From NCBI GenBank assembly GCA_017403285.1, contig JAFQOI010000101.1:1-64000 (forward strand): a DNA stretch of 64,000 nt, read 5' to 3'. The notes beneath the pieces are model-generated. The model ran no database searches. It had not been told where the DNA came from and was given only the letters and a program-made list of their open reading frames with translations. Below are positions 1-64,000 of this stretch, in pieces; within the stretch, counting starts at the first letter, position 1; each line of letters opens with the position of its first letter. Origin of the DNA: a bacterium (GTDB lineage: Bacteria > Cyanobacteriota > Vampirovibrionia > Gastranaerophilales > Gastranaerophilaceae). The translations under genes were made by a program, and so were the position numbers.

Positions 1-48
1 CAGGAGCCTGCAAAGCTTTTACCCCCAGTTCGAATCTGGGTGCCGCCT
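1..48 (+). tRNA. tRNA-Cys (GCA), 3' part only
   Basis: The window opens inside this gene. The anticodon loop CTGCAAA (8-14) carries GCA. A five-pair T stem (24-28 with 36-40) encloses the loop TTCGAAT. The acceptor 3' strand TGCCGCC (41-47) and discriminator T (48) match the usual tRNA-Cys, which has U73. CCA is not encoded. A run of T follows directly, but no hairpin does. The 5' half lies outside the window. Confidence 0.85.
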
Positions 49-233
49 TTTTTTAAAAAATTGTAAAGCAAAGGTTTACAAAAATTCCTACTTTTGATTG
101 ACGTAAATGTTCTTAAAAGCAATTACACTGTAATATAGTTCATTCTATGTTTTAATATGCGAAAATATATTTGCCCATTTTAATTAATACGTGTAGAATG
201 GAATTAGGAAACATTTTGAAAAAGAGTGAGAGT

Positions 234-1445
234 ATGGTAGATAAAGAAAACCAGTGGGATGATGATATAGAGTATACCGACATTCAAGATTCTGACAATT
301 CGGAAATGTATGAAGATGAGGATTTTGACTCTTCTGAGGATGCTTATGACGAGCAGTCATATTCTGAAGAGGATTATGATGATGAAGCATATGATGACGA
401 GTACGAAGATGGCGAAGAATATGATTCTTCTGCTGTAGAAGAGCAAAAGAAAAAGAATATATTTCCGTTGTTGTTGATTGTTCTTTTATTATTAGGTGTT
501 GGTTCTTTTTTTATTATATCAAGCCTGTCCAATAAGGAGGTAGCGCCTAAAGATAATGTGGTTGCGAATGTTTCCCAAACCGCAGGAGAAGATATTTCTT
601 TTCAAGGCACTGAATTCACTGATGACCAATTCTTTAGTGATGGTGCGTCTGATATGAATACAGTGTCATTTGGAGATGATGCTAACGTTGCAATCGGTGA
701 TATTCCGCCAACAACTCCTGCTCCATCCGTTAATGATGCACAAGTAGCGCCAGATTCTGTTTCTTCTGAAGTTGTATCTGTACCTTCAACAATGAATGCA
801 GATAACAATGTTGTAGCGCCTGTCGAAAATAAAGCGCCAATTGAGTTTGATTTTCCTTCTGAAAATCCTCCTGCCGTTGCGTCTGTGCCGCAAATGGAAT
901 CTGCGCAAGTTAATGATAATAATGATTTATTTGCTCAAGCAGAAACGCCAATTGATCCTGCTGTTGCAAATGAAAATAATGATATTATTGTTTCTTATGA
1001 TAAAGTTGCTAGGCTTAATCCTTTTAAACCCCCAGTTTTTGAGGCTGAAGCAGAAATAGCAAAGACATATGGTAGTTTGAATAACACTGATTTTGAAATT
1101 GTTGAACCGCCATCTTCGTCTGTTCCTGATGAAAATTTAACAAAATTATTACAAACACAAGTTTCTGGTATTTTATATGATGAAGAAAGTCCTTCTGCGA
1201 TTGTAAACTTGAATGGGGTTGACACATTTGTAAAAGCTGGAGATGTTATGTCTGGTTACAAAATACAGACAATAACAAGAGATAAGGTGCAAATTAATTA
1301 TAAAAACAACAGTTATGTTGCTTCAGTTGGTGCCTTATTTGTAAAAGGTATGGTTGAATCTCGCCCTGCTGTTGCAAATTTGGAGAAAAAATTTGCAGGA
1401 AGATATAAGGAAGATGATACAAATATAACTAGAGGAGTTGAATAA
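234..1445 (+). CDS. PilP/GspC-like inner-membrane pilus assembly protein
   Basis: This is probably the inner-membrane linker of a type IV pilus or type II secretion machine, because secretin, ATPase and platform genes follow directly. The 403-residue protein starts with about 70 residues very rich in Asp, Glu and Tyr. A KKK stop-transfer patch and one membrane helix (about 76-98) come next, then a long Pro/Ala/Val-rich linker. The last 100 residues form a small beta-rich domain (VSGILYDEESPSAIVNLNG, then VDTFVKAGDVMSGYKI) resembling the PilP or GspC homology region. I chose the ATG at 234, which has a GAGTGAG element just upstream. A TTG at 171 and an ATG at 198 are in frame but lack a ribosome site. 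The acidic cytoplasmic tail is not typical of PilP. The family call is from context plus the C-terminal pattern. Confidence 0.6.
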   Translation: MVDKENQWDDDIEYTDIQDSDNSEMYEDEDFDSSEDAYDEQSYSEEDYDDEAYDDEYEDGEEYDSSAVEEQKKKNIFPLLLIVLLLLGVGSFFIISSLSNKEVAPKDNVVANVSQTAGEDISFQGTEFTDDQFFSDGASDMNTVSFGDDANVAIGDIPPTTPAPSVNDAQVAPDSVSSEVVSVPSTMNADNNVVAPVENKAPIEFDFPSENPPAVASVPQMESAQVNDNNDLFAQAETPIDPAVANENNDIIVSYDKVARLNPFKPPVFEAEAEIAKTYGSLNNTDFEIVEPPSSSVPDENLTKLLQTQVSGILYDEESPSAIVNLNGVDTFVKAGDVMSGYKIQTITRDKVQINYKNNSYVASVGALFVKGMVESRPAVANLEKKFAGRYKEDDTNITRGVE

Positions 1446-1451
1446 TATATT

Positions 1452-3236
1452 ATGAGAAAAAGTTTAAGAAATATTTCAAAACTATTATTGATAACAGGAT
1501 GTGTATCCTTGCTTGCAACAAGTGTTGTAAGTGCTGCTCCTCAAACTTATGATCTTAATGCAGCAGATATAAGAGCAGATTATTCTCTTCCAAATAAAAT
1601 TAGATTGGAGGGGGATGTTAATTTTGATGACCACGGTCAAATGATTAATTTAAGTTTAAGAAAGACTGATGTTCAACAGGTATTAAGAATGTTTGCAGAT
1701 AAGGCTGGTTTGAATATTGTATTCCACGATTCTGCTACAGGAACAATAACTCTAGATTTGGTTGATGTTACACTTGAAGATGCATTTAAAATTGTTATGA
1801 AAATGTGTAACCTTACATACGTTATTAAAGATAAAACAATGCTTGTTGTTGGAACAAGTGATGCAGAAAAACTTAATTTAACAAAAGATAATATCACAAT
1901 ATTGCCAGTAAAATATATTGATGCTGCATATATCGCAAACTTCTTAAATACAAATGTATTTTCTTTAAATGCTCCTGGAATTACTTTTGGTCCAATAGTT
2001 ACAACAAATGCTGATAAGAATGAGCTTTTAATTTTTGGTACAGAAAATGATTATATTTTAGCAAAGAAAATCGTTGATAGATTTGATAGAAAACCTGCAA
2101 CAACAACATATAGAGTTAACCATACTACTCCATTTGAAATGGCAAAAATGATTTGTGAAACTATTTTTCAATTGCCATTTACTGGATCTACATCTAGAAG
2201 TGGTGCTGGTGGTGGTACATATAATTCTCAACTTAGTGCAAATTTCAAAATGCAAGGTGGCTTAAATCAGGCAATGGAAGGTGCATTGGGTGGTGGAACA
2301 ATTGCTTGTACATTATCTACTGGTGTAAAAACATCAAATATTGATTCTTTCCAAGCAAAACCTAGTGTAACAATTTATGTTCAACCAGAACTTGGAACTA
2401 TAACAATGATTGGTGGTAGTGAACAACAAATTGAAATGGTTAATGAGTTTATTGTTGAAAATGACAGAAAACAACCACAAGCATATCTGGAAATAACAAT
2501 AGTTTCATTAACAGAAGAAGGTTCAAAAACATTCAATAATACTTGGAACTATGAAGGCAAACACGTAACTGTTGGATTTGATGGTACTGGTACAAATATT
2601 GGACCTTATAATTGGCACGGACCAAGCCAAGGCAATGGTGCAAAAACATTGACGCAAACAATAAAATTGTTAATCGAAAATAAAAAAGCAAGAATGCTGG
2701 CAAATCCAAAGATTGTTTTGACAAATGGTAAAAAATCAATAATTGATTTAACTCAAGATTATATTGAATCTACAACTGTTCAAATATTGCAAAACCAATC
2801 AGTTGGCACAATGAGTAATACTTCAGTACAAAAAACGTACAATGTTGAAGAAGATAATGGTATAAAAGTTGAAATTTTACCATTTATCAGTCCTGACGGA
2901 TATGTATCTTTATCTATGAAACCTGAATATGCTTCTGTTTATCAAACAGTAATGGATAAGTATATGGGAGAACCATATATTGCTGCAACTCTTCTTCAAA
3001 GACATAATTTAGAATTGTCTAACGTAAGAATAAAAGATGAAGAAACTCTTTTAATTGGTGGTTTATTGCAAGAAGAACAAGTAAATAACTCGGGTAAAAT
3101 ACCAATTCTTGGTGATATTCCTATTTTAGGATTCTTCTTTAGAAGCCAAAGTAAAACAATGAAAAAATCTGAGTTGTTATTTATTCTTACTCCAAGAATT
3201 ATTAAAGACACAGAAGATGTATATGACGAGGTATAG
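1452..3236 (+). CDS. Secretin, PilQ/GspD family
   Basis: Forms the outer-membrane ring through which a pilus or secreted substrates pass. The 594-residue protein has a cleavable signal peptide ending near VVSAA (residues 25-29). An N0/STN-like domain (about 56-118) contains DVQQVLRMFADKAGLNIVF, and one or two KH-like N domains follow (about 127-345). The second is interrupted by a Gly/Ser/Ala-rich insertion near residues 240-285. The C-terminal secretin domain (about 350-590) shows the classic IGGLLQEEQ and IPILGDIPILGFFFRS segments, then ELLFILTPRII. It starts 6 bases after the preceding gene, so one transcript is likely. No lipobox is obvious. PilQ and GspD cannot be separated from sequence alone. 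Confidence 0.9.
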   Translation: MRKSLRNISKLLLITGCVSLLATSVVSAAPQTYDLNAADIRADYSLPNKIRLEGDVNFDDHGQMINLSLRKTDVQQVLRMFADKAGLNIVFHDSATGTITLDLVDVTLEDAFKIVMKMCNLTYVIKDKTMLVVGTSDAEKLNLTKDNITILPVKYIDAAYIANFLNTNVFSLNAPGITFGPIVTTNADKNELLIFGTENDYILAKKIVDRFDRKPATTTYRVNHTTPFEMAKMICETIFQLPFTGSTSRSGAGGGTYNSQLSANFKMQGGLNQAMEGALGGGTIACTLSTGVKTSNIDSFQAKPSVTIYVQPELGTITMIGGSEQQIEMVNEFIVENDRKQPQAYLEITIVSLTEEGSKTFNNTWNYEGKHVTVGFDGTGTNIGPYNWHGPSQGNGAKTLTQTIKLLIENKKARMLANPKIVLTNGKKSIIDLTQDYIESTTVQILQNQSVGTMSNTSVQKTYNVEEDNGIKVEILPFISPDGYVSLSMKPEYASVYQTVMDKYMGEPYIAATLLQRHNLELSNVRIKDEETLLIGGLLQEEQVNNSGKIPILGDIPILGFFFRSQSKTMKKSELLFILTPRIIKDTEDVYDEV

Positions 3237-3248
3237 AAAGTACTTTAA

Positions 3249-5420
3249 ATGACAAGCCCAGTTTTAGAAAAACTAAAAACAGTAATTGATTTTTCTATAT
3301 TAGAAGATTTTGATATAACTGAACTTACAACAAATTCATATATACCTGTTTGTTTAGTAAAGGGAGTTGTATATGTTGTTGTTACAGCGGCAACTGATCA
3401 AAGTATTGCAAAAGCAGCAATACAAAATAAGTTATGTACAAGTAAAATCACATTTAAAGTTTGTGAAGATGAAGAATTTAATGAAATTGTTTCGTATGTT
3501 CAAGAAAGTCTTGAAGAGTATCATTCTTTAACAAATATTGATGATGATGAAACTTCTGAAATTCAATTAAAATATGATGACGGCGACATGGCGGAAATTG
3601 TACCGATTGAAGATGAAGAAGATGATGAATATAGGAAAGAGAGAGAAGACTTAATAGAGGAGAAAGCATCAGATGCTCCTTCTAGCCAAAAATTTTATGC
3701 GATAGAAATTGGACAAATTTTGGTTCAAATGGGTATTGCGACTCAGGAACAAATTTTTGGTGCTCTTGTTGAAGCAAAAAAACAAAAAGTTCCATTGGGT
3801 ACAATGCTTGTAAAACAAGGTATTATTACCATTGAAGAATTAAAACAGGCGTTGTCTTTACAACAAGGTTATGATGCTGTTACAGCAGAACAATTAAAAG
3901 TGTCAGACGAAGTACTTGGTATGTTGCCTGATGACTTTATCAAGTTAAATAAGGTTCTTCCTATAAGTTTTGATGATAAAGTTTTAGTTGTTGCCATGGT
4001 AAACCCACATGATAAGAAAGTTATAAATGATATAATTTTCTTGACAGGGTTAAAACCTAGTATTTTGATTATTACACATTATGAATTTTCAATGTGTATG
4101 CAAAATCTGTTTAATGAACAGAAAAAAGCAACGAATAAAATTCTTAAAAAAATCGAAAAACAATCACTTTCTTTTGATAGGGAAGAAACATTATTTGAAC
4201 AGGCTCAAAAAGAATTAAAAGATGATTCAAACATAGTCGTAAAGTTTGTAAATAAAATCATTTCTGATGGTATTGATATGAAAGCGAGTGATATTCATAT
4301 TGAGCCTAGATTAAATGGTTATTCTGTAAGATACAGAAAAGATGGTATTTTGCGTGAAGTGTTAAAATTGCCAGCAAAAACTGAGTCTGCTATTTTAACT
4401 CGTTTAAAAGTAATATCAAAAATGAATATTGCAGAACATAGAAGACCGCAAGATGGTTCGTTCTCAATAACATATAAAGAAAATGATTACGACTTCAGAA
4501 TAAATACACTTCCTGTTGGTGAGCAAGAAAAGATGGTAATAAGAATTCTTGCCCCTGCAGTTTCAATGGCTTCATCAAAGGATGAGATGGTTCTTGTTGG
4601 AGCTTCTAAAGCAGAAACTGAACTGATTAAAAAAATGGAAAGTGTACCAAACGGAATTATATTAACAACAGGTCCTACCGGTTCCGGTAAAACAACAACA
4701 TTGTATACATTGTTAAAAGCGATTAATGATGAGAAAATTAATATTACTACAATCGAAGATCCTATAGAAATTAAGATTGATGGTATTAACCAATCTCAAA
4801 TTAATGCAAAAGCAGGTATTACATTTGCATCTTGTATGCGTGCGATATTAAGACAAGACCCTGATGTTATTCTAGTCGGTGAAATTCGTGATATTGAGAC
4901 TTTGGAAACTGCAATTTCGGCAGCGTTAACAGGTCACCTTGTGTTATCTACACTTCACACAAACTCTGCAGCATCAACAATTACAAGGTTAATTGATATG
5001 GGTGCAAAGGATTATTTGGTATCTTCAACACTTGTTGGTATTATTGCTCAACGTCTTGTAAGAGGGCTTTGTCCACACTGTAGAGTTCAATACTTCCCAA
5101 CAAGAGAAGAAGCAGAACTTGTTATCGCTGGTGGCGAAAAAGAAATCCAAGCATTTATGAAAACTCCAGTATATAAGCCAAATGGTTGTGAAAAGTGTAA
5201 TTTTGAAGGTTTTACTGGTCGTATGGGTGTATATGAAATTATGCCTATTACAAAAGAAATTCGTAAATTAATTGCACAAGGTGCACATGATATTCAAATT
5301 GAAGAAGCAGCGATTGGCGCTGGTATGAAAACACTTCATCAGGCTTGTTTACAACATATCGTTGAAGGAAGAACAACTATAACAGAATTCTTACGTGTAT
5401 TAGGACCAGTAAAAGAGTGA
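3249..5420 (+). CDS. Pilus assembly / type II secretion ATPase (PilB/GspE family)
   Basis: Hexameric cytoplasmic ATPase that powers pilus extension or pseudopilus assembly. The N-terminal part holds a MshEN/GspE-N type domain (about 150-300), including IGQILVQMGIATQEQ and LPDDFIKLNKVLPI. The C-terminal motor has Walker A GPTGSGKT at 475-482, Walker B RQDPDVILVGEIRD at 535-548, and the zinc-binding tetracysteine pairs C608/C611 and C647/C650. The first 145 residues include an acidic stretch (DDDE, EDEEDDE). At 723 residues it is on the long side for PilB. The gap to the secretin is 12 bases and to the next gene 12 bases, which supports one operon. A retraction ATPase (PilT) is not present in this cluster. 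Confidence 0.93.
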   Translation: MTSPVLEKLKTVIDFSILEDFDITELTTNSYIPVCLVKGVVYVVVTAATDQSIAKAAIQNKLCTSKITFKVCEDEEFNEIVSYVQESLEEYHSLTNIDDDETSEIQLKYDDGDMAEIVPIEDEEDDEYRKEREDLIEEKASDAPSSQKFYAIEIGQILVQMGIATQEQIFGALVEAKKQKVPLGTMLVKQGIITIEELKQALSLQQGYDAVTAEQLKVSDEVLGMLPDDFIKLNKVLPISFDDKVLVVAMVNPHDKKVINDIIFLTGLKPSILIITHYEFSMCMQNLFNEQKKATNKILKKIEKQSLSFDREETLFEQAQKELKDDSNIVVKFVNKIISDGIDMKASDIHIEPRLNGYSVRYRKDGILREVLKLPAKTESAILTRLKVISKMNIAEHRRPQDGSFSITYKENDYDFRINTLPVGEQEKMVIRILAPAVSMASSKDEMVLVGASKAETELIKKMESVPNGIILTTGPTGSGKTTTLYTLLKAINDEKINITTIEDPIEIKIDGINQSQINAKAGITFASCMRAILRQDPDVILVGEIRDIETLETAISAALTGHLVLSTLHTNSAASTITRLIDMGAKDYLVSSTLVGIIAQRLVRGLCPHCRVQYFPTREEAELVIAGGEKEIQAFMKTPVYKPNGCEKCNFEGFTGRMGVYEIMPITKEIRKLIAQGAHDIQIEEAAIGAGMKTLHQACLQHIVEGRTTITEFLRVLGPVKE

Positions 5421-5432
5421 GGCTAAAAGATT

Positions 5433-6632
5433 ATGACTAAGTACGAATATGAAGCCGAGAAATGGAACGGTGCACGTGTAAAAGGTAGAATCGAAGCGAA
5501 AACTCAAATGGAAGTTCGCGTTCGTGTAAAGAACATGGGTTACAAGTGTCTTTCTGTTACTGAATCTACTGATGGATTTGGTAAAACAGCAGGCAATATC
5601 AGTCTTTCTTTGAAAGAAAAAATAGACTTTACGCAAACATTTCTTACTTTAAATAAAGCTGGTCTTCCTATTATTGAAAGTTTAATATTTATTGAAAAAG
5701 ACGCTGCTTCAAGAGCGGTAAGAATGATGGCGCAAGAAATAAAGAAGCAAATTATTGCTGGTTATACATTGTCTGATACGATTTCAAAATATCCTGATGT
5801 ATTTGGACATGTATATATTGGTCTTGCAAAAGCCGGTGAAGATTCTGGGGAAATTGACAAAACTTTTGAACGTTTAATTTCTTTGTTACAAAAACAAGGT
5901 AATATTAAAGGGAAAGTTATTTCAGCGTTAACATATCCTGCTTTCGTTGTTCTTTTGGCGATTGCGGTAGTACTAGTTATGTTAATGTTTGTATTTCCTG
6001 CATTTAAAGACATGTTTGATCAACAAGGTAAAAAATTACCTGCTATTACACAATTTTGTATAGATTCAGGTGAGTTTTTAAAAGATAAATGGATGGTAAT
6101 TCCGCTTGCAATAGCAGCAATGATTATTTCTGGTATTTATTTATTAAGATGGCCACCATCAAGAAGAAAAATTGATGAATTACTATTGCAAATTCCTTTG
6201 ATTGCAGATTTAGTTAAAGCAGCTGCTTTCTCGAATTTTATGACAGTATTACAAATTGCATATGATGCAGGTATTCCAATCTTAGAATGTTTATATCTTT
6301 CAAAAACGACACTTTCTAATAGTGTTATGAATGACGCAATAAACATATCTATTAAGAAGATGCAGTCAGGGGCACATCTCTCGGAGGCATTGAAGGCGTC
6401 TAATTTGTTCCCTAAAATGATATTATTCATGGTGTCAACGGGGGAACAATCAGGTAGACTTGGTGAATTGATGACTCAGAGTGTTATGTATATCGACCAA
6501 CAATTGGATTTGATTATTGATACTCTTGGTAAGTTAGTTGAACCGGTCTTATTGATATTTATTGGTGTAATTGTATGTTTCTTGGCATTGTCCTTGTACT
6601 TACCATTATTCCAGTCTTATTCAGTTTCATAA
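5433..6632 (+). CDS. Pilus / type II secretion inner-membrane platform protein (PilC/GspF family)
   Basis: Polytopic membrane protein that works with the PilB/GspE ATPase at the base of the machine. The 399-residue length is normal for the family. It holds two repeated cytoplasmic helical domains: the first contains KIDFTQTFLTLNKAGLPI and GHVYIGLAKAGEDSG, the second FSNFMTVLQIAYDAGIPI and MILFMVSTGEQSGRLGE. Three hydrophobic helices are visible, near residues 165-190, 215-235 and 370-395. A GAGG element lies 10 bases before the ATG. It is the last core pilus gene of this operon. Pilins, PilM, PilN, PilO and the prepilin peptidase are not in the window. Confidence 0.93.
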   Translation: MTKYEYEAEKWNGARVKGRIEAKTQMEVRVRVKNMGYKCLSVTESTDGFGKTAGNISLSLKEKIDFTQTFLTLNKAGLPIIESLIFIEKDAASRAVRMMAQEIKKQIIAGYTLSDTISKYPDVFGHVYIGLAKAGEDSGEIDKTFERLISLLQKQGNIKGKVISALTYPAFVVLLAIAVVLVMLMFVFPAFKDMFDQQGKKLPAITQFCIDSGEFLKDKWMVIPLAIAAMIISGIYLLRWPPSRRKIDELLLQIPLIADLVKAAAFSNFMTVLQIAYDAGIPILECLYLSKTTLSNSVMNDAINISIKKMQSGAHLSEALKASNLFPKMILFMVSTGEQSGRLGELMTQSVMYIDQQLDLIIDTLGKLVEPVLLIFIGVIVCFLALSLYLPLFQSYSVS

Positions 6633-6663
6633 GGGACATTCATCAGCAGAAAGGTACTAGTGT

Positions 6664-6960
6664 ATGTACGAAGAAGAAAATAATTTTGAAGAAAATAATA
6701 GTTTTATAACAGGTATCTGGTCAGAAAGAGTTTTGGTTATAACAAAAGATTACCAGATAAAAGGCAGTGTTTTTATGCCAAAAACTGGAAGAAAAAACAG
6801 AGTACTTTCTGATATATTGAATGGTGCAAAAAGATTTGTTGCTATTAAAAACTGTGAATTGGTACATAGAGAGTTCCCAAATAGAAAAGCAGAGTCTCAC
6901 GATTTCTTACAATTGAATTTAAATTCAATAATTTTATTACGTCCATTAAAAGAAGATTAG
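6664..6960 (+). CDS. Small conserved protein, DUF6812-like
   Basis: A 98-residue soluble protein with no signal peptide or membrane helix. Its core (residues 20-75) alternates beta strands around VLVITKDYQIKGSVFMP, RVLSDILNGAKRFVAIKNC and NSIILLRPL. This pattern of a short I-x-G strand, then RxSDxLN, then FxAxxN resembles small proteins grouped as DUF6812. That assignment is from memory of the pattern. It lies 31 bases after the platform gene with an AAAGG site nine bases before the ATG, so it probably rides on the pilus transcript. Whether it helps the pilus is unknown. Confidence 0.55.
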   Translation: MYEEENNFEENNSFITGIWSERVLVITKDYQIKGSVFMPKTGRKNRVLSDILNGAKRFVAIKNCELVHREFPNRKAESHDFLQLNLNSIILLRPLKED

Positions 6961-7003
6961 TGCTTGCTTTTTAAGTTTGTTTGTGTGAGTATATAAATTG
7001 TAA

Positions 7004-7080
7004 GGGCTATTAGCTCAGGTGGCTAGAGCGTTCGCCTGATAAGCGAGAGGTCCCTGGTTCGAGTCCAGGATGGCCCACCA
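7004..7080 (+). tRNA. tRNA-Ile (GAT)
   Basis: A complete 77-base tRNA. The acceptor stem GGGCTAT pairs with ATGGCCC (one G-T pair). The D arm contains GCTCAGGTGGCTAGAGC, the anticodon loop CTGATAA carries GAT at 7038-7040, and the T arm is CCTGG-TTCGAGT-CCAGG. The terminal CCA is encoded. It stands alone, not between ribosomal RNA genes, and is followed by a terminator. Confidence 0.97.
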
Positions 7081-7081
7081 T

Positions 7082-7123
7082 AAAAGAGGCAATAACTGTA
7101 GAGGTTATGGCCTCTTTTATTTT
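7082..7123 (+). terminator. Intrinsic terminator after tRNA-Ile
   Basis: The arm AAAAGAGGC is repeated inverted as GCCTCTTTT around an inner AATAAC/GTTAT pairing, followed by TATTTTG. It begins two bases after the encoded CCA. Confidence 0.8.
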
Positions 7124-7234
7124 GTGTTAAAAAGTTTGATTTATTTGTCATGCTGGTTTTATTTTTTTATACGTCCGTTTTTGGCATAATTGTCTTTTAT
7201 CATAAAAATGTAGAAAAAATTAAGGATATTCAAA

Positions 7235-7390
7235 ATGGCTATGTATCAATTCTATTGTGAATATCGCACTAAAAGTGGACACAGATGTGGCGAAACTATT
7301 TATGCACGAGATAAATTAGAAGCAAAGGAATTTATTAGAAAACAAACAGATTTTGCTTATTTTTATAATTATCCTAAAAAATTGTTCTAA
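7235..7390 (+). CDS. Short ORF, 51-residue protein of unknown function
   Basis: An ATG at 7235 is preceded eight bases upstream by AAGGA and opens a 51-codon frame ending TAA at 7390. The product begins MAMYQFYCEYRTKSG and is rich in Tyr, Phe, Lys and Arg with two Cys (8 and 18). It has no membrane helix. It sits between two intrinsic terminators, which gives it its own transcription unit. I do not recognise the family. The middle, TIYARDKLEAKEFIRKQ, would form one amphipathic helix, as in small domains that follow a beta hairpin. The ribosome site and clean stop favour a real gene. Its small size leaves doubt. Confidence 0.55.
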   Translation: MAMYQFYCEYRTKSGHRCGETIYARDKLEAKEFIRKQTDFAYFYNYPKKLF

Positions 7391-7420
7391 ATAAATTTAT
7401 TATTCGTTTCCTCCCAGTTA

Positions 7421-7450
7421 TAAAGACACCTTAAAAGGTGTCTTTTTTAT
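7421..7450. terminator. Bidirectional intrinsic terminator between the 51-codon ORF and hsp20
   Basis: AAAGACACCT pairs with AGGTGTCTTT around a TAAA loop. A T run follows on the plus strand and A residues precede it, so it can serve both converging genes. Its last base overlaps the hsp20 stop codon. Confidence 0.8.
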
Positions 7451-7911
7451 TAGTTTACGGTTAATTTTTTCTTTGTTTCTTTTTCTGGTTCATGCTTAGG
7501 AACTATAATTTCAAGAATGCCGTGTTCTAGTTTTGCTTCAGTTTTTTCTATGTCTATTTCATCTGGGAAATAAATTCTTCTAGAAAATTCGCCATATCTA
7601 AACTCTGTCTTTTTATATGAACTTTTTTCATTTTCTTCTTGTTTTTTTTCTTCTTTTTTTGCATTAATGCAAATACAGTTTTTATCTATATCAATATCGA
7701 GGTCTTCTTTTTTTACTCCTGGAATTTCTGCTTTTAACACGAATTCTTTGCCTTTATCTACTATTTCTACGGGCATAGAAAATTTTTCCATTTCTTCCCA
7801 ATATGCCGCCTCTGGGAAATAACTATCAAAGTGTCTATTTAATAAAGAACTAATTTCATCATTTACTGTTCTTATAAAGTTGTCTGGTGTCTTTTTAATT
7901 AAAAAACGCAT
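7450..7911 (-). CDS. Small heat-shock protein, Hsp20 / alpha-crystallin family
   Basis: ATP-independent holdase that binds unfolding proteins. The 153-residue length is typical. The alpha-crystallin domain spans about 45-145: it opens with PVEIVDKGKEFVLKAEIPGV, includes the conserved PGVKKEDLDI turn, and ends with LEHGILEIIVPK (the family's L-x-x-G-I-L signature). The C-terminal IxI-like anchor is not obvious, the tail being rich in Lys and Glu. AAGGAG lies six bases before the ATG. The 5' leader can fold so that this site is paired (see the separate regulatory entry), which suits heat control. The gene stands alone between a terminator and a TPR gene reading the same way. Confidence 0.95.
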   Translation of the reverse strand: MRFLIKKTPDNFIRTVNDEISSLLNRHFDSYFPEAAYWEEMEKFSMPVEIVDKGKEFVLKAEIPGVKKEDLDIDIDKNCICINAKKEEKKQEENEKSSYKKTEFRYGEFSRRIYFPDEIDIEKTEAKLEHGILEIIVPKHEPEKETKKKLTVN

Positions 7912-7916
7912 AGTTT

Positions 7917-7965
7917 AACTCCTTTCGAAATACAACGGAATTGTTTTTTGTTTTTAAAAACAATT
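7917..7965 (-). promoter_or_regulatory. Candidate RNA thermometer in the hsp20 leader
   Basis: Read on the minus strand, AATTCC (7937-7942) can pair with GGAGTT (7917-7922), which contains the Shine-Dalgarno core of hsp20, across a 14-base loop. An overlapping upstream hairpin, AATTGTTTTT with AAAAACAATT (about 7939-7965), uses the same AATT, so the two folds exclude each other. Short hairpins of this sort control hsp17 in cyanobacteria and small heat-shock genes elsewhere. The fold here is inferred by eye. Confidence 0.4.
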
Positions 7966-8039
7966 TAATGCATTATTATTGAAAAGATAAATTAAAGAAA
8001 GCGACATTGGGCTAGGTTTTTTGTTCTAAATTAATTATT

Positions 8040-8633
8040 TCAATTTTCTTCAAGTTGTTGAATCGCTTCTAACATAAATTTAGCGTGTTTTGAGTTTTTA
8101 TTGATTTTTAATGCTTCTGTATAATCACCAATAGCGCTTTGATATTTTTTATTTTGGAATTTATAGAATGCTCTCTGCTCATACAGTTTATAATCTTTTG
8201 GCTTCCAAGAAATTGCTGTTGTTAAATCGTTAATTGCGCCTTGTAAATCATCTATATAATATTTGATTTGAGCACGCATTTTATAATATTCAATGTTTGA
8301 GTAATCTAATTGTATTGCCCTATTATAGTTATCAATTGCTTCCGTATATCCCCTTGTTTTTCGATAAACATCGGCTCTCATTGCGTATAATTCATGATTT
8401 CTTGGGAATTGCTCAATTGCTTTAGAGTAGAAATCAATAGAATAAAAAAGTTGAAGATTTTTTCTTGTTGTTCTTGCAATTGCTTTATAGCATTTTAAAG
8501 ATTCTGGTTTCATTGAAAGTGCAAGAAAAAAGAAATGCAGTGCATTCTTATATTCTGCTAAATTTTCATACATAATACCTTTTTTGTATAAGTGATTAAA
8601 AATAAAATAATTTTTTAAGCCCTGATAAAACAA
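8040..8633 (-). CDS. TPR-repeat protein
   Basis: A 197-residue protein made almost wholly of tetratricopeptide repeats, a protein-protein interaction scaffold. Five or so units can be seen, for example AEYKNALHFFFLALSMKPES, QLFYSIDFYSKAIEQFPRN, YTEAIDNYNRAIQLDYSN, LQGAINDLTTAISWKPKD and YQSAIGDYTEALKINKNS. No signal peptide is convincing. The start is a TTG, chosen because AGGAG lies six bases upstream and overlaps the stop region of the UPF0210 gene, nine bases away. That implies translational coupling and membership of the hydG / ACT / UPF0210 unit. Partner proteins are unknown. Confidence 0.8.
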   Translation of the reverse strand: MFYQGLKNYFIFNHLYKKGIMYENLAEYKNALHFFFLALSMKPESLKCYKAIARTTRKNLQLFYSIDFYSKAIEQFPRNHELYAMRADVYRKTRGYTEAIDNYNRAIQLDYSNIEYYKMRAQIKYYIDDLQGAINDLTTAISWKPKDYKLYEQRAFYKFQNKKYQSAIGDYTEALKINKNSKHAKFMLEAIQQLEEN

Positions 8634-8642
8634 AATATTCTC

Positions 8643-10010
8643 CTAGTTGTTAAGGCTATGTATAGGTGCTGGGATTCTTCCGCCTCTATTTATAAATGTT
8701 TCTGATGATAAAGGATTAACATTCATAATTGGAGCTTCACCTAGTAATCCACCATAAACCGCTTTGTCGCCAACTTTTTTGTCTGGAACAGGAATAATTC
8801 TAACAGCAGTAGTCTTTTTGTTAATCATACCAATAGCCATTTCATCAGCAATCATCCCAGAAATTGTACTATCAGGCGTATCCCCAGGAATGGCAATCAT
8901 ATCTAACCCAACAGAGCATACGCATGTCATTGCTTCAAGTTTATCAAAAGTTAAAACACCTTTTTGTGCTGCTTCAATCATCCCAGCATCTTCCGAAACA
9001 GGAATAAATGCACCAGAAAGTCCGCCAACATAAGAACTTGCCATAATGCCACCCTTTTTAACGGCATCGTTAAGCATTGCAAGTGCAGCAGTTGTGCCAT
9101 GTGCGCCTGCGTGTTCAAGACCCATTGCTTGGAAAATACCGGCAACAGAATCGCCTATTGCTGGTGTCGGTGCTAATGATAAATCAATAATCCCAAATGG
9201 AATATTCATTTTTTCAGCCATTCTTCTGCCGATTAACTCTCCTGTTGATGTTATTTTGAATGCGATTTGTTTTATTTTATTAGCGAGTTCTCCAAAATCA
9301 GCATTTTGGGGAAGATGTTCCACTGCAGCGCGTACAACACCAGGTCCTGATACTCCAATGTTTAATACGCATTCACTTTCGCCATAACCATGGAAAGCAC
9401 CAGCCATAAATGGATTATCTCCAGGAACATTACAGAAACATACAAGTTTTGCTGCACCTATCCCATCTTGGTCTTTTGTTAAATATGCCGCTTTTTTAAT
9501 AATAGAGCCCATCTTTTTGACCGCATCCATATTTATGCCGGCTTTTGTTGAAGCTAAATTGATAGAAGAACACACCCTTTTGGTTTGTTTTAGTGCTTCT
9601 GGAATGCTTTCTATTAATGCCTCATCACCTCTTGTGCACCCCTTTTCTACTAATGCAGAAAAACCACCGATAAAATTAACGTTAACTTCTTTAGCAGCTT
9701 CATCCAATACTTTTGCTAAATAAACATAATCATAATCTTTGCATGACTCACCTATTATAGATATTGGAGTAACCGCAATTCTCTTATTAATAATAGGAAT
9801 AGAATATTCTTCTTCTAATTCAGAAGCGTAATTATACAAGTTTTTTGCGTATCTAGTAATTTTGTTGTAAATTTTATCTCCAACTTCTCTTACATTTTCA
9901 CCGCAACAATCTCTAAGGCTTAATGCCAAAGTTACTGTTCTAATGTCCAAATTGTGGACTTTTATCATGTTTATTGTTTCAATTATTGATTTTTCATTAA
10001 AAAATGACAT
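8643..10010 (-). CDS. UPF0210 (DUF711 / PFL) family protein
   Basis: A 455-residue member of a widespread, structurally known but biochemically unexplained family. Recognisable stretches are [19 protein letters not shown] near the start, [68 protein letters not shown] and [14 protein letters not shown]. In many Firmicutes this gene sits directly after a UPF0237 ACT-domain gene, and the same pair occurs here nine bases apart. An AAGGG site precedes the ATG by six bases. The family has glycyl-radical-enzyme-like folds in some structures, but no reaction is established. Family membership is secure; function is not. Confidence 0.9.
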
Positions 10011-10019
10011 ATTAAACCC

Positions 10020-10298
10020 TTAAATTGTGTGCATGTTATCAAAAATTTCTTTTTTCTGAATCCAAATTTCCATTCCAAGTTTATGTCCAGATTCAGTTAA
10101 TGCTTCTTTTATGTCCTTAAATGAGTATTTTGATTTACTTATATCTCCTAAAAGGAACATCATGAAACAGCCTTGCATAATTGTTTGTTTGATATCTTCA
10201 ATATTAACTTCGTATTTAGCAAGTACAGTTGCTATTTCTGCAACAATTCCAATGCCATCTTTTCCTGAAATTGTTACTATTATTTTATCTTTACTCAT
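10020..10298 (-). CDS. ACT-domain protein, UPF0237 family
   Basis: A 92-residue single ACT domain, a ligand-binding fold that usually senses amino acids. It starts KIIVTISGKDGIGIVAEIAT and contains the NIEDIKQTIMQGCFMMFLL helix-strand and IWIQKKEIFDNMHTI at the end, which is the UPF0237 pattern (related to GcvR-like regulators). I chose the ATG at 10298 because GGAG lies five bases upstream; an in-frame upstream start would add 13 residues without a ribosome site. It pairs with the UPF0210 gene as in other phyla, so the two products probably act together. The ligand is unknown. Confidence 0.88.
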   Translation of the reverse strand: MSKDKIIVTISGKDGIGIVAEIATVLAKYEVNIEDIKQTIMQGCFMMFLLGDISKSKYSFKDIKEALTESGHKLGMEIWIQKKEIFDNMHTI

Positions 10299-10321
10299 AT
10301 TTTCTCCAATCGTATTTAATT

Positions 10322-10343
10322 CTAGCTGTAATTGCAAAAAAGT
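10322..10343 (-). terminator. Weak intercistronic hairpin after hydG
   Basis: On the minus strand TAATTGC and GCAATTA form a seven-pair stem around ACTTTTTT, just after the hydG stop. There is no T run after it. It may mark an mRNA end or partial termination before the ACT gene. Confidence 0.35.
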
Positions 10344-10347
10344 GCAA

Positions 10348-11766
10348 TTAGAATGTGAAATTGCGTGAGCCTTCGTGTATTTTTTCTAGATTAGACAATA
10401 CAATTTCCTTTTGAGAATTTTCTGGTAATTTCTTCAATTCTTTTTCAATTGCTTTATTACCTATTTGTTTTGTTTGTTCTGAAGCATAATCTTCAAGATA
10501 TTCTTTTAATGTCATAATCGCATTTGGTTGACAGAAGTTATGTATTTGTTGCTCTTTGCAAATAGACATAAATCTTTCACCTGTTCTTCCGCTTCTATAA
10601 CAAGCAGTACAGAAACTTGGCAAGTAGCCTAATTCCATAAGCCAATTCACTATTTCGTCAAGAGTTCTATTGTCGTTGACTTCAAATTGTCTTGAATCTT
10701 CGTCTTCTGCCTCTGGTTTGTAATAGCCACCTACACTGGTCTTTGAACCACCAGATATTTGTGAAACACCAAGAGCAAGAACTTCTTTTCTAACGTCTTT
10801 GTTCTCACGAGTTGAAACAATCATTCCAGTGTATGGAACCGCAATTCTAATAACAGCAACTATTTTTTTAAAGGTTTCATCATCTATACCATTTTCAAAA
10901 CTTGATGGGTCAATGTCGTCCGCTTTTCTTATTCGAGGAACGCTAATTGTATGAGGTCCAACGCCAAAAACAGCTTCTAAATGCTCTGCGTGCATTAATA
11001 TTCCAATAAATTCATATAAATAGTTTTCTAATCCAAAAAGAACACCAAGTCCAACATCGTCAATGCCTGCTTGCATTGCTCTATCCATTGCTTCTGTATG
11101 ATAATTATAGTTGTGTTTTGGACCTGTCGGATGAAGTCTTTCATATTTTTCCTTATTGTATGTTTCTTGGAATAATATGTATGTTCCGATGCCTGCTTCA
11201 TGCAATTTTTTATAGTTTTCGACAGTCGTTGCCGCAATATTGACGTTTACACGTCTGATATCACCATTTTTATGTTTTATAGAATAAATTGTTTTAATTG
11301 ATTCTAATATATATTCAATAGGATTGTTTATAGGATCTTCACCTGATTCTATTGCTAATCGTTTATGTCCCATATCTTGAAGTGCGATAACTTCTTTTTT
11401 TATTTCTTCTTGGGTCATTTTCTTCCGTGGAATATGTTTGTTTTGCGCATGGTAAGGGCAATAAACACAACCATTTATGCAGTAGTTAGAAAGGTATAAT
11501 GGTGCAAAAAGAACAATTCTATTACCGTAAAAATCTTCTTTTATATTTTTCGCAAGTTCAAAAATTTCATTGTTTTTTTCTTCGTTATTACACATTAATA
11601 AAACAGCTGCTTCTCGGTGAGATAAGCCTTTTTTTTCTCTTGCTTTTTCAATTATTTTATTAATCAGTTCAATATTGTTTTTATTTGATTCTACATACTT
11701 AATGGAATCAAGAATTTCTTGATTGTTTATAAATTCTTCTGCTTTTGCTGATTTTGGATTATACAT
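10348..11766 (-). CDS. hydG: [FeFe]-hydrogenase maturase HydG, radical SAM tyrosine lyase
   Basis: HydG cleaves tyrosine to p-cresol and dehydroglycine, giving the CO and cyanide ligands of the hydrogenase H-cluster. The 472-residue length fits. The radical SAM motif is CINGCVYC (CX3CX2C), followed by PYHAQNK. The C-terminal second cluster has CTACYRSGRTGERF followed by IHNFCQPNA, the CX2C...C arrangement that separates HydG from ThiH. I chose the ATG at 11766 because GAGGG sits six bases upstream; a TTG 33 bases further up has no site. HydE, HydF and the hydrogenase are not in the window. Downstream ACT, UPF0210 and TPR genes probably share its transcript. Confidence 0.93.
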   Translation of the reverse strand: MYNPKSAKAEEFINNQEILDSIKYVESNKNNIELINKIIEKAREKKGLSHREAAVLLMCNNEEKNNEIFELAKNIKEDFYGNRIVLFAPLYLSNYCINGCVYCPYHAQNKHIPRKKMTQEEIKKEVIALQDMGHKRLAIESGEDPINNPIEYILESIKTIYSIKHKNGDIRRVNVNIAATTVENYKKLHEAGIGTYILFQETYNKEKYERLHPTGPKHNYNYHTEAMDRAMQAGIDDVGLGVLFGLENYLYEFIGILMHAEHLEAVFGVGPHTISVPRIRKADDIDPSSFENGIDDETFKKIVAVIRIAVPYTGMIVSTRENKDVRKEVLALGVSQISGGSKTSVGGYYKPEAEDEDSRQFEVNDNRTLDEIVNWLMELGYLPSFCTACYRSGRTGERFMSICKEQQIHNFCQPNAIMTLKEYLEDYASEQTKQIGNKAIEKELKKLPENSQKEIVLSNLEKIHEGSRNFTF

Positions 11767-11813
11767 TTTGCGCCCTCTTTCTCCATCAGTATACTCCAAA
11801 CAATGAACAAAAG

Positions 11814-13502
11814 TTAGTTTCTATTTCTATAAATATTTTCAAAACATAATTTTATTAATTTACGGTTAAGTTTACTTTTAGCTTTGTATTTTTCAATACG
11901 ATTTTCTTTTGTAGGATTTTTTCTGTAAATTTGCTTTGTTCTATATTGTTCAAATAAAAGTTTATTTATTTCCTTTTGAATTTCTAACGCATTTAAAGCA
12001 TCGTTATCTGTATCTGTTCCATCTCTATTCTCTTTGTTTCTTTCAATTAGTAAATCAATTTCTTTTTGTTTTGCTTCAAATTCTTCTGTGCTGTATTGAT
12101 AATTATTGTATGATTCACTCAATAACATTTTAGATGGAGAAATAAATTTTTTTGATTTATTTTTTTCATTCTCTTCATTTAGTGCATAGTTACCTTCTAC
12201 TGCTTCGATATTTGATGCAATAGAGTTTTTGATGGTAAGTTTATCTATTTCATTTAGTTCGTAATTTGTCTTGTTTTGTTCTTGTTTTCTAAAATATTGA
12301 TAACGATTTTCAAGTGAAATCATATAAGAAAATAATGCTTTTTCTTTTGCTCTTTTGCCTATTTTTTCTTTAACAGAGGTATTGCTTGTCATCTTATTAA
12401 AATCACTTAGAAAAGCAGACAATTCTTTTTTTAACTTATTAAGTTCTAAAATTTGTCTTGTTGACATACAAAAGAAACTTGTTTCGTATTTCAGCTGATA
12501 ATATTTGTTTAGTTTCTTTGCCAGAGTTTCATTTTCAGTAAACAAATGTTTTTGTGCAAAATCTACGATATGTTTTCTTGTTTTATATCCAGTAATTGGT
12601 GTTTTAATCATTTTATAATTAGAAGCATCAGTATATGAATAGATGATTTTATCGTTGTCACCTTTTTTAATGTTTTCAAGTAATACTGATTTTACAATAT
12701 TATTTCTTTCTTCTTGGGGTAGGGCATTTCTAATAATTGCTTCTTTTGCATGATGTAGTTCATGCCTTATTTTTGATTCAACAACTGAAATGTCGCTACA
12801 GTTATCGGCATTGATTTTTATTGTATGGAGTTCAGAATCATATTGCCCATAGGTATTTGCTGGAAGACTTTTATAATCTGATGGTTTTTCTATTATTTCT
12901 TCTTTATCTTTATCTTTTCTGTATATTGCTCCATACGTTTCTATTTCTAATATTGGTCTTGAGTCTGCGTTTATGTTGTTATTTTGGCATTCTTTATCAA
13001 AAAAGCTACCAACTCTATCTTTGATTTCTGTAGTTGTCATTTTTCTAAATTCTGGGGTTTTATATATAGTTGGACTTGACAAAATGCTAAATGAACAAAG
13101 AGTGCCCATAAGTTCTTTAATGTTCGTAATTTTACCGATTGATGGGACTAATTTAACTAGCGAATTTGCAGCAGCTTTCCCAAATAAGTACAAGCCTAAT
13201 ACTTTAGTAATTATTACCAATATTTTGTTAGTATTGAAATTTGTTTTTGATTTATTTAATTCGAACATTTTAGATGCTGTCGTGGATGCTGTGGTAGAAA
13301 AAATCTTACTAGCAGTAGTTGAAGCTGTCGTAGATGCGGTTGTTGAAAAGCATTTGCTAGCAGTTGTTGAGGCAGTAGTTGATAAAAATTGACTAGCAGT
13401 TGTTGAATTGAACAAAGAATCAACGGTAGAACTTTTTATGGAATTAATTCTTCTTCCACATGAAACTTTATATTGTTTGTCGTCAAATTGATTAATTTGC
13501 AT
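11814..13502 (-). CDS. Unrecognised protein with STTAS repeats and a HELHH zinc-protease-like motif
   Basis: A 562-residue protein I cannot assign to a named family. Residues 33-79 are a low-complexity array of eight TTAS units grouped 1, 2, 3 and 2 and separated by QFL, KCF, KIF and KMF. A hydrophobic segment (about 94-120) could insert in a membrane. Residues 247-251 read HELHH, a HExxH motif as in zinc metallopeptidases, within IRHELHHAKEAI and after a strand HTIKINADN. The C-terminal half is Lys/Glu/Asn-rich and probably helical or coiled coil. A third zinc ligand cannot be assigned. AAGG stands eight bases before the ATG. It lies 47 bases upstream of hydG on the same strand. A secreted or surface peptidase is possible but unproven. 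Confidence 0.7.
   Translation of the reverse strand: MQINQFDDKQYKVSCGRRINSIKSSTVDSLFNSTTASQFLSTTASTTASKCFSTTASTTASTTASKIFSTTASTTASKMFELNKSKTNFNTNKILVIITKVLGLYLFGKAAANSLVKLVPSIGKITNIKELMGTLCSFSILSSPTIYKTPEFRKMTTTEIKDRVGSFFDKECQNNNINADSRPILEIETYGAIYRKDKDKEEIIEKPSDYKSLPANTYGQYDSELHTIKINADNCSDISVVESKIRHELHHAKEAIIRNALPQEERNNIVKSVLLENIKKGDNDKIIYSYTDASNYKMIKTPITGYKTRKHIVDFAQKHLFTENETLAKKLNKYYQLKYETSFFCMSTRQILELNKLKKELSAFLSDFNKMTSNTSVKEKIGKRAKEKALFSYMISLENRYQYFRKQEQNKTNYELNEIDKLTIKNSIASNIEAVEGNYALNEENEKNKSKKFISPSKMLLSESYNNYQYSTEEFEAKQKEIDLLIERNKENRDGTDTDNDALNALEIQKEINKLLFEQYRTKQIYRKNPTKENRIEKYKAKSKLNRKLIKLCFENIYRNRN
13263..13406 (-). repeat. Short intragenic tandem repeat encoding TTAS units
   Basis: DNA coding residues 33-80 of the HELHH-motif protein repeats 12-base TTAS-coding units with degenerate synonymous changes, broken by three-codon spacers that end in an aromatic or leucine codon. 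The changes at third positions suggest an old array under protein-level selection, not a fresh slippage product. Confidence 0.7.
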
Positions 13503-13614
13503 TATTATACCTTACTTGTATGTTGCTTAAAGTTTTTTGAATGTGGAAAATTGCTTAAAATTTGAGTATGTTAAAAAAAATTTACATATAAATTTATTTT
13601 TTAAAATTAAAGAT

Positions 13615-13643
13615 TTGAAATGAAAATATTTCTATGTTATAAG
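13615..13643 (+). promoter_or_regulatory. Predicted promoter of ispH-rpsA
   Basis: TTGAAA (13615-13620) and TATAAG (13638-13643) are 17 bases apart, giving a start near 13650 and a 50-70 base leader before ispH. Confidence 0.55.
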
Positions 13644-13717
13644 TAAATTACTGTGGAAATTAATTTTTCTGCTAGTTCAACGAATGGAAGACCAAGACAC
13701 TGAAGAAAAATATAAGA

Positions 13718-14566
13718 TTGGCTCAAAGCGCAGGTTTTTGTTACGGAGTTAAACGCGCAGTCGAAACAACAAAGAGAGTTAAACTTGAGAATGACTCGAA
13801 AAAAGTATGGGTTTTAGGTGAACTTATACATAATTCTCATGTTATAAAAGAACTTGAAGAACTTGGTATTATGACAGTTGAAACTCTTCCTGATAATGAA
13901 GATGGTATATGTGTTGTAAGAAGTCATGGTATGCCTCCTGAAAAAATTGATGAAATGATGTCAAAAGGTTTTGAAGTTGTTGATTTGACTTGTCTTGATG
14001 TTAAAAAAGTACAACAAAAAGCAATTCAATTGGCTGAAGAAGGCTTTTTGGTATTTATATTAGGCAAACCTGAGCACCCAGAAGTTATTGCAATTGATGC
14101 AAATGCTAGATTGCATTCAGATAAAGTGTTCGTTGTTCCTGATGTTGAAACTTTAAAAAAAATGGATGAAGAAGTTATTCGTCACAAAAGAGTTGGTGTC
14201 GTTATTCAAACAACTCAAAAATTGGATTTTCTCCAAGAAGTTATTAGTTATTTAGTTCCAATTGCTTCTGAATTAAAAGTTTTTAATACAATTTGTAAAT
14301 CAACATCAAAAAGACAAGAGGAAGCCAGAGAATTGGCTAAAAATTCTGATTTAATGATTGTTGTAGGTAGCAAGAAAAGCGCAAATACAACTCATTTGGC
14401 TGAAATCCTTAAAAATATTACAGACACTATCCATATTGAAACATCAGAAGATTTGAAAAATTATAAAGAATTGGTTGAAAAATCCTTAAACATTGGAGTT
14501 ACAGCAGGTGCTTCAACTCCTGATGACATAATAAAGAATGTAATTACAGAACTTGAAAAATATTAA
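13718..14566 (+). CDS. ispH: 4-hydroxy-3-methylbut-2-enyl diphosphate reductase IspH
   Basis: Last enzyme of the MEP isoprenoid pathway: a [4Fe-4S] protein that reduces HMBPP to IPP and DMAPP. The three cluster cysteines are in SAGFCYGVKRAVE, VVDLTCLDVKK and FNTICKSTSKRQEEA. Family signatures ELIHNSHVIKELEELG and VRSHGMPPE are present. About 282 residues is normal. The start is unclear. The TTG given here leaves out part of the first beta strand (KNIRLA). An in-frame CTG at 13700 would restore it and has GGAAG upstream; an in-frame stop at 13673 limits the choices. rpsA follows 15 bases downstream, an arrangement also seen in cyanobacteria and clostridia. Confidence 0.93.
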   Translation: MAQSAGFCYGVKRAVETTKRVKLENDSKKVWVLGELIHNSHVIKELEELGIMTVETLPDNEDGICVVRSHGMPPEKIDEMMSKGFEVVDLTCLDVKKVQQKAIQLAEEGFLVFILGKPEHPEVIAIDANARLHSDKVFVVPDVETLKKMDEEVIRHKRVGVVIQTTQKLDFLQEVISYLVPIASELKVFNTICKSTSKRQEEARELAKNSDLMIVVGSKKSANTTHLAEILKNITDTIHIETSEDLKNYKELVEKSLNIGVTAGASTPDDIIKNVITELEKY

Positions 14567-14581
14567 GAAAGGACAAATAAA

Positions 14582-15658
14582 ATGACAAGAACAACAAATG
14601 AACAAGACGAATTCGTCAGATTGCTCGAAGAAAGTTACAACTATAAATTTTCTGTGGCAGACGTAGTTAAAGGTATCGTTATAAAACGTGAAACAGATGG
14701 TTTCCTAGTTGATATCGGTGCAAAAACAGAAGCATTTCTACCAAATAGAGAAATTTCTAACAATGCTGATAAAGATATTTCTGAAGAACTTACAATTAAC
14801 GATGTAAAAGAATTTTACATTTTGAAAGAAGAAGGTGACGATGAAAATGGAAGAATTTTATTGTCATTAAAGAAATTATCTTGTGCAAAAGCTTGGCAAG
14901 AACTTCAAAATGCTAAATACAACAACGAAACAGTTAATGCAAAAGTTGCTTTAATTGTTAGAGGTGGTGTAATCGTTGAAGTTTCTGACTTAAGAGGATT
15001 TGTTCCTGCAAGTCAATTAAGAACAGGCGCTCCTTTTGATGGTTTAATTGGTCAAGAAATTGAAGTTAAAGTTCTTGAAGCAGATGCTAAGAAAAACAAA
15101 TTGATTTTATCTCAAAGACAAGCAGTTGCTGAACAAAGAGAACAAGTTGTTGATGAAATTATTTCAAACTTAGAAATCGGTTCAGTAGTTAAAGGTGAAG
15201 TTGTTAGAATCGCAGATTTTGGTGCATTTATTGATATCAATGGAGTTGATGGACTTCTTCCTATCTCTGAAATTTCTTGGCAAAGAATTAAACATCCATC
15301 AGATGTTATTTCTTTAGGTCAAGAAATTGAAGTTAAAATCTTAAAAATTGATACTGATATGAAACGTATTAGTTTAAGTTTAAAGAGAATGGGGGATAAC
15401 CCTTGGGAATCTATTGAAAATGAATTCCAAGAAGGACAAGTTATTAAAGGTGTTGTTAATAAAGTAACTTCTTTCGGTGCTTTCATTAACATTTATCCTG
15501 GTGTTGAAGCATTGTTACCTTCTGCTGAAATGGAAGGCGAAAATGTAAATCCATTTAATGTTTATAATGTTGGTGATGAAGTTGAAGTTTTAATTAAAAA
15601 ATTTACTCCTCAAGAACACAGAATTGCATTAAGTGTTAGAGACATCAAAAAAGCATAA
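14582..15658 (+). CDS. rpsA: 30S ribosomal protein S1
   Basis: Binds mRNA on the 30S subunit and helps initiation. The 358-residue protein has four S1 (OB-fold) domains. The second (about 115-185) contains GGVIVEVSDLRGFVPASQL, the third (about 197-270) GSVVKGEVVRIADFGAFIDI, and the fourth (about 283-355) GQVIKGVVNKVTSFGAFINI. The first is more diverged (VVKGIVIKRETDGFLVDIGA, ending AFLPNREI). Four domains match the shorter S1 of cyanobacteria and Gram-positives, not the six-domain proteobacterial form. AAAGGA lies eight bases before the ATG. It is co-transcribed with ispH and ends at a strong terminator. Many mRNAs in this window lack a clear Shine-Dalgarno site. Confidence 0.93.
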   Translation: MTRTTNEQDEFVRLLEESYNYKFSVADVVKGIVIKRETDGFLVDIGAKTEAFLPNREISNNADKDISEELTINDVKEFYILKEEGDDENGRILLSLKKLSCAKAWQELQNAKYNNETVNAKVALIVRGGVIVEVSDLRGFVPASQLRTGAPFDGLIGQEIEVKVLEADAKKNKLILSQRQAVAEQREQVVDEIISNLEIGSVVKGEVVRIADFGAFIDINGVDGLLPISEISWQRIKHPSDVISLGQEIEVKILKIDTDMKRISLSLKRMGDNPWESIENEFQEGQVIKGVVNKVTSFGAFINIYPGVEALLPSAEMEGENVNPFNVYNVGDEVEVLIKKFTPQEHRIALSVRDIKKA

Positions 15659-15672
15659 GCTTGAAAGCATAT

Positions 15673-15705
15673 AAGGAGAGCCTTATACAAGGCTCTCCTT
15701 TTTTA
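15673..15705 (+). terminator. Intrinsic terminator after rpsA
   Basis: AAGGAGAGCCTT pairs with AAGGCTCTCCTT around ATAC, followed by TTTTATT. Confidence 0.92.
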
Positions 15706-15788
15706 TTAAGAATTTTTAATAAATTTCTTTGTAATAACAATTTTATTGTTTTATGTGTTTTAATGTGTGCAAGAAAAGGAATTTTAGT

Positions 15789-16178
15789 ATGAGTATACAA
15801 TGTGTAGCAGTAAATGATAGTCACAAAAACAATTCAGGGAAATATATGGGTGCAGGATTAGGTGCTGCGGCTGGTTTCGCATATAATGTTCATGATGCAA
15901 ATAAGATATTAGAATATGTTAGACCACGTCTTGATAAAATTCAAAAAGTTTGTCCTCAAATGACTGGTACATATAAAGATGTTTTCCAATCATATTTAAA
16001 ACAAGATACAAAAACAGGAAAACAAGGCATTATTTTCTTAAAAGAAAAAGCACAAATCGCCAAAAGAGCAGGTCTGATTGGGGGCATTGTTATTGGTGGT
16101 GCAATGATTGGTCTTGCGCTTGGTGCTGTAATTGATAAAATCAGAGATTCAATTGCAAGTAAAAAACAAAACGTTTAA
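15789..16178 (+). CDS. Small glycine-rich membrane protein, unknown function
   Basis: A 129-residue protein I do not recognise. The N-terminal part holds [18 protein letters not shown], a glycine-rich hydrophobic stretch. A middle helical region (about 35-80) contains [18 protein letters not shown] second glycine-rich segment, [20 protein letters not shown] (about 98-117), is a likely membrane helix with GxxxG-type packing and is followed by a basic tail. I chose the ATG at 15789 because AAGGA lies nine bases upstream. It has its own unit after the rpsA terminator and its last bases overlap the 3' end of the converging uvrA. Small proteins of this composition seem common in this lineage, but that is an impression. 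Confidence 0.7.
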
Positions 16179-19021
16179 ATATTAAAGTATTTTTTTAGGT
16201 ATTGCCCCGTATAAGATTTTTTGCATTTTGCAACTTCTTCGGGGCTTCCTTGTGCAATAATTTCTCCTCCGTCATCTCCACCTTGAGGTCCAAGGTCTAT
16301 TATATGGTCTGCTGTTTTAATTAGGTCAAGATTGTGTTCAATAATTAAAATGGTATTTCCATTATCTGCTAATTTATTGATAATTTTTATTAGTTTGTCC
16401 AAATCATACCAATGTAAGCCAACAGTTGGTTCATCAAGCAAGTATAAGGTTTTTCCTGTCGCACGTTTATTTAGTTCTGATGCAAGTTTAATTCTCTGAG
16501 CTTCGCCCCCAGATAATGTTGTTGAACTTTGCCCAAGTTTCATATAACCCAGACCAACATCTTTTAAAGTTTGAAGCCTTGATTTGATTTTTGGAATATT
16601 TTCAAAGAAATCAACTGCTTCAGAAATACTCATTTCTAATACTTCTGAAATGTTTTTCCCTTTGTATTTTACTTCAAGAGTTTCTCTATTGTATCTTTGC
16701 CCTTTGCAAACATTGCATTTTATATATACATCAGAGAGAAAATTCATTTCAATTTTTGTTAGACCATCACCTTTACAAGCTTCGCATCTTCCACCTTTTA
16801 CATTAAAGCTGAATCTTCCTTGAGAATATCCTCTCACTTTTGCTTCTGGTGTTTTTGCAAATAACTCTCTTATGTGAGTAAAAACATCTGTATATGTTGC
16901 TGGATTTGATCTTGGAGTTCTACCTATTGGTGATTGGTCTATGCATATAACTTTATCAATGTTTTCAAATCCTAAAATGTTGTCAATTCCTTGAGGTTTT
17001 GGTTTATTTGCATTTAATTTGTGAAGTGCAAATTGATAAATCAAATCATTCATTAATGTTGATTTTCCACTCCCAGATATACCTGTTATTGCGACAACTT
17101 TTCCCAAAGGAATTGTTACATCAATATTCTTTAAATTGTTTTTTCTTGCATTTTTTACTTCAAGGTAACAACCATTACCCTCTCTTCTTTTTGTTGGGAT
17201 TGGAATCGATTTTTCACCACTTAAATATTGTCCAGTTATAGATTTTTTTGCTTTTATTATGTCTTCGATAGAACCTTGAGCAATTATTTTTCCACCATTT
17301 ATACCTGCATAAGGTCCAATATCAACTATATGGTCAGCGTTTCTTATTGTATCTTCATCGTGTTCAACGACAATCAAAGTATTTCCTAAATTTCTTAGTC
17401 TTATCAGCGTTTTAATTAACATATCGTTATTATATTGATGTAACCCAATTGATGGTTCATCAAGAACATATAAAACTCCTGAAAGACCGCTTCCAATTTG
17501 AGTGGCAAGTCTTATTCTCTGAGCTTCACCCCCAGATAATGTTGCAGACATTCTCGCTAAGTCAAGATAACTTAACCCCACATCTAGCATAAATTTAAGT
17601 CTGGCTCTTATTTCTTCTAAAATTTGTTTTGCGATTGTTAGTTTATAATCATCTAGTTCGAGATATAAATCTGAAAAGAATTTATAAGCGTCTTTTATAG
17701 ATAATTTAGTAACTTCATAGATGTTTTTGCCTCCAACTGTAACGGCTAAAGAAAATGGTTTGAGTCTTGCTCCTAAACAATCACTACAAGGGATTTGCGA
17801 CATATAATCTTGAATTTGTTCCCTGATTTCGTCAGAATTTGACTCATTATATTTGTTCATAAAATATGGTATAACACCCATAAAAGGCATTTTTCTAGTT
17901 ACATACCTCGTTCCGCCAAATTCTTTGTATCTTAATGCAACACTTTCTCTGCCACTCCCATATAAAATTATATTTTGATGTTTTTCTGGTAAATCATCAA
18001 ATGGTACATCCATATCTATTCCAAAATGCAGTGCAACAGATGATAAAACATCTAAATAATACGGATTTCCTGTTTTCGCCCAAGGATATATTGCTCCATT
18101 CCTTATTGATTTAGTTCTGTCTGGAACAATTAAATCAGCATCAGGTTCATAATGTGCGCCTAATCCACCACAAGTCGGGCATGCGCCATAAGGATTGTTA
18201 AAACTAAATATTCTTGGCGCAAGTTCTTCAAAACTTAAATTGCAATTTGGGCAAGCAAGTTTTTCGGAAAATATCATTTCATTGCCACCAATTACATCTA
18301 CAATTAAAAGTCCATCTGACTTTTGTAATGCAATTTGAGCGCTGTCAGTTAGCCTTGCTTTTGCGCTTTCTCTTACAATTAGTCTATCTACGACTACTTC
18401 AATTGTATGTTTTTGTGTTTTTGTAAGTTCTATTTCTTCTTCATCTAGGTTGTATATTTTCCCATCTACTCGAACTCTTATAAAACCTTCTTGTTTTAAT
18501 TCTTCAATTAAGTTAATAAACTCCCCTTTTTTCCCTCGTACAATTGGTGATAAAAGTTGAATTTTTGTACCTTCAGGCAAAGTGTATATTTTATCTACAA
18601 TCTCATCAATAGATTGAGGTGCAATTTCACTGCCACATTCCGGACAATGAGGTGTTCCTATTCTTGCGAATAAAAGTCTTAAGTAGTCATATATCTCTGT
18701 AACTGTTCCAACGGTTGAACGAGGATTGTTGCTGGTTGATTTTTGGTCGATAGATATGGCTGGTGATAAGCCTTCTATGCTCTCAACATCCGGTTTATCA
18801 AGTTGTCCTAAAAACTGTCTTGCATAGTTTGAAAGGCTTTCGACATATCGTCTTTGTCCTTCAGCAAATATTGTGTCAAAGGCAAGAGAACTTTTTCCTG
18901 AACCAGAAATTCCTGTAAAAACAATTAATTCATTTTTAGGGAGTTCAATGTTTATATTTTTTAAATTGTGTTGATTTGCTTTTCTTACTATGATTTTGTC
19001 ATTCATATCGACATTATACAT
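16175..19021 (-). CDS. uvrA: UvrABC excinuclease subunit A
   Basis: Damage-recognition ATPase of nucleotide excision repair. The 948-residue protein has two ABC modules. The first Walker A is [20 protein letters not shown] and the second [16 protein letters not shown]. Two ABC signatures ([18 protein letters not shown] and [18 protein letters not shown]) and the zinc-binding cysteine groups [21 protein letters not shown] and [14 protein letters not shown] are all intact. The start is either the ATG at 19021 or one at 19006; neither has a ribosome site. It is transcribed divergently from the lipoate ligase, whose ATG is only 28 bases away, with a shared symmetrical TATA element between. No uvrB or uvrC is adjacent. 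Confidence 0.97.
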
Positions 19022-19033
19022 TAATATAAATTT

Positions 19034-19043
19034 ATTGTATAAT
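19034..19043. promoter_or_regulatory. Shared symmetrical -10 element for uvrA and the lipoate ligase
   Basis: ATTGTATAAT reads TATAAT on the plus strand (19038-19043) and TATACAAT on the minus strand. The plus reading puts transcription start at about 19050, exactly the ligase ATG. The minus reading gives uvrA a leader of only a few bases. Clear -35 boxes are lacking. Confidence 0.4.
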
Positions 19044-19049
19044 CCTCTT

Positions 19050-19727
19050 ATGATTGAATTTGTTGAATATCAAGTAAATACTGGGAAAATAAATATGGAT
19101 GTGGATTCTGAAATTTTGGAGTCTGCAATTAAAAATAATATAAAAGAACCTATAATAAGATTTTATGCTTGGTCCCCTAAGTGTGTTTCTTTAGGGAGAA
19201 ACCAAAATTATGATGGAATTAATGTAGATTATTGCAAAAGCAACAATATTGATATTGTAAAAAGAATAACTGGGGGCAGAGGAATTTTGCACGATGATGA
19301 AGTTACATATTCTTTTGTTTGCCCAACTATCTTTCTTAAAGGTGGAGAAAGTATAATTGCTTCTTATAAGGAAATTTCTTCCGCAATTATTATGGGATTT
19401 AAAAATCTTGATATAAACCTTGAAATTGGAGGAAAAAAGAAAGTTAATACTTCTTTTGATTATTGTATGTCTTTAACTACAGGTGCTGATTTATGTGTTG
19501 ATGATAAAAAATTAATCGGTTCTGCTCAATTTCGTAAGCAAAATTATTTGCTTCAACATGGGTCTATATTATTCAATTTAAATCATGATGCAATTAAAAA
19601 TATATTTAATGAAGAAACTGACTATAGTAGCATTACAACAATAAAAGAACTCAATGATAAAATTACAAGAGGAGATGTCATTGAGTCTTTGAAAAAGGGT
19701 TTTAAAGATTATTTTTATACTAACTAA
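19050..19727 (+). CDS. Lipoate-protein ligase A / octanoyltransferase family protein
   Basis: Attaches lipoyl or octanoyl groups to lysine of 2-oxoacid dehydrogenase or glycine-cleavage proteins. The 225-residue protein shows the biotin/lipoyl ligase fold signatures: [37 protein letters not shown] (the RxTGG-x-x-H loop) and [20 protein letters not shown] with the conserved lysine of KLIGSAQ. I chose the ATG at 19050; an upstream frame reaching into uvrA has no support. There is no ribosome site and TATAAT lies directly upstream, so a leaderless mRNA is likely. LplA and LipM types cannot be separated by eye. Its 3' end overlaps the converging orphan gene by eight bases. Confidence 0.82.
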
Positions 19728-20124
19728 ATTTTGCTACGTAATATTTATTCGTTTTGCTTAAAATTTTAAATAGTGCCAGTTCTTCTTCACGATTAGATGC
19801 AGTTAGGAAGTAACGTTTTTGATTTTCTTCTTTTTTGGGGCTAACAGATACTTCAACTTCAGTTAAATTAACTTGTTCTGGATGTTTATCAAGTTCTCTT
19901 TTGTATTGTTTATCAAGGCGACGAGCAACATTTTTATATGCATTGTGAACTGTTCCGTCAACAACTCCAGGGTGAGAATAACCAGTTTTTAGTTTGTATT
20001 TTTGCTTCAAAGTGTCATTTGCGTCAAAAGTAAGATCCATTAAGGTTGGGATACCTACACTTGGTTTTTCATTTTTTAGTGTAAAAACCATTAATGACCC
20101 GAATGAAACAGGATTTATTGCCAT
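19720..20124 (-). CDS. Orphan protein with MAINPVSFG N-terminus
   Basis: A 134-residue protein of unknown function. It starts MAINPVSFGS, a short motif that I recall at the N-termini of many otherwise unrelated proteins of gut Melainabacteria; that memory cannot be checked here. The rest is soluble-looking, with basic and acidic clusters (NVARRLDKQYKRELDKHPE) and strands such as EVEVSV. There is no membrane helix and there are no cysteines. AAGGAAG sits six bases before the ATG, giving a firm start. It converges with the lipoate ligase and overlaps it by eight bases. Confidence 0.72.
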   Translation of the reverse strand: MAINPVSFGSLMVFTLKNEKPSVGIPTLMDLTFDANDTLKQKYKLKTGYSHPGVVDGTVHNAYKNVARRLDKQYKRELDKHPEQVNLTEVEVSVSPKKEENQKRYFLTASNREEELALFKILSKTNKYYVAKFS

Positions 20125-20190
20125 TGATACTTCCTTCTACATGTATTGTATGTTTTTTTAAAAAACCGACAAAAAAAAAATTGCGTAAAA

Positions 20191-20220
20191 TTATGAAAAT
20201 TGTTAAAAATCTGATAAAAT
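20191..20220 (+). promoter_or_regulatory. Predicted extended -10 promoter of the M16 peptidase pair
   Basis: TGATAAAAT (20212-20220) is an extended -10 with a weak TTATGA 18 bases upstream. The leader to the first M16 gene is about 70 bases. Confidence 0.35.
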
Positions 20221-20298
20221 GTAAAGAGTTATTTAATAGTTGGTAATAAAGTAGAAGGTAAGAATTATATTACTACACTAGGTAAAAAGAGGTTAGCA

Positions 20299-21648
20299 AT
20301 GAAAAATATAAAGAAAAGTCTTGTTAATTATCCGTTTCTCGAAAAACCTATTGAAATCTATGAAAGAGAATGTGGGCACAAGATAATTTATGCATATAAA
20401 AAAGGTTCTTTGATAAATATAAGTAGTTGGGTAAAAACTGGTTCTATCAATGAGAATGATGAAAATAATGGTATATCTCATTTTCTTGAACACTTAATGT
20501 TTAAGGGTACTTCAAAGCATAAAGCAGGTTATTTTGACAAAACATTAGAATCAAAAGGCGCTATAGTTAATGCTGCAACTTGGAAAGACTACACTTTTTA
20601 TTATGTAACTATTCCAAAAGGTTCTGATGATAAAAACTTTAAAGAAATGCTTGAGCTTCATGCTGATATGATGCTTGACCCTGTTATTCCACCAGAAGAA
20701 ATAGGAGAACCTTTTGATTTAAATGAGCCGGTTACAACAAAAAGAGAACGACATGTCGTTATAGAAGAAATAAGAATGCGCAAAGACCAGCCTTGGACAA
20801 AGGTTTATAACAGTGTTAATGCGAATCTTTATACAAGTCATCCTTATAAACGTGATGTCATTGGCAATGAACAAATAATATCGACAATAAAAAGAGAGGA
20901 TATTCTTGATTATTATAAAAAATTCTATACTCCAAATAATATAACAACAGTGCTTGTGGGAGATTTTAATCCAGAAGAAGTTATCCCTCAAATTGCAAAA
21001 GAATTTGATTTTAGAGGTAGATTAAATACACCTAAAATTGAATATGAAATTGATTCCCAGCATGTTGGTGGAAAATACATTGAACAATATTCGAATGTTA
21101 ATACTGGATATACGATGTTTGGATATTTGGGTGTAAAAGCTAGTGATGTTAGGAAAACAATAATACTTGGAATGATTTGTTCTATTTTAGGATATGGTCT
21201 AAGTGCTAGATTGTACCAAGAGTTAATTGAAAAAATGCCAGAGTGTATATTTAACGAGGTTAGTGCTTATTATTATTCTTTTAGAGATGGTGGGAATATC
21301 TTTATTTCTGCCAATTTTAAGCCTGAATTGAAAGATATTGCTTTGGAAAAACTAAAAGAACAAATCCAAAAATTCTGCACAGAAGGTATCACTGAAAGAG
21401 AACTTAAAAAAGTTAAAAAGAGACTAAAGGTAGATATTGCTTCTTCTTCAGAAACTGTCTCAGATATTGCTGATACTATTGGTGAATTTATGACCGTATA
21501 TGAAAATCTCGATTGTATTGAAGAATATATTAATACAATCGATATGATAACTGCAGAAGAAATAAAATTGGTTGCTCAACAATATTTGAATGTTGATAAT
21601 TCTGTCATTTCTGTTTTAATGCCAGAAGAATATAAAAACAAAGGATAA
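20299..21648 (+). CDS. M16 family zinc peptidase, catalytic partner
   Basis: A 449-residue M16B-type peptidase, related to mitochondrial processing peptidase and bacterial YmxG-like enzymes. The inverted zinc motif HFLEH is at residues 61-65 in GISHFLEHLMFKGTSKH, and the downstream glutamate helix is in HVVIEEIRMRKDQPW. The fold continues with NITTVLVGDF and a second, non-catalytic half containing GYGLSARLYQELIE. No signal peptide is present, so it should act in the cytoplasm. AGAGG is seven bases before the ATG. An unusual insertion, GEPFDLNEPVTTK, sits just before the second motif helix. The next gene, three bases on, is its likely inactive partner. Confidence 0.9.
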   Translation: MKNIKKSLVNYPFLEKPIEIYERECGHKIIYAYKKGSLINISSWVKTGSINENDENNGISHFLEHLMFKGTSKHKAGYFDKTLESKGAIVNAATWKDYTFYYVTIPKGSDDKNFKEMLELHADMMLDPVIPPEEIGEPFDLNEPVTTKRERHVVIEEIRMRKDQPWTKVYNSVNANLYTSHPYKRDVIGNEQIISTIKREDILDYYKKFYTPNNITTVLVGDFNPEEVIPQIAKEFDFRGRLNTPKIEYEIDSQHVGGKYIEQYSNVNTGYTMFGYLGVKASDVRKTIILGMICSILGYGLSARLYQELIEKMPECIFNEVSAYYYSFRDGGNIFISANFKPELKDIALEKLKEQIQKFCTEGITERELKKVKKRLKVDIASSSETVSDIADTIGEFMTVYENLDCIEEYINTIDMITAEEIKLVAQQYLNVDNSVISVLMPEEYKNKG

Positions 21649-21651
21649 AAA

Positions 21652-22896
21652 ATGGATAAAGTTATTTTAAATAATGGAATAGAAACGATAATTAAAACAA
21701 ATAAAAATACACCGAGAACAGCAATCGCTTTTTATATAAGGTTTAATAAAATGAATATTTCAAAAAGCGGAATGTATTACCTTCTCGCTTCTTTGATGTT
21801 TCAAGGAACTAAAAATAGAACTGGTGAAGAACTTGCTATAGAACTAAATGAAAATGCTATTGAAATCTATTTTACCGTTAAATCAGATTATTTAGTTTTT
21901 AAAATACTTTGCCTTAATGAAGATGTGGAACGTGCTCTTGAAATTTTTCAAGATATGCTTGAAAATACAACATTTGATAGTGTTGAAAAAGAAGCACAAA
22001 AAATAAAAGGTGAATTAGAGGCCGAAATGGATTCCTCAAGAAAACAAGCACAAGATGAGTTTTACAGAACTATCTACAAAAACCATTATTATAGTTATGG
22101 GATGAAAGAGGCGATAGAACAGATTGGTAGCATAACAAAACAAGAGCTTTTTGAAATCTTTTATCAGTTAAAATTTGTGACGGCTAAAAATATATTTGTA
22201 GTTAGTGATAAATCTAAAGAAGACATTCTTCCTTTAATAGAAAAACATCTTGCATCTCTTAGTGTTAAAGACACAGAATATAGAGAAAATAAGAATGAAG
22301 CAATAACTCAAGATAGAATTTCTACAGTAGTAAAAGAAGATGCGAATCAAGCACAGATTTATATGGGGTGGCACGCTCCTTACATGGAAAACTTCAGAGA
22401 GTTTATTTCTTTTATGCTTATGAATAATGTTTTGGGTTCATCCGGCTTATCTTCTCGTTTGTTTCTAGAATTAAGAGAGAAAAAGGGCTTAGCATACACA
22501 GTTAGAAGTGTTTATGAAACGTTTAGATTGGGAAGTTGTTTCTATGTATATATTGCGACAGAACCCAAAAATATAAAAACAGCAATTGATGGCTTTAAAA
22601 CAGAAATTGATAAAATTATGACAGAATTGATTTCTGATGAAGAACTAGAGAGTGCTAAAAACAGAGCAATTGGTAGAAAACAATTTGCGTATGAAACAAA
22701 TATGTCAGAAGCAATAACAAGAGGATTATATCAATATTTGGGTTTTGATCTTAATTATGATGAAAAAATTGAAAATATGATAAAGGATATTACTAAAGAA
22801 GATATAATGAATACGGCGAAAAAATATCTTTCTGGGCATAATGCATTGTGCGTATTGGCTCCTAGTGAATATTTAAAAGAAGCTAATTTGATTTAA
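21652..22896 (+). CDS. M16 family peptidase-like protein, non-catalytic partner
   Basis: A 414-residue M16 homologue in which the zinc motif is gone: the equivalent helix reads YYLLASLMFQGTKNRTGEE, with no HxxEH. The C-terminal half keeps the family pattern, including GLSSRLFLELREKKGLAYTV and the Arg/Tyr-type region used by partner subunits to hold substrate. It starts three bases after the catalytic gene with AAAGGA before the ATG, so the two are co-translated. This matches two-subunit M16B enzymes with one active and one inactive chain. The substrate is unknown. Confidence 0.88.
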   Translation: MDKVILNNGIETIIKTNKNTPRTAIAFYIRFNKMNISKSGMYYLLASLMFQGTKNRTGEELAIELNENAIEIYFTVKSDYLVFKILCLNEDVERALEIFQDMLENTTFDSVEKEAQKIKGELEAEMDSSRKQAQDEFYRTIYKNHYYSYGMKEAIEQIGSITKQELFEIFYQLKFVTAKNIFVVSDKSKEDILPLIEKHLASLSVKDTEYRENKNEAITQDRISTVVKEDANQAQIYMGWHAPYMENFREFISFMLMNNVLGSSGLSSRLFLELREKKGLAYTVRSVYETFRLGSCFYVYIATEPKNIKTAIDGFKTEIDKIMTELISDEELESAKNRAIGRKQFAYETNMSEAITRGLYQYLGFDLNYDEKIENMIKDITKEDIMNTAKKYLSGHNALCVLAPSEYLKEANLI

Positions 22897-22899
22897 CCC

Positions 22900-22929
22900 T
22901 TGTTAATGCAAGGTAGATTATGGTAAAAT
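22900..22929 (+). promoter_or_regulatory. Predicted promoter of the 532-residue TPR gene
   Basis: TTGTTA (22900-22905), an 18-base spacer and TGGTAAAAT (with -10 at 22924-22929) put the start near 22936, only a few bases before the ATG at 22942. Confidence 0.45.
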
Positions 22930-22941
22930 CAACATATAGAT

Positions 22942-24540
22942 ATGAGCACTACAGATATTCAAAATAAGAAAATAAAAAAAGAAATTGATAAATTTCAAAA
23001 ATCTGGCAATATCCAAAAAGCAATAGATGCTTGTAAGGGTGCGTTGTCTGCTGATGAAAATAATGCAGAACTTCATATTAAACTTGGTGATTTATATATG
23101 GAGTGGCATCTTGATATTCATCAATCAAAACAATATGCTGATGATGCTATAACTGAATATCAAAGAGCATTAGAAACGGATGTTGATTCTGCTGAAATCT
23201 ATTATAAAATTGGGATGGCTTTTTATTATAAGCGAGAACTGGATAAAGCAGTTAATTACTTTAAACTTGTTCTTGAACATAATGTAAAAATGTCAGAAGC
23301 ATATTTTATGCTAGCAGAAATATTTATGCGAAAGGGTGATTTTCTAGAGGCAATGGAAAATGCTCAAAGAGCGATAAAAATTGCACCATTGACTTCTTCT
23401 AGAGCATATTTCCTTGTATATTGTATTCAATCACTTTCTAATAAAGTTAAATGGTATAAGAAACTGCCAAATTTAATCGCTTCTTTTTGTACTTTGCCAT
23501 TTGATAAATATGCGATGAAGGCAGTTGGAAAAAATTTATCATATCTAAAATTTGTTCCGTCATTGTTGAAAATATCTTTTTTAATAATGAGAGAAGGTTT
23601 CTCAGAAAAAATTATAGATATGTACAGAGAAATGATTGATAAAGCACCAGGTTTTGTCGAATTATATATTCTCTTAGGTAAAGTTTATACAGAATTGCAA
23701 CGATATGATGATGCAATTTGTGAATATAAAATGGCAATTTGGTTGGATAGTCTTAATGTTGATGCATATTATTATCTTTGCTTGTTATATGAAGAACAGA
23801 AAGATTATGACAATGCAATTTTAGTTTGTGAAAAACTAGTTGAACTTCAACCTCAAGTTGCTGATTATCATTGTAAGATAGCACAATATAAGTATTTAAA
23901 AGGGGAAGTTGATGAGGCTGTTACTCATTACCAAACAGCAGTTGCGATAAATCCTAACCCAAAATGGACTAGTGTTGTAGCTTTGACTTTAGGCTTTATT
24001 TTTCAAGAAAATTCAAAGAATTTTGATGCTGCCATTGCTTCTTATCAAAATGCACATAATTTAAATCCAGATGATATTGAAATTTTCTTAAATTTGGGAA
24101 ATGTGTTCTTTGAAAAAGGTTCATATGATAATGCATTGGTGGTTTATAAAAAGGCATTAGAAGCCTCTCCTTATAATTCCAGATTGCATTGTAATTTGGG
24201 ATATTTATATTGGGGTAAGGGCAATATTGAAGAAGCCGTAAAAGAATATGAAAAGGCTATTAAATACGATAATACATACGATATTGCTTACAATAATTTA
24301 GGTGTTATCTACCTCGATGATTTAGGTAGAGTACAAAAAGCAATAGAGTTGTTTGAGGCAGCAATAAAAAATAATCCAAATTATGCACTAGCAAATTATA
24401 ATTTGGCACGTTCAATAGCGATAACTGGGGATAAGATTGAAGCGGCAAAATTATTTCAAACAGCTTTGGATATAAATAATTATACGCAAGAAATTGATCC
24501 TAGAGATATTGAAGATAAAATTCAAGACTTGTTTACATAA
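22942..24540 (+). CDS. Large TPR-repeat protein
   Basis: A 532-residue protein with about eleven tetratricopeptide units, such as NIQKAIDACKGALSADEN, RYDDAICEYKMAIWLDSLN, DYDNAILVCEKLVELQPQ, SYDNALVVYKKALEASPYN and NIEEAVKEYEKAIKYDNTY. Between two TPR blocks (about 150-215) lies a less regular, more hydrophobic stretch containing LPNLIASFCTLPFDKYAMK. There is no signal peptide or enzyme domain, so a scaffold role is likely. No ribosome site precedes the ATG and a -10 box ends 12 bases upstream, so the mRNA may be nearly leaderless. The downstream thioesterase is coupled to its stop codon. Confidence 0.85.
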   Translation: MSTTDIQNKKIKKEIDKFQKSGNIQKAIDACKGALSADENNAELHIKLGDLYMEWHLDIHQSKQYADDAITEYQRALETDVDSAEIYYKIGMAFYYKRELDKAVNYFKLVLEHNVKMSEAYFMLAEIFMRKGDFLEAMENAQRAIKIAPLTSSRAYFLVYCIQSLSNKVKWYKKLPNLIASFCTLPFDKYAMKAVGKNLSYLKFVPSLLKISFLIMREGFSEKIIDMYREMIDKAPGFVELYILLGKVYTELQRYDDAICEYKMAIWLDSLNVDAYYYLCLLYEEQKDYDNAILVCEKLVELQPQVADYHCKIAQYKYLKGEVDEAVTHYQTAVAINPNPKWTSVVALTLGFIFQENSKNFDAAIASYQNAHNLNPDDIEIFLNLGNVFFEKGSYDNALVVYKKALEASPYNSRLHCNLGYLYWGKGNIEEAVKEYEKAIKYDNTYDIAYNNLGVIYLDDLGRVQKAIELFEAAIKNNPNYALANYNLARSIAITGDKIEAAKLFQTALDINNYTQEIDPRDIEDKIQDLFT

Positions 24541-24550
24541 GGGATTTATT

Positions 24551-24958
24551 TTGGAATATACACAAGAAATAAGAGTTTTATATAGTGATACTGATGCTTA
24601 CGGTGTTGTGTGGCACGGTGCATATACAAAATGGTTTGAAGCAGCAAGAGTTGGTTTTGTTGAGCAACTTGGTTTAGAGTTGGAAAATTTAGAAAATAAA
24701 GGTATTCTTTTCCCTGTTGTTGAAATGAATATAAGATATAAATCTTCTGCAAAAATGAATGAACGTATTATAATAAAAACGAAATTAAAAGAATTAAGAC
24801 CAGTTAGTATTACTTTTGAACATAATGTTTATGAAAAAGAAACTGGTACATTAAGAGTAAATGCTCAGACATCTATTGTTGTTGTTGATATAAAAAATGG
24901 CAAAATGTTTAGAAGAATTCCTGAAGAGTTATACTCAAAATTTCAAGAAGTACAATAA
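24551..24958 (+). CDS. Acyl-CoA thioesterase, YbgC / 4-hydroxybenzoyl-CoA thioesterase family
   Basis: A 135-residue hot-dog-fold hydrolase. The active-site region YSDTDAYGVVWHGAYTKWFE matches the family pattern with the catalytic Asp and the following His, and VVEMNIRYKSSAKMNE is the usual central strand. YbgC-type enzymes cleave short or branched acyl-CoA or acyl-ACP. I chose the TTG at 24551: AAGGGA stands six bases upstream and overlaps the stop codon of the TPR gene. An ATG inside the TPR gene would add 19 residues that do not fit the fold. Substrate specificity is not readable. Confidence 0.85.
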   Translation: MEYTQEIRVLYSDTDAYGVVWHGAYTKWFEAARVGFVEQLGLELENLENKGILFPVVEMNIRYKSSAKMNERIIIKTKLKELRPVSITFEHNVYEKETGTLRVNAQTSIVVVDIKNGKMFRRIPEELYSKFQEVQ

Positions 24959-25045
24959 GTTATTTTGATATTAATCTTTTGGTTAATAAATTTAAATCTT
25001 TAGGCTATATCCCACGATAAAAATATTCCCTAGAATTTAATTGTA

Positions 25046-25834
25046 ATGGGAGTATCAGTTTTGGGGATAAGTACTTATAAAAAATCCGAAAAAATTGAGA
25101 AAATAGAGCAGAATAGTAGAACAATAAGGGCTGCTGCTCAGAAGTATTTTGCTATGGCTGAAAATCAGCGTAATAGTTTTCAATATAAAGAATCTGTCGA
25201 GAACTATTTGACATCTATTTTAATTGATAGAAATAATGTTGTGTCATATAAAGGTGCGGCTCTTTCGTATAAAAATTTAAAAAATTATGATAAAGCTATA
25301 GAGTTTTTAAAAAAAGCTGAAAAAATTGCACCAGATGATGCTTCTATAAAAAAAGAACTTGCGATGTGCAATATTATTCTTGGCAATTTCTGTAATGGGA
25401 TAGGTTATTTAATAAAGGCAATAGGGATAGAACCTGATAATCTTGATATACAAATGCAACTTGCATTAGTTCATGAAATGATAGATGAAGAGGAAATGGC
25501 TCTAAAAATTTATCAAAAAATAATTGAAACCGATGAAACATATATTAGAGCATATATTCAAAAGGCAACTTTATATATGCACTTAAATGATTATGTAAAA
25601 TCTGCATTGACATTTAAGAAGGTAATAGAATTAAAGCCAGACTATTATCGTGCATTTTTGGCGCTTGGAATTTGCTATGAAAAGTTAGCAAATATTAGTG
25701 CTGCAAAAAGATACTATAAAAAGTATCTTGAAAAAAATCCCCTTGCAAAAGATTATTTTGATATAAAACATAGATTGAGTGAAATACCATCTGTGAAAAA
25801 AGATAATAATGGATTAAGGATTGTACACATCTAA
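25046..25834 (+). CDS. TPR-repeat protein
   Basis: A 262-residue protein with six or seven tetratricopeptide units from about residue 35 on, for example SVENYLTSILIDRNNVVSY, NYDKAIEFLKKAEKIAPDD, EEMALKIYQKIIETDETY and DYVKSALTFKKVIELKPDY. The N-terminal 35 residues are basic and helical. No signal peptide is clear, although GVSVLGISTYK could be a weak hydrophobic start. There is no ribosome site before the ATG; TAGAAT lies nine bases upstream, so a very short leader is possible. It is separated by 87 bases from the thioesterase gene. The role is unknown. Confidence 0.8.
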   Translation: MGVSVLGISTYKKSEKIEKIEQNSRTIRAAAQKYFAMAENQRNSFQYKESVENYLTSILIDRNNVVSYKGAALSYKNLKNYDKAIEFLKKAEKIAPDDASIKKELAMCNIILGNFCNGIGYLIKAIGIEPDNLDIQMQLALVHEMIDEEEMALKIYQKIIETDETYIRAYIQKATLYMHLNDYVKSALTFKKVIELKPDYYRAFLALGICYEKLANISAAKRYYKKYLEKNPLAKDYFDIKHRLSEIPSVKKDNNGLRIVHI

Positions 25835-25835
25835 T

Positions 25836-25864
25836 TTGATTATTCAAATCATTTTTGATACACT
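25836..25864 (+). promoter_or_regulatory. Predicted promoter of the PfkB kinase gene
   Basis: TTGATT (25836-25841) and TACACT (25859-25864) are 17 bases apart. The start would fall at about 25871, three bases before the ATG. Confidence 0.5.
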
Positions 25865-25873
25865 GCAAATATT

Positions 25874-26821
25874 ATGAACGAGAAATTGGATATAATAGCA
25901 ATAGGAGAAAGTCTCATAGAGCTTTCTACCGATCAAAATTTAACAAGTGCTTCCACTTTGAACAAATATTATGGTGGCGATAGTTTGACAACTGCGATTT
26001 CTGCTTTAAAATTGGGGTCTAAAGTTGGTTATATATCTAGAATTGGTATGGATTCATTTAAAAACTATTTGCTTGAAAGTTGGCAAGAAGAAGGTCTTGA
26101 CATCTCTCATGTTAAGCCTGTGCAAGGTGTAAATGGTTTGTATTTGGTTTCCAAGGAACAAGGTTGTTCTAATAAAGAATTTGCTTTTTATAGAAAGAAA
26201 ACCGCTGCAACAAATCTTTCAATCGATGATATTTCTACAGATTATATTCAAAATTCTTCGATTGTATATACAACAGGAATTACGCAATCGCTTTCTATTT
26301 CGGCAAGGGAAGCAGTTAAAGAGGCATTTAAAATTGCAAAAGAGAATAACGTATTAACTGCGTATGATCCAAATTATACTCAACTTATTTGGTCGGAAGA
26401 AGAAGCAAAAGAAGCCTTTTATGATATAGAAGACTATATAGATATTATTTTTCTAAATATAAAACATGATTCTAAAATTATGACTGAAAATTATTCTTAC
26501 GATAATATAATAAAAAATCTTTGGGATAAGGGTATTTCAACAGTTATTGTTAAATCTATAGAAGAAAAAGGCTATTATGTTGGATATCAGGGAAAAATAG
26601 AATTTGTTAAATTTATAAACGAAGATGTTGTTGATGATACTGGTGCCGGAGATGCTTTTAATGGTGGAGTGTTGCATGGTATAGTTTCTGGTATGTCGCC
26701 ATTTAAAGCGGTTACACTTGGCTCTATAGTTGCTGGACTTCAAATTAAAAAATTTGGTGCTATTAAATCTATACCTTCAAAAGAAGAAGTTTACAAACTT
26801 TTTAAAGGGCAAAATGACTAA
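25874..26821 (+). CDS. PfkB-family sugar kinase (2-keto-3-deoxygluconate kinase / fructokinase type)
   Basis: ATP-dependent sugar kinase of the ribokinase fold, 315 residues. The N-terminal signature includes IIAIGESLIELSTDQN and the glycine motif YYGGDSLTTAISALKLGSKV. The C-terminal PfkB signature DDTGAGDAFNGGVLHG holds the catalytic Asp in GAGD. The GES start and KYYGGDS resemble KdgK or fructokinase, but the sugar cannot be fixed. No ribosome site is seen, and a promoter sits directly upstream, suggesting a leaderless mRNA. Its last eight bases overlap the next gene, the pyruvyl transferase, so the two are coupled. A role in making a precursor for surface polysaccharide is possible from context only. 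Confidence 0.88.
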   Translation: MNEKLDIIAIGESLIELSTDQNLTSASTLNKYYGGDSLTTAISALKLGSKVGYISRIGMDSFKNYLLESWQEEGLDISHVKPVQGVNGLYLVSKEQGCSNKEFAFYRKKTAATNLSIDDISTDYIQNSSIVYTTGITQSLSISAREAVKEAFKIAKENNVLTAYDPNYTQLIWSEEEAKEAFYDIEDYIDIIFLNIKHDSKIMTENYSYDNIIKNLWDKGISTVIVKSIEEKGYYVGYQGKIEFVKFINEDVVDDTGAGDAFNGGVLHGIVSGMSPFKAVTLGSIVAGLQIKKFGAIKSIPSKEEVYKLFKGQND

Positions 26822-27833
26822 AAATATATGTATTTCTGGTTATTATGGTTTCGATAATTTTGGTGATGAAACTATATTAAAAATTCTTGTAGAAAATATA
26901 AAAAAGTATAGTTCTGATTGTTCAATAACTGTATTTTCTTCAAATCCAAATAAAACATCTGAAGAACTTGGTGTGAATAGTGTTTATTCTTTTGATTTAA
27001 AAGGAATTTTTAAAAGTATTTCTAAATGTAATTGCGTTATATCTGGTGGAGGGAGTTTGCTTCAAGATGTAACTAGTAAAAAGAGTCTTTTATATTATAT
27101 GTTTATTCTTTTTCTTGCTCAGTTATTTGGAAAGAAGACAATGATTTTTTCGCAAGGTATTGGACCTATTAGAAATTCATTATTATTTAAGTTTGCTATA
27201 TGTATATTAAAAAAAGCGAAATATGTAACAGTTAGAGATTATAAAAGTTTTGATTTACTAAAAAATAATGGTGTTGCCGCAATCTTGTGTAATGATCCTG
27301 TTTGGAATTTAGAATTAAATGATGTTCAAAAAACAGAAAAAGTTGGAATTCAGTTAAGAGAATATTCTTGTTTGACATCTTCAAAAATAGATAAAATTGC
27401 ACAATTGGTAAATAAGTATTACTCACAAAAAGAGATTAATATATTTTCTTTTCAAAATACTTTTGATATGAAAATTTGTAAGGAATTTGAACAAAAATTG
27501 CTGGCAATAAATCCTAGTATAAACGTAAAAGTCATAGAAAATACATCCAACAATAAGATAATAGAAGACATATTGTCATTAGATATACTAATTGCTATGC
27601 GTTTTCACGCTTGTCTCGTGGGATTAAAGGCAGGTGTTAAAGTACTTCCATTGAGTTATGATATAAAAGTTGAAACGTTGGCTAAAGAATTTGAAATTGA
27701 GTATATAGATTTATTCTCAAGTAATTCAATTGAAGACATATTTGATAAATTTGTAAATCAAGAAATTAAAGATAACTCTGCAAAAATAAATGCAAAAGTT
27801 TTTGATTTTAAGTCGATGATTGAACAATTATAA
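26814..27833 (+). CDS. Polysaccharide pyruvyl transferase, CsaB family
   Basis: Transfers pyruvate from phosphoenolpyruvate to a cell-wall or surface polysaccharide; CsaB-type enzymes make the ketal that S-layer SLH domains bind. The 339-residue protein has CISGYYGFDNFGDETILK at the N-terminus, VISGGGSLLQDVTSKKSLLY, FGKKTMIFSQGIGPIRN and the late LIAMRFHACLVGLKAGVKVL, all family signatures. I chose the ATG at 26814, preceded by AAAGGG and overlapping the kinase stop. A longer frame inside the kinase gene is unsupported. It converges with the sigma-factor gene, with one base between stop codons. Confidence 0.87.
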   Translation: MTKNICISGYYGFDNFGDETILKILVENIKKYSSDCSITVFSSNPNKTSEELGVNSVYSFDLKGIFKSISKCNCVISGGGSLLQDVTSKKSLLYYMFILFLAQLFGKKTMIFSQGIGPIRNSLLFKFAICILKKAKYVTVRDYKSFDLLKNNGVAAILCNDPVWNLELNDVQKTEKVGIQLREYSCLTSSKIDKIAQLVNKYYSQKEINIFSFQNTFDMKICKEFEQKLLAINPSINVKVIENTSNNKIIEDILSLDILIAMRFHACLVGLKAGVKVLPLSYDIKVETLAKEFEIEYIDLFSSNSIEDIFDKFVNQEIKDNSAKINAKVFDFKSMIEQL

Positions 27834-27834
27834 A

Positions 27835-28659
27835 TTATCTTGTTTTTGCCGCAATTTTTTCACTACGATTTGCGTTAAGGATGTTTCTCAATTTCATAAT
27901 TGCTTGTGCGTGTATTTGGCAAACTCTTGATTCAGAAACTTCAATGCTTTCACCTATTGCTTTAAGTGTCATGTTTTCGTGATAGTAAAGAACCATAACC
28001 ATACGTTCACGCTCTGGCAACTTTTTAAGCGCGGCTTGAAGTTCGTTTTTGACATCTTTTTCTTCAAGTTTTTCTAATGGATTAATAGAATTAGTGTCTT
28101 CAATTGTATCTATAAGTTCAACACCTTCTGCATCCGAATACTTTTTATCATATAAAGAACCGACAGAAGTGTCTTCTGCAAGAGTAGACACAACTTTTTC
28201 TTTATCTATGCCTAAATATTCTGCTATTTCTTCATTAGTCGCTGCTCTACCAAGTTTTTGTTTAAGTGTTTCAGCAGCTTGTTTTATATCTTTGATTTTC
28301 TTTCTTGTGCTTCTTGGCATCCAATCTTGAGAACGGATTTTATCAATAATAGTTCCTCTTATTCTCATAATTGCATACGTTTCAAAGTGTGCACCTTTAT
28401 CTGGTGAGAATTTTTCAACGGCATCTATTAAACCTTCAACACCGAAGCTTGTTATATCTTCAATGGCAAAACTTGGAGGAAGATTTGATTTTATTCTCCC
28501 TATTACATACTTTGTTAAATAAATATATTGGACAATGATTTCATCTCTCAATTTTTTGTTGGTTTTATCCTTTAGATACTCCATCCACAAATTTTCAAGA
28601 TCACTGTCTGAAAGTCTTTTTATATGATTATATGAATTGTATTCAATATTATCGCTCAT
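27835..28659 (-). CDS. RNA polymerase sigma factor, FliA/WhiG (sigma-28) type
   Basis: A 274-residue alternative sigma factor. Region 2 contains IIVQYIYLTKYVIGRI, IEDITSFGVEGLIDAVEKF and FETYAIMRIRGTIIDKIR. Region 3 contains RSTRKKIKDIKQAAETLKQ and IAEYLGIDKEKV. Region 4 contains LPERERMVMVLYYHENMTLK, then a helix-turn-helix ending SESRVCQIHAQAIMKLR. Lack of the long region 1 and the FxxYAxxRIRGxxxDxxR pattern mark the FliA/WhiG group. No flagellar gene, anti-sigma factor (FlgM) or cognate operon is in the window. The ATG has only a weak site. The gene is a single unit that ends one base from the converging csaB-like gene. Confidence 0.9.
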   Translation of the reverse strand: MSDNIEYNSYNHIKRLSDSDLENLWMEYLKDKTNKKLRDEIIVQYIYLTKYVIGRIKSNLPPSFAIEDITSFGVEGLIDAVEKFSPDKGAHFETYAIMRIRGTIIDKIRSQDWMPRSTRKKIKDIKQAAETLKQKLGRAATNEEIAEYLGIDKEKVVSTLAEDTSVGSLYDKKYSDAEGVELIDTIEDTNSINPLEKLEEKDVKNELQAALKKLPERERMVMVLYYHENMTLKAIGESIEVSESRVCQIHAQAIMKLRNILNANRSEKIAAKTR

Positions 28660-28754
28660 TAAATTATCCGAAAGTATGTTATAACATTATCCTTAACAAT
28701 TGTAACTTTCTGAGAATAATATCAAATCGTACATATATATGAAGTTTATTAAAA

Positions 28755-29330
28755 CTATTTGTTAATTAATATATGCATTTTCTTAATTTTTTTCTGCCAA
28801 AAGCCAGAAGATTGTGTGTCTAACGTGAAAATTTCACCAAACATATCTTTTTCATATGTACTTTGATTTCCTTCGGCAATAAAATCTTCATTTATAATTA
28901 ATTTTTTAATTTTATTATTTGTAGATGAAGAAAAAGAAAGATTGATGTTCAATTTTTTATCAGATGTATTATATAATGCTTTTTCAGCGGCAGTTTGTAG
29001 AAGAACATTCAATGCTTCATTAAAAATTATATTTTCTTTTATGTCTAAATTTATGATATAAACGCAATCTTTATAAACTCGCAAATCAGTGCTTGCGATT
29101 ATATTGTCATCACTATCCTTTAAACAATATTTTTCAATGTTGTGTTTAGATGAAAATTTTCTATATAAAGACGCTTTAACTAATTTTACTGGCATTAAAA
29201 ATCTTTTTTGAACCAATGCAACACTCTTTATTTTCTCCCATTTTGGAAGAAGATAAGCATCATTTAACATTGTTTCTATAGATAATAAATTATGTTCTTT
29301 TGAATTTGTTTTTAATAGTGTATTTACCAT
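28755..29330 (-). CDS. Unknown protein, possibly GNAT-like
   Basis: A 191-residue protein without a clear family. Residues 85-165 alternate strands and helices in a way that recalls N-acetyltransferases: DCVYIINLDIKENI, a helix EALNVLLQTAAEKALYN, a strand LNINLSFSSSTN, then NNKIKKLIINEDFIAEG. The usual acetyl-CoA loop (Q/RxxGxG/A) is absent, so if it belongs to that fold it is divergent or inactive. There are no membrane helices. A strong promoter lies upstream (29408-29436) with a leader of about 70 bases. No neighbour suggests a role. Confidence 0.6.
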   Translation of the reverse strand: MVNTLLKTNSKEHNLLSIETMLNDAYLLPKWEKIKSVALVQKRFLMPVKLVKASLYRKFSSKHNIEKYCLKDSDDNIIASTDLRVYKDCVYIINLDIKENIIFNEALNVLLQTAAEKALYNTSDKKLNINLSFSSSTNNKIKKLIINEDFIAEGNQSTYEKDMFGEIFTLDTQSSGFWQKKIKKMHILINK

Positions 29331-29407
29331 ATAATATATCTTTCACAAGAAAGAGAATTTCTCTGATTACGTTCCGGTACTTCTCCAAAGTTCCAAGATG
29401 TCAATTT

Positions 29408-29436
29408 ATTTTATATTCTACAAAATGATATGTCAA
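29408..29436 (-). promoter_or_regulatory. Near-consensus promoter of the 191-residue unknown gene
   Basis: On the minus strand TTGACA (29431-29436), a 17-base spacer, then TAAAAT (29408-29413). The start would be near 29401, and the leader contains the palindrome AGAGAAATTCTCT. Confidence 0.7.
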
Positions 29437-29451
29437 TAATATATCAAGATA

Positions 29452-30483
29452 TTAATACATTACATAATCATAATTTTTTTCTTTTTGTACATGCTTATTA
29501 AAAAACCACATAAAGAATAATTTGTTATTAAATTTAGAATATTTTTCAATTGACCTATTTCTAAGCACATATAGCATAAAACTATATGTGGAAAGTTCCA
29601 TATTGTGTTTTTGTGCCATTGCTTCAAAATAGTCATATAAAAGGTAAATATGTGGAGAAATATTCGTATTGTCATATTTTCTTGCGTATTTTACTTCCAT
29701 ATCAATAACGACTTTTGTTATTTGTAATTTTTTCATTAATTTAAAGAAATTATCAATTTCTTTTATTGAGTCGTTATACCCTGGAACAATGATATATTTT
29801 ATCATTATGTTTTGTGTATTTGCTTTGGCATATTTTTTAATATTTTGACAAACAATTTTAAAAGCATCTACACGTTTTATTTTTTTGAAAGTGTTTGCAT
29901 TTGCAGTATCTAATGATATTACTATCGTTCCTTTATTGTCTTTTAGCGCTTGTTCAACAGTATTGCTATATCTAATTCCGTTAGAGTGGATGCGTACTTT
30001 TGTTCCATTCTTAATAAAGAGATGAATAAGTTCATCGAAATTTTGCATTAAAGTTGGCTCGCCACCTTGAAAAGTTGCTTCGCCATTTGATTTATAATAT
30101 CCTTTTTCAATTAAATCTTTTATTAATGGATAGGTATTGTAGTTTAAATCACCCTTGCTGTACTCTTTTGAACAATATATGCATTTTGCATTACACAATC
30201 TACAGTGTGAAAAATGAAAAGAAGATAATTTTTTTTCATTTGTATATTCGTACTCACAGAGGTGATAACAACCTTCACAATCATATATTGTTGATTCTTT
30301 TTGTTTTTGAATGCGTTCTTGTTTCTTTTCGAATAGTAAATCCCAATTGATAGGTTCACCATGATAGTTTTCAATTAAGATAGGAAGACCTCTTCCATCA
30401 TTATGCGAGATGCAACAATCGCAAACTGTATCGTAATCGAAATTAATACCTTCTTCTAAAAAACTGCACCCAATCTTATTCAT
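29452..30483 (-). CDS. Radical SAM protein with extra N-terminal cysteine clusters
   Basis: A 343-residue radical SAM enzyme of unknown substrate. The core motif is CNAKCIYC (CX3CX2C), preceded by HFSHCRL. It continues with ATFQGGEPTLMQNFDELI (the GGEP SAM-binding strand), VRIHSNGIRYS and VISLDTANANTFKKI, as in SPASM and elongator-type activating enzymes. Before the core, about 95 residues hold two more groups, CDCC (near 19-22) and CEGCYHLC (near 69-76), which could bind an additional cluster or zinc. The C-terminus lacks a cysteine-rich SPASM domain. GGAG lies five bases before the ATG and directly after the rpmA terminator hairpin. No peptide precursor was found nearby. Confidence 0.85.
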   Translation of the reverse strand: MNKIGCSFLEEGINFDYDTVCDCCISHNDGRGLPILIENYHGEPINWDLLFEKKQERIQKQKESTIYDCEGCYHLCEYEYTNEKKLSSFHFSHCRLCNAKCIYCSKEYSKGDLNYNTYPLIKDLIEKGYYKSNGEATFQGGEPTLMQNFDELIHLFIKNGTKVRIHSNGIRYSNTVEQALKDNKGTIVISLDTANANTFKKIKRVDAFKIVCQNIKKYAKANTQNIMIKYIIVPGYNDSIKEIDNFFKLMKKLQITKVVIDMEVKYARKYDNTNISPHIYLLYDYFEAMAQKHNMELSTYSFMLYVLRNRSIEKYSKFNNKLFFMWFFNKHVQKEKNYDYVMY

Positions 30484-30495
30484 AAAAACTCCATA

Positions 30496-30531
30496 AAAGA
30501 AAAGAACAACTCAACAGTTGTTCTTTTCTTT
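30496..30531 (-). terminator. Strong intrinsic terminator after rpmA
   Basis: A perfect 16-base inverted repeat (30496-30511 with 30516-30531) with a four-base loop, followed on the minus strand by TATGG. The radical SAM ribosome site begins about three bases later. Confidence 0.9.
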
Positions 30532-30544
30532 ATTTTTAAAAAAA

Positions 30545-30799
30545 CTATTCAGCGTAAACACTAACTTGTTTTCTGTCACGTCTATGTGGTTCAAATTTAA
30601 CAACACCATCAACTAAAGCAAAGAGAGTGTAGTCACTTCCCATACCAACGTTGTTACCTGGGTGGAATTTTGTTCCTTTTTGACGAACAATGATATTACC
30701 TGTTTTAACGGCTTCGCCGCCAAATTTCTTTACGCCTAATCGCTTACTTTCACTGTCACGACCGTTTTTACTCGATCCGACACCTTTCTTATGTGCCAT
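30545..30799 (-). CDS. rpmA: 50S ribosomal protein L27
   Basis: An 84-residue ribosomal protein near the peptidyl-transferase centre. It begins [20 protein letters not shown] and has the family's [20 protein letters not shown] core and [16 protein letters not shown]. There is no Firmicutes-type cleavable N-terminal extension. AAGGAG precedes the ATG. It follows rplU by 22 bases, the common rplU-rpmA order, and ends at a strong terminator. Confidence 0.97.
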
Positions 30800-30821
30800 T
30801 ATTTATTCTCCTTAAATTATT

Positions 30822-31178
30822 TTATTCTTCAACTGCTGATTCAGTTTCTGCTTTAGCTTTTGCTGCTGTTGTTCTGATTTTGCTAATCATAACTCTTGTA
30901 AAGTTTTGTCTATGGCCATTTTTTCTTCTATAGCCTTTTTTTGCTCTTTGTTTGTAAACTAAAACTTTTTTTGCTTTGTCATGTTTAACAACACTGCCTT
31001 CAACACTTGCGTTTTTAACATAAGGTTGACCAACTTTTGATTTTTTTCCGTTAACAAGCATAACAACATTTTCAAAAACAACTTTTGAATCTGTTTCGTT
31101 TGCTAGTAATTCAATATCAACATAACGACCTTCTGTAACTTGATATTGTTTTCCGCCTGTTTCAATAATTGCGAACAT
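30822..31178 (-). CDS. rplU: 50S ribosomal protein L21
   Basis: A 118-residue large-subunit protein. It starts MFAIIETGGKQYQVTEGR and contains VLVYKQRAKKGYRRKNGHRQ, the rRNA-binding loop typical of L21. The C-terminal 15 residues are Ala/Glu/Lys-rich and extend past the usual end. AAAGGA stands seven bases before the ATG. Transcription probably starts near 31268, leaving a leader of about 90 bases with a stem-loop that may be an L21-leader-type control element. Confidence 0.96.
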   Translation of the reverse strand: MFAIIETGGKQYQVTEGRYVDIELLANETDSKVVFENVVMLVNGKKSKVGQPYVKNASVEGSVVKHDKAKKVLVYKQRAKKGYRRKNGHRQNFTRVMISKIRTTAAKAKAETESAVEE

Positions 31179-31197
31179 TTTCTATTCCTTTCACTTG

Positions 31198-31235
31198 AGA
31201 TAATCGCAGCCTACGCATTTTAAAGCGATTTATCT
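31198..31235 (-). promoter_or_regulatory. Stem-loop in the rplU leader
   Basis: On the minus strand AGATAAATCGC (31225-31235) pairs with GCGATTATCT (31198-31207), leaving one bulge. An alternative pairing CGC/GCG is possible inside. Its place, about 20 bases before the rplU ATG, fits an autoregulatory ribosomal-protein leader. This is a prediction by eye. Confidence 0.4.
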
Positions 31236-31274
31236 ATCTAACTACATGCACACTAATGTACACTATATAGAAAG

Positions 31275-31301
31275 TTTATAGCGCACAAAATCTATTGTCA
31301 A
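31275..31301 (-). promoter_or_regulatory. Predicted promoter of rplU-rpmA
   Basis: On the minus strand TTGACA (31296-31301) and TATAAA (31275-31280) are 15 bases apart, a spacer slightly shorter than ideal. Confidence 0.5.
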
Positions 31302-31428
31302 CAAAGTAGTTGATTTCCCTTAAAAAAACATTAATACATTAAACGGTGTATTCAAAAAATCGACAAAAAAGTACATACTTGAGTATGTAGTATTAGATGC
31401 GGATTAAGGTGTAAATAAGGCGGCAAAT

Positions 31429-32841
31429 TTGTATAACTCAATATATCCAGGCTATGGCAAGTATTATCCTGGATTGAATAATAGACAAATAACCAGAAAA
31501 CAGGACGACGAAAAAAGTTCGCAACAGTCTCAGAATGCTGAAAATTCTGAGGTTAAAAGCAATGTGCCTGCCGTAAATTCGCAAAATGAGCATTTTCCCC
31601 AAGTTTCAGGCTCTGTTGTTGTATCTCAAATGCAGCAGAATAATATTGTGTTTCCAAATGGTGAAAAATCGGCAATAGATTATACTCAAAGACGCATTAA
31701 TATTACGCAAGTTTTAAAAGATTTTCAAAATACTGCTAATGCCATTGGGGCTCCTGATGAAATTAAGACAGAGGTTCAATCTTATTTGGCTTTAGTTGAG
31801 AATCAATCAAAAAAAGAAGTACCGAATGAGCAAATTATAAAATCAAATCTTAAAAATGCATCTCAAATATTAGATGAGTACATTACTGATACTTTAAAAA
31901 AGCCGTCTACTGTTGTAGAAAATTGGGTAGATGCACTTTTTTTACAGCAAATTGATTATAAATCTCCGATAGAAGAAACTTATTCAGAGAAAAACGCTGA
32001 TGTTTTTGTGTCAGAAAAATCTCCTTTTGAAAATAGTATTCAGGAAAGTCAGCAAGTTGCAACAAAAAACGATTTTTATGTGCCAGAAGATAAGCAATTA
32101 AAAAATATGTTTATTCAGGCAAAGAAATTTGCTGCTATTGATAATAATGAAAAAGCACTGCACGCATTTCAAACTGTTGCTGATTATGCGGAAGAAACAG
32201 GTGATGTTCAAACTGCTGCTATTGCTTATTACGAGCAAGGTCTTTTGTATGATAAATTTGATAGATTAGAAGATGCTTTATATAGTTTTGATAGGGCATC
32301 AAAAGGCTCTAGTGACAATAATATCAAGGCAAGAGCACATCTATCTATGGGTAAAATCTATGATGATTTTATAAATTTTGAGCCTGCTGTCGAACATTAC
32401 TGCGCCGCAGTATCATTTTCTGGCGAATCTGATAATCTTAATCTACAAACAAAAGCTTTAACCGACCTAACTAGAATCCATACAGAAAGATATGACAGAG
32501 AATCTGCTTTTATGTTTATGGATATGTCTAATACTATTGCTAACGAAACAAAAAATAATAAATTAAAAGGAATGACATTTGCTTCAAATGCGAATTGTTG
32601 TTCTCAATTGAATGAAAAAGCAAGAGCACTTGAATATTATGGAAAATCCGCAGAGTTGTTTGTAGGTGAAAATTATTATTCAGGATTGGCAAATGATTAT
32701 TCTAAGGCAGCTGATATAATGCTACAATATGGCAATAAAGCAAAGGCAAAAAAATTACTTTCAAAAGCTTTTATTGCTCTTCAAAAATGTAATAACCCCG
32801 AATTAAAACAAGAAGTAGTTGAAAAAATAACATCAATGTAA
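31429..32841 (+). CDS. TPR-repeat protein with disordered N-terminus
   Basis: A 470-residue protein. Residues 1-80 are Gln/Asn/Ser-rich and begin MYNSIYPGYGKYYPGL. A helical segment (about 85-165) contains INITQVLKDFQNTANAIGAP. From about 215 on come TPR-like helix pairs, for example EKALHAFQTVADYAEETGDV, LEDALYSFDRASKGSSD and ARALEYYGKSAELFVGENYY, like Rapsyn/LGN-type repeats. The start is TTG, chosen because AAGGCGG stands eight bases upstream and no better start is in frame. There is no signal peptide. The role is unknown. trkA lies 61 bases downstream with a hairpin between. Confidence 0.75.
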   Translation: MYNSIYPGYGKYYPGLNNRQITRKQDDEKSSQQSQNAENSEVKSNVPAVNSQNEHFPQVSGSVVVSQMQQNNIVFPNGEKSAIDYTQRRINITQVLKDFQNTANAIGAPDEIKTEVQSYLALVENQSKKEVPNEQIIKSNLKNASQILDEYITDTLKKPSTVVENWVDALFLQQIDYKSPIEETYSEKNADVFVSEKSPFENSIQESQQVATKNDFYVPEDKQLKNMFIQAKKFAAIDNNEKALHAFQTVADYAEETGDVQTAAIAYYEQGLLYDKFDRLEDALYSFDRASKGSSDNNIKARAHLSMGKIYDDFINFEPAVEHYCAAVSFSGESDNLNLQTKALTDLTRIHTERYDRESAFMFMDMSNTIANETKNNKLKGMTFASNANCCSQLNEKARALEYYGKSAELFVGENYYSGLANDYSKAADIMLQYGNKAKAKKLLSKAFIALQKCNNPELKQEVVEKITSM

Positions 32842-32847
32842 CGAGAA

Positions 32848-32900
32848 TAGACAAAAATGCCTTTTTGGTTTATAAATAGTCTAGTAAGAAAAAGGCATTT
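32848..32900 (+). promoter_or_regulatory. Promoter nested in a hairpin that pairs the trkA ribosome site
   Basis: A perfect 12-base inverted repeat, AAATGCCTTTTT (32855-32866) and AAAAAGGCATTT (32889-32900), includes the AAAGG ribosome site of trkA. TAGACA (32848-32853), a 17-base spacer and TATAAA (32871-32876) form a promoter whose start (about 32883) lies after the first arm. Only read-through RNA would carry both arms. Confidence 0.55.
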
Positions 32901-32902
32901 CT

Positions 32903-34243
32903 ATGAAGATTGTTATATATGGTGCAAATGAGCTTGCAGGTATAATTGCGGCGAAATTCTTTGAAGATCACGATATTATTGTTATTGATGATGATGCATC
33001 AAAAAGGGAAGTTTTCGAAAAATTAGACCTTGAATATGTTTCAGGCTCAGGCGCTAATATAAATTTATTAGAATCTATTGGCATAAAAGATGCTGATATA
33101 TTTATTGCGTGTAGTGATAATGATGAAGCAAACATTGTTGCTTGTCTGACTGTTACTAATATGACGAAATTAAAAACAGTTTGTGTTGTTAGTAAAAAAG
33201 ACAACGTTGAATCTTTATCTTTGGTAAGGGGTTCAAAATATCAAAAAGAACTTATGATTGACTATGTTCTTTGGCCAGAAGAACTAATGACACAAGAGAT
33301 TTTTAGAATAATAACAGTTCCTAATGCGATAGATGTTGAAAATTTCGCCAATGGAAAAGCAAGATTACTCGAGTATAGAATAGATGAAGATACAAAATTT
33401 ATAAACAAAAAAGTAAAAGATTGTAATTTTCCTGATGAAACTCTTATTGTTGGAATTACAAGAGATAGTAAATTGTTTATTCCAAATGGAGAAACACAAC
33501 TTTTATTAAATGACAAAGTTATTTTTATGGGGTCTTCATATTCTTTAGATATTTTGGCTGGTAAATTTTCTGATGATACAGGAAAAGTTAAACAGGTAAC
33601 AATTATCGGTGGTGGTAATGTTGGGATGATGCTTGCTCAAAATCTAGAGAAAGCCAATATAAAAATAAAACTCATAGAAAATGATTATAAAAGATGTATT
33701 GAACTGGCGGAAAACCTTAAAAATACATTGGTTTTAAATGGAGATGGTGCTAATTTTGAACTTCTTGAAGAAGAAAGAGTTGGAGAATCTGATGTTGTTA
33801 TAAGTGTTACAAATAACGACGAAAAAAACCTTTTATGTTCTTTGCTTGCAAAACAGTTGGGCGTTCCAAAGGTAATAACAAGGGTGTATAAAAATGTGAA
33901 TGCTAACTTGTTTGAAAAAGTGGGGATTGATGTTGCAATCTCTCAAAATGGTGCGGCAATTGATGATATAGAAAATCATTTGATAAAAACAGATATTGAA
34001 ATTCTTGCAACTGTTGAAAGAGGACAAGGTGAAGTCCTTGAAATATCTGTTCCGTTTAATTTTAAAACAGAAATGATAATGAATTTGAAATTTCCTGTAA
34101 ATGCAATTATTGCTATTATTCAAAGACGTAATAGAGTGATAATTCCAAGAGGAACTACGCAAGTAATGCCAAACGATAGTCTTATTGTTTTTACAACGCA
34201 GGAAAACTCAGAGGTAATAAAGGAATATTTCAAAAGGTATTAG
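32903..34243 (+). CDS. trkA: Trk system potassium uptake regulatory protein TrkA
   Basis: Peripheral nucleotide-binding subunit that gates TrkH. The 446-residue protein has two tandem RCK units. The first Rossmann N-domain begins MKIVIYGANELAGIIAAKFF and the second (about 230) VTIIGGGNVGMMLAQNLEKA. Each is followed by a TrkA-C domain, and the last ends GTTQVMPNDSLIVFTT. NAD(H) binding is expected from GxGxxG-like turns; the first reads GANELAG, weaker than the second GGGNVG. The AAAGG site seven bases before the ATG is part of a hairpin. trkH follows after six bases. Confidence 0.95.
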   Translation: MKIVIYGANELAGIIAAKFFEDHDIIVIDDDASKREVFEKLDLEYVSGSGANINLLESIGIKDADIFIACSDNDEANIVACLTVTNMTKLKTVCVVSKKDNVESLSLVRGSKYQKELMIDYVLWPEELMTQEIFRIITVPNAIDVENFANGKARLLEYRIDEDTKFINKKVKDCNFPDETLIVGITRDSKLFIPNGETQLLLNDKVIFMGSSYSLDILAGKFSDDTGKVKQVTIIGGGNVGMMLAQNLEKANIKIKLIENDYKRCIELAENLKNTLVLNGDGANFELLEEERVGESDVVISVTNNDEKNLLCSLLAKQLGVPKVITRVYKNVNANLFEKVGIDVAISQNGAAIDDIENHLIKTDIEILATVERGQGEVLEISVPFNFKTEMIMNLKFPVNAIIAIIQRRNRVIIPRGTTQVMPNDSLIVFTTQENSEVIKEYFKRY

Positions 34244-34249
34244 TCTGGT

Positions 34250-35749
34250 ATGAATATAAGTTCTGTATTAGGTATTACAAGTATTATTTTACGACTATTT
34301 TCTGTTTTGATTTTGGTGCCTTGTGTGTGTGCAATTATATATAAGGATTATTCGTCTGTAGTGCCTTTTGTTCTTTCCTCATTGATTGCAATTGTAATTT
34401 CTTACATAATTAAAAATAAAAAAACAGATGAAGAAAATTTAAATAAAATTAATAGAACAGAAGTGTTCAGCGTTATGATAATAGCGTGGGTATCATTGTG
34501 TTTTTTAGGGGCAGTTCCTTTTTTGTATTTTGGATTAAGTCCAATAGATGCAATATTTGAGAGTGTTTCTGGAATAACCACTACTGGAGCAACAATACTT
34601 TCTGATTTTTCTTTGTACCCAAAAACAATGTTTTTTTGGCGTTCTTTTAGCCAATGGCTTGGTGGTTTGGGTATTTTGGTACTGTTTACTGTTGTTTTGC
34701 CTCAGTTCTCTGTCGCAGGAAGACAAATGTTTTTTGCAGAAGTTCCTGGTGCTAAAGAGAATAATCTTACCCCTAGAATAAGGCAGACAGCCGCAGTTCT
34801 TTGGAGTATATATTTAACACTTACAATCGCAGAGGTTTTGGTTCTTACTTATTTAAAAATGCCTTTGTTTGATGCTATATGTACTTCGTTATCAACAATA
34901 TCGGGTGGTGGTTTCTCTCCTCAAGCAGAAAGTCTTATTGCCTATGGACAAGTAAAATTTATTTGGACAGTTGCTATTTTTATGTTTTTTGCTGGATTTA
35001 ACTTTGCTCTTCAATATAAGGCTTTTATTAAAGGAAAAATAACTTCGTTGTTTAGAGATGAGGAATTTAAACTTTATTTCATTATCGTTATCTTGTTTAC
35101 GTTGATAATTGCGCTGACTTTAAATTCCCATCACATCTATGATTTACAGCAATCAATAAGAGAAGCATTTTTCGAAGTGTTGGCAATTATTACTACATCT
35201 GGTTTTGCTTCGGTAGATTATTCGGAATGGAATTTAAGGGCAAAATTATTCTTGTTTATTTTGATGTTTACAGGCGCATCCATTGGCTCTGCTTCAGGTG
35301 GTTTGAAATTATTACGTTTGATAATAATGTTTAAATATATAAAAAGACAAATATCCAAAATTCATCATCCAAATGGGATTTATCCTATTAAAATCAATAA
35401 AAGAACTATGAGTGATGATGCTATAAAACAGATGATTTCTTTTGTCCTTTTTTATTACGGAATATTTGTTGTGACTGCAATTTTATTGATTTTTATAGAA
35501 CAGGATGCAATTACAGGTGTAACGTCTGCAATTGCAACAATAGGAAATATTGGTCCTGGTTTTGGAGATGTTATTGGACCAATGGGAAGTTATTCTTCTC
35601 TTCAGGTGTCTTCGAAAATAATATGTATATTTAATATGCTGATAGGGCGTCTTGAATTAATCCCATTTTTGGCGTTGTTGCATCCTGATTTTTGGAGTTT
35701 TAGAAGAATAAATACTTGCACAAAAATTGGTAAATATGATAAAATTTAA
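34250..35749 (+). CDS. trkH: Trk/Ktr potassium transporter membrane subunit TrkH
   Basis: Potassium-translocating channel of the Trk system, 499 residues with about ten to twelve membrane helices. Pore-loop filters can be read in SVSGITTTGATIL, STISGGGFSPQAE, ITTSGFASVDYSE and ATIGNIGPGFGDV, one per repeat, each with the conserved glycine. The first helix pair, MNISSVLGITSIILRLFS, matches TrkH not KtrB. It is six bases downstream of trkA, so the pair forms one unit. The genes after it begin 27 bases on and may belong to the same transcript. Confidence 0.95.
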   Translation: MNISSVLGITSIILRLFSVLILVPCVCAIIYKDYSSVVPFVLSSLIAIVISYIIKNKKTDEENLNKINRTEVFSVMIIAWVSLCFLGAVPFLYFGLSPIDAIFESVSGITTTGATILSDFSLYPKTMFFWRSFSQWLGGLGILVLFTVVLPQFSVAGRQMFFAEVPGAKENNLTPRIRQTAAVLWSIYLTLTIAEVLVLTYLKMPLFDAICTSLSTISGGGFSPQAESLIAYGQVKFIWTVAIFMFFAGFNFALQYKAFIKGKITSLFRDEEFKLYFIIVILFTLIIALTLNSHHIYDLQQSIREAFFEVLAIITTSGFASVDYSEWNLRAKLFLFILMFTGASIGSASGGLKLLRLIIMFKYIKRQISKIHHPNGIYPIKINKRTMSDDAIKQMISFVLFYYGIFVVTAILLIFIEQDAITGVTSAIATIGNIGPGFGDVIGPMGSYSSLQVSSKIICIFNMLIGRLELIPFLALLHPDFWSFRRINTCTKIGKYDKI

Positions 35750-35776
35750 GTGTTAATAGGATAGTTTGAGTGAAAT

Positions 35777-36445
35777 ATGTTTAAAAAAGCATTAATTTTG
35801 GGTGTGATATTACCTTTAGTTGTATATTTGGGCAAATTGGTTTTGGTTGCAGTAAGTAAAATTCAACCAACAGAGTTTAAACCGGTTTTTGCAATATTTC
35901 TTCTTGATATTTCTGCCTCAAGCAGAGGTTTGTTAGAGGAAGAGCAAGAGTGTGTAATTAGGATGGCTAAAAAATTAGATTCTGATGACCACGCTAAAAT
36001 TTATGTTGTTACCCAAGATACTTATGAAGTGTTTGATGGTGGTCCACATAAAGCGTCTGCTATGAGAACAGCAATGGTAAAAAACTCTGAATTTGATAGT
36101 CAGGCATATGGTACTGCTTATGGTTTGGCAATTAAAAAAGCTGTAGGTGATGCGCTAAGATATAAAGCAGAAGGCTATACTCCTGCAATTATCGTATTGG
36201 GTGACCTTGAAAATGAAGGTGCAATTGATAAACAAATCAATTGGAATACGTTCCCTAAAAATATTCAGAATACTTTAAAATATATTCCTGAGTTGTCATT
36301 GACATTTTTATATGCTGATCCTAAGAAACTTGATGATGTGAAACAAAATCTTGTTCCAGTTCTTAAGGAAGATAAACTTATCATTGCATCAGAAGAAAAT
36401 GTTGAGTTGGCATTAAGAAAATTTTCAAAAGCAGTAGGAAGATAG
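35777..36445 (+). CDS. Membrane-anchored von Willebrand factor A-like protein
   Basis: A 222-residue protein with an N-terminal membrane anchor (about 5-27, ALILGVILPLVVYLGKLVLV). A vWA-like domain follows, starting with the strand VFAIFLLDISASSRG, whose DISAS fits the DxSxS metal-ion (MIDAS) motif. Later IIVLGDLENEG could supply further MIDAS acidic residues. ASAMRTAMVKNSEFDSQAYG and AIKKAVGDALRYKAEGYTPA are helices of the Rossmann-like fold. It starts a three-gene unit with the next two genes (gaps of 9 and 18 bases). vWA proteins usually scaffold complexes or bind metal-bridged partners. The specific role is unknown. Confidence 0.7.
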   Translation: MFKKALILGVILPLVVYLGKLVLVAVSKIQPTEFKPVFAIFLLDISASSRGLLEEEQECVIRMAKKLDSDDHAKIYVVTQDTYEVFDGGPHKASAMRTAMVKNSEFDSQAYGTAYGLAIKKAVGDALRYKAEGYTPAIIVLGDLENEGAIDKQINWNTFPKNIQNTLKYIPELSLTFLYADPKKLDDVKQNLVPVLKEDKLIIASEENVELALRKFSKAVGR

Positions 36446-36454
36446 AGGTTATAA

Positions 36455-38140
36455 ATGAAATTAGTTATTGCATCAAAAAGCAACGAAAAAGAGTTTAATA
36501 ATGCGGAGATTATCAATATTGGTACTGCTCCTAGTTGTGATTTTAGACTTGATAAAAATGAGTTGGGTTTTGATTTGATTTTTTCTGTTCAAGCGCAAGC
36601 GGATGGAAAATGGTTGGTTGTAAATACTTTTAATAGTGATAAATTATTATTCAAAGGTCAACCTATTGGTAAAAACTTAGAAATCGGTTCTTTATGTAAG
36701 TTAATGATTGCTGGTACAGACGAATTTGTGAGCATAAAATCAACAGTTGCTGGTACTATGCAAAAGGTGGTTCCTGGCTCTTTGGAACTTGCAAATAAAC
36801 GTAGTGCTGCAAAAATAAAAAGAGTTGATAATAAGAAAACAATGTCTGTTATTGAAGCAGAAGATATCAATGAACAAGATATCGAAAACCTTTATGGTAA
36901 AGGTATTGGTGCTCAAACAAAACTTAAAATAGATAAAAGAAAAGCAGATCTTGAAAAAAGAAGAAGTGTAATTCAAAAAGAAATTTCTTATAAATCAAAC
37001 TATTTGAAAGATAAATTGGCTCAAAATGAAATTCTTCTTGCTGTTTTGAATGCGTTAATCGTATTTACACCTTTATTTATCGTATTTATTTTAAAAGATT
37101 TATATAAAATTGAGGTAGGAGCAAGCCATAAAGAAGTACAAACACACATAATGTTTTTAGGTGCTTTGGTATTTATGATCATTACGTTCCTATTAAAACA
37201 AGGGCAGTTCTTACTTCTACAAATAAAAAATAATCCAAGAGTTCAAGAATCAACAAAACAAATAAAAAACCTCAGTTTGTTTGCATCTTCTGGTGTATTT
37301 GTTTGTATTATTGTTTTCAGTATTGCTGAGTTGTTCTTTAAAACGTATAATACGCCTGCAATTACTTGTCAGATGATGTTATTATGTTCTTGTATTTGTA
37401 TTTTCTTGGGTGCATTCTCTGGATTTATTAAAAATACAAATGCGGAAACAGGTGAAGAATTTGATTCATACCAAAATAGAGAAGATTTCCAAGGTTTGAT
37501 AAAAGATTATCAACAATGGATTGTATTATTTGTAAATAATATTTCAAAGAAAAGATTAAAAGATATAGATGGACATATGTTTGGTTTGCATCTAAAATCT
37601 GCTGTAGAATATTTTGTAGGGGTTATAACTGCTCCATTCTTGGCGTATGGTGTATCTCAGACATTGGCAGAATGTTTCTCTGAAGCTGCTGCTTGGATAA
37701 GACTTTCTGCTGGGTTTAAATTCTCTCCAATATTCTTAACTCTTGCAACTTTGATGATTGTATTTGCTTTCCACTGCTTTGCAACATCATTCGCAACAAC
37801 AAAGAGATTGCACGCATCAAATGTAATTAAAGAAGATGGTTTTAGTGATTACAATGTACATGGCGTAAATATTTATGGTGTTGAAGCAAGTAAAAACTTA
37901 AAAACTGAAGCGAAAAAATTCTTAACTATCGCAATATGTGTAGTAGCGATAGAAATGATAATGAACGTTTCTTATTTTATTGGAGAAATGGGACGTAATA
38001 TTCAAGGTATGATTTTAAGTATGATTGCTGCATTGGTTCCTACTGCAATTCTTATTATGGAAACTACAATGCTTGGTAATACTAAATTTGAAATCATTTC
38101 TAAAGAAGAATTATTACAAAAAGTTGACAAAAACTATTAA
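36455..38140 (+). CDS. Polytopic membrane protein with FHA-like N-terminal domain
   Basis: A 561-residue protein I do not recognise as a whole. Residues 1-95 look like a forkhead-associated (phosphothreonine-binding) fold: INIGTAPSCDFRLD, then GKWLVVNTFNSDKLLFKG and a last strand near SLCKLMIAG, although the usual Ser and His of FHA are not clear. A charged linker (about 110-190) leads to about eight hydrophobic helices, including VLNALIVFTPLFIVFIL and MIAALVPTAILIMETTML. AGAGG is six bases before the ATG. It is the middle gene between a vWA-like protein and a TonB-C-like protein, which suggests an envelope complex. Confidence 0.65.
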   Translation: MKLVIASKSNEKEFNNAEIINIGTAPSCDFRLDKNELGFDLIFSVQAQADGKWLVVNTFNSDKLLFKGQPIGKNLEIGSLCKLMIAGTDEFVSIKSTVAGTMQKVVPGSLELANKRSAAKIKRVDNKKTMSVIEAEDINEQDIENLYGKGIGAQTKLKIDKRKADLEKRRSVIQKEISYKSNYLKDKLAQNEILLAVLNALIVFTPLFIVFILKDLYKIEVGASHKEVQTHIMFLGALVFMIITFLLKQGQFLLLQIKNNPRVQESTKQIKNLSLFASSGVFVCIIVFSIAELFFKTYNTPAITCQMMLLCSCICIFLGAFSGFIKNTNAETGEEFDSYQNREDFQGLIKDYQQWIVLFVNNISKKRLKDIDGHMFGLHLKSAVEYFVGVITAPFLAYGVSQTLAECFSEAAAWIRLSAGFKFSPIFLTLATLMIVFAFHCFATSFATTKRLHASNVIKEDGFSDYNVHGVNIYGVEASKNLKTEAKKFLTIAICVVAIEMIMNVSYFIGEMGRNIQGMILSMIAALVPTAILIMETTMLGNTKFEIISKEELLQKVDKNY

Positions 38141-38158
38141 TACTAAAGGAAAAAACTA

Positions 38159-38902
38159 ATGTTTAGATGCACAGAATGTAATATTGAATATACAAATTGT
38201 CCTGATTTTTGTGAATGCGGAAATGATACTTTTGAAGAATTTTTCGAAGAAGAAATTGAGGAAGAAGAATACGAAGAACCTGTAGTTAGACCTAAAAAGA
38301 AGAAAAAAGCTCCTAAACTAACTGAAGAAGAACTTGAAGAATTAGAAGAAGAAATGCTTGATAGAAAAAAAGCACTTATTACTATAGGAATTTCTTTATT
38401 TATTTCTTTAATTCTTATTTTCTGTCCTCCTCATATGCAGAAAAAATCTGAAAAGGTCAGAGAACAAGCAAAAGCAGCTAATGTTAAAATTCCTGATGTA
38501 AATTCATATTGGGATAATACAGTTGCTTATCATTCTAGAAAAAACGACGCATATTATGCACTTCCTATCTTGAATAAAGAATTTGGAAGTATTTCAACTG
38601 AATTAAGAGAATACTTAAAGAAAGTTGGAAATGAGTTTTATCTTCGCTGGGAACCTTCTTTAGTTAAAGGTTCTGGTGAGTGTAAAGTTACATTTACCAT
38701 TGATAAAGAAGGTAACATTGATAAGAAATACGCAAAAATTACTGAAAGATCTAATAATGAGTCATTGGATGATTCTGTATTGATGTTGTTATCTAAATTG
38801 AATACTTTTGATATTCCTCCAAGTGATTATAAAGGTGAGCGTATTATAATTGCATTCAAAAAAGATGAAACTGGTGTAAGTAAAGTATATTTCCCTTACT
38901 AA
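38159..38902 (+). CDS. Zinc-ribbon membrane protein with TonB C-terminal-like domain
   Basis: A 247-residue protein with three parts. An N-terminal zinc-ribbon-like group has cysteines 4, 7, 14, 18 and 20 (MFRCTECNIEYTNCPDFCEC). A very acidic, then Lys-rich, cytoplasmic stretch follows and leads to one membrane helix (about 73-93, ALITIGISLFISLILIF). A C-terminal domain (about 155-245) resembles TonB/TolA C-terminal folds: FYLRWEPSLVKGSGECKVTF, TIDKEGNIDKKYAKI, then LDDSVLMLLSKLNTFDIPP. It would thus reach from cytoplasm to periplasm. AAAGGA precedes the ATG. ExbB and ExbD are not nearby, so a classical TonB role is unsupported. It converges with aroA, overlapping by four bases. Confidence 0.7.
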   Translation: MFRCTECNIEYTNCPDFCECGNDTFEEFFEEEIEEEEYEEPVVRPKKKKKAPKLTEEELEELEEEMLDRKKALITIGISLFISLILIFCPPHMQKKSEKVREQAKAANVKIPDVNSYWDNTVAYHSRKNDAYYALPILNKEFGSISTELREYLKKVGNEFYLRWEPSLVKGSGECKVTFTIDKEGNIDKKYAKITERSNNESLDDSVLMLLSKLNTFDIPPSDYKGERIIIAFKKDETGVSKVYFPY

Positions 38903-40173
38903 GACTGTATTTTTGAATGTAAATTTAAAAATTCTGGAAAAGAAATATCAACCCATTGAAATTCATTAATTTTAATGGGTTTTTTACATATTAAACCAGC
39001 GGTGTATGCGCTCATAGCAATTCGATGATCGTGATAGCATTCGATTTCGCAATCACCAAGTAGTTCAGTTTTTCCGTTAACAATGAAACCATCATTTTTT
39101 TCTATGATATCAGCTCCTAATTTTTTGAATTCATTTGTAACTGCAGAAATTCTATCTGCTTCTTTGTTTCTTAAATCTTGGGCATCTTTGATTATAGTTG
39201 TACCTTCTGCTTGAGTTGCCGCTATAACTAGAACGGGTATTTCATCAATTAATCTTGGAATTATGGCACCTTCAATAGTTGTTGCTTTTAATGAAGAGTA
39301 TCTGGCTCTTATGTCTGCAACTTTTTCGTTTGATATTGTTCTTTCATTGAGAATTTCAATGTCGCCATTCATTGCTTTTAAAACATCAATAATTCCTGAC
39401 CGAGTTTCATTAATCCCTACATTTTGTATTGTAATATCAGAATCAGGGGTTATTAGTGCTGCAACAATAAAAAATGCTGCAGAAGAAATATCACCGCAAA
39501 CATTTATGTCGGTAGGATTTAATTGTGAGTTTTTTATTGAAGCAGAATTGTTGTTTATTTTAATATCTGCGCCCATATATTCAAACATAAGTTCGGTATG
39601 ATTTCTTGATTTATAAGGTTCTGTAAATATGGTTTCTCCTTTTGCATTTAATCCAGCAAGAAGTAAGCAAGACTTAACTTGTGCTGATGCCAATGGAGAA
39701 ACATAGTTTATTCCATTTAAGTCTGATGCAATTATTTCTAATGGTAATTTATAGTCATTGTGAATAAACCTTGTACCCATTAATTCTAATGGCTCAATTA
39801 CTCTTTTCATTGGTCTTTTTGAAAGACTTATGTCTCCAAATAGTTTTGTGTTGAATTTTTGACCGGCAAGAAGTCCCATCATAAGTCTTGTTGTTGTGCC
39901 TGAATTTCCACAATCAAGAGGGGTTAAAGGTGCTTTTAGCGCATTTTTTGCGTTTACTAAAACTTCTTTGTCATTGATAAATTTAATTTCGCAACCAAGT
40001 TTTTCAATAATTTTCAATGTAGACATACAGTCAGCACCTTTTGAATAATTTGAAACTTTCATTTCACCTTTCGTTAAAGACGAAAACATAAATGCCCTAT
40101 GGGTAATAGATTTATCCGCAGGTATTTCAATTATTCCTCTTAGTTTTTTTGATTTATTAACTGTTATATCCAT
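38899..40173 (-). CDS. aroA: 3-phosphoshikimate 1-carboxyvinyltransferase (EPSP synthase)
   Basis: Sixth step of the shikimate pathway: joins phosphoenolpyruvate to shikimate-3-phosphate. The 424-residue protein starts with KKLRGIIEIPADKSITHRAF, the K-S-x-x-x-R substrate site. It has LDCGNSGTTTRLMMGLLAGQ, the first family signature with the LxGNSGT loop, and later IPRLIDEIPVLVIAATQAEG and the second signature containing KEADRI. The loop residues GNSGTTTR point to a standard enzyme; class I or II by glyphosate response is not asserted. No ribosome site precedes the ATG. The gene lies 39 bases after a 47-codon ORF that follows carB, and may be the end of the pyr transcript. Confidence 0.95.
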   Translation of the reverse strand: MDITVNKSKKLRGIIEIPADKSITHRAFMFSSLTKGEMKVSNYSKGADCMSTLKIIEKLGCEIKFINDKEVLVNAKNALKAPLTPLDCGNSGTTTRLMMGLLAGQKFNTKLFGDISLSKRPMKRVIEPLELMGTRFIHNDYKLPLEIIASDLNGINYVSPLASAQVKSCLLLAGLNAKGETIFTEPYKSRNHTELMFEYMGADIKINNNSASIKNSQLNPTDINVCGDISSAAFFIVAALITPDSDITIQNVGINETRSGIIDVLKAMNGDIEILNERTISNEKVADIRARYSSLKATTIEGAIIPRLIDEIPVLVIAATQAEGTTIIKDAQDLRNKEADRISAVTNEFKKLGADIIEKNDGFIVNGKTELLGDCEIECYHDHRIAMSAYTAGLICKKPIKINEFQWVDISFPEFLNLHSKIQS

Positions 40174-40212
40174 ATTTTAATTAGACAATAAAACGATATT
40201 TTGTGCAATATT

Positions 40213-40356
40213 TTATGGTTTTCCAAAGTTTTCAGGATGATTAGAATTAGATAAAACAATCTCTCTATATTCGTTTTTATCTATATCTATTCCCATATTT
40301 TTAATATTAATATTAATTCTTTTCTTTTTTTTTGTTGTTTTTTTATTTTCTGCCAT
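40213..40356 (-). CDS. 47-residue basic protein directly after carB
   Basis: An ATG at 40356 is one base from the carB stop codon and five bases after GAGG, which overlaps the end of carB; translation coupling is therefore likely. The 47-residue product starts MAENKKTTKKKKRININIKN and ends SNSNHPENFGKP. The first third is strongly basic (nine Lys or Arg in residues 5-13), the rest polar. The poly-A tract coding the lysines (AAA repeats) could invite slippage. I know no family for it. The strong ribosome site, exact spacing and clean stop favour a real gene; RNA or nucleotide-enzyme binding is a guess from charge only. Confidence 0.6.
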   Translation of the reverse strand: MAENKKTTKKKKRININIKNMGIDIDKNEYREIVLSNSNHPENFGKP

Positions 40357-40357
40357 A

Positions 40358-43300
40358 TTACCTCAAAATAGGGATTGTTCTATATTCGTCAATGCTATCA
40401 TATGTCATATTTGGATTATTCATGTAGCATTTTAGTGCGCTCAGATATGCTTTTGCTGTATCAAGTGCTGTAAAGCAAGGTGTTGAATACATTTCTGCAA
40501 TTGTTCTAATTAAGAACCCTCTATCTTCAGACCCATAACGAACAGAATTATTATTAGTTGTTGGTGTATTAATAATAAAACATAAGTCCTTATTTTTCAT
40601 ATCTCGTTGCATTTTTTTGATATCGAATTTCTCAATTTCTTTTGATTCTATATTGTGTAATTTTAAGAATTTATGTGTTCCTGTTGTTGCAATAAGGTTG
40701 TATCCTAATTCAACAAGAGTTCGCGCAACTTCAACAGAATCTTTTTTGTAGTGATCATTGATTGAAATTAATACATTTCCACGTTCAGTTGATAATTTAT
40801 ATCCAGCGGCTAAGAAGCCCTTTGCAAGTGCCTTATCAAATGAAGTATCAATTCCAAGAACTTCTCCAGTTGATTTCATTTCTGGAGCAAGTGCTGGATC
40901 TATTCTATTCAATTTTTGGAATGAGAAAATAGGAATTTTCGCACATACAAGATTTGTTTTTGGTGCTAATCCTGTTTGATATCCTTGCTCAATTATTGAT
41001 TTCCCCAAGACAGCTCCTATTGCTATTTTTACCATAGGAATATTTGTTACTTTGCTCAAAATAGGAACTGTTCTGGAAGCACGAGGATTTACTTCAATAA
41101 TGTATGCTTGATTGTCTTTCATTACAAATTGAATGTTCATCAAACCTTTTATTTTTAGTGCTCTTGCTATTTTTTCTGTATATGTAATAAGATTTTTTAT
41201 TACTTCGTCTGGAATTGTCTTTGTTGGGTAAAGTGCGATAGAGTCTCCAGAGTGGATACCGGCTCTTTCAACGTGTTCTGTAATGGCAGGAATTAATACA
41301 TTTTCTCCATCAGAAATCGCATCTAATTCTAATTCTGTTCCTTCTATGTATTGGTCAATAAGAATTGGATGTTCGTCAGAAAATTTCATTGCACTTTCAA
41401 TGTAAGAAAGAAGTTCATCTTTGTTATAAACAACTTGCATTCCGCGTCCACCAATAACGTAAGAAGGACGAACAAGCAATGGATAGCCAATTGAATTTGC
41501 GGCTTCAAGAGCTTCTGATTGTTTTTTAATTGCACAACCTTTTGGTTGAGGAATGTTTAGTTCTCTTAAAAGTTGTTCAAATAGTTTTCTATCTTCTGCT
41601 ATATTTATTGACTCAAGAGAAGTTCCAAGTATTCTAATTCCTCTTTCATGAAGTTTTGGTGCAAGATTTATTGCTGTTTGACCACCAAATTGAACCATAA
41701 CTCCTTCGGGATTTTCTTTTTCAATGATATTCATTATGTTTTCTATATGCATTGGTTCAAAGAAAAGTTTATCTGCAACGTCAAAGTCTGTTGAAAGCGT
41801 TTCTGGATTTGAATTCACAATTAATGATTGATAATTGTTGTTTCTAACTTCCCAAGCAGCATGAACAGAACAGTAATCAAACTCAATACCTTGTCCTATC
41901 CTGATTGGACCTGAACCAAGTATAAGTATTTTCTTTTCATTAGAATCTGAATTTGTTTCATCAACTTCATTATATGTTGAATAGTAATATGGTGTTAGTG
42001 CTTTAAATTCTGAAGCACAAGTATCTACTATCTTGAAGGAAGCGCTGATTGAATTATCTTGACGTATTTTTTCTACTTCTTTTAGTGAAAGTTGGCAATA
42101 TTTTGCGATTTCTTCATCCAAGAAACCTTTTTCTTTCGCTTCAAGATATAGTTCGGCAGTTAGATTTTCGCTTTTTAGTTTATTTTCAAAATCTACTAGA
42201 TTTTTGATTTTGTAAATAAACCATTTATCAATTTTTGTAATTTTATTTATTTCATCTATACTGATACCACGATTTAGCGCTTCTGCTACTCTAAAAATTC
42301 TTCTATCGTCTTGAACGTGCAACAGGGCTTTGATTTCTTCTTCGCTACTATCAAGGTGGATACCCCTTAAAAGACCAGTATATTTTGATTCAATTGATGT
42401 TACTGCTTTTTTGAAAGAACTTTCAAAAGTTCTTCCTATAGCCATAACTTCGCCAGTCGCTTTCATTTTTGTGCCTAAAATTCTATCGCCGTGTTTAAAT
42501 TTATCAAAAGGCCATTTTGGTATTTTTGTAACAACATAATCAATTGTAGGTTCAAAAGCGGCAACGGTTTTTTGGGTAATTGAATTTGGAATTTCATACA
42601 AATTATAGCCCACAGCAATTTTGGTTGTGATTTTTGCAATAGGATAGCCAGTTGCTTTTGATGCTAAAGCAGAAGAACGGCTTACACGTGGATTTACTTC
42701 TATAACATAATAGTTACTACTAACTGTATCAAGAGCAAATTGAACATTACATCCACCTTCTATTTCTAATGCTTTTATTATTTTCAATGCGGCATTTCTA
42801 AGCATTTGACATTCTTTGCTTGTAAGCGTTTGTGTTGGGGCAACTACAAAACTATCACCAGTGTGAATTCCTATTGGGTCAATGTTTTCCATATTGCAAA
42901 TCGCAATTGATGTATTATTTGCGTCACGGATTACTTCATATTCAATTTCTTTGTAGCCCGCAATACTTTTCTCAACAAGTACCTGAGAAATTGGGCTTAA
43001 AGACAAACCAGTGTGAACAATTTCTTCATATTCATTAAAGTTATTTGCAATTCCTCCACCTGTTCCCCCTAATGTATAAGCAGGACGTACTATGATTGGA
43101 AATCCAATTGTTTGCGCAAATTTCTTTGCTTCTTCATAATTTGAAACTATATCGCTTTCTGGGATTGGTTCATTAATTTCAAGCATTAAATTTTTAAACA
43201 TTTCTCTATCTTCTGCTTTTTTTATAGAGTCTATTTTTGTCCCAAGAAGTTCAACATTATATTTTTCTAAAATGCCATTTTCATATAATAGAACAGCAAG

Positions 43301-43591
43301 ATTTAATCCTGTTTGACCGCCTAGTGTTGCTATGATTCCATTTGGACGTTCTTTATCTATTATGTATGTTAAAGATTCAATTGTTAAAGGTTCAATATAT
43401 ACTTTATCTGCAATATTTTCGTCAGTCATAATTGTTGCAGGATTTGAGTTTACAAGAATAACTTCAATATTTTCTTCTTTTAGTGCTCTGCACGCTTGTA
43501 CTCCGGCATAGTCAAATTCTGCTGCTTGCCCTATTACAATTGGACCAGATCCAATAACTAATACCTTTTTAATATCTTTATTAAGTGGCAT
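40358..43591 (-). CDS. carB: Carbamoyl-phosphate synthase large subunit
   Basis: Makes carbamoyl phosphate from bicarbonate, ammonia and two ATP for pyrimidines and arginine. The 1077-residue length is standard. Two ATP-grasp halves are seen. The first starts [20 protein letters not shown] and the second (about 555) [20 protein letters not shown]. Each has the [12 protein letters not shown] or [11 protein letters not shown] loop and an [19 protein letters not shown]-type signature. The C-terminal MGS-like domain (about 940-1077) contains [18 protein letters not shown], the allosteric region. It follows the PyrF-CarA gene by 14 bases. Since the fused CarA has a defective-looking glutaminase site, this subunit may be fed with free ammonia. 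Confidence 0.97.
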   Translation of the reverse strand: [1077 protein letters not shown]

Positions 43592-43605
43592 AATTCAATC
43601 TCTTT

Positions 43606-45441
43606 CTATATGTTTAGCATTTTCTTTTCTTTTATACTATTAATCCATTTTGTTATTATTTTGTTTGAATCATCTGTTTCTGCGGTTAATTCTGGATAGA
43701 ATTGTATTGTTTTTATTTGAAATTCATTACAGTTTATTCCCTCAACAGTGTCATCATTTAAGTTTTTGTAAGTTATTTCAACATTTTTTGGAATAGAGTT
43801 TTCATCAACTGCATAACTATGATTTTGAGTTGCAACAAAAATTTCTTTTGTCTTCATATCCATAATTGGGTGATTTGTTCCCCTATGTCCATATTTTAGT
43901 TTGTATGTTTTTGCTCCGAGTGCAAGTGATATTATTTGATGTCCTAAACAAATACCAAATAATTTGGTTTTTCCTAAAAGTTTTTTAGTTGTATCAATAG
44001 TTTTAACTGCATCTTCAGGATTTCCTGGTCCGTTTGATATAAGAACTGCATCGACATTTTCTTTCAATATATCTTCTGCTGTTGTGTCAGCGGGGAATAT
44101 TGTAATATTGCAATTAAGGTTTTTTAGGTTTTCAAGAATGCTCTTTTTCATTCCCATATCTATTATTCCAAGATTGACTCCTGTTCCTGCTATTTTCATA
44201 ATTTTATAAGTTGTAACATCAAGAGTTATGTCTTTACTTATACTGTATTGTTTCATTTTTTCTTTTATTTCTGATGTTATTTCTCCTGTTGTAATAACGC
44301 AATTCATTGTTCCGTTATTTCTGATTATTTGAGTCAAGTATCTTGTATCAATACCTTTTAATGCAATGATATTATTTTGTTTTAAATAATCTGTAAGTGG
44401 AAGATAACTTTTATAATGTGATTCATGTTCACACATATTTTTAACAATAAGTCCTTTTGCGTGGATTTTTCCACTTTCGAAATCGTCTTTGTTAATACCA
44501 TAATTGCCAATTTCTGGATATGTTAAAACAATGGTTTGTCCAGCATATGTTGGGTCTGTCAAGATTTCTTGGTATCCAACAAGAGATGTGTTAAAAACGA
44601 TTTCTCCATATGATGTTCCAGATGCTCCTATTGATTCACCTTCAAAAATCATTCCATTTTCAAGAACGAGTTTCCCTTTTGAAGCGGCATAAGATTTATT
44701 CTTAGTTAGAAGAGTATTTTCAATTTCTTCGTGTATCATTTGAATTGCTTTAACTCTGTCTTCTGCTGCAGTTACTGCTCTTCCGATAACTAGATAATCG
44801 GCACCTTCTTTTATTGCTAAACTAGGTGTTGCTAATCTTTTTTGGTCATTTTTATTTGACCAATCAGGACGAATTCCAGGACAAAGAATTTTAAAATCTT
44901 TACCGCAAACTTGTTTGATTTTCTTTGCCTCCCAAACGCTTGCAACAACACCATCAAGACCGGCTTTTTTAGCCATTAATGCTAGGCTTATTGCATATTC
45001 GTCAGGATTATAAGGAACTTTTAATTCGTTTCTTAAAATTTCTGTACTAATACTTGTAAGAACCGTAACACCAAGAATTATAGGATTTTCCTTGCCAAGT
45101 TCTTTTGCAGTTTTTCTTGCTGCCTCTTGTGAAGCACGCATCATTTCTTCTCCACCAGTTGTGTGTATGTTAAAGAAAGATGCTCCATTCCTTATTACAT
45201 TTTCTGATGCTTTTGCAACAGTGTTTGGAATATCGTGAAGTTTAATATCAAAGAAAAACTTAATATTTCTTTCGTTCATGAATTTAAGAATTTCAAGTCC
45301 TTTACCTGTAAAAAGTTGCAATCCAACTTTAAATACTCCAACGTAATCGCTTAGTTCTGTAATTAAAGTTTTTGCTTGTTCAATATCATCAACATCAAGC
45401 GCTAGAACAATTTTTTCTTTGATTTCAGGTCTGATTTGCAT
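43606..45441 (-). CDS. Fusion: orotidine-5'-phosphate decarboxylase (PyrF) and carbamoyl-phosphate synthase small subunit (CarA)
   Basis: One 611-residue chain. Residues 1-240 are PyrF (OMP to UMP), with IVLALDVDD, the catalytic DIKLHD (D65, K67, D70) and the phosphate site VIGRAVTAAEDR. Residues 255-611 are CarA: KGKLVLENGMIFEGESIGA opens its N-terminal domain, and the class I glutaminase part has LISNGPGNPED and the nucleophile C498 in FGICLGHQ. Where CarA has HPE, this protein reads FYPEL: the catalytic His is Tyr582 (codon TAT at 43696-43698), while Glu584 remains. The usual ASPGP after it is also changed to LTAET. No frameshift or stop separates the halves. AGGA precedes the ATG by eight bases. 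PyrF and CarA act at opposite ends of the same pathway. Confidence 0.93.
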   Translation of the reverse strand: MQIRPEIKEKIVLALDVDDIEQAKTLITELSDYVGVFKVGLQLFTGKGLEILKFMNERNIKFFFDIKLHDIPNTVAKASENVIRNGASFFNIHTTGGEEMMRASQEAARKTAKELGKENPIILGVTVLTSISTEILRNELKVPYNPDEYAISLALMAKKAGLDGVVASVWEAKKIKQVCGKDFKILCPGIRPDWSNKNDQKRLATPSLAIKEGADYLVIGRAVTAAEDRVKAIQMIHEEIENTLLTKNKSYAASKGKLVLENGMIFEGESIGASGTSYGEIVFNTSLVGYQEILTDPTYAGQTIVLTYPEIGNYGINKDDFESGKIHAKGLIVKNMCEHESHYKSYLPLTDYLKQNNIIALKGIDTRYLTQIIRNNGTMNCVITTGEITSEIKEKMKQYSISKDITLDVTTYKIMKIAGTGVNLGIIDMGMKKSILENLKNLNCNITIFPADTTAEDILKENVDAVLISNGPGNPEDAVKTIDTTKKLLGKTKLFGICLGHQIISLALGAKTYKLKYGHRGTNHPIMDMKTKEIFVATQNHSYAVDENSIPKNVEITYKNLNDDTVEGINCNEFQIKTIQFYPELTAETDDSNKIITKWINSIKEKKMLNI

Positions 45442-45447
45442 TTTTAT

Positions 45448-46722
45448 TTATCCTATGTTGTATATTTTACCGTTTATAATTGTCATTTTAACTCTACCTT
45501 TCAATTCCATTTTATCGAAAGGAGAAATTCTACATTTTGATTTAAATTTAGAAGCATTTACTGTGTAAATTTCTTCTAAGTCAATAACTGCAAGATTTGC
45601 TTTTGCTCCAAGTCTTATGTCTCCTTGGTTTTCAAGGTTTAAAATTCTTGCTGGATTTGCCGTTAACTTTCTAACGGCATCAATTAATGAAAGTTTACCG
45701 TTGTTTACAAGATAATTTAGTGTAATAGACATTGCTGTTTCAAAACCAGCAATGCCCATAGGAGCTTGTTGTATTGGATTTTGTTTTTCTTGTACTGTGT
45801 GTGGAGCATGGTCTGTTGCAATAACATCTATTGTTCCATCTTTTAATCCTTCTACTATTGCATCCAAGTCTTCTCTTGTTCTCAATGGAGGATTTACCTT
45901 GTATTTTGCATCGTAATCTTTTATATCGTCTTCTGTTAAACTGAAGTAGTGAGGTGCTGTTTCGCAAGTTATGTTTAATCCGTCTTTTTTTGCTTGTCTT
46001 ATTAATTCAACTGAACGTTTTGTTGAAATATGAGCAAAGTGATATTTACCATTTGTAGCTCTTACTACTTCAAGTTCTCTTGCTACTGCTAAAGATTCTG
46101 TTACTGAAGGAATTCCTTTTAATCCAGATAATGTACTAACTTTTCCTTCATTTATAACTCCTGAATTTGCTAGTGAAGAGTCTTCCGAGTGAGAAATGAT
46201 TAATGAATTATGAGAGTTAATATATTTAAGTGCTTCTCTCAAAAGATGCATATTCTCAAGCGGTTTTCCGTCATCAGAAAAAGCAACAGCGCCTAATGAA
46301 ATAAGTTCTGATATATTAACTATTTTTTCTCCCTTTAACTCTTTTGTTACTGCGCAAATCGGATGAAAGCCTATTTTCGCAGTTTCTTTTGCTTTGCTTA
46401 TGCAATAGGTCAAAGTTGTTGCATTGTCAACTGTTGGGTTTGTATTTGCCATAGGGCAAATTGCTGTATAACCGCCATTTATAGCAGATAAAATCCCAGT
46501 TTTAATTGTTTCTTTTGCACTAAAGCCAGGTTCTCTTAAATGGCAATGCATATCAATAAGTCCAGGAATTATTATTTTCCCAGAAAGATCAATAACATCT
46601 TCATTTGTCTGTGGCTGCAAGTTCTTTTCTATTGCAACTATAGTGTCGTTTTCTATTCTTAAATCAGCATAATCCTCAAAATTATTTTTAGGGTTTACTA
46701 TTTTTGCATTTTTTAAAAGCAT
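45448..46722 (-). CDS. pyrC: Dihydroorotase
   Basis: Third step of UMP synthesis: cyclises carbamoyl aspartate. The 424-residue protein is a type I (long) dihydroorotase of the amidohydrolase fold. The metal motif DMHCHLREPGFSAKET is at about 57-72 and TAICPMANTNPTVDN follows. Histidines in AHISTKRSVELI and TCETAPHYFSL are present, and DVIATDHAPHTVQEK carries the catalytic Asp. It is a complete enzyme, not the inactive PyrC-like partner of ATCase. GAGGGG lies before the ATG, which directly follows the pyrB stop codon. Confidence 0.96.
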   Translation of the reverse strand: MLLKNAKIVNPKNNFEDYADLRIENDTIVAIEKNLQPQTNEDVIDLSGKIIIPGLIDMHCHLREPGFSAKETIKTGILSAINGGYTAICPMANTNPTVDNATTLTYCISKAKETAKIGFHPICAVTKELKGEKIVNISELISLGAVAFSDDGKPLENMHLLREALKYINSHNSLIISHSEDSSLANSGVINEGKVSTLSGLKGIPSVTESLAVARELEVVRATNGKYHFAHISTKRSVELIRQAKKDGLNITCETAPHYFSLTEDDIKDYDAKYKVNPPLRTREDLDAIVEGLKDGTIDVIATDHAPHTVQEKQNPIQQAPMGIAGFETAMSITLNYLVNNGKLSLIDAVRKLTANPARILNLENQGDIRLGAKANLAVIDLEEIYTVNASKFKSKCRISPFDKMELKGRVKMTIINGKIYNIG

Positions 46723-47634
46723 TTACCCCTCACTTCCTTTTAATATGGTATTTAATATTGCCATTCTTACATATACTCCATTTTGTGCTTGTTCAAGAAT
46801 GGTTTTTCCAACTTGATTATCTAAGAGTTCTGATGATACTTCAATGTTTCTATTGGCAGGACCTGGGTGCATTAAAATAACATCATCTGCCGCATATTTT
46901 TTTAAAAGTTTTGTATCAATTTCATATAGTCTTTTATATTCTGATGAATCAGGATATCCTTCTTTTTCGTGTCGTTCATTTTGAACTCTTAATACCATTA
47001 CTACATTTGCTCCATCAATTGCTTCTTGTACCTCGTTATGGTATCTCACATTAAATGCGGTTTTGTTTTCAAATTGCAAATATGTAGGTGCACAAAGATG
47101 AATATCTGCACCAAATTTGGAAAGTAAACTTATATTTGATTTCGCTACTCTGCTATGAGAAACATCGCCGATTATTGTTATTTTTTTATTTTCAATGTTC
47201 CCTATTTTTTCTAGCATTGTATAAAAATCTAAAAGTGCTTGAGATGGATGTGCGTGTGTTCCATCACCACCATTAACAAAGTGCATATTGTATTTAACTT
47301 GCTTCATTACATTGTTTATAATCCCAGAGAAGGAATGTCTTATTACAACAGCGTTAACACCTAAGAAGTATAAATTTTCTATTGTATCTTTTAAACTTTC
47401 ACCTTTTGCAAGTGAAGAATGTGCCGCATCAAAGTTAATGATGTTCATATTTAGTTTTTGTGCGGCAATTTCAAAACTACATCTTGTTCTTGTTGAATTT
47501 TCATAGAACATTAAAGCAAGAGTCTTCTTTTCTACGTCGGATTTTTTTGTTCCATTTTTAAATTCTTTTGCAAGATTTATGATATTTAAAATTTCTTGAT
47601 TTGAAAGACTTTGAATATCAATTAAGTGCTTCAT
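46723..47634 (-). CDS. pyrB: Aspartate carbamoyltransferase catalytic subunit
   Basis: Second step of UMP synthesis: joins carbamoyl phosphate to aspartate. The 303-residue chain has the carbamoyl-phosphate motif FYENSTRTRCSFEIAAQKL (STRTR), the mobile-loop sequence SSLAKGESLKDT, GDGTHAHPSQALLDFYTM (HPxQ) and HPGPANRNIEVSSE, all intact. No regulatory subunit gene (pyrI) is adjacent, so an unregulated trimer like that of Bacillus is likely. The ATG overlaps the pyrE stop by one base (TAATG), giving strict coupling. Confidence 0.97.
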   Translation of the reverse strand: MKHLIDIQSLSNQEILNIINLAKEFKNGTKKSDVEKKTLALMFYENSTRTRCSFEIAAQKLNMNIINFDAAHSSLAKGESLKDTIENLYFLGVNAVVIRHSFSGIINNVMKQVKYNMHFVNGGDGTHAHPSQALLDFYTMLEKIGNIENKKITIIGDVSHSRVAKSNISLLSKFGADIHLCAPTYLQFENKTAFNVRYHNEVQEAIDGANVVMVLRVQNERHEKEGYPDSSEYKRLYEIDTKLLKKYAADDVILMHPGPANRNIEVSSELLDNQVGKTILEQAQNGVYVRMAILNTILKGSEG

Positions 47635-48212
47635 TATGCTTTTACCTTTTCTTCGCCTCTGCTACCAGGTTTAACAAGTTCAATGCCTTCTCTGCATAAA
47701 GGACAATCTGTTGGTTCATATACAACTGGGTCTATTTGAAGTAATGATTTTATGTTGTATTCTGTTTTTCCTTTCGTTCTGTCAACGATACACCCAACCG
47801 CAACGACTTCAGGTTCAAATTCTTTGATTGCTTCCATTGTTTCTTTGATTGTTCTAGCAGTTGTAATAACGTCTTCAATAATAACAACTTTTTCACCTTT
47901 TTTTAGTGTGTAACCACGTCTTAACTGCATTTCTCCATCTTTTCTTTCAACGAAAAGATTTCGTTTTTTTGCTTGTTTTGCAGTTTCGTATCCCATAATT
48001 ACTGCCCCAATTGCAGGTGCAACAATTGTATCAAATTCAATATCGGATAATTTTTCTGCAAGTCTTTTTCCTAATTCTTCAGTTATATCAGGATATTGAT
48101 ATAATTTAGCGCATTGAAAATATATATCAGAATGAAGTCCTGATGTTAAACAAAAATGACCATGCAGTACCCCTTCAGCTTTTTCTAATAAATTTAATAC
48201 TTCGTTTCCCAT
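47634..48212 (-). CDS. pyrE: Orotate phosphoribosyltransferase
   Basis: Fifth step of UMP synthesis: orotate plus PRPP gives OMP. The 192-residue protein has FCLTSGLHSDIYFQCAKLYQ near the start, APAIGAVIMGYETAKQ, the flexible loop FVERKDGEMQLRRGYTLKKG, and the PRPP motif VVIIEDVITTARTIKETMEA. The C-terminus has a paired-cysteine group (DCPLCREG), seen in the subfamily common in Gram-positive bacteria and cyanobacteria. GAGGGA precedes the ATG and overlaps the pyrD stop. Confidence 0.96.
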   Translation of the reverse strand: MGNEVLNLLEKAEGVLHGHFCLTSGLHSDIYFQCAKLYQYPDITEELGKRLAEKLSDIEFDTIVAPAIGAVIMGYETAKQAKKRNLFVERKDGEMQLRRGYTLKKGEKVVIIEDVITTARTIKETMEAIKEFEPEVVAVGCIVDRTKGKTEYNIKSLLQIDPVVYEPTDCPLCREGIELVKPGSRGEEKVKA

Positions 48213-48213
48213 T

Positions 48214-49128
48214 TTATTCCCTCAATTTCTTTTTTAATTCATCTAAATCTTTAAATCCATTTTTATTAATGTATTCTTCAAGTTCAAAAACCAATTTTTC
48301 AGCAGTTTCTGGATGTGTAAAATTTGCTGTTCCAATTTGAACTGCTTCTGCCCCTGCTGCTAAAAATTCTAATACATCTTCAAGAGTTTCAATTCCTCCA
48401 ATTCCTATAATGGGGATGTCTAAAACTTTATAAAGTCGACATATTGCCCCAATTGCAACTGGTTTTATTCCTATCCCAGAATATCCACCTTGAACAATTG
48501 TTTTCTTGAATTTCCCATTAACTAAGTCTATTTTTATCGATGTTCCTTTTAATGTGTTGATGGCACTAACGGCATCTGCTCCTGCTTTTTGTGCGGCAAG
48601 TCCAAGTGCTTCAATTGATGTAACATTTGGAGTGAGTTTTATAATTAAAAATCCTTTATACTCATTTCTTACAGCGCAAACAAGTTCATATAATGATTTT
48701 TCATCCGTTCCAAATTCTAAACATCCAGATTTTACGTTTGGACAAGATACATTGAGTTCAATTGCTTTGATATTGTTTTTATTACAAAATTTTGCAACTT
48801 GAACATATTCATCTAGTGTCGAACCAGCTAAGTTCATCACAAAATTTATATTATTACTATTTAATTCTTTTACTTTTGTTTCCAAAAATTTTTCAATGCC
48901 GACATTTTCAAGTCCTATTGAATTTATCATTCCTGCTTTTGTTTCGGTAATTCTTAAATGTTTATTTCCTGCTCTAGGGAATAGAGAGATTGCTTTCGTA
49001 ACGATTGCTCCAAGTTTTGAAACATCTATAAATTCGTTAAATTCACTGGCATATCCATAAGTTCCAGAAGCAGTCATTATAGGGTTTTTTAATTCAAAAC
49101 CATTAAATTTTACGTCTAATTTCCCCAT
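48214..49128 (-). CDS. pyrD: Dihydroorotate dehydrogenase, class 1B catalytic subunit
   Basis: Fourth step: oxidises dihydroorotate with FMN. The 304-residue protein starts KLDVKFNGFELKNPIMTASG and holds LNVSCPNVKSGCLEFG, where the catalytic base Cys of class 1 enzymes is in the NVSCPN...SGC region, and IGIGGIETLEDVLEFLAAGA near the FMN phosphate site. An adjacent pyrK marks class 1B, the NAD-linked heterotetramer. GAGG lies four bases before the ATG within the end of pyrK, overlapping it by 13 bases. Confidence 0.96.
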   Translation of the reverse strand: MGKLDVKFNGFELKNPIMTASGTYGYASEFNEFIDVSKLGAIVTKAISLFPRAGNKHLRITETKAGMINSIGLENVGIEKFLETKVKELNSNNINFVMNLAGSTLDEYVQVAKFCNKNNIKAIELNVSCPNVKSGCLEFGTDEKSLYELVCAVRNEYKGFLIIKLTPNVTSIEALGLAAQKAGADAVSAINTLKGTSIKIDLVNGKFKKTIVQGGYSGIGIKPVAIGAICRLYKVLDIPIIGIGGIETLEDVLEFLAAGAEAVQIGTANFTHPETAEKLVFELEEYINKNGFKDLDELKKKLRE

Positions 49129-49865
49129 ACTACCTCATTTCCATTAAAAACGGGACCATCCTTACAAACTGTTTGATTTATTATTTTGCCGTCTTTTTTT
49201 ACGTCGATTACGCATCCTCTACATACACCAATTCCGCATGCCATAACTTTTTCCATTGCAACTTGTACTTCAATCCCATAATTTTGGGCGAATTCTGAAA
49301 CCATTTTTAAAACTATATGTGGTCCACAGGCATATATTACTTCTGGACTTAATTCATTGATTAACACTCCTAAATAATTAAGTACGCTACCTTTTTCTCC
49401 GTATGAACCATCGTCAGTACAAGTTTTGTCAATAATCATTCCTTGTGGGATTTCATCTTTATTTAAAAATCCTGCTACATAATAATTTTCTATATTTTGT
49501 TCATCCAATTTTGATTTCAGATAAGCAATAGGGGCTGTTCCGATACCTGCCCCAATTAATAATGCTTTTTTATTTTTTATGTCAAATCCGTTTCCGAAAG
49601 GTCCCGCTATATCAATAAAATCTCCAACATTTAAAGATTTAATGTATTTTGTTCCTTTCCCTCTTTCTTTAAATAGAATGCCAATTTTTCCATTTTCATT
49701 TGCATAAACACTAAATGGTCTTCTTAATGTTAATCCATCACAATAAATGGAAATAAATTGTCCTGCTTTAACTTCTACTTTGTTTTTACATTCAATTTCA
49801 ATGAAATAAGAACTTGCGCTTACTTTTTCTATTTTATTAACTTTTGCTTTATGTATTTTTTTCAT
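49116..49865 (-). CDS. pyrK: Dihydroorotate dehydrogenase electron-transfer subunit
   Basis: FAD and [2Fe-2S] subunit that passes electrons from PyrD to NAD. The 249-residue protein has the FAD-binding FISIYCDGLTLRRPFSVYAN (RxYS-like), the NAD region ALLIGAGIGTAPIAYLKSKL and a cluster loop MACGIGVCRGCVIDVKKDG with its fourth Cys in VCKDGPVF. It is the first gene of the pyr operon. Its leader contains a terminator at 49894-49928 and a short peptide gene, so its expression should depend on read-through. Only a weak ribosome site precedes the ATG. Confidence 0.95.
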   Translation of the reverse strand: MKKIHKAKVNKIEKVSASSYFIEIECKNKVEVKAGQFISIYCDGLTLRRPFSVYANENGKIGILFKERGKGTKYIKSLNVGDFIDIAGPFGNGFDIKNKKALLIGAGIGTAPIAYLKSKLDEQNIENYYVAGFLNKDEIPQGMIIDKTCTDDGSYGEKGSVLNYLGVLINELSPEVIYACGPHIVLKMVSEFAQNYGIEVQVAMEKVMACGIGVCRGCVIDVKKDGKIINQTVCKDGPVFNGNEVVWGN

Positions 49866-49893
49866 TTATTTATTTCTCTATTTTTCTTTTCAT

Positions 49894-49928
49894 AAAAAAA
49901 GAGAAAAGCTCAATTGCTTTTCTCTTTT
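49894..49928 (-). terminator. Attenuator-type terminator in the pyr operon leader
   Basis: A perfect 13-base inverted repeat (49916-49928 with 49897-49909) with a six-base loop is followed on the minus strand by seven T (49894-49900, part of the arm included). It lies between the pyr promoter and pyrK. Its 5' arm overlaps the stop codon of the leader peptide. A second copy of AAAAGAGAAA (49939-49948) can pair with the 3' arm as an antiterminator. Confidence 0.85.
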
Positions 49929-49965
49929 AACAAGTATATTTCTCTTTTATCAAATAATGTTTCAT
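49927..49965 (-). CDS. Putative pyr leader peptide, 12 residues
   Basis: ATG at 49965, seven bases after AAGG, opens a 12-codon frame, MKHYLIKEKYTC, whose TAA ends at 49927 inside the first arm of the terminator. The predicted transcription start (about 49980) leaves a leader of only some 14 bases, so this is the first thing translated. A ribosome following close behind the polymerase would cover the arm and stop the hairpin from forming, as in the E. coli pyrBI and pyrE leaders. The peptide itself need not have a function. Confidence 0.6.
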   Translation of the reverse strand: MKHYLIKEKYTC

Positions 49966-49986
49966 GACTTTACCTTATTTCTTTCT

Positions 49987-50015
49987 ATTATCTGATTATT
50001 AGAAAGTAAAGTCAA
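49987..50015 (-). promoter_or_regulatory. Promoter of the pyr operon
   Basis: On the minus strand TTGACT (50010-50015), a 17-base spacer and GATAAT (49987-49992). Ten of twelve bases match the sigma-70 consensus. Confidence 0.75.
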
Positions 50016-50128
50016 ATAAAAAAGAAACTATTTTACAAATAAAAATAATTACACTTTTTTTTCTACTATTTGGGGATTCTAAAAAGTTAAATTTTTGGTA
50101 ACCTTTCTGAAAAAAGAAAGGAAATTAC

Positions 50129-50527
50129 ATGTTTAAACTAGAAAAAGTAATAAAAGATTTTTCACGCGCAAAAAAATACTTTGAAGATATTGTTTCATAT
50201 ACAATAGGTCCTTACACGTTAGATGAAATTATAAAAAATAAAATTGATACAATTAATATTTTAGATGTAAGAGATTATGATAATTACATAGATGGACATA
50301 TTCCGTATGCAAGTCATATTCCACATAAACAAATTGAAGAAAATTTGGAAATTTTAGATAAGTCTAAAATTACAATTATTTATTCTTACACAGATAGTTG
50401 TCCAAGAGCGTATAATACGGCTTTAAAACTTGTTGAAAATCATTATCCTGCTGTTATTTTAAGAGGCGGCTTTAAAATTTGGAAAAAATTTGATTTTGAT
50501 ATAATCAAGACAGATTCTAATAATTAA
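50129..50527 (+). CDS. Rhodanese-like domain protein lacking the usual catalytic Cys
   Basis: A 132-residue single rhodanese domain, a sulfurtransferase or phosphatase-like fold. It has ILDVRDYDNYIDGHIPYASH, the typical first half, and AVILRGGFKIWKK, the typical end. In the active loop one expects Cys right after the strand (Y-C-x5-C in related proteins), but here it reads IIYSYTDSCPRAYNTA: the first position is Ser86, and only Cys91 remains. The protein may therefore be inactive, use Cys91, or bind a partner. AAAGGA lies six bases before the ATG. It is divergent from the pyr operon and ends at a bidirectional terminator. Confidence 0.82.
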   Translation: MFKLEKVIKDFSRAKKYFEDIVSYTIGPYTLDEIIKNKIDTINILDVRDYDNYIDGHIPYASHIPHKQIEENLEILDKSKITIIYSYTDSCPRAYNTALKLVENHYPAVILRGGFKIWKKFDFDIIKTDSNN

Positions 50528-50528
50528 T

Positions 50529-50557
50529 TAAAAAGCAGTTCAAAAGAACTGCTTTTT
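50529..50557. terminator. Bidirectional terminator between converging genes
   Basis: AAAAAGCAGTTC pairs with GAACTGCTTTTT around AAAA, with T-rich flanks on either strand. Confidence 0.88.
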
Positions 50558-50560
50558 CTT

Positions 50561-51595
50561 TTATCTGTTTAATAAATAATCAACTACATCTGGGAAATTA
50601 TCTATTACACTTAAACTTCTAAAGTCATTAATATAAATTTGACCGGCAGTTGAAATATGATCTGCCCAAGGTCCATCGTGGTATCCCCAAGCCATAGCTT
50701 CTTTTAAATTTTCACCAGAAAGTGGAATTATTCCATTTTGCAATTGGTCATTTTTTAATGCGCTTATTATTCTAAGATACAATATACATGCATCTAAATT
50801 GTCGTATGGATCTTTGATATCTAGTTCTTTATCTGTTCCTGTATAGTGGAAATAGTCATTTACATATTGTACGGCACTAGGTAACAATTGAAATGAGCCA
50901 GTTGCTCCAGTTGTTTTGTTTGTTAGAATTTCCCCTTCTTCATCAGGATCATAAATTCTGCCTCTAGATTCAATGTGTAATATTTTTAAAACATCAAGAA
51001 CGTCAACTCTGTTGTTTCCAAGTTGTTCAACTCTTTCTGTTATTAAAGCAATGCCATCATCGTCCAATTGGTCTGAAAATCTATTGACTGAGGTAAAAAG
51101 TTTATCGTATGCCATTTTTACTTCTGGATTTTCTTTAAGAATTTTTTGTGCTTTAACTTCTGTAGATTCTGGAATTACATAAATATCTTGTGTTTCTGTT
51201 GGTTCATAAGTGTCAACATAAGCAGATGGTTCGGGTGGCATTAATGTTGGTGTTTGAGAAGGTGTTATTGCCATTGGTCTTCCGCCACATAAAAAGCCTG
51301 TTGCTGCAGCAAAAACACTTGATATTGTTGCAAAACCAGCAACTGCAGTTTTTATTCTTTTTTGTTTAGCCTTCCTTTTACGTGCTTCCGCTCTTCTTCT
51401 TAATTGACTATCATATTCTCTTCTGTCAACATAAGAAACATTTTTTCTATTTGTTGAATGGTTAGTACTCCTTGAAAAAGTATCTTCTTTTTCAATGTGA
51501 GAAATTCGGCACTGAGGCGCAGCCCCTTTTTTAGTTGTGTGTTGAGGGCTTTGCTTCATATATATGGTATATGTTGTTGTTGGTGTTGTTTTCAT
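50561..51595 (-). CDS. Lytic-transglycosylase-like protein with internal membrane anchor
   Basis: A 344-residue protein. The first 85 residues are Thr/Ser/Arg/Lys-rich and end in a very basic run (RRRAEARKRKAKQKRIK). One hydrophobic helix (about 86-107, AVAGFATISSVFAAATGFLC) leads to a Pro/Thr linker and a C-terminal domain (about 165-344). There VLKILHIESRGRIYDPDEEG and TGATGSFQLLPSAVQYVND match the catalytic Glu and the GxxQxxP pattern of soluble lytic transglycosylases (SLT), which cut peptidoglycan. The topology would put the enzyme domain outside the membrane. The N-terminal cytoplasmic part is unusual for an SLT protein. The family call is moderate. Confidence 0.68.
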   Translation of the reverse strand: MKTTPTTTYTIYMKQSPQHTTKKGAAPQCRISHIEKEDTFSRSTNHSTNRKNVSYVDRREYDSQLRRRAEARKRKAKQKRIKTAVAGFATISSVFAAATGFLCGGRPMAITPSQTPTLMPPEPSAYVDTYEPTETQDIYVIPESTEVKAQKILKENPEVKMAYDKLFTSVNRFSDQLDDDGIALITERVEQLGNNRVDVLDVLKILHIESRGRIYDPDEEGEILTNKTTGATGSFQLLPSAVQYVNDYFHYTGTDKELDIKDPYDNLDACILYLRIISALKNDQLQNGIIPLSGENLKEAMAWGYHDGPWADHISTAGQIYINDFRSLSVIDNFPDVVDYLLNR

Positions 51596-51689
51596 TACAT
51601 ATTCTCTTACCTTAATGCCAATTTGTTAAAGCTGATGATTTATTTAAATTGACTTTATTTATTTATTGTTAAAGATTTTGTAATAAAAA

Positions 51690-52940
51690 TTAATAATTTT
51701 TTAATCTAACATCTGCTGCAAGTTTATGAGCAAAAAGACCTTCTCTTTCTGCAAGTAATGATGCATTTTTTGCTGTTTCTTGTAGCGCATTACTATTTAT
51801 AATCTGGTATGTTTGAATTTTTATATAGTCGAAAACGCTAAGTCCACCAGAATATTTTGCTACTTGATTTGTTGGAAGAGTATGATTTGTTCCTGAAACA
51901 TAATCTCCAAAAACTTCTGCACTGTAGTTTCCTATAAATAATGACCCGTAGTTCGTAAATTTATCAATGTATTGTTCTTTGTTATTAAAACAAAGTTCAA
52001 GGTGTTCTGGTGCTTTTTTGTTAGAAAGGTTAATTGCGTCTTCTATAGATTCTGCAACAAGAGCGAAAGACTTACTGTAAGATATTTCCGCAATATCTTT
52101 TGTTGGAAGTTCTTTTAAATATTCTTGTGCTTTTTTATCAACCTTTTTTGCAAATTCTTCGGATAAACAAATAAGAAATGCACGAGCATCTTTATCGTGT
52201 TCGCATTGTGCTAACATATCAGCAGCAATGAACTCAGGATTTGCATTGTCATCTGCTACGATTAAAACTTCTGATGGACCTGCTAAAAAGTCTATTCCGC
52301 ATTCTCCGAAAACCTGTTTTTTTGCAGATGTAACAAACTTGTTGCCAGGTCCGACAATTTTGTTAACCTTTTTTATAGTTTCTGTTCCATAAGCCATTGC
52401 TGCAATTGCTTGAACTCCTCCAATTTGATATATTTCATCTGCGCCAGATAGGTATGCAGCGGCAACTGTTACTGGTTGAATTTTTGGAGACATTGCAATT
52501 ATTCTTTTTACGTCTGCAACTTTGGCTGGAACTATTGTCATAATTGCGCTACTTGGAAGTGGATAATTACCGCCAGGGATATAGCATCCAACTGAGTCAA
52601 GTGGTACAATTTTATGCCCAAGAGTATTTCCATTAATAGAAACTTCAATTTCTTTTATGCTGTTGATTTGTGCTTTCGCAAATTCTCTTATATTGTTTAT
52701 TGCAAATTTTATTGTTTTGATTGTTTCTTCATCAACTTTAGCAATCGCTTCAGCAATTTCATCTTCCGATAGTCTAAATGATGTTAAATCCCCATCTCCA
52801 AATTTTTTCGCATATTCCCTTATAGCACTGTCACCGTTTTTTCTTACCGCATTTATGATTTCAGAAACAGATACAATACTTTCAAATTCTATTTTTGAAA
52901 AAAAACTTTCATCTAAATCTTTATATTTGATAATTTTCAT
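51690..52940 (-). CDS. hisD: Histidinol dehydrogenase
   Basis: Last two steps of histidine synthesis, oxidising histidinol to histidine with zinc and NAD. The 416-residue protein has VGCYIPGGNYPLPSSAIMTI, GGVQAIAAMAYGTETIKKV, VGPGNKFVTSAKKQVFGECG and FLAGPSEVLIVADDNA, which together form the family signature. The zinc and catalytic residues in AQCEHDKDARAFLI and NHTLPTNQVAKYSGGLSVFD are present. AAGGA stands seven bases before the ATG, which overlaps the stop of the HisA-HisI-HisE gene by one base. Only these his genes are in the window. Confidence 0.96.
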   Translation of the reverse strand: MKIIKYKDLDESFFSKIEFESIVSVSEIINAVRKNGDSAIREYAKKFGDGDLTSFRLSEDEIAEAIAKVDEETIKTIKFAINNIREFAKAQINSIKEIEVSINGNTLGHKIVPLDSVGCYIPGGNYPLPSSAIMTIVPAKVADVKRIIAMSPKIQPVTVAAAYLSGADEIYQIGGVQAIAAMAYGTETIKKVNKIVGPGNKFVTSAKKQVFGECGIDFLAGPSEVLIVADDNANPEFIAADMLAQCEHDKDARAFLICLSEEFAKKVDKKAQEYLKELPTKDIAEISYSKSFALVAESIEDAINLSNKKAPEHLELCFNNKEQYIDKFTNYGSLFIGNYSAEVFGDYVSGTNHTLPTNQVAKYSGGLSVFDYIKIQTYQIINSNALQETAKNASLLAEREGLFAHKLAADVRLKNY

Positions 52941-54166
52941 TATTTTGTCCTTGATGCTAAGTTACTGATTATATCTTGAGGTGTGATATTGTGAAGTGCC
53001 ATAAATGTAAGCATATGGTATGCTAAGTCACTCGCTTCCCACTCAAGTCCGTCACCTTGTTCAAAGTTTACAGATTCAAAGGCTTCTTCCATTACTTTTC
53101 TTTTTAAATAGAATTCATTTTTAAATAATTTTGTTGTATATGAACCTTCTGGTAATTTTTCTTTTCTATCAAGAAGAAGATTATATAGTTCATTAATGCA
53201 AAATTCTCTGTCTTCAAAGCAAGAATAACGTCCAGTGTGGCAAGCGTTACCTTTTTGACGTACTTTGAATAAAAGAGTATCCATATCGCAATCAAATTTT
53301 GCGCTAATTAGTGCTTGTGTATTACCTGAAGTTAAACCTTTTGTCCAAAGTTCATTTCTAGATCGGCTCCAATAAGTTGCAAGTCCTTCAGATAAGGTTT
53401 TTCTTAAAGAATCTTTGTTTGAATATGCAAGCATCAACACCTGTTTTGTATCTATGTCTTGAACAATTGTAGGAATTAAGCCATCTTGCTTATCAAAGTC
53501 CATAACAGCAATGTATGCATCTTCAAGTTTTACTGCACCAGTGTATATGCACATACCTAACTGTGTTGATACGTTTATTTTATTGAGGGCAACGATTTCA
53601 TCAATAGTTGAAATTCCGCCTGCGGCGATAAGTGTTTTTTTAGTGATTCTACGAATTTTTTTAATTGCTTCAATGTCAGTTCCACCCATCATTCCTTCTT
53701 TATCAACAATGGTGTATAAATAACCTGCACACAAATTATCAAAGCGTTTAACATAATCTTCAGGAGTTGCTTCAACTTCTTTTGTCCAACCTTCAGTTGT
53801 AACTTTTCCTTTTTTTGCATCAATTGCTACAAGCACTTTGTCTTTTGGTAATTTTGATAAAAATTCTTCGTTTGCCGCTGTTCCAATTATGATTTGTTTT
53901 GCTCCATTTGCAAGAATTCTTTTTGCTTTTTCTTTGTCTCTTATTCCGCCACCAACTCTACAATGGGCAACTTTGCAAATTTCTTTTATTAATGCTTCAT
54001 TGTCACCTTTATTCATCGCTGCATCTAAATCAATTACGCTGATTTCACCAAAGCGAGAATAATATTTTGCAAGTTCTAAAACATCTTCTCTTTCAAGTAC
54101 TTTTTCTTTTCCTTGTTTTAACTGTACTGCTTTCCCATCCATTAAGTCTATACTTGGAATAATCAT
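52940..54166 (-). CDS. Fusion: HisA isomerase with HisI cyclohydrolase and HisE pyrophosphatase
   Basis: A 408-residue protein covering three steps of histidine synthesis. Residues 1-230 are HisA (ProFAR isomerase): MIIPSIDLMDGKAVQLKQG has the catalytic Asp8, and LIAAGGISTIDEIVALNK is the second phosphate loop. Residues 230-330 are HisI (PR-AMP cyclohydrolase): QVLMLAYSNKDSLRKTL, then KFDCDMDTLLFKVRQKGNAC and HTGRYSCF with the metal ligands. Residues 330-408 are HisE (PR-ATP pyrophosphatase): FYLKRKVMEEAFESV and WEASDLAYHMLTFMALH. No internal stop or frameshift is seen. HisI-HisE fusions are common; joining HisA in front is unusual. AAAGGG precedes the ATG. Confidence 0.94.
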   Translation of the reverse strand: MIIPSIDLMDGKAVQLKQGKEKVLEREDVLELAKYYSRFGEISVIDLDAAMNKGDNEALIKEICKVAHCRVGGGIRDKEKAKRILANGAKQIIIGTAANEEFLSKLPKDKVLVAIDAKKGKVTTEGWTKEVEATPEDYVKRFDNLCAGYLYTIVDKEGMMGGTDIEAIKKIRRITKKTLIAAGGISTIDEIVALNKINVSTQLGMCIYTGAVKLEDAYIAVMDFDKQDGLIPTIVQDIDTKQVLMLAYSNKDSLRKTLSEGLATYWSRSRNELWTKGLTSGNTQALISAKFDCDMDTLLFKVRQKGNACHTGRYSCFEDREFCINELYNLLLDRKEKLPEGSYTTKLFKNEFYLKRKVMEEAFESVNFEQGDGLEWEASDLAYHMLTFMALHNITPQDIISNLASRTK

Positions 54167-54266
54167 TGCTTTCCCTTTCTTATACGCAAATTATTATAAA
54201 TGAAACATATTTGGATTTAAACTTTTATTATTTCATGGTATAGATAAAAGATTGAAGAGGCTAAAA

Positions 54267-55178
54267 ATGGATAAACAAGAACTTCTAAGGTTATATAATC
54301 TTCCGTTGGATGAACTTTTGAAAAGGTCATCTGAATTTCTTTCAAACAATGTTGAATTATGTTCATTGGCTAATGCAAAAAATGGTCATTGTTCTCAAAA
54401 TTGTAAGTATTGTGCACAAAGTTCTCATTATTTGACTGACATTGAGGAATATCCATTGATTTCAATAGATAAAGTCGTAAATTCAGCGAGAGAAGCAGAA
54501 AAAAATGGTGCAATTCGTTTTGGAATTATAACTTCTGGTAAATCACCTGATGAAAATGCATTTGAGAAAATATTAGAGTATATTTCTGAAGTAAATAAAC
54601 GTACTTCAATAAGAACTTGTGCGTCATTGGGTATTTTATCAGATGAACAAGCAAAAAAATTGGCTGAAGCAGGGCTTAAAAGATACCATCACAATATTAA
54701 TACGGCAGAGTCTTATTATCCTGAAATATGTACAACACATTCTTGGCAAGATAGGCTTAATACTTGCAAATTTGTTAAAAAATATGGAATGGAATTATGC
54801 TGTGGTGTTATTCTTGGAATGGGGGAAACCGTTGAACAACGTATTGAAATGGCACTTGAACTAAGTGTTATTGGTCCAGAATCTATACCTATAAATATTC
54901 TTGTGCCTATTCCGAAAACGCCGTTTGAAACGTATAATGATAAAATAGATGATGAAAATGTATTGAGGACGCTTGCTGTATTCAAGATTGTAAATCCAAA
55001 AGCAATATTGAGATTTTGCGGCGGTAGAATGAGAATATCAGAGAAAACTCAGGAAATTGCATTAAAAACTTGTGTTGAAGGTATACTTACCGGAAATCTT
55101 CTTACTACAACAGGAAAAACTTCAGAGGAAGATATAAAGACAATTGAAAAACTTGCGAAAAATCTTGTTAAAATATAA
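54267..55178 (+). CDS. bioB: Biotin synthase
   Basis: Radical SAM enzyme that inserts sulfur into dethiobiotin. The 303-residue protein has the cluster motif CSQNCKYC (C42, C46, C49), followed by AQSSHY. It also has the SAM-side RFGIITSGKSPDENAFEKI, KRYHHNINTAESYYPEICTT and CCGVILGMGETVEQRIEMA. LRFCGGRMRISEKT near the end holds the conserved Arg next to the auxiliary [2Fe-2S] cluster. I chose the ATG at 54267, which has GAAGAGG upstream; an in-frame TTG 15 bases earlier overlaps that site. No other biotin gene is adjacent. cysK follows 30 bases on, so a sulfur link is plausible. Confidence 0.95.
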   Translation: MDKQELLRLYNLPLDELLKRSSEFLSNNVELCSLANAKNGHCSQNCKYCAQSSHYLTDIEEYPLISIDKVVNSAREAEKNGAIRFGIITSGKSPDENAFEKILEYISEVNKRTSIRTCASLGILSDEQAKKLAEAGLKRYHHNINTAESYYPEICTTHSWQDRLNTCKFVKKYGMELCCGVILGMGETVEQRIEMALELSVIGPESIPINILVPIPKTPFETYNDKIDDENVLRTLAVFKIVNPKAILRFCGGRMRISEKTQEIALKTCVEGILTGNLLTTTGKTSEEDIKTIEKLAKNLVKI

Positions 55179-55208
55179 TTATAGTAGTTTCATAAAATAG
55201 GAATAAAA

Positions 55209-56132
55209 ATGAAAATTTACGAGAATTTAATTGATTTAATTGGAAATACTCCTTTGGTAAAAATTAATAAAATGAATAAAGGTGTAGCAAATGTAGTAGC
55301 TAAAATTGAATATTTTAATCCTGCTGGTTCCATAAAGGATAGAGCCGCTTTATCAATGATTCAAGAGGCAGAAAATAAAAATTTAATCAAATCAGGAGAA
55401 ACGGTAATTATTGAACCTACAAGTGGTAATACAGGAATTGGCTTGGCTCTTGTATGCTTAATAAAAGGTTATCGTCTAATTTTAACAATGCCAGATTCTA
55501 TGAGCGAAGAAAGAAGAAATATTCTCAAAGCATATGGCGCCGAACTGGTTCTTACAGAAGGAACAAAAGGAATGCAAGGGGCAGTAGATGAGGCAAATAG
55601 GCTTCATCATGAAATTAAAAATTCTTTTATCCCTCAACAATTTTCAAATCCTGCTAATTCTAAAATTCATTACGACGTTACTGCAGAAGAAATATGGAAT
55701 GATACAGATGGAAAAGTTGATATAATTGTTGCTGGTGTTGGTACTGGCGGAACAATATCAGGTATTGCAAGAAAATTAAAGGAAAAAAAATCATTAGTTA
55801 AAGTGTATGCTGTTGAACCTTTATCATCTCCACTTATTTCTCAAGGTTATGCATGTTCTCATAAAATTCAAGGTATAGGTGCTAATTTTGTACCTGAAAA
55901 TTATGACGCTTCTGTTGTGGATGAAGTTATTTCTGTTGCTGATGACGCAGCTATTCAATGTGCTTGTGATATGGCAAAAACAGAAGGGATTTTTGCTGGA
56001 ATTTCTTCGGGTGCAGCACTATGGGCTGCTCTTGAATTGTCTAAGCGGCAAGAAAATAAAGATAAATTAATTGTCGTTATCTTGCCAGATACGGGCATGA
56101 GATATTTGTCAAGTTCAATGTTTAAAAAATAA
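55209..56132 (+). CDS. cysK: Cysteine synthase A (O-acetylserine sulfhydrylase)
   Basis: PLP enzyme that makes cysteine from O-acetylserine and sulfide. The 307-residue length is typical. The PLP lysine is K43 in NPAGSIKDRAALSMI. The substrate loop EPTSGNTGIGLA, the phosphate loop VGTGGTISGIARKLKE and EGIFAGISSGAALWAALEL are intact. GIGANFVPENYDASVVDEVI matches CysK more than cystathionine beta-synthase. AGGA lies just before the ATG. It probably shares a transcript with bioB. It converges on an orphan gene with ten bases between stops. Confidence 0.94.
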   Translation: MKIYENLIDLIGNTPLVKINKMNKGVANVVAKIEYFNPAGSIKDRAALSMIQEAENKNLIKSGETVIIEPTSGNTGIGLALVCLIKGYRLILTMPDSMSEERRNILKAYGAELVLTEGTKGMQGAVDEANRLHHEIKNSFIPQQFSNPANSKIHYDVTAEEIWNDTDGKVDIIVAGVGTGGTISGIARKLKEKKSLVKVYAVEPLSSPLISQGYACSHKIQGIGANFVPENYDASVVDEVISVADDAAIQCACDMAKTEGIFAGISSGAALWAALELSKRQENKDKLIVVILPDTGMRYLSSSMFKK

Positions 56133-56142
56133 AACTATTTTC

Positions 56143-57375
56143 TTAACCCTTAGGCAGAATAATTATTTTTTGGTTTATATCTGCTTCTTCTGTGTATAAT
56201 TTTGGCTTTTTTCTCCAAAGTTTTATATACATAACAACTTTCATATCTGGGAATTTATATGTAAAATTTAACATTGGCTGATGTGGTGAACCATTATTGC
56301 ATCCACCTTCGACTCCACAAGAATTTCCTCTGTGTATAAAATTTCTAAATTCTACTACTTCGCTTGCTATGCTGTTAAAGTTGACAAACATTAGTGAGTT
56401 TTCTGATTTGTCTGGGTCTAGCATTGCATATTGATACCCAAAATCGCGTGCATTTAATCCATTTAATTCGTATGGAGAATCATCATTATGTTTAAAAGGA
56501 AGACCATTATAGGTTACTTCTATTAATTTTTCATCTTTTATATACCTTGCACTAGAAGGCATAATTATATCGCGTTCGGCATTGCAATTTTCGTCATGTG
56601 GTGAATATGGCCAATCAATTCCAACTAAAATTGAAGGGTTATTTAAAAATCTTGACTCCTCTGATAGCCCATCTACATTAGAATGGTGTTGATCTTTTCC
56701 TCTACAATAATTTGTTGAAATCCAAGGTAAACTATTTTCAATTTGTCCAAAAGGTTCTTTTGCTGGTTCATAATTTGGGTATGAAAACAGTGATTGACTT
56801 ACATAATGTTTTCTTATGTCAAATATTTCTTGTTTTGATTTATAACTGAGTGCTGTAGGCTGATTAATTGGGATAGTTCTATCTCCTTGCTTGAGATTTT
56901 GCTCAATATAAAAATCTCTAGTTGCCATCGTTCCTTGTTGCATTTGTTGTCCTGATGGAGGAACATCAAGTGCAATGTTATTCAATAGATAATCATCAAG
57001 ACTAGAATTTTGATTGTTATTGTATTGCTGATTTGTATTTGCATTCATTCTTGCATTGTATGAGATACTACGTTGTCTTTGAAGTTCGTTATATTGTTGC
57101 GTTTTTAAATTGTCAAAAACTGCTTGTTCTCTTCTTCTTATTTCACTTTGGCTTAATCCATCGTCTCTTTTATAATGATTTTGCTCTTGAGTTCTTGCAA
57201 CTCTAGTTGTATTTCTATTTGCGCTAGACTGTCTTGGTTGTATTTTTCTTTCTTGTCTTACTTTACTTGGATCTTTTACAAGTTGTGATTTGTCCCCAGA
57301 ACTAGGCGTTGCAATACTATAAAAGATGCCAACAATTAAAAGAAATATAACTATTAATAACATTTTATCGTTCAT
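56143..57375 (-). CDS. Orphan membrane-anchored protein
   Basis: A 410-residue protein of unknown family. An N-terminal membrane helix (about 4-22, KMLLIVIFLLIVGIFYSIA) is followed by 120 Gln/Asn/Arg-rich residues that are probably disordered or coiled, then a folded C-terminal domain (about 190-405). That domain contains SLPWISTNYCRGKDQHHSNV, SILVGIDWPYSPHDENCNAE, FVNFNSIASEVVEFRNF and CGVEGGCNN; its cysteines could form disulfides if it faces the periplasm. MKVVMYIKLWRKKPK near the end is a strand pair. AAAGGA lies five bases before the ATG. It follows the rpaB terminator on the same strand, so it is a separate unit. Confidence 0.7.
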   Translation of the reverse strand: MNDKMLLIVIFLLIVGIFYSIATPSSGDKSQLVKDPSKVRQERKIQPRQSSANRNTTRVARTQEQNHYKRDDGLSQSEIRRREQAVFDNLKTQQYNELQRQRSISYNARMNANTNQQYNNNQNSSLDDYLLNNIALDVPPSGQQMQQGTMATRDFYIEQNLKQGDRTIPINQPTALSYKSKQEIFDIRKHYVSQSLFSYPNYEPAKEPFGQIENSLPWISTNYCRGKDQHHSNVDGLSEESRFLNNPSILVGIDWPYSPHDENCNAERDIIMPSSARYIKDEKLIEVTYNGLPFKHNDDSPYELNGLNARDFGYQYAMLDPDKSENSLMFVNFNSIASEVVEFRNFIHRGNSCGVEGGCNNGSPHQPMLNFTYKFPDMKVVMYIKLWRKKPKLYTEEADINQKIIILPKG

Positions 57376-57420
57376 ACTAATCCTTTTTTAAAATGATTGT
57401 ATATAATTTTCTGTAATCTT

Positions 57421-57452
57421 AAAAAAAAAGAGGGTTTTATCCCTCTTTTTTT
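57421..57452 (-). terminator. Intrinsic terminator after rpaB
   Basis: AAAAAAAGAGGG pairs with CCCTCTTTTTTT around a TTTTAT loop (plus-strand view), with long A/T tracts either side. It lies 14 bases after the rpaB stop. Confidence 0.88.
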
Positions 57453-57465
57453 ATATTTTTCTTTT

Positions 57466-58215
57466 CTACGAAATTCTTTGGAACATATATCCGATACCAC
57501 GAGCAGTTAAGATTAATTCTGGGTTTGCTGGATCGGTTTCAAGTTTAGAACGTAATCTTGAAATGTGTACGTCTACAACACGAGTGTCAATTCTGTGATC
57601 TGGCGGATAAGACCATACATGTTGAAGAATTTCATTTCTAGAATATGCTTGACCTGAATTATTTACTAATAATTCTAGTAAACTAAATTCCATACCAGTA
57701 AGTCTGATACGTTCATTTTTTCTGAATACTTGTCTTCTAGCAGTATCAATTCTGATATTTCCAGTTGTAATAACATTCTTTGTTATTTTGCTTGTTGGAG
57801 CAGCAACCTCTTTTGTATTTGTTCTTCTTAATACGGCTTTAACCCTTGCTTCTAATTCTTTAGGGCTGAAAGGTTTGATAACATAGTCATCTGCACCAAG
57901 TTCAAGACCTGTAATTCTTTCAGAAACATCGCCAAGAGCGGTAAGAATAATAATTGGAACATCTGATGTTCGTCTTATTTCTCTAGTAACTCCATAACCA
58001 TCAATTTTTGGCATCATTACGTCCAAAACGATTAAGTCTGGGTTGTGTTTATTAAAAGCCGCAATTGCTTCTTCTCCGTCAGTTGCAGTAATAATCTCGT
58101 ATCCAATCATACTTAAACGAGCTTCTAAGATTCTTCTGATACTTGCTTCGTCATCAGCAACTAATATTTTTTGATGAGAATCTTGTTCTGCTTGTAATTC
58201 ATTATTTTCAGTCAT
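57466..58215 (-). CDS. rpaB: OmpR/PhoB-type response regulator, RpaB-like
   Basis: A DNA-binding two-component regulator, 249 residues. The receiver (about 14-130) has the acidic pair D21/D22 in ILVADDEASIRRILEAR, the phosphorylation site D65 in LIVLDVMMPKIDGYG, the switch T in PIIILTALGD and the Lys in DYVIKPFSPKELEARV. The C-terminal winged helix (about 155-247) includes FSLLELLVNNSGQAYSRNEI and DVHISRLRSKLETDPANPEL. The receiver sequence and long linker strongly recall cyanobacterial RpaB/Ycf27, a key lineage-specific regulator partnered by the kinase Hik33/NblS, which is not in the window. AAGGGG precedes the ATG. Confidence 0.92.
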   Translation of the reverse strand: MTENNELQAEQDSHQKILVADDEASIRRILEARLSMIGYEIITATDGEEAIAAFNKHNPDLIVLDVMMPKIDGYGVTREIRRTSDVPIIILTALGDVSERITGLELGADDYVIKPFSPKELEARVKAVLRRTNTKEVAAPTSKITKNVITTGNIRIDTARRQVFRKNERIRLTGMEFSLLELLVNNSGQAYSRNEILQHVWSYPPDHRIDTRVVDVHISRLRSKLETDPANPELILTARGIGYMFQRIS

Positions 58216-58418
58216 TTTGTAGACCCCTTAACATTTAAAAATATTACTATTAGTTACATTATATTACAAAATATAAAAAAATCAAAATATTTCTTAAGAT
58301 TTCATAAAAAATTTTAATAAATTTTTGTTAATATTCTGCTCCTACATTTGATTTTAGAATTATTTTATTTAATTATTTTATTATTGTTTTTTTTAGGGAA
58401 TTGAGGATATTTTATGAG

Positions 58419-59384
58419 ATGAAAGATTTTTTGTCGAAGTATAAGAACCACAATGAAATATTTGCTTATTTATCAATAACTATTGCGGTTATATTGTATG
58501 GTACAACACTAACAGCGACAAAAATATGTTTGTCTTATTATTCTCCATCTCAGTTGATGATGTTTAGATTGCTTATTTCAGCAGTTTTGTTTATTCCTTT
58601 TCTTTTTACTATTTATAAAAGTATTCGAATTGAAAAAAGAGATATATGGCTTATTTTATTGATGATTTTGTGTGAGCCTTGTTTATATTTTGTATTTGAA
58701 ACAAATGCTCTTAAGTATACAACATCAGGTCAGGCCGGAATCGTTAGTGCACTAGAACCTGTAATTTTACTGATAGGTGCAAGAATTGTACTTAAAGAAA
58801 AATTTTTAAAAATAGTGTATGTTGGTTTGGCAATAGCGGTAACAGGTTCAATATTGTTAAGTTTGTCGTCTGATGTATCGGCATTAGCGCCAAGACCACT
58901 GTTGGGTAATTTCTTGGAATTAATTGCAATTATACTAACGGATACTTGTGTTATAACAACCAAATACTTAATGGATAGATATCCGCCATTTTTTCTTGCT
59001 GGTATTGCAGTTATCGGTGGAGCTATATTCTTTACATTATTGAATTTTGCTACAGGTAGTTCTTTTGCAGTTGTTTTAAATCCAAGTTTATTCTTAGTTA
59101 TTTATCTTGGTATATTAACTGTGATTGCATATGCTCTTTATAACTTTGCAATATGTACTTTGCCTGCAAGTAAATTTTCGCCATTTCTGTTTGTTTTACC
59201 AGTTGCGGCGGTTTTATTTGGTTGGTTTTTCCTTGGCGAAACAATAAATATTAAACAATTTGCTGCTTGTATTCTTGTTTTCTTGGGTATTTATGTTTGT
59301 CAATTAAATGATAAGAAAAATTTTGTTGGTTTTATTAAAAAAATGCCAGAAAGGTGGCAAAGGATTTTAACAGGCAAAAAATAA
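58419..59384 (+). CDS. EamA/DMT-family permease
   Basis: A 321-residue drug/metabolite-type transporter with ten membrane helices in two EamA repeats. The first begins FAYLSITIAVILYGTTLTAT and contains YYSPSQLMMFRLLISAVLFI; the second begins PLLGNFLELIAIILTDTCVI and ends FGWFFLGETINIKQFAACIL, the usual GE-x-x-x-x-Q signature. I chose the ATG at 58419; GAGGA is 11 bases upstream. A second ATG five bases earlier opens only a two-codon frame. Substrate unknown. It has no partner genes; the next gene begins 42 bases on behind its own TATAAT box. Confidence 0.85.
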   Translation: MKDFLSKYKNHNEIFAYLSITIAVILYGTTLTATKICLSYYSPSQLMMFRLLISAVLFIPFLFTIYKSIRIEKRDIWLILLMILCEPCLYFVFETNALKYTTSGQAGIVSALEPVILLIGARIVLKEKFLKIVYVGLAIAVTGSILLSLSSDVSALAPRPLLGNFLELIAIILTDTCVITTKYLMDRYPPFFLAGIAVIGGAIFFTLLNFATGSSFAVVLNPSLFLVIYLGILTVIAYALYNFAICTLPASKFSPFLFVLPVAAVLFGWFFLGETINIKQFAACILVFLGIYVCQLNDKKNFVGFIKKMPERWQRILTGKK

Positions 59385-59426
59385 TTTGTTCATGTTATAA
59401 TCCAATGGAAGACGAGAGGGATGTAA

Positions 59427-60479
59427 ATGCAAATAGGAATACCAAGAGCTTTATCATATTATGACTTTTTCCCATTTTGGTATGGTTTTTTTACTGATTT
59501 AGGAATTGAAATAGTTTTATCTGACCCAACAACAAAAGAAACAATGTCGAAAGGTTCATCAATGGTTGTGCCTGAAACTTGTTTGCCTGTCAAAGTCTAT
59601 GTTGGTCATATCCTAAATTTATTAGATAAAAAAGTTGATAAAATCTTTGTTCCATCTCTTCAATCTATCCTTCCTAAAATATACAACTGTTCTAAATTAA
59701 GAGGACTTCCTGATTTAATTAGAAATGTTATAAAAAAAGATTTTACAATTATAGAGGCAACTCTTGATAAATCAGAAAAGAAACAAGGTTTGTATGAGTT
59801 TTTAATGGAAATTGCTGCTTATTTTAATATTACTGATTTTGATAGAGTAAAAAAGGCATCAAAAAATGCTTGGAAAGTTTATAATAACTTTCAAGTTATG
59901 ACAAGAGCAGGGGTCCCATACAAAAAAGCATTGAAGTCAGCATTGGAAAATAAGGTTATTATTCCTGAAAATGATAAAGTTTATCCGATAAATGTTGCTC
60001 TTGTTGCGCATGGTTATAATTTATATGACGAACGTGTAAGTATGAAAATATTTGAAAAACTAGAAAAATTAGATGTAAAAGTTCATACGGCAGGTCAATT
60101 GACACATGAGCAAATGAATGAGGGACTTAATTCTATGCGCTCTAGATTGTATTGGGCAAATGAATATGAAATAACAGGTGCGGCTTCACACTATATTCAA
60201 GATAAAAATATTGATGGTGTTATAACGATTAATGCATTTGGTTGTGGTCCGGATTCTTTGATGTTAGAGAGAATATCTCGTTTCTCAAGAAAATTTGGTA
60301 AACCAATTTTAAATCTTTCTATAGATGAGCATACTGGCGAAGCAGGTTTTGTAACTCGTATTGAAGCATTTGTTGATATGCTATATAGGAAAAAACGATA
60401 CGGCATATTAAATAAAATCAAAATCCAAGACAGAAAAGAAAAATATAACAATATTGAATGCAAAGATATGCTTCAGTAA
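59427..60479 (+). CDS. DUF2229 / 2-hydroxyacyl-CoA dehydratase-like protein
   Basis: A 350-residue protein. It begins MQIGIPRALSYYDFFPFWYG and contains VVPETCLPVKVYVGHI, VPSLQSILPKIYNCSKLRGL, then a late INAFGCGPDSLMLERISRF, LNLSIDEHTGEAGFVTRIEA. This pattern with Cys residues at PETC, YNC and FGCGPDS belongs to the DUF2229 / HgdB-like family, whose members bind an iron-sulfur cluster and are related to the dehydratase or its activase. Here it stands alone, without the BadF-type ATPase activase or CoA transferase. GAGAGGGA is before the ATG, and TATAAT at 59396-59401 fits a promoter. Function unknown. Confidence 0.72.
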   Translation: MQIGIPRALSYYDFFPFWYGFFTDLGIEIVLSDPTTKETMSKGSSMVVPETCLPVKVYVGHILNLLDKKVDKIFVPSLQSILPKIYNCSKLRGLPDLIRNVIKKDFTIIEATLDKSEKKQGLYEFLMEIAAYFNITDFDRVKKASKNAWKVYNNFQVMTRAGVPYKKALKSALENKVIIPENDKVYPINVALVAHGYNLYDERVSMKIFEKLEKLDVKVHTAGQLTHEQMNEGLNSMRSRLYWANEYEITGAASHYIQDKNIDGVITINAFGCGPDSLMLERISRFSRKFGKPILNLSIDEHTGEAGFVTRIEAFVDMLYRKKRYGILNKIKIQDRKEKYNNIECKDMLQ

Positions 60480-60492
60480 TGAAAAAATAACT

Positions 60493-60521
60493 AAAAAAAA
60501 GAGGAACTTTTGTTCCTCTTT
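60493..60521. terminator. Terminator between the DUF2229-like gene and sepF
   Basis: AAAGAGGAAC (60498-60507) pairs with GTTCCTCTTT (60512-60521) across TTTT. The T run is stronger on the minus strand (A run at 60493-60500), which suits sepF, but both converging genes may use it. Confidence 0.85.
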
Positions 60522-60548
60522 AATTGTTCTTATAAAAATTCCCCAAAA

Positions 60549-61034
60549 CTATGCTTGAGGTTGATTCCACAAAGCATCTCTAATAAACTTGCTTTTTTGT
60601 GATTCTGATGACAGTGCAACGTTAACTGGAGTGAAGATAAATACAGAATCACCGATTTTTTGTTGGCTTCCAGATAATGCGTGAGTTGCTCCGCATAAGA
60701 AGTCAACCACTCTTAAAGCTTGTTCTTTGTCTAATAAATGTAAATTTAAAACAACTGTTTTTCTATCTTTTAAATGTTTTACGATGGATATTGAATCTTC
60801 ATATGAGCGAGGTTCTGAAACCATTACTTCATATCCTTTGAAATTTGGGTGAGAAACAACTTTTGCACTTGGTGCTTTTTGTTCAGTAGTGTAATTTGGG
60901 CTTAAAGCTAAATTGTCCTGAACGGCATAATCGTCTGCTTCGTCCATCATCCCTTCATAAATACTGTCTTCTCTGTTTTCGAATCCTGATGTTAAAAAAT
61001 CAATGATTTTTTGAAATTTGTCTGCAACTGCCAA
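60549..61034 (-). CDS. sepF: Cell division protein SepF
   Basis: Membrane-binding partner of FtsZ that shapes the division septum. The 161-residue protein begins with a short amphipathic helix (VADKFQKIIDFLTSGF). An acidic linker follows, then the SepF domain (about 65-150) with EVMVSEPRSYEDSISIVKHL, RKTVVLNLHLLDKEQALRVV and DFLCGATHALSGSQQKIGDS, the family's glycine-containing dimer region. The start is TTG, chosen because GGAGG stands eight bases upstream and no ATG is nearby. The yggS gene is 20 bases upstream on the same strand, an order known from cyanobacteria and Firmicutes. Confidence 0.93.
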   Translation of the reverse strand: MAVADKFQKIIDFLTSGFENREDSIYEGMMDEADDYAVQDNLALSPNYTTEQKAPSAKVVSHPNFKGYEVMVSEPRSYEDSISIVKHLKDRKTVVLNLHLLDKEQALRVVDFLCGATHALSGSQQKIGDSVFIFTPVNVALSSESQKSKFIRDALWNQPQA

Positions 61035-61054
61035 TTTTTCTTCCTCCTAGTATG

Positions 61055-61714
61055 TTATTTAAATAATATTCTCCCAAGTCGAATAATCGATGCGCCTTCT
61101 TGAAGCGCGATTTTAAAGTCCCTGCTCATACCCATCGATATCTCACTTAATTCTACTTTATATGTAGATTGCAAAACATCATATATTTGTTTGATATTAC
61201 CAAATAATTGGTGAAGTTTATCCTCTGAACAATTTAGTGGAGCCATGTTCATAAGTCCCATAATTTTTATTCCCTCTAATTCAAGAAGTCTAGGAAACTC
61301 TGACATAATCTCTTCTGGAGAAAATCCAGACTTTTGTTCTTCTCTTGCGTTATTCACTTGCAATAATACATTTTGTACAATGCCTTGTTTTATTGCTTCA
61401 TCAGATATTATTTTTGCAAGTTTCAATGAATCTACGGAATGAATTAAATAAAACTTTCCTACCGCAAGTTTTGCTTTATTTGTTTGAAGATGTCCGATTA
61501 AATGAAATCTGCTATTTTTTAATATTTCTGCTGGCAGTTTTTCCATTTTTTCTAGTGCATCTTTTACTCTATTCTCTCCGAAATCACGAAAACCTATCTC
61601 GTAATATTTGATGATTTGTGATTCGTCAAAATATTTGGTAACTGCAACTATTGTTGGGCTGTAAGGTACAATCTGTGTTTTTATTTTTTCGTAGTTCTCA
61701 ATGACATTATTCAT
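61055..61714 (-). CDS. PLP homeostasis protein, YggS/PROSC family
   Basis: Pyridoxal-phosphate-binding protein that keeps PLP and amino-acid pools in balance. The 219-residue chain is normal. The PLP lysine is K27 in TIVAVTKYFDES. FGENRVKDALEKMEKLP, RFHLIGHLQTNKAKLAVG, IHSVDSLKLAKIIS and the C-terminal EISMGMSRDFKIALQEGASI and IRLGRILF are hallmark motifs. An AAGGAG box lies 16 bases before the ATG, farther than usual, and a seven-codon frame (MTYRKNE) starts directly at that box and ends overlapping the yggS start, so initiation may be coupled. It is co-transcribed with sepF. Confidence 0.92.
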   Translation of the reverse strand: MNNVIENYEKIKTQIVPYSPTIVAVTKYFDESQIIKYYEIGFRDFGENRVKDALEKMEKLPAEILKNSRFHLIGHLQTNKAKLAVGKFYLIHSVDSLKLAKIISDEAIKQGIVQNVLLQVNNAREEQKSGFSPEEIMSEFPRLLELEGIKIMGLMNMAPLNCSEDKLHQLFGNIKQIYDVLQSTYKVELSEISMGMSRDFKIALQEGASIIRLGRILFK

Positions 61715-61834
61715 TTTTTCTGTATGTCATCTCCTTCTACTGTATTAAAAACACTGTACTAATTATATTAAATGTTTAAAAAGAATACAACAAATTGTTC
61801 ACTAAACAAGAAAATGAGTATTTTTTTTAAATCA

Positions 61835-61866
61835 AAATCATGGAAACATGCATGGTTACATGATTT
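61835..61866. repeat. 32-base near-perfect palindrome upstream of xer
   Basis: Centred between 61850 and 61851, AAATCATG (61835-61842) mirrors CATGATTT (61859-61866), and CATGCATG is in the middle. Fourteen of sixteen pairs match. It lies in the 244-base space between yggS and the recombinase gene. Candidate operator or recombination-type site; no known box was recognised. Confidence 0.6.
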
Positions 61867-61958
61867 CAAACAAGTTAATTTTTCTTAATAAACCACGATT
61901 GTAGTAGTCTTTTCTTGATTTTTTCTTAAAATTTTTTTACAATTCAAAAGGTGGGGTT

Positions 61959-62861
61959 ATGAACGAGAATTCAAAACGATATCTTCAAGAGTTTAAATTA
62001 TATATTGAAATTGAAAAGAATTTTTCAAAACATACCGTAACGGCTTATTCTTCCGATATTTTAAGTTTTCTTGTTTGGTTGAATGAAAAAAACATTGAAG
62101 AAGTTAATTATGCAAATATAAAAGAGTATTTGTTGTATATTAAGCAGTTTAATTATTCTAAAACGACGACTGCGCGAAAAATAGCTTCTTTGAGAACGTT
62201 CTATAGATTTTTATATAGAGAAAAAATAATTGAAACAAATCCTGCGTTGGGAGTTCATTCTCCTAAAAAGGGGAAAAGTTTGCCTGAATTTTTGACAGAG
62301 AATGAAATAGAGCAGGTTTTAAATAATATAAAAATGGAAAGTCCTGCTGGGTATAGAAATAGAACAATATTGGAGCTTTTATATGCAACGGGGATGCGTA
62401 TTTCCGAATTAAGCAATTTGAATTTTGAAAATTTAAATTTAGAAGAAAATGAAATAAAGGTTTTTGGGAAAGGTTCAAAAGAAAGAATCGTACTTGTTTC
62501 AGAGAGAGCAAAAAAATACTTAGAATCTTATATTAAAACTGCTAGATATTTAATTTTTAAATCTGAAGAAAATAGTCCCAAATCCCCTGTTTTTATAAAT
62601 AAGACAGGATATAGATTACAGCCGCAAAGTGTAAGATTGGCAATAAAGGACGTTATGGAAAGGATAGAGTTACCAAAACATGTAACTCCACACGTTTTCA
62701 GGCATAGTTTTGCAACTAAATTATTAGAAAATGGCGCTGACTTAAGAGTTGTTCAAGAATTATTGGGACATAGCAGCATCAGTAATACTCAAATATACAC
62801 ACACGTTTCAGCAGAAAGATTGCGCCAATCCTATAATATTGCACATCCTCGTGCTAATTAA
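61959..62861 (+). CDS. Tyrosine recombinase, XerC/XerD family
   Basis: A 300-residue site-specific recombinase, the normal size for chromosome-dimer resolution enzymes. The N-terminal SAM-like core-binding domain (about 5-90) contains FSKHTVTAYSSDILSFLVW. The catalytic residues are all present: R147 (ATGMRISEL), K171 (VFGKGSKERI), H245 and R248 (THVTPH-like HVTPHVFRHS), H271 (LLGHSS) and Y280 (QIYTHVS). GGTGGGG-type purines lie before the ATG. The full set and length favour a housekeeping Xer enzyme over a phage integrase. No attachment site or mobile gene is near. A sugar kinase follows 33 bases on. Confidence 0.9.
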   Translation: MNENSKRYLQEFKLYIEIEKNFSKHTVTAYSSDILSFLVWLNEKNIEEVNYANIKEYLLYIKQFNYSKTTTARKIASLRTFYRFLYREKIIETNPALGVHSPKKGKSLPEFLTENEIEQVLNNIKMESPAGYRNRTILELLYATGMRISELSNLNFENLNLEENEIKVFGKGSKERIVLVSERAKKYLESYIKTARYLIFKSEENSPKSPVFINKTGYRLQPQSVRLAIKDVMERIELPKHVTPHVFRHSFATKLLENGADLRVVQELLGHSSISNTQIYTHVSAERLRQSYNIAHPRAN

Positions 62862-62894
62862 TATAATATTTTTAGTAATAAAAAGGAATTAAAA

Positions 62895-63941
62895 ATGGGT
62901 GATTTTATAACAATTGGTAGTGCTACGTTAGATGCTTTTATTGAGACAGATTCTGCAAACATTGTTTCAGTGTGTACAAATAATGCAAAAAAAGAGTTTA
63001 TGGCGTATCCTTATGGAGCAAAATTAGAAATAGAGAAATTTGATTTTAAAACAGGCGGTGGGGCATTGAATACTGCGGCTAATTTTGCAAGTTTAGGTTT
63101 TGATACTTCTACTATTGTTAAAATTGGTGATAATGTGCAAGGTGACAATATTATAAAGGTCTTAAAATCATTGAACGTTGATTTATCTAATGTTGTTAGA
63201 TCAAAAGAATATCAAACGGGTTTTTCAATAATATTGATAAGTTTTCAAGGGGATAGAACCGTTCTTGCTCACAGGGGTGCGAATGCTCACATAGAACTTG
63301 AAGATATTAATTTTGATGCAATTAAAAATTCTAAATGGCTTTATTTGGCACCTTTAAATGGCTCATCAACAAAAATTTTAGATAAAATTGCAGAATATGC
63401 TGAAAATAATGATGTTAATATGGCTATTAATGTTGGAACAAGTAGTATTAAACAAGGAAAAGAGCACCTTTATAACGTATTAAAAACAGCAGAAGTTGTA
63501 ATAATGAATAGAGATGAAGCAACTTTACTTACTGATATTAATGTCAGACCTGATACAAAGGAAGAAAAATTCTCAGAAGAAATAATTCATCCTGATATAA
63601 AAAAAATGTTAAAGGAAATATTTCCAAAAGAAAATAAAATTTCCATTATAACAGATGGCAAACATGGTGCTTATGCATACGATGGTGAAAAATTCTATCA
63701 ATGTGATGAATTTCCTGCAAATGTTATTTCTACTTTAGGGGCAGGTGATGCATTTGCATCAACATTTGTTGCGACGCTTGAAAAAACAAAATGGGACATT
63801 GAGAAATCTTTGATGTATGCTTCTGTTAATGCAGCATCAATTGTTGAACATTTTGGTGCTCAAGATGGATTTTTAACGTTTGATGAAATTGAAGAACGTT
63901 TGAAAAAACATCCAGAGTTCAAGGTCAAAATAGTAAAGTAA
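62895..63941 (+). CDS. PfkB-family carbohydrate/nucleoside kinase
   Basis: A 348-residue kinase of the ribokinase fold. The N-terminal FITIGSATLDAFIETDSAN and GGGALNTAANFASLGFDTS match the first signature, and STLGAGDAFASTFVATLEK the second with the catalytic Asp of GAGD. AINVGTSSIKQGKEHLYNVL and VVIMNRDEATLLTD are the usual central strands. Length and the extra insertion after residue 215 resemble adenosine-kinase-like or ADP-heptose-type members; the substrate cannot be set. AAGGA is eight bases before the ATG. trpB begins 12 bases after its stop, so they may share a transcript. Confidence 0.85.
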   Translation: MGDFITIGSATLDAFIETDSANIVSVCTNNAKKEFMAYPYGAKLEIEKFDFKTGGGALNTAANFASLGFDTSTIVKIGDNVQGDNIIKVLKSLNVDLSNVVRSKEYQTGFSIILISFQGDRTVLAHRGANAHIELEDINFDAIKNSKWLYLAPLNGSSTKILDKIAEYAENNDVNMAINVGTSSIKQGKEHLYNVLKTAEVVIMNRDEATLLTDINVRPDTKEEKFSEEIIHPDIKKMLKEIFPKENKISIITDGKHGAYAYDGEKFYQCDEFPANVISTLGAGDAFASTFVATLEKTKWDIEKSLMYASVNAASIVEHFGAQDGFLTFDEIEERLKKHPEFKVKIVK

Positions 63942-63953
63942 AAGGAACGGACT

Positions 63954-64000
63954 ATGACTAATACTAAATTTGGACAATTCGGTGGACAGTACATCCCCGA
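63954..64000 (+). CDS. trpB: Tryptophan synthase beta chain, 5' end only
   Basis: The window ends 16 codons into this gene. The readable part, MTNTKFGQFGGQYIP, matches the usual TrpB start (FGxFGGxYVPE). AAAGGA lies seven bases before the ATG. The rest is outside the window, so completeness cannot be judged. Confidence 0.8.
   Translation, partial: MTNTKFGQFGGQYIP

Follow-up and report, generated by a model that had tools for sequence, protein, structure and literature searches.

A leader reading frame that ends at a terminator hairpin suggests ribosome-position attenuation of the UMP operon in gut relatives of cyanobacteria

The stretch of 64,000 nucleotides analysed here (the window) carries on its minus strand a cluster of pyrimidine genes in the order pyrK-pyrD-pyrE-pyrB-pyrC-(pyrF-carA)-carB, the full path to UMP (Table 1). 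The original prediction had placed an attenuator in front of a complete UMP operon, and profile matches from pyrK through carB identify just such an operon. The best equivalog for its first gene, pyrK, is the dihydroorotate dehydrogenase electron transfer subunit, with a score below the strict cut-off. Two of the enzymes, PyrF and CarA, are fused into a single 611-residue ORF. Elsewhere in the window, a 408-residue ORF (52940..54166) resembles a HisA-HisIE fusion, judged by its sequence alone.

Table 1. Coordinates of the operon and leader features in the window.
Feature	Position	Strand	Evidence or detail
pyrK, first gene of the operon	49116..49865	minus	NF000798, 163.7 of 219 bits, below the strict cut-off
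pyrD (class 1B)	48214..49128	minus	NF005574, above cut-off
pyrE	47634..48212	minus	TIGR01367, above cut-off
pyrB	46723..47634	minus	NF002032, above cut-off
pyrC	45448..46722	minus	TIGR00857, above cut-off
pyrF-carA fusion	43606..45441	minus	NF001273 (residues 7-242) and TIGR01368 (residues 257-604), both above cut-off
carB	40358..43591	minus	NF003671, above cut-off
TGTAAA box upstream of promoter	50032..50037	minus	possible activator or promoter element
Promoter, TTGACT - 17 nt - GATAAT	49987..50015	minus	TTGACT 50015..50010, GATAAT 49992..49987
Shine-Dalgarno AAGG of leader ORF	49973..49976	minus	sequence
Leader ORF, 12 codons, MKHYLIKEKYTC + stop	49927..49965	minus	ATG at 49965, TAA 49929..49927
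Terminator hairpin, 13 bp, loop AATTGA (6 nt)	49897..49928	minus	arms AAAAGAGAAAAGC / GCTTTTCTCTTTT
Terminator T run	49894..49900	minus	first four bases also paired in the stem

Ahead of pyrK, the minus strand holds every element that had been predicted from the letters: a promoter, an AAGG site, a 12-codon ORF, a 13-bp hairpin and a T run. The stop codon had been placed inside the 5′ arm, and the stem indeed begins at the second base of the leader's TAA. The hairpin has a polypurine 5′ arm and a polypyrimidine 3′ arm and folds at -17.7 kcal/mol (z -2.8), a stability reached by 0 of 200 shuffles. Hairpin and T run stand 31 nt ahead of pyrK, whose ATG is at 49865. Because the gene upstream of the leader is divergent, the terminator does not serve that neighbour. 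An Rfam scan returned only a tRNA above threshold, and in a permissive scan of the leader all matches stayed under their gathering scores.

Taken singly, several of these elements are unremarkable. The promoter scores 10 of 12, a match within chance on its own (20 seen versus 20.3 expected in 4 kb), and 12-codon ORFs are not rare by chance in DNA of 31% GC. The case therefore rests on comparison, and the combined layout is beyond chance because it recurs across pyrK upstream regions. Most relatives retain TTGAC and ATAAT. Two further motifs lie around the promoter. A near-perfect inverted repeat, TTTAAGTATTAT-TGGTCAG-ATAATACTTAAA, spans the promoter and its -10 box in close relatives (L002-L006, L008); it is only partial in the window and missing from many other leaders. 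Further upstream, all but one of 34 leaders from the genus (33) have a TGTAA/TGTTA box, which lies 72-74 nt from the leader ATG where the distance was recorded. Over the relatives as a whole, the TGTAA box sits some 72-76 nt ahead of that ATG, and in genera g55, g56 and g59 it takes the form of an imperfect palindrome, TGTWA-N7-TTACA. Palindromes resembling it are found, in small number, in other intergenic regions. The box is possibly an activator site or a general promoter element.

For the comparison, pyrK upstream regions were gathered at three levels: genus, family and order. The close relatives are metagenome-assembled genomes of Candidatus Gastranaerophilales, Avigastranaerophilus among them. 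A script recovered a short ORF with a U-tailed hairpin after it in 106 of 116 regions, spread over three families (f1, f6 and f7) and 18 genera. Four of the remaining ten regions are truncated by contig ends, two have a leader displaced beyond the fetched stretch by repeats, and in the last four the hairpin fell under the purine filter yet is visible by eye. The leader layout is thus kept in at least 18 genera of these gut relatives of cyanobacteria. A Shine-Dalgarno match of at least 3 nt to AAGGAGGT precedes the ORF in 100 of the 106 leaders. In some relatives (e.g. L017, L067, L123 and L130), the ORF passes through the stem with no stop at its foot. In the stretches read from families f2 and f3 and from outer class members, pyrK-like genes occur without the leader; the f2 and f3 pyrB is also distant, at about 30% identity. 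Whether relatives keep the leader ORF, the place of its stop and the hairpin had been proposed as a test; they do so across all three leader-bearing families, lending support to the predicted translation-coupled attenuator.

Spacing downstream of the hairpin is variable. Several same-genus genomes (L011, L016, L028, L037, L040, L043 and L047) carry a partly tandem repeat (GCGTAGGGTGAAATCGAGCGAAGCGAGTGAACCCGAAGT...) between the leader terminator and pyrK. The idea that ribosomes ending at the leader stop reinitiate on pyrK was considered and dropped because the hairpin-to-pyrK spacing is not conserved: it ranges from 12 to about 270 nt, with repeats inserted. At the short extreme, in genus g56 and some others, the hairpin lies only 12-15 nt from the pyrK match. 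Such a gap leaves no room for a later promoter; in g56, where the hairpin ends 12-14 nt short of the match, pyrK is therefore reached only by readthrough.

The hairpin arms covary. Within the genus, 9 of 14 stem pairs changed on both sides, and pairing held in 95.7% of cells versus 74-78% when the arms were slid against each other. None of 1000 shuffles of 3′ arms among sequences matched the observed covariation. The arms are also compositionally unusual when set against the lineage's gene-end terminators: purines make up 92% of the 5′ arm in leaders versus 72%, and U makes up 74% of the 3′ arm versus 49% (p 6e-9 on genus means). The purine richness of the 5′ arms may have a different origin.

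The stop codon lies close to the stem, beginning a median of 1 nt before it. Genus medians are 1 nt in about half of the genera and at most 11 nt in nearly all. The gene-end terminators of the lineage, taken as controls (n=43) out of some 460 kb in eight genomes, lie a median of 17 nt from the stop codon (p 2e-6 versus leaders). This difference bears on the idea that the leader is a gene in its own right, encoding a small protein and closed by the hairpin, and that pyrK is served by a separate downstream promoter. Promoter, Shine-Dalgarno site, ORF and terminator do stand in the order of a complete gene; nevertheless, ordinary genes stop farther from their terminators, the gap before pyrK is minimal in several genera and the peptide lacks visible selection, and we regard this explanation as barely credible. 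In E. coli, bringing a stop codon closer to a terminator, so that 5 bp and not 28 bp lay between them, lowered termination from about 90% to <10% (PMC4824070). Terminators only a few nucleotides from a stop are silenced there by the ribosome, and termination becomes complete only beyond about 27 nt (PMC4824070). In amino-acid attenuators, >20 bp separate the terminator from the stop of the leader (PMC4824070). With its stop abutting the stem, the leader therefore fits a pyrBI kind of logic and not the amino-acid kind.

The reading frame is conserved where the peptide is not. Start codons were chosen by Shine-Dalgarno match, blind to the position of the stop. A stop earlier than the stem foot minus 9 interrupts the leader frame in 18 of 106 cases versus 68 and 77 for the other two frames. 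With starts chosen in this way, 72% of leaders have their stop near the stem foot (genus mean 56%), and dinucleotide shuffles place it there in about 20%, averaged over genera. These figures weigh on the suggestion that the hairpin terminates constitutively and in part, doing no more than fix the expression level, with an ORF of little importance. Short ORFs do arise by chance in AT-rich DNA, and the shuffles show that some stops near the foot would be expected anyway. However, leaders exceed that expectation, their frame is kept open and their stop sits at the foot across separate lineages; we hold this account improbable.

Codon-level comparison separates frame from product. Within the genus, leader pN/pS is 0.88 versus 0.25 for pyrK, in which no 9-codon window exceeds 0.67; elsewhere, the leader values of single genera span 0.73-1.36. 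Leader peptides are unrelated between genera and contain no single-amino-acid runs, and with peptides varying this freely, no conserved control codons for any one amino acid were found in the leaders. An open frame and a stop in its place persist as the peptide changes, and so it is translation itself, not the peptide, that is conserved. This pattern supports a device that reads the position of the ribosome and argues against an arrest peptide, against control codons and against a small protein with a function of its own. Stalling at given codons, or metabolite binding by the nascent peptide, might still be imagined to decide termination, as a short leader peptide does precede a terminator and KIEY is frequent in the peptides of the genus. 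Given the near-neutral, unrelated peptides, a stop-terminator gap of about 0 here versus the >20 bp of amino-acid attenuators (PMC4824070) and the lack of a conserved competing helix, we judge such a mechanism very improbable.

The competing helix was itself part of the original prediction, in which a second copy of AAAAGAGAAA would pair with the 3′ arm as an antiterminator. The second copy is present (49948..49939; chance p 0.0075 in this leader), but the role assigned to it was rejected: the copy is peculiar to this one sequence and without counterpart in relatives, whose leaders showed no excess complementarity of this kind.

Is the unit specific to pyrimidine genes? We scanned 861 kb from several related genomes, containing 125 intergenic terminators. 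The unit stood before pyrK in both of the two genomes whose pyrK fell within the scanned stretches, and no other genuine leader unit turned up in these 861 kb, the only further candidates being artefacts. A candidate at L144 proved to be the end of a normal 79-residue ORF, and one at L143 an out-of-frame ORF within a gene end. In the window's own genome, no unit lies upstream of the matches to uracil permease, UPRTase (upp) or CTP synthase (pyrG).

Bacillus subtilis offers a familiar case of a pyr operon, pyrK among its genes, that is controlled by attenuation; the PyrR protein and its RNA hairpin are required there. The present operon resembles that system in being preceded by a probable attenuator and in containing pyrK, and differs from it in that neither PyrR nor its hairpin was found in the leader-bearing families. 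A PyrR profile (NF003549) gave no match above cut-off in these families; it passed the cut-off in 3 of 98 genomes, all of f12, another family of the class, and a single weak hit (78.5 bits) came from genome G051. The PyrR binding hairpin (RF00515) was found in 0 of 58 genomes, the window's own included, by a search that detected its controls. The earlier reading that no PyrR is present thus extends to both the gene and its RNA site, which argues against PyrR control of the leader.

We consider it probable that the leader is a ribosome-position transcription attenuator in which a UTP-driven polymerase race controls the whole UMP operon. Transcription would begin just after 49987. By default, the terminator (49928..49894) would end most transcripts ahead of pyrK. 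A ribosome on the leader stop would cover the 5′ arm, so that no hairpin forms and polymerase continues into the UMP operon. That a ribosome so placed would block the stem follows from the geometry together with the E. coli experiments, and by this analogy ribosome control of termination is the expected behaviour of the leader. Timely arrival of the ribosome would amount to a race against RNA polymerase, with polymerase speed presumably the deciding variable. At low UTP, polymerase would be slowed in the A/U-rich leader, chiefly in the roughly 20 nt of U-rich 3′ arm and tail; the ribosome would win and the operon would be expressed. With ample UTP, polymerase would get ahead and the hairpin would terminate transcription.

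This scheme depends on polymerase being held back. Ribosomes seldom catch polymerase within the first 100 bp unless it pauses (PMC4824070), and the scheme therefore requires a polymerase pause in the leader. An upstream U-rich pause tract was not found: between leader ATG and hairpin, the longest U run is 3 nt in the window and 2-3 nt in 79 of 106 leaders. Reiterative transcription at a start-site U run, as in pyrBI, was rejected, as no such run follows GATAAT. The U-rich stretch of the leader is instead the terminator's own 3′ arm and tail, roughly 20 nt. In the leaders of most genera, an A/T motif near ATTGAATATA ends about 8 nt ahead of the hairpin foot; a motif of this kind lies closer than in shuffles in 14 of 17 other genera, in differing reading frames. 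On this thin evidence, the motif could serve as a polymerase pause signal.

UTP is proposed as the signal read by the leader because it is the natural signal for a pyrimidine operon. If UTP is sensed, the simplest place would be the U-rich 3′ arm and tail, at the moment when the ribosome closes on the stop. The terminator itself would then be the UTP sensor, its polypyrimidine 3′ arm replacing the pause tract of pyrBI, in a minimal attenuator of roughly 100 nt that originated in Melainabacteria; we offer this whole reading tentatively, as a possibility somewhat short of an even chance. A ribosome-gated attenuator might also sense translation capacity or growth rate, readthrough being set by initiation on the leader and by traversal speed. 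All of the structural evidence would fit such a sensor equally well, as would the missing U tract upstream of the hairpin and a peptide specific to no amino acid. A general sensor, however, would be expected elsewhere too, whereas the unit stands only ahead of the pyrimidine operon in the sampled sequence, and its 3′ arm is far U-richer than these genomes' other terminators. We therefore think growth-rate sensing unlikely, and favour the UTP-driven race.

Among known systems, the closest comparison is pyrBI (pyrL) of E. coli and Salmonella, which shares a Shine-Dalgarno site and leader ORF after the promoter, an intrinsic terminator ahead of pyrimidine genes, a translating ribosome that reaches the terminator and the absence of a dedicated regulator. 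However, pyrL has 44 codons with the hairpin inside the ORF, 88 nt after the ATG, whereas the present leader has 12 codons and a stop at the stem foot. In pyrL, moreover, a U-rich tract precedes the hairpin, whose 3′ arm is rich in G; here there is no upstream tract, the 3′ arm is U-rich and the controlled genes are the whole UMP operon. E. coli rph-pyrE also has a terminator after the stop of a translated upstream ORF and before a pyr gene, but that ORF is the full gene rph (truncated in MG1655, its stop 37 nt before the hairpin) and not a 12-codon ORF encoding a peptide without visible selection. As read from its layout, the leader supports ribosome-position attenuation of the pyrBI/pyrE kind in a compact, new form.

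The open-access literature searched yielded no description of pyr attenuation for this lineage. When a 2010 survey was made, leader-peptide attenuators were known in Proteobacteria and Actinobacteria alone, and the survey extended the list to Firmicutes (PMC2965389). The present leader suggests that pyrimidine attenuation gated by the ribosome also occurs outside the Proteobacteria. It also separates the act of translation from the peptide product, with an ORF that stays open while its peptide drifts. The leader most likely serves to raise pyrimidine synthesis at low UTP, and uncultured gut bacteria without PyrR thereby gain a concrete, testable rule for the control of UMP synthesis.
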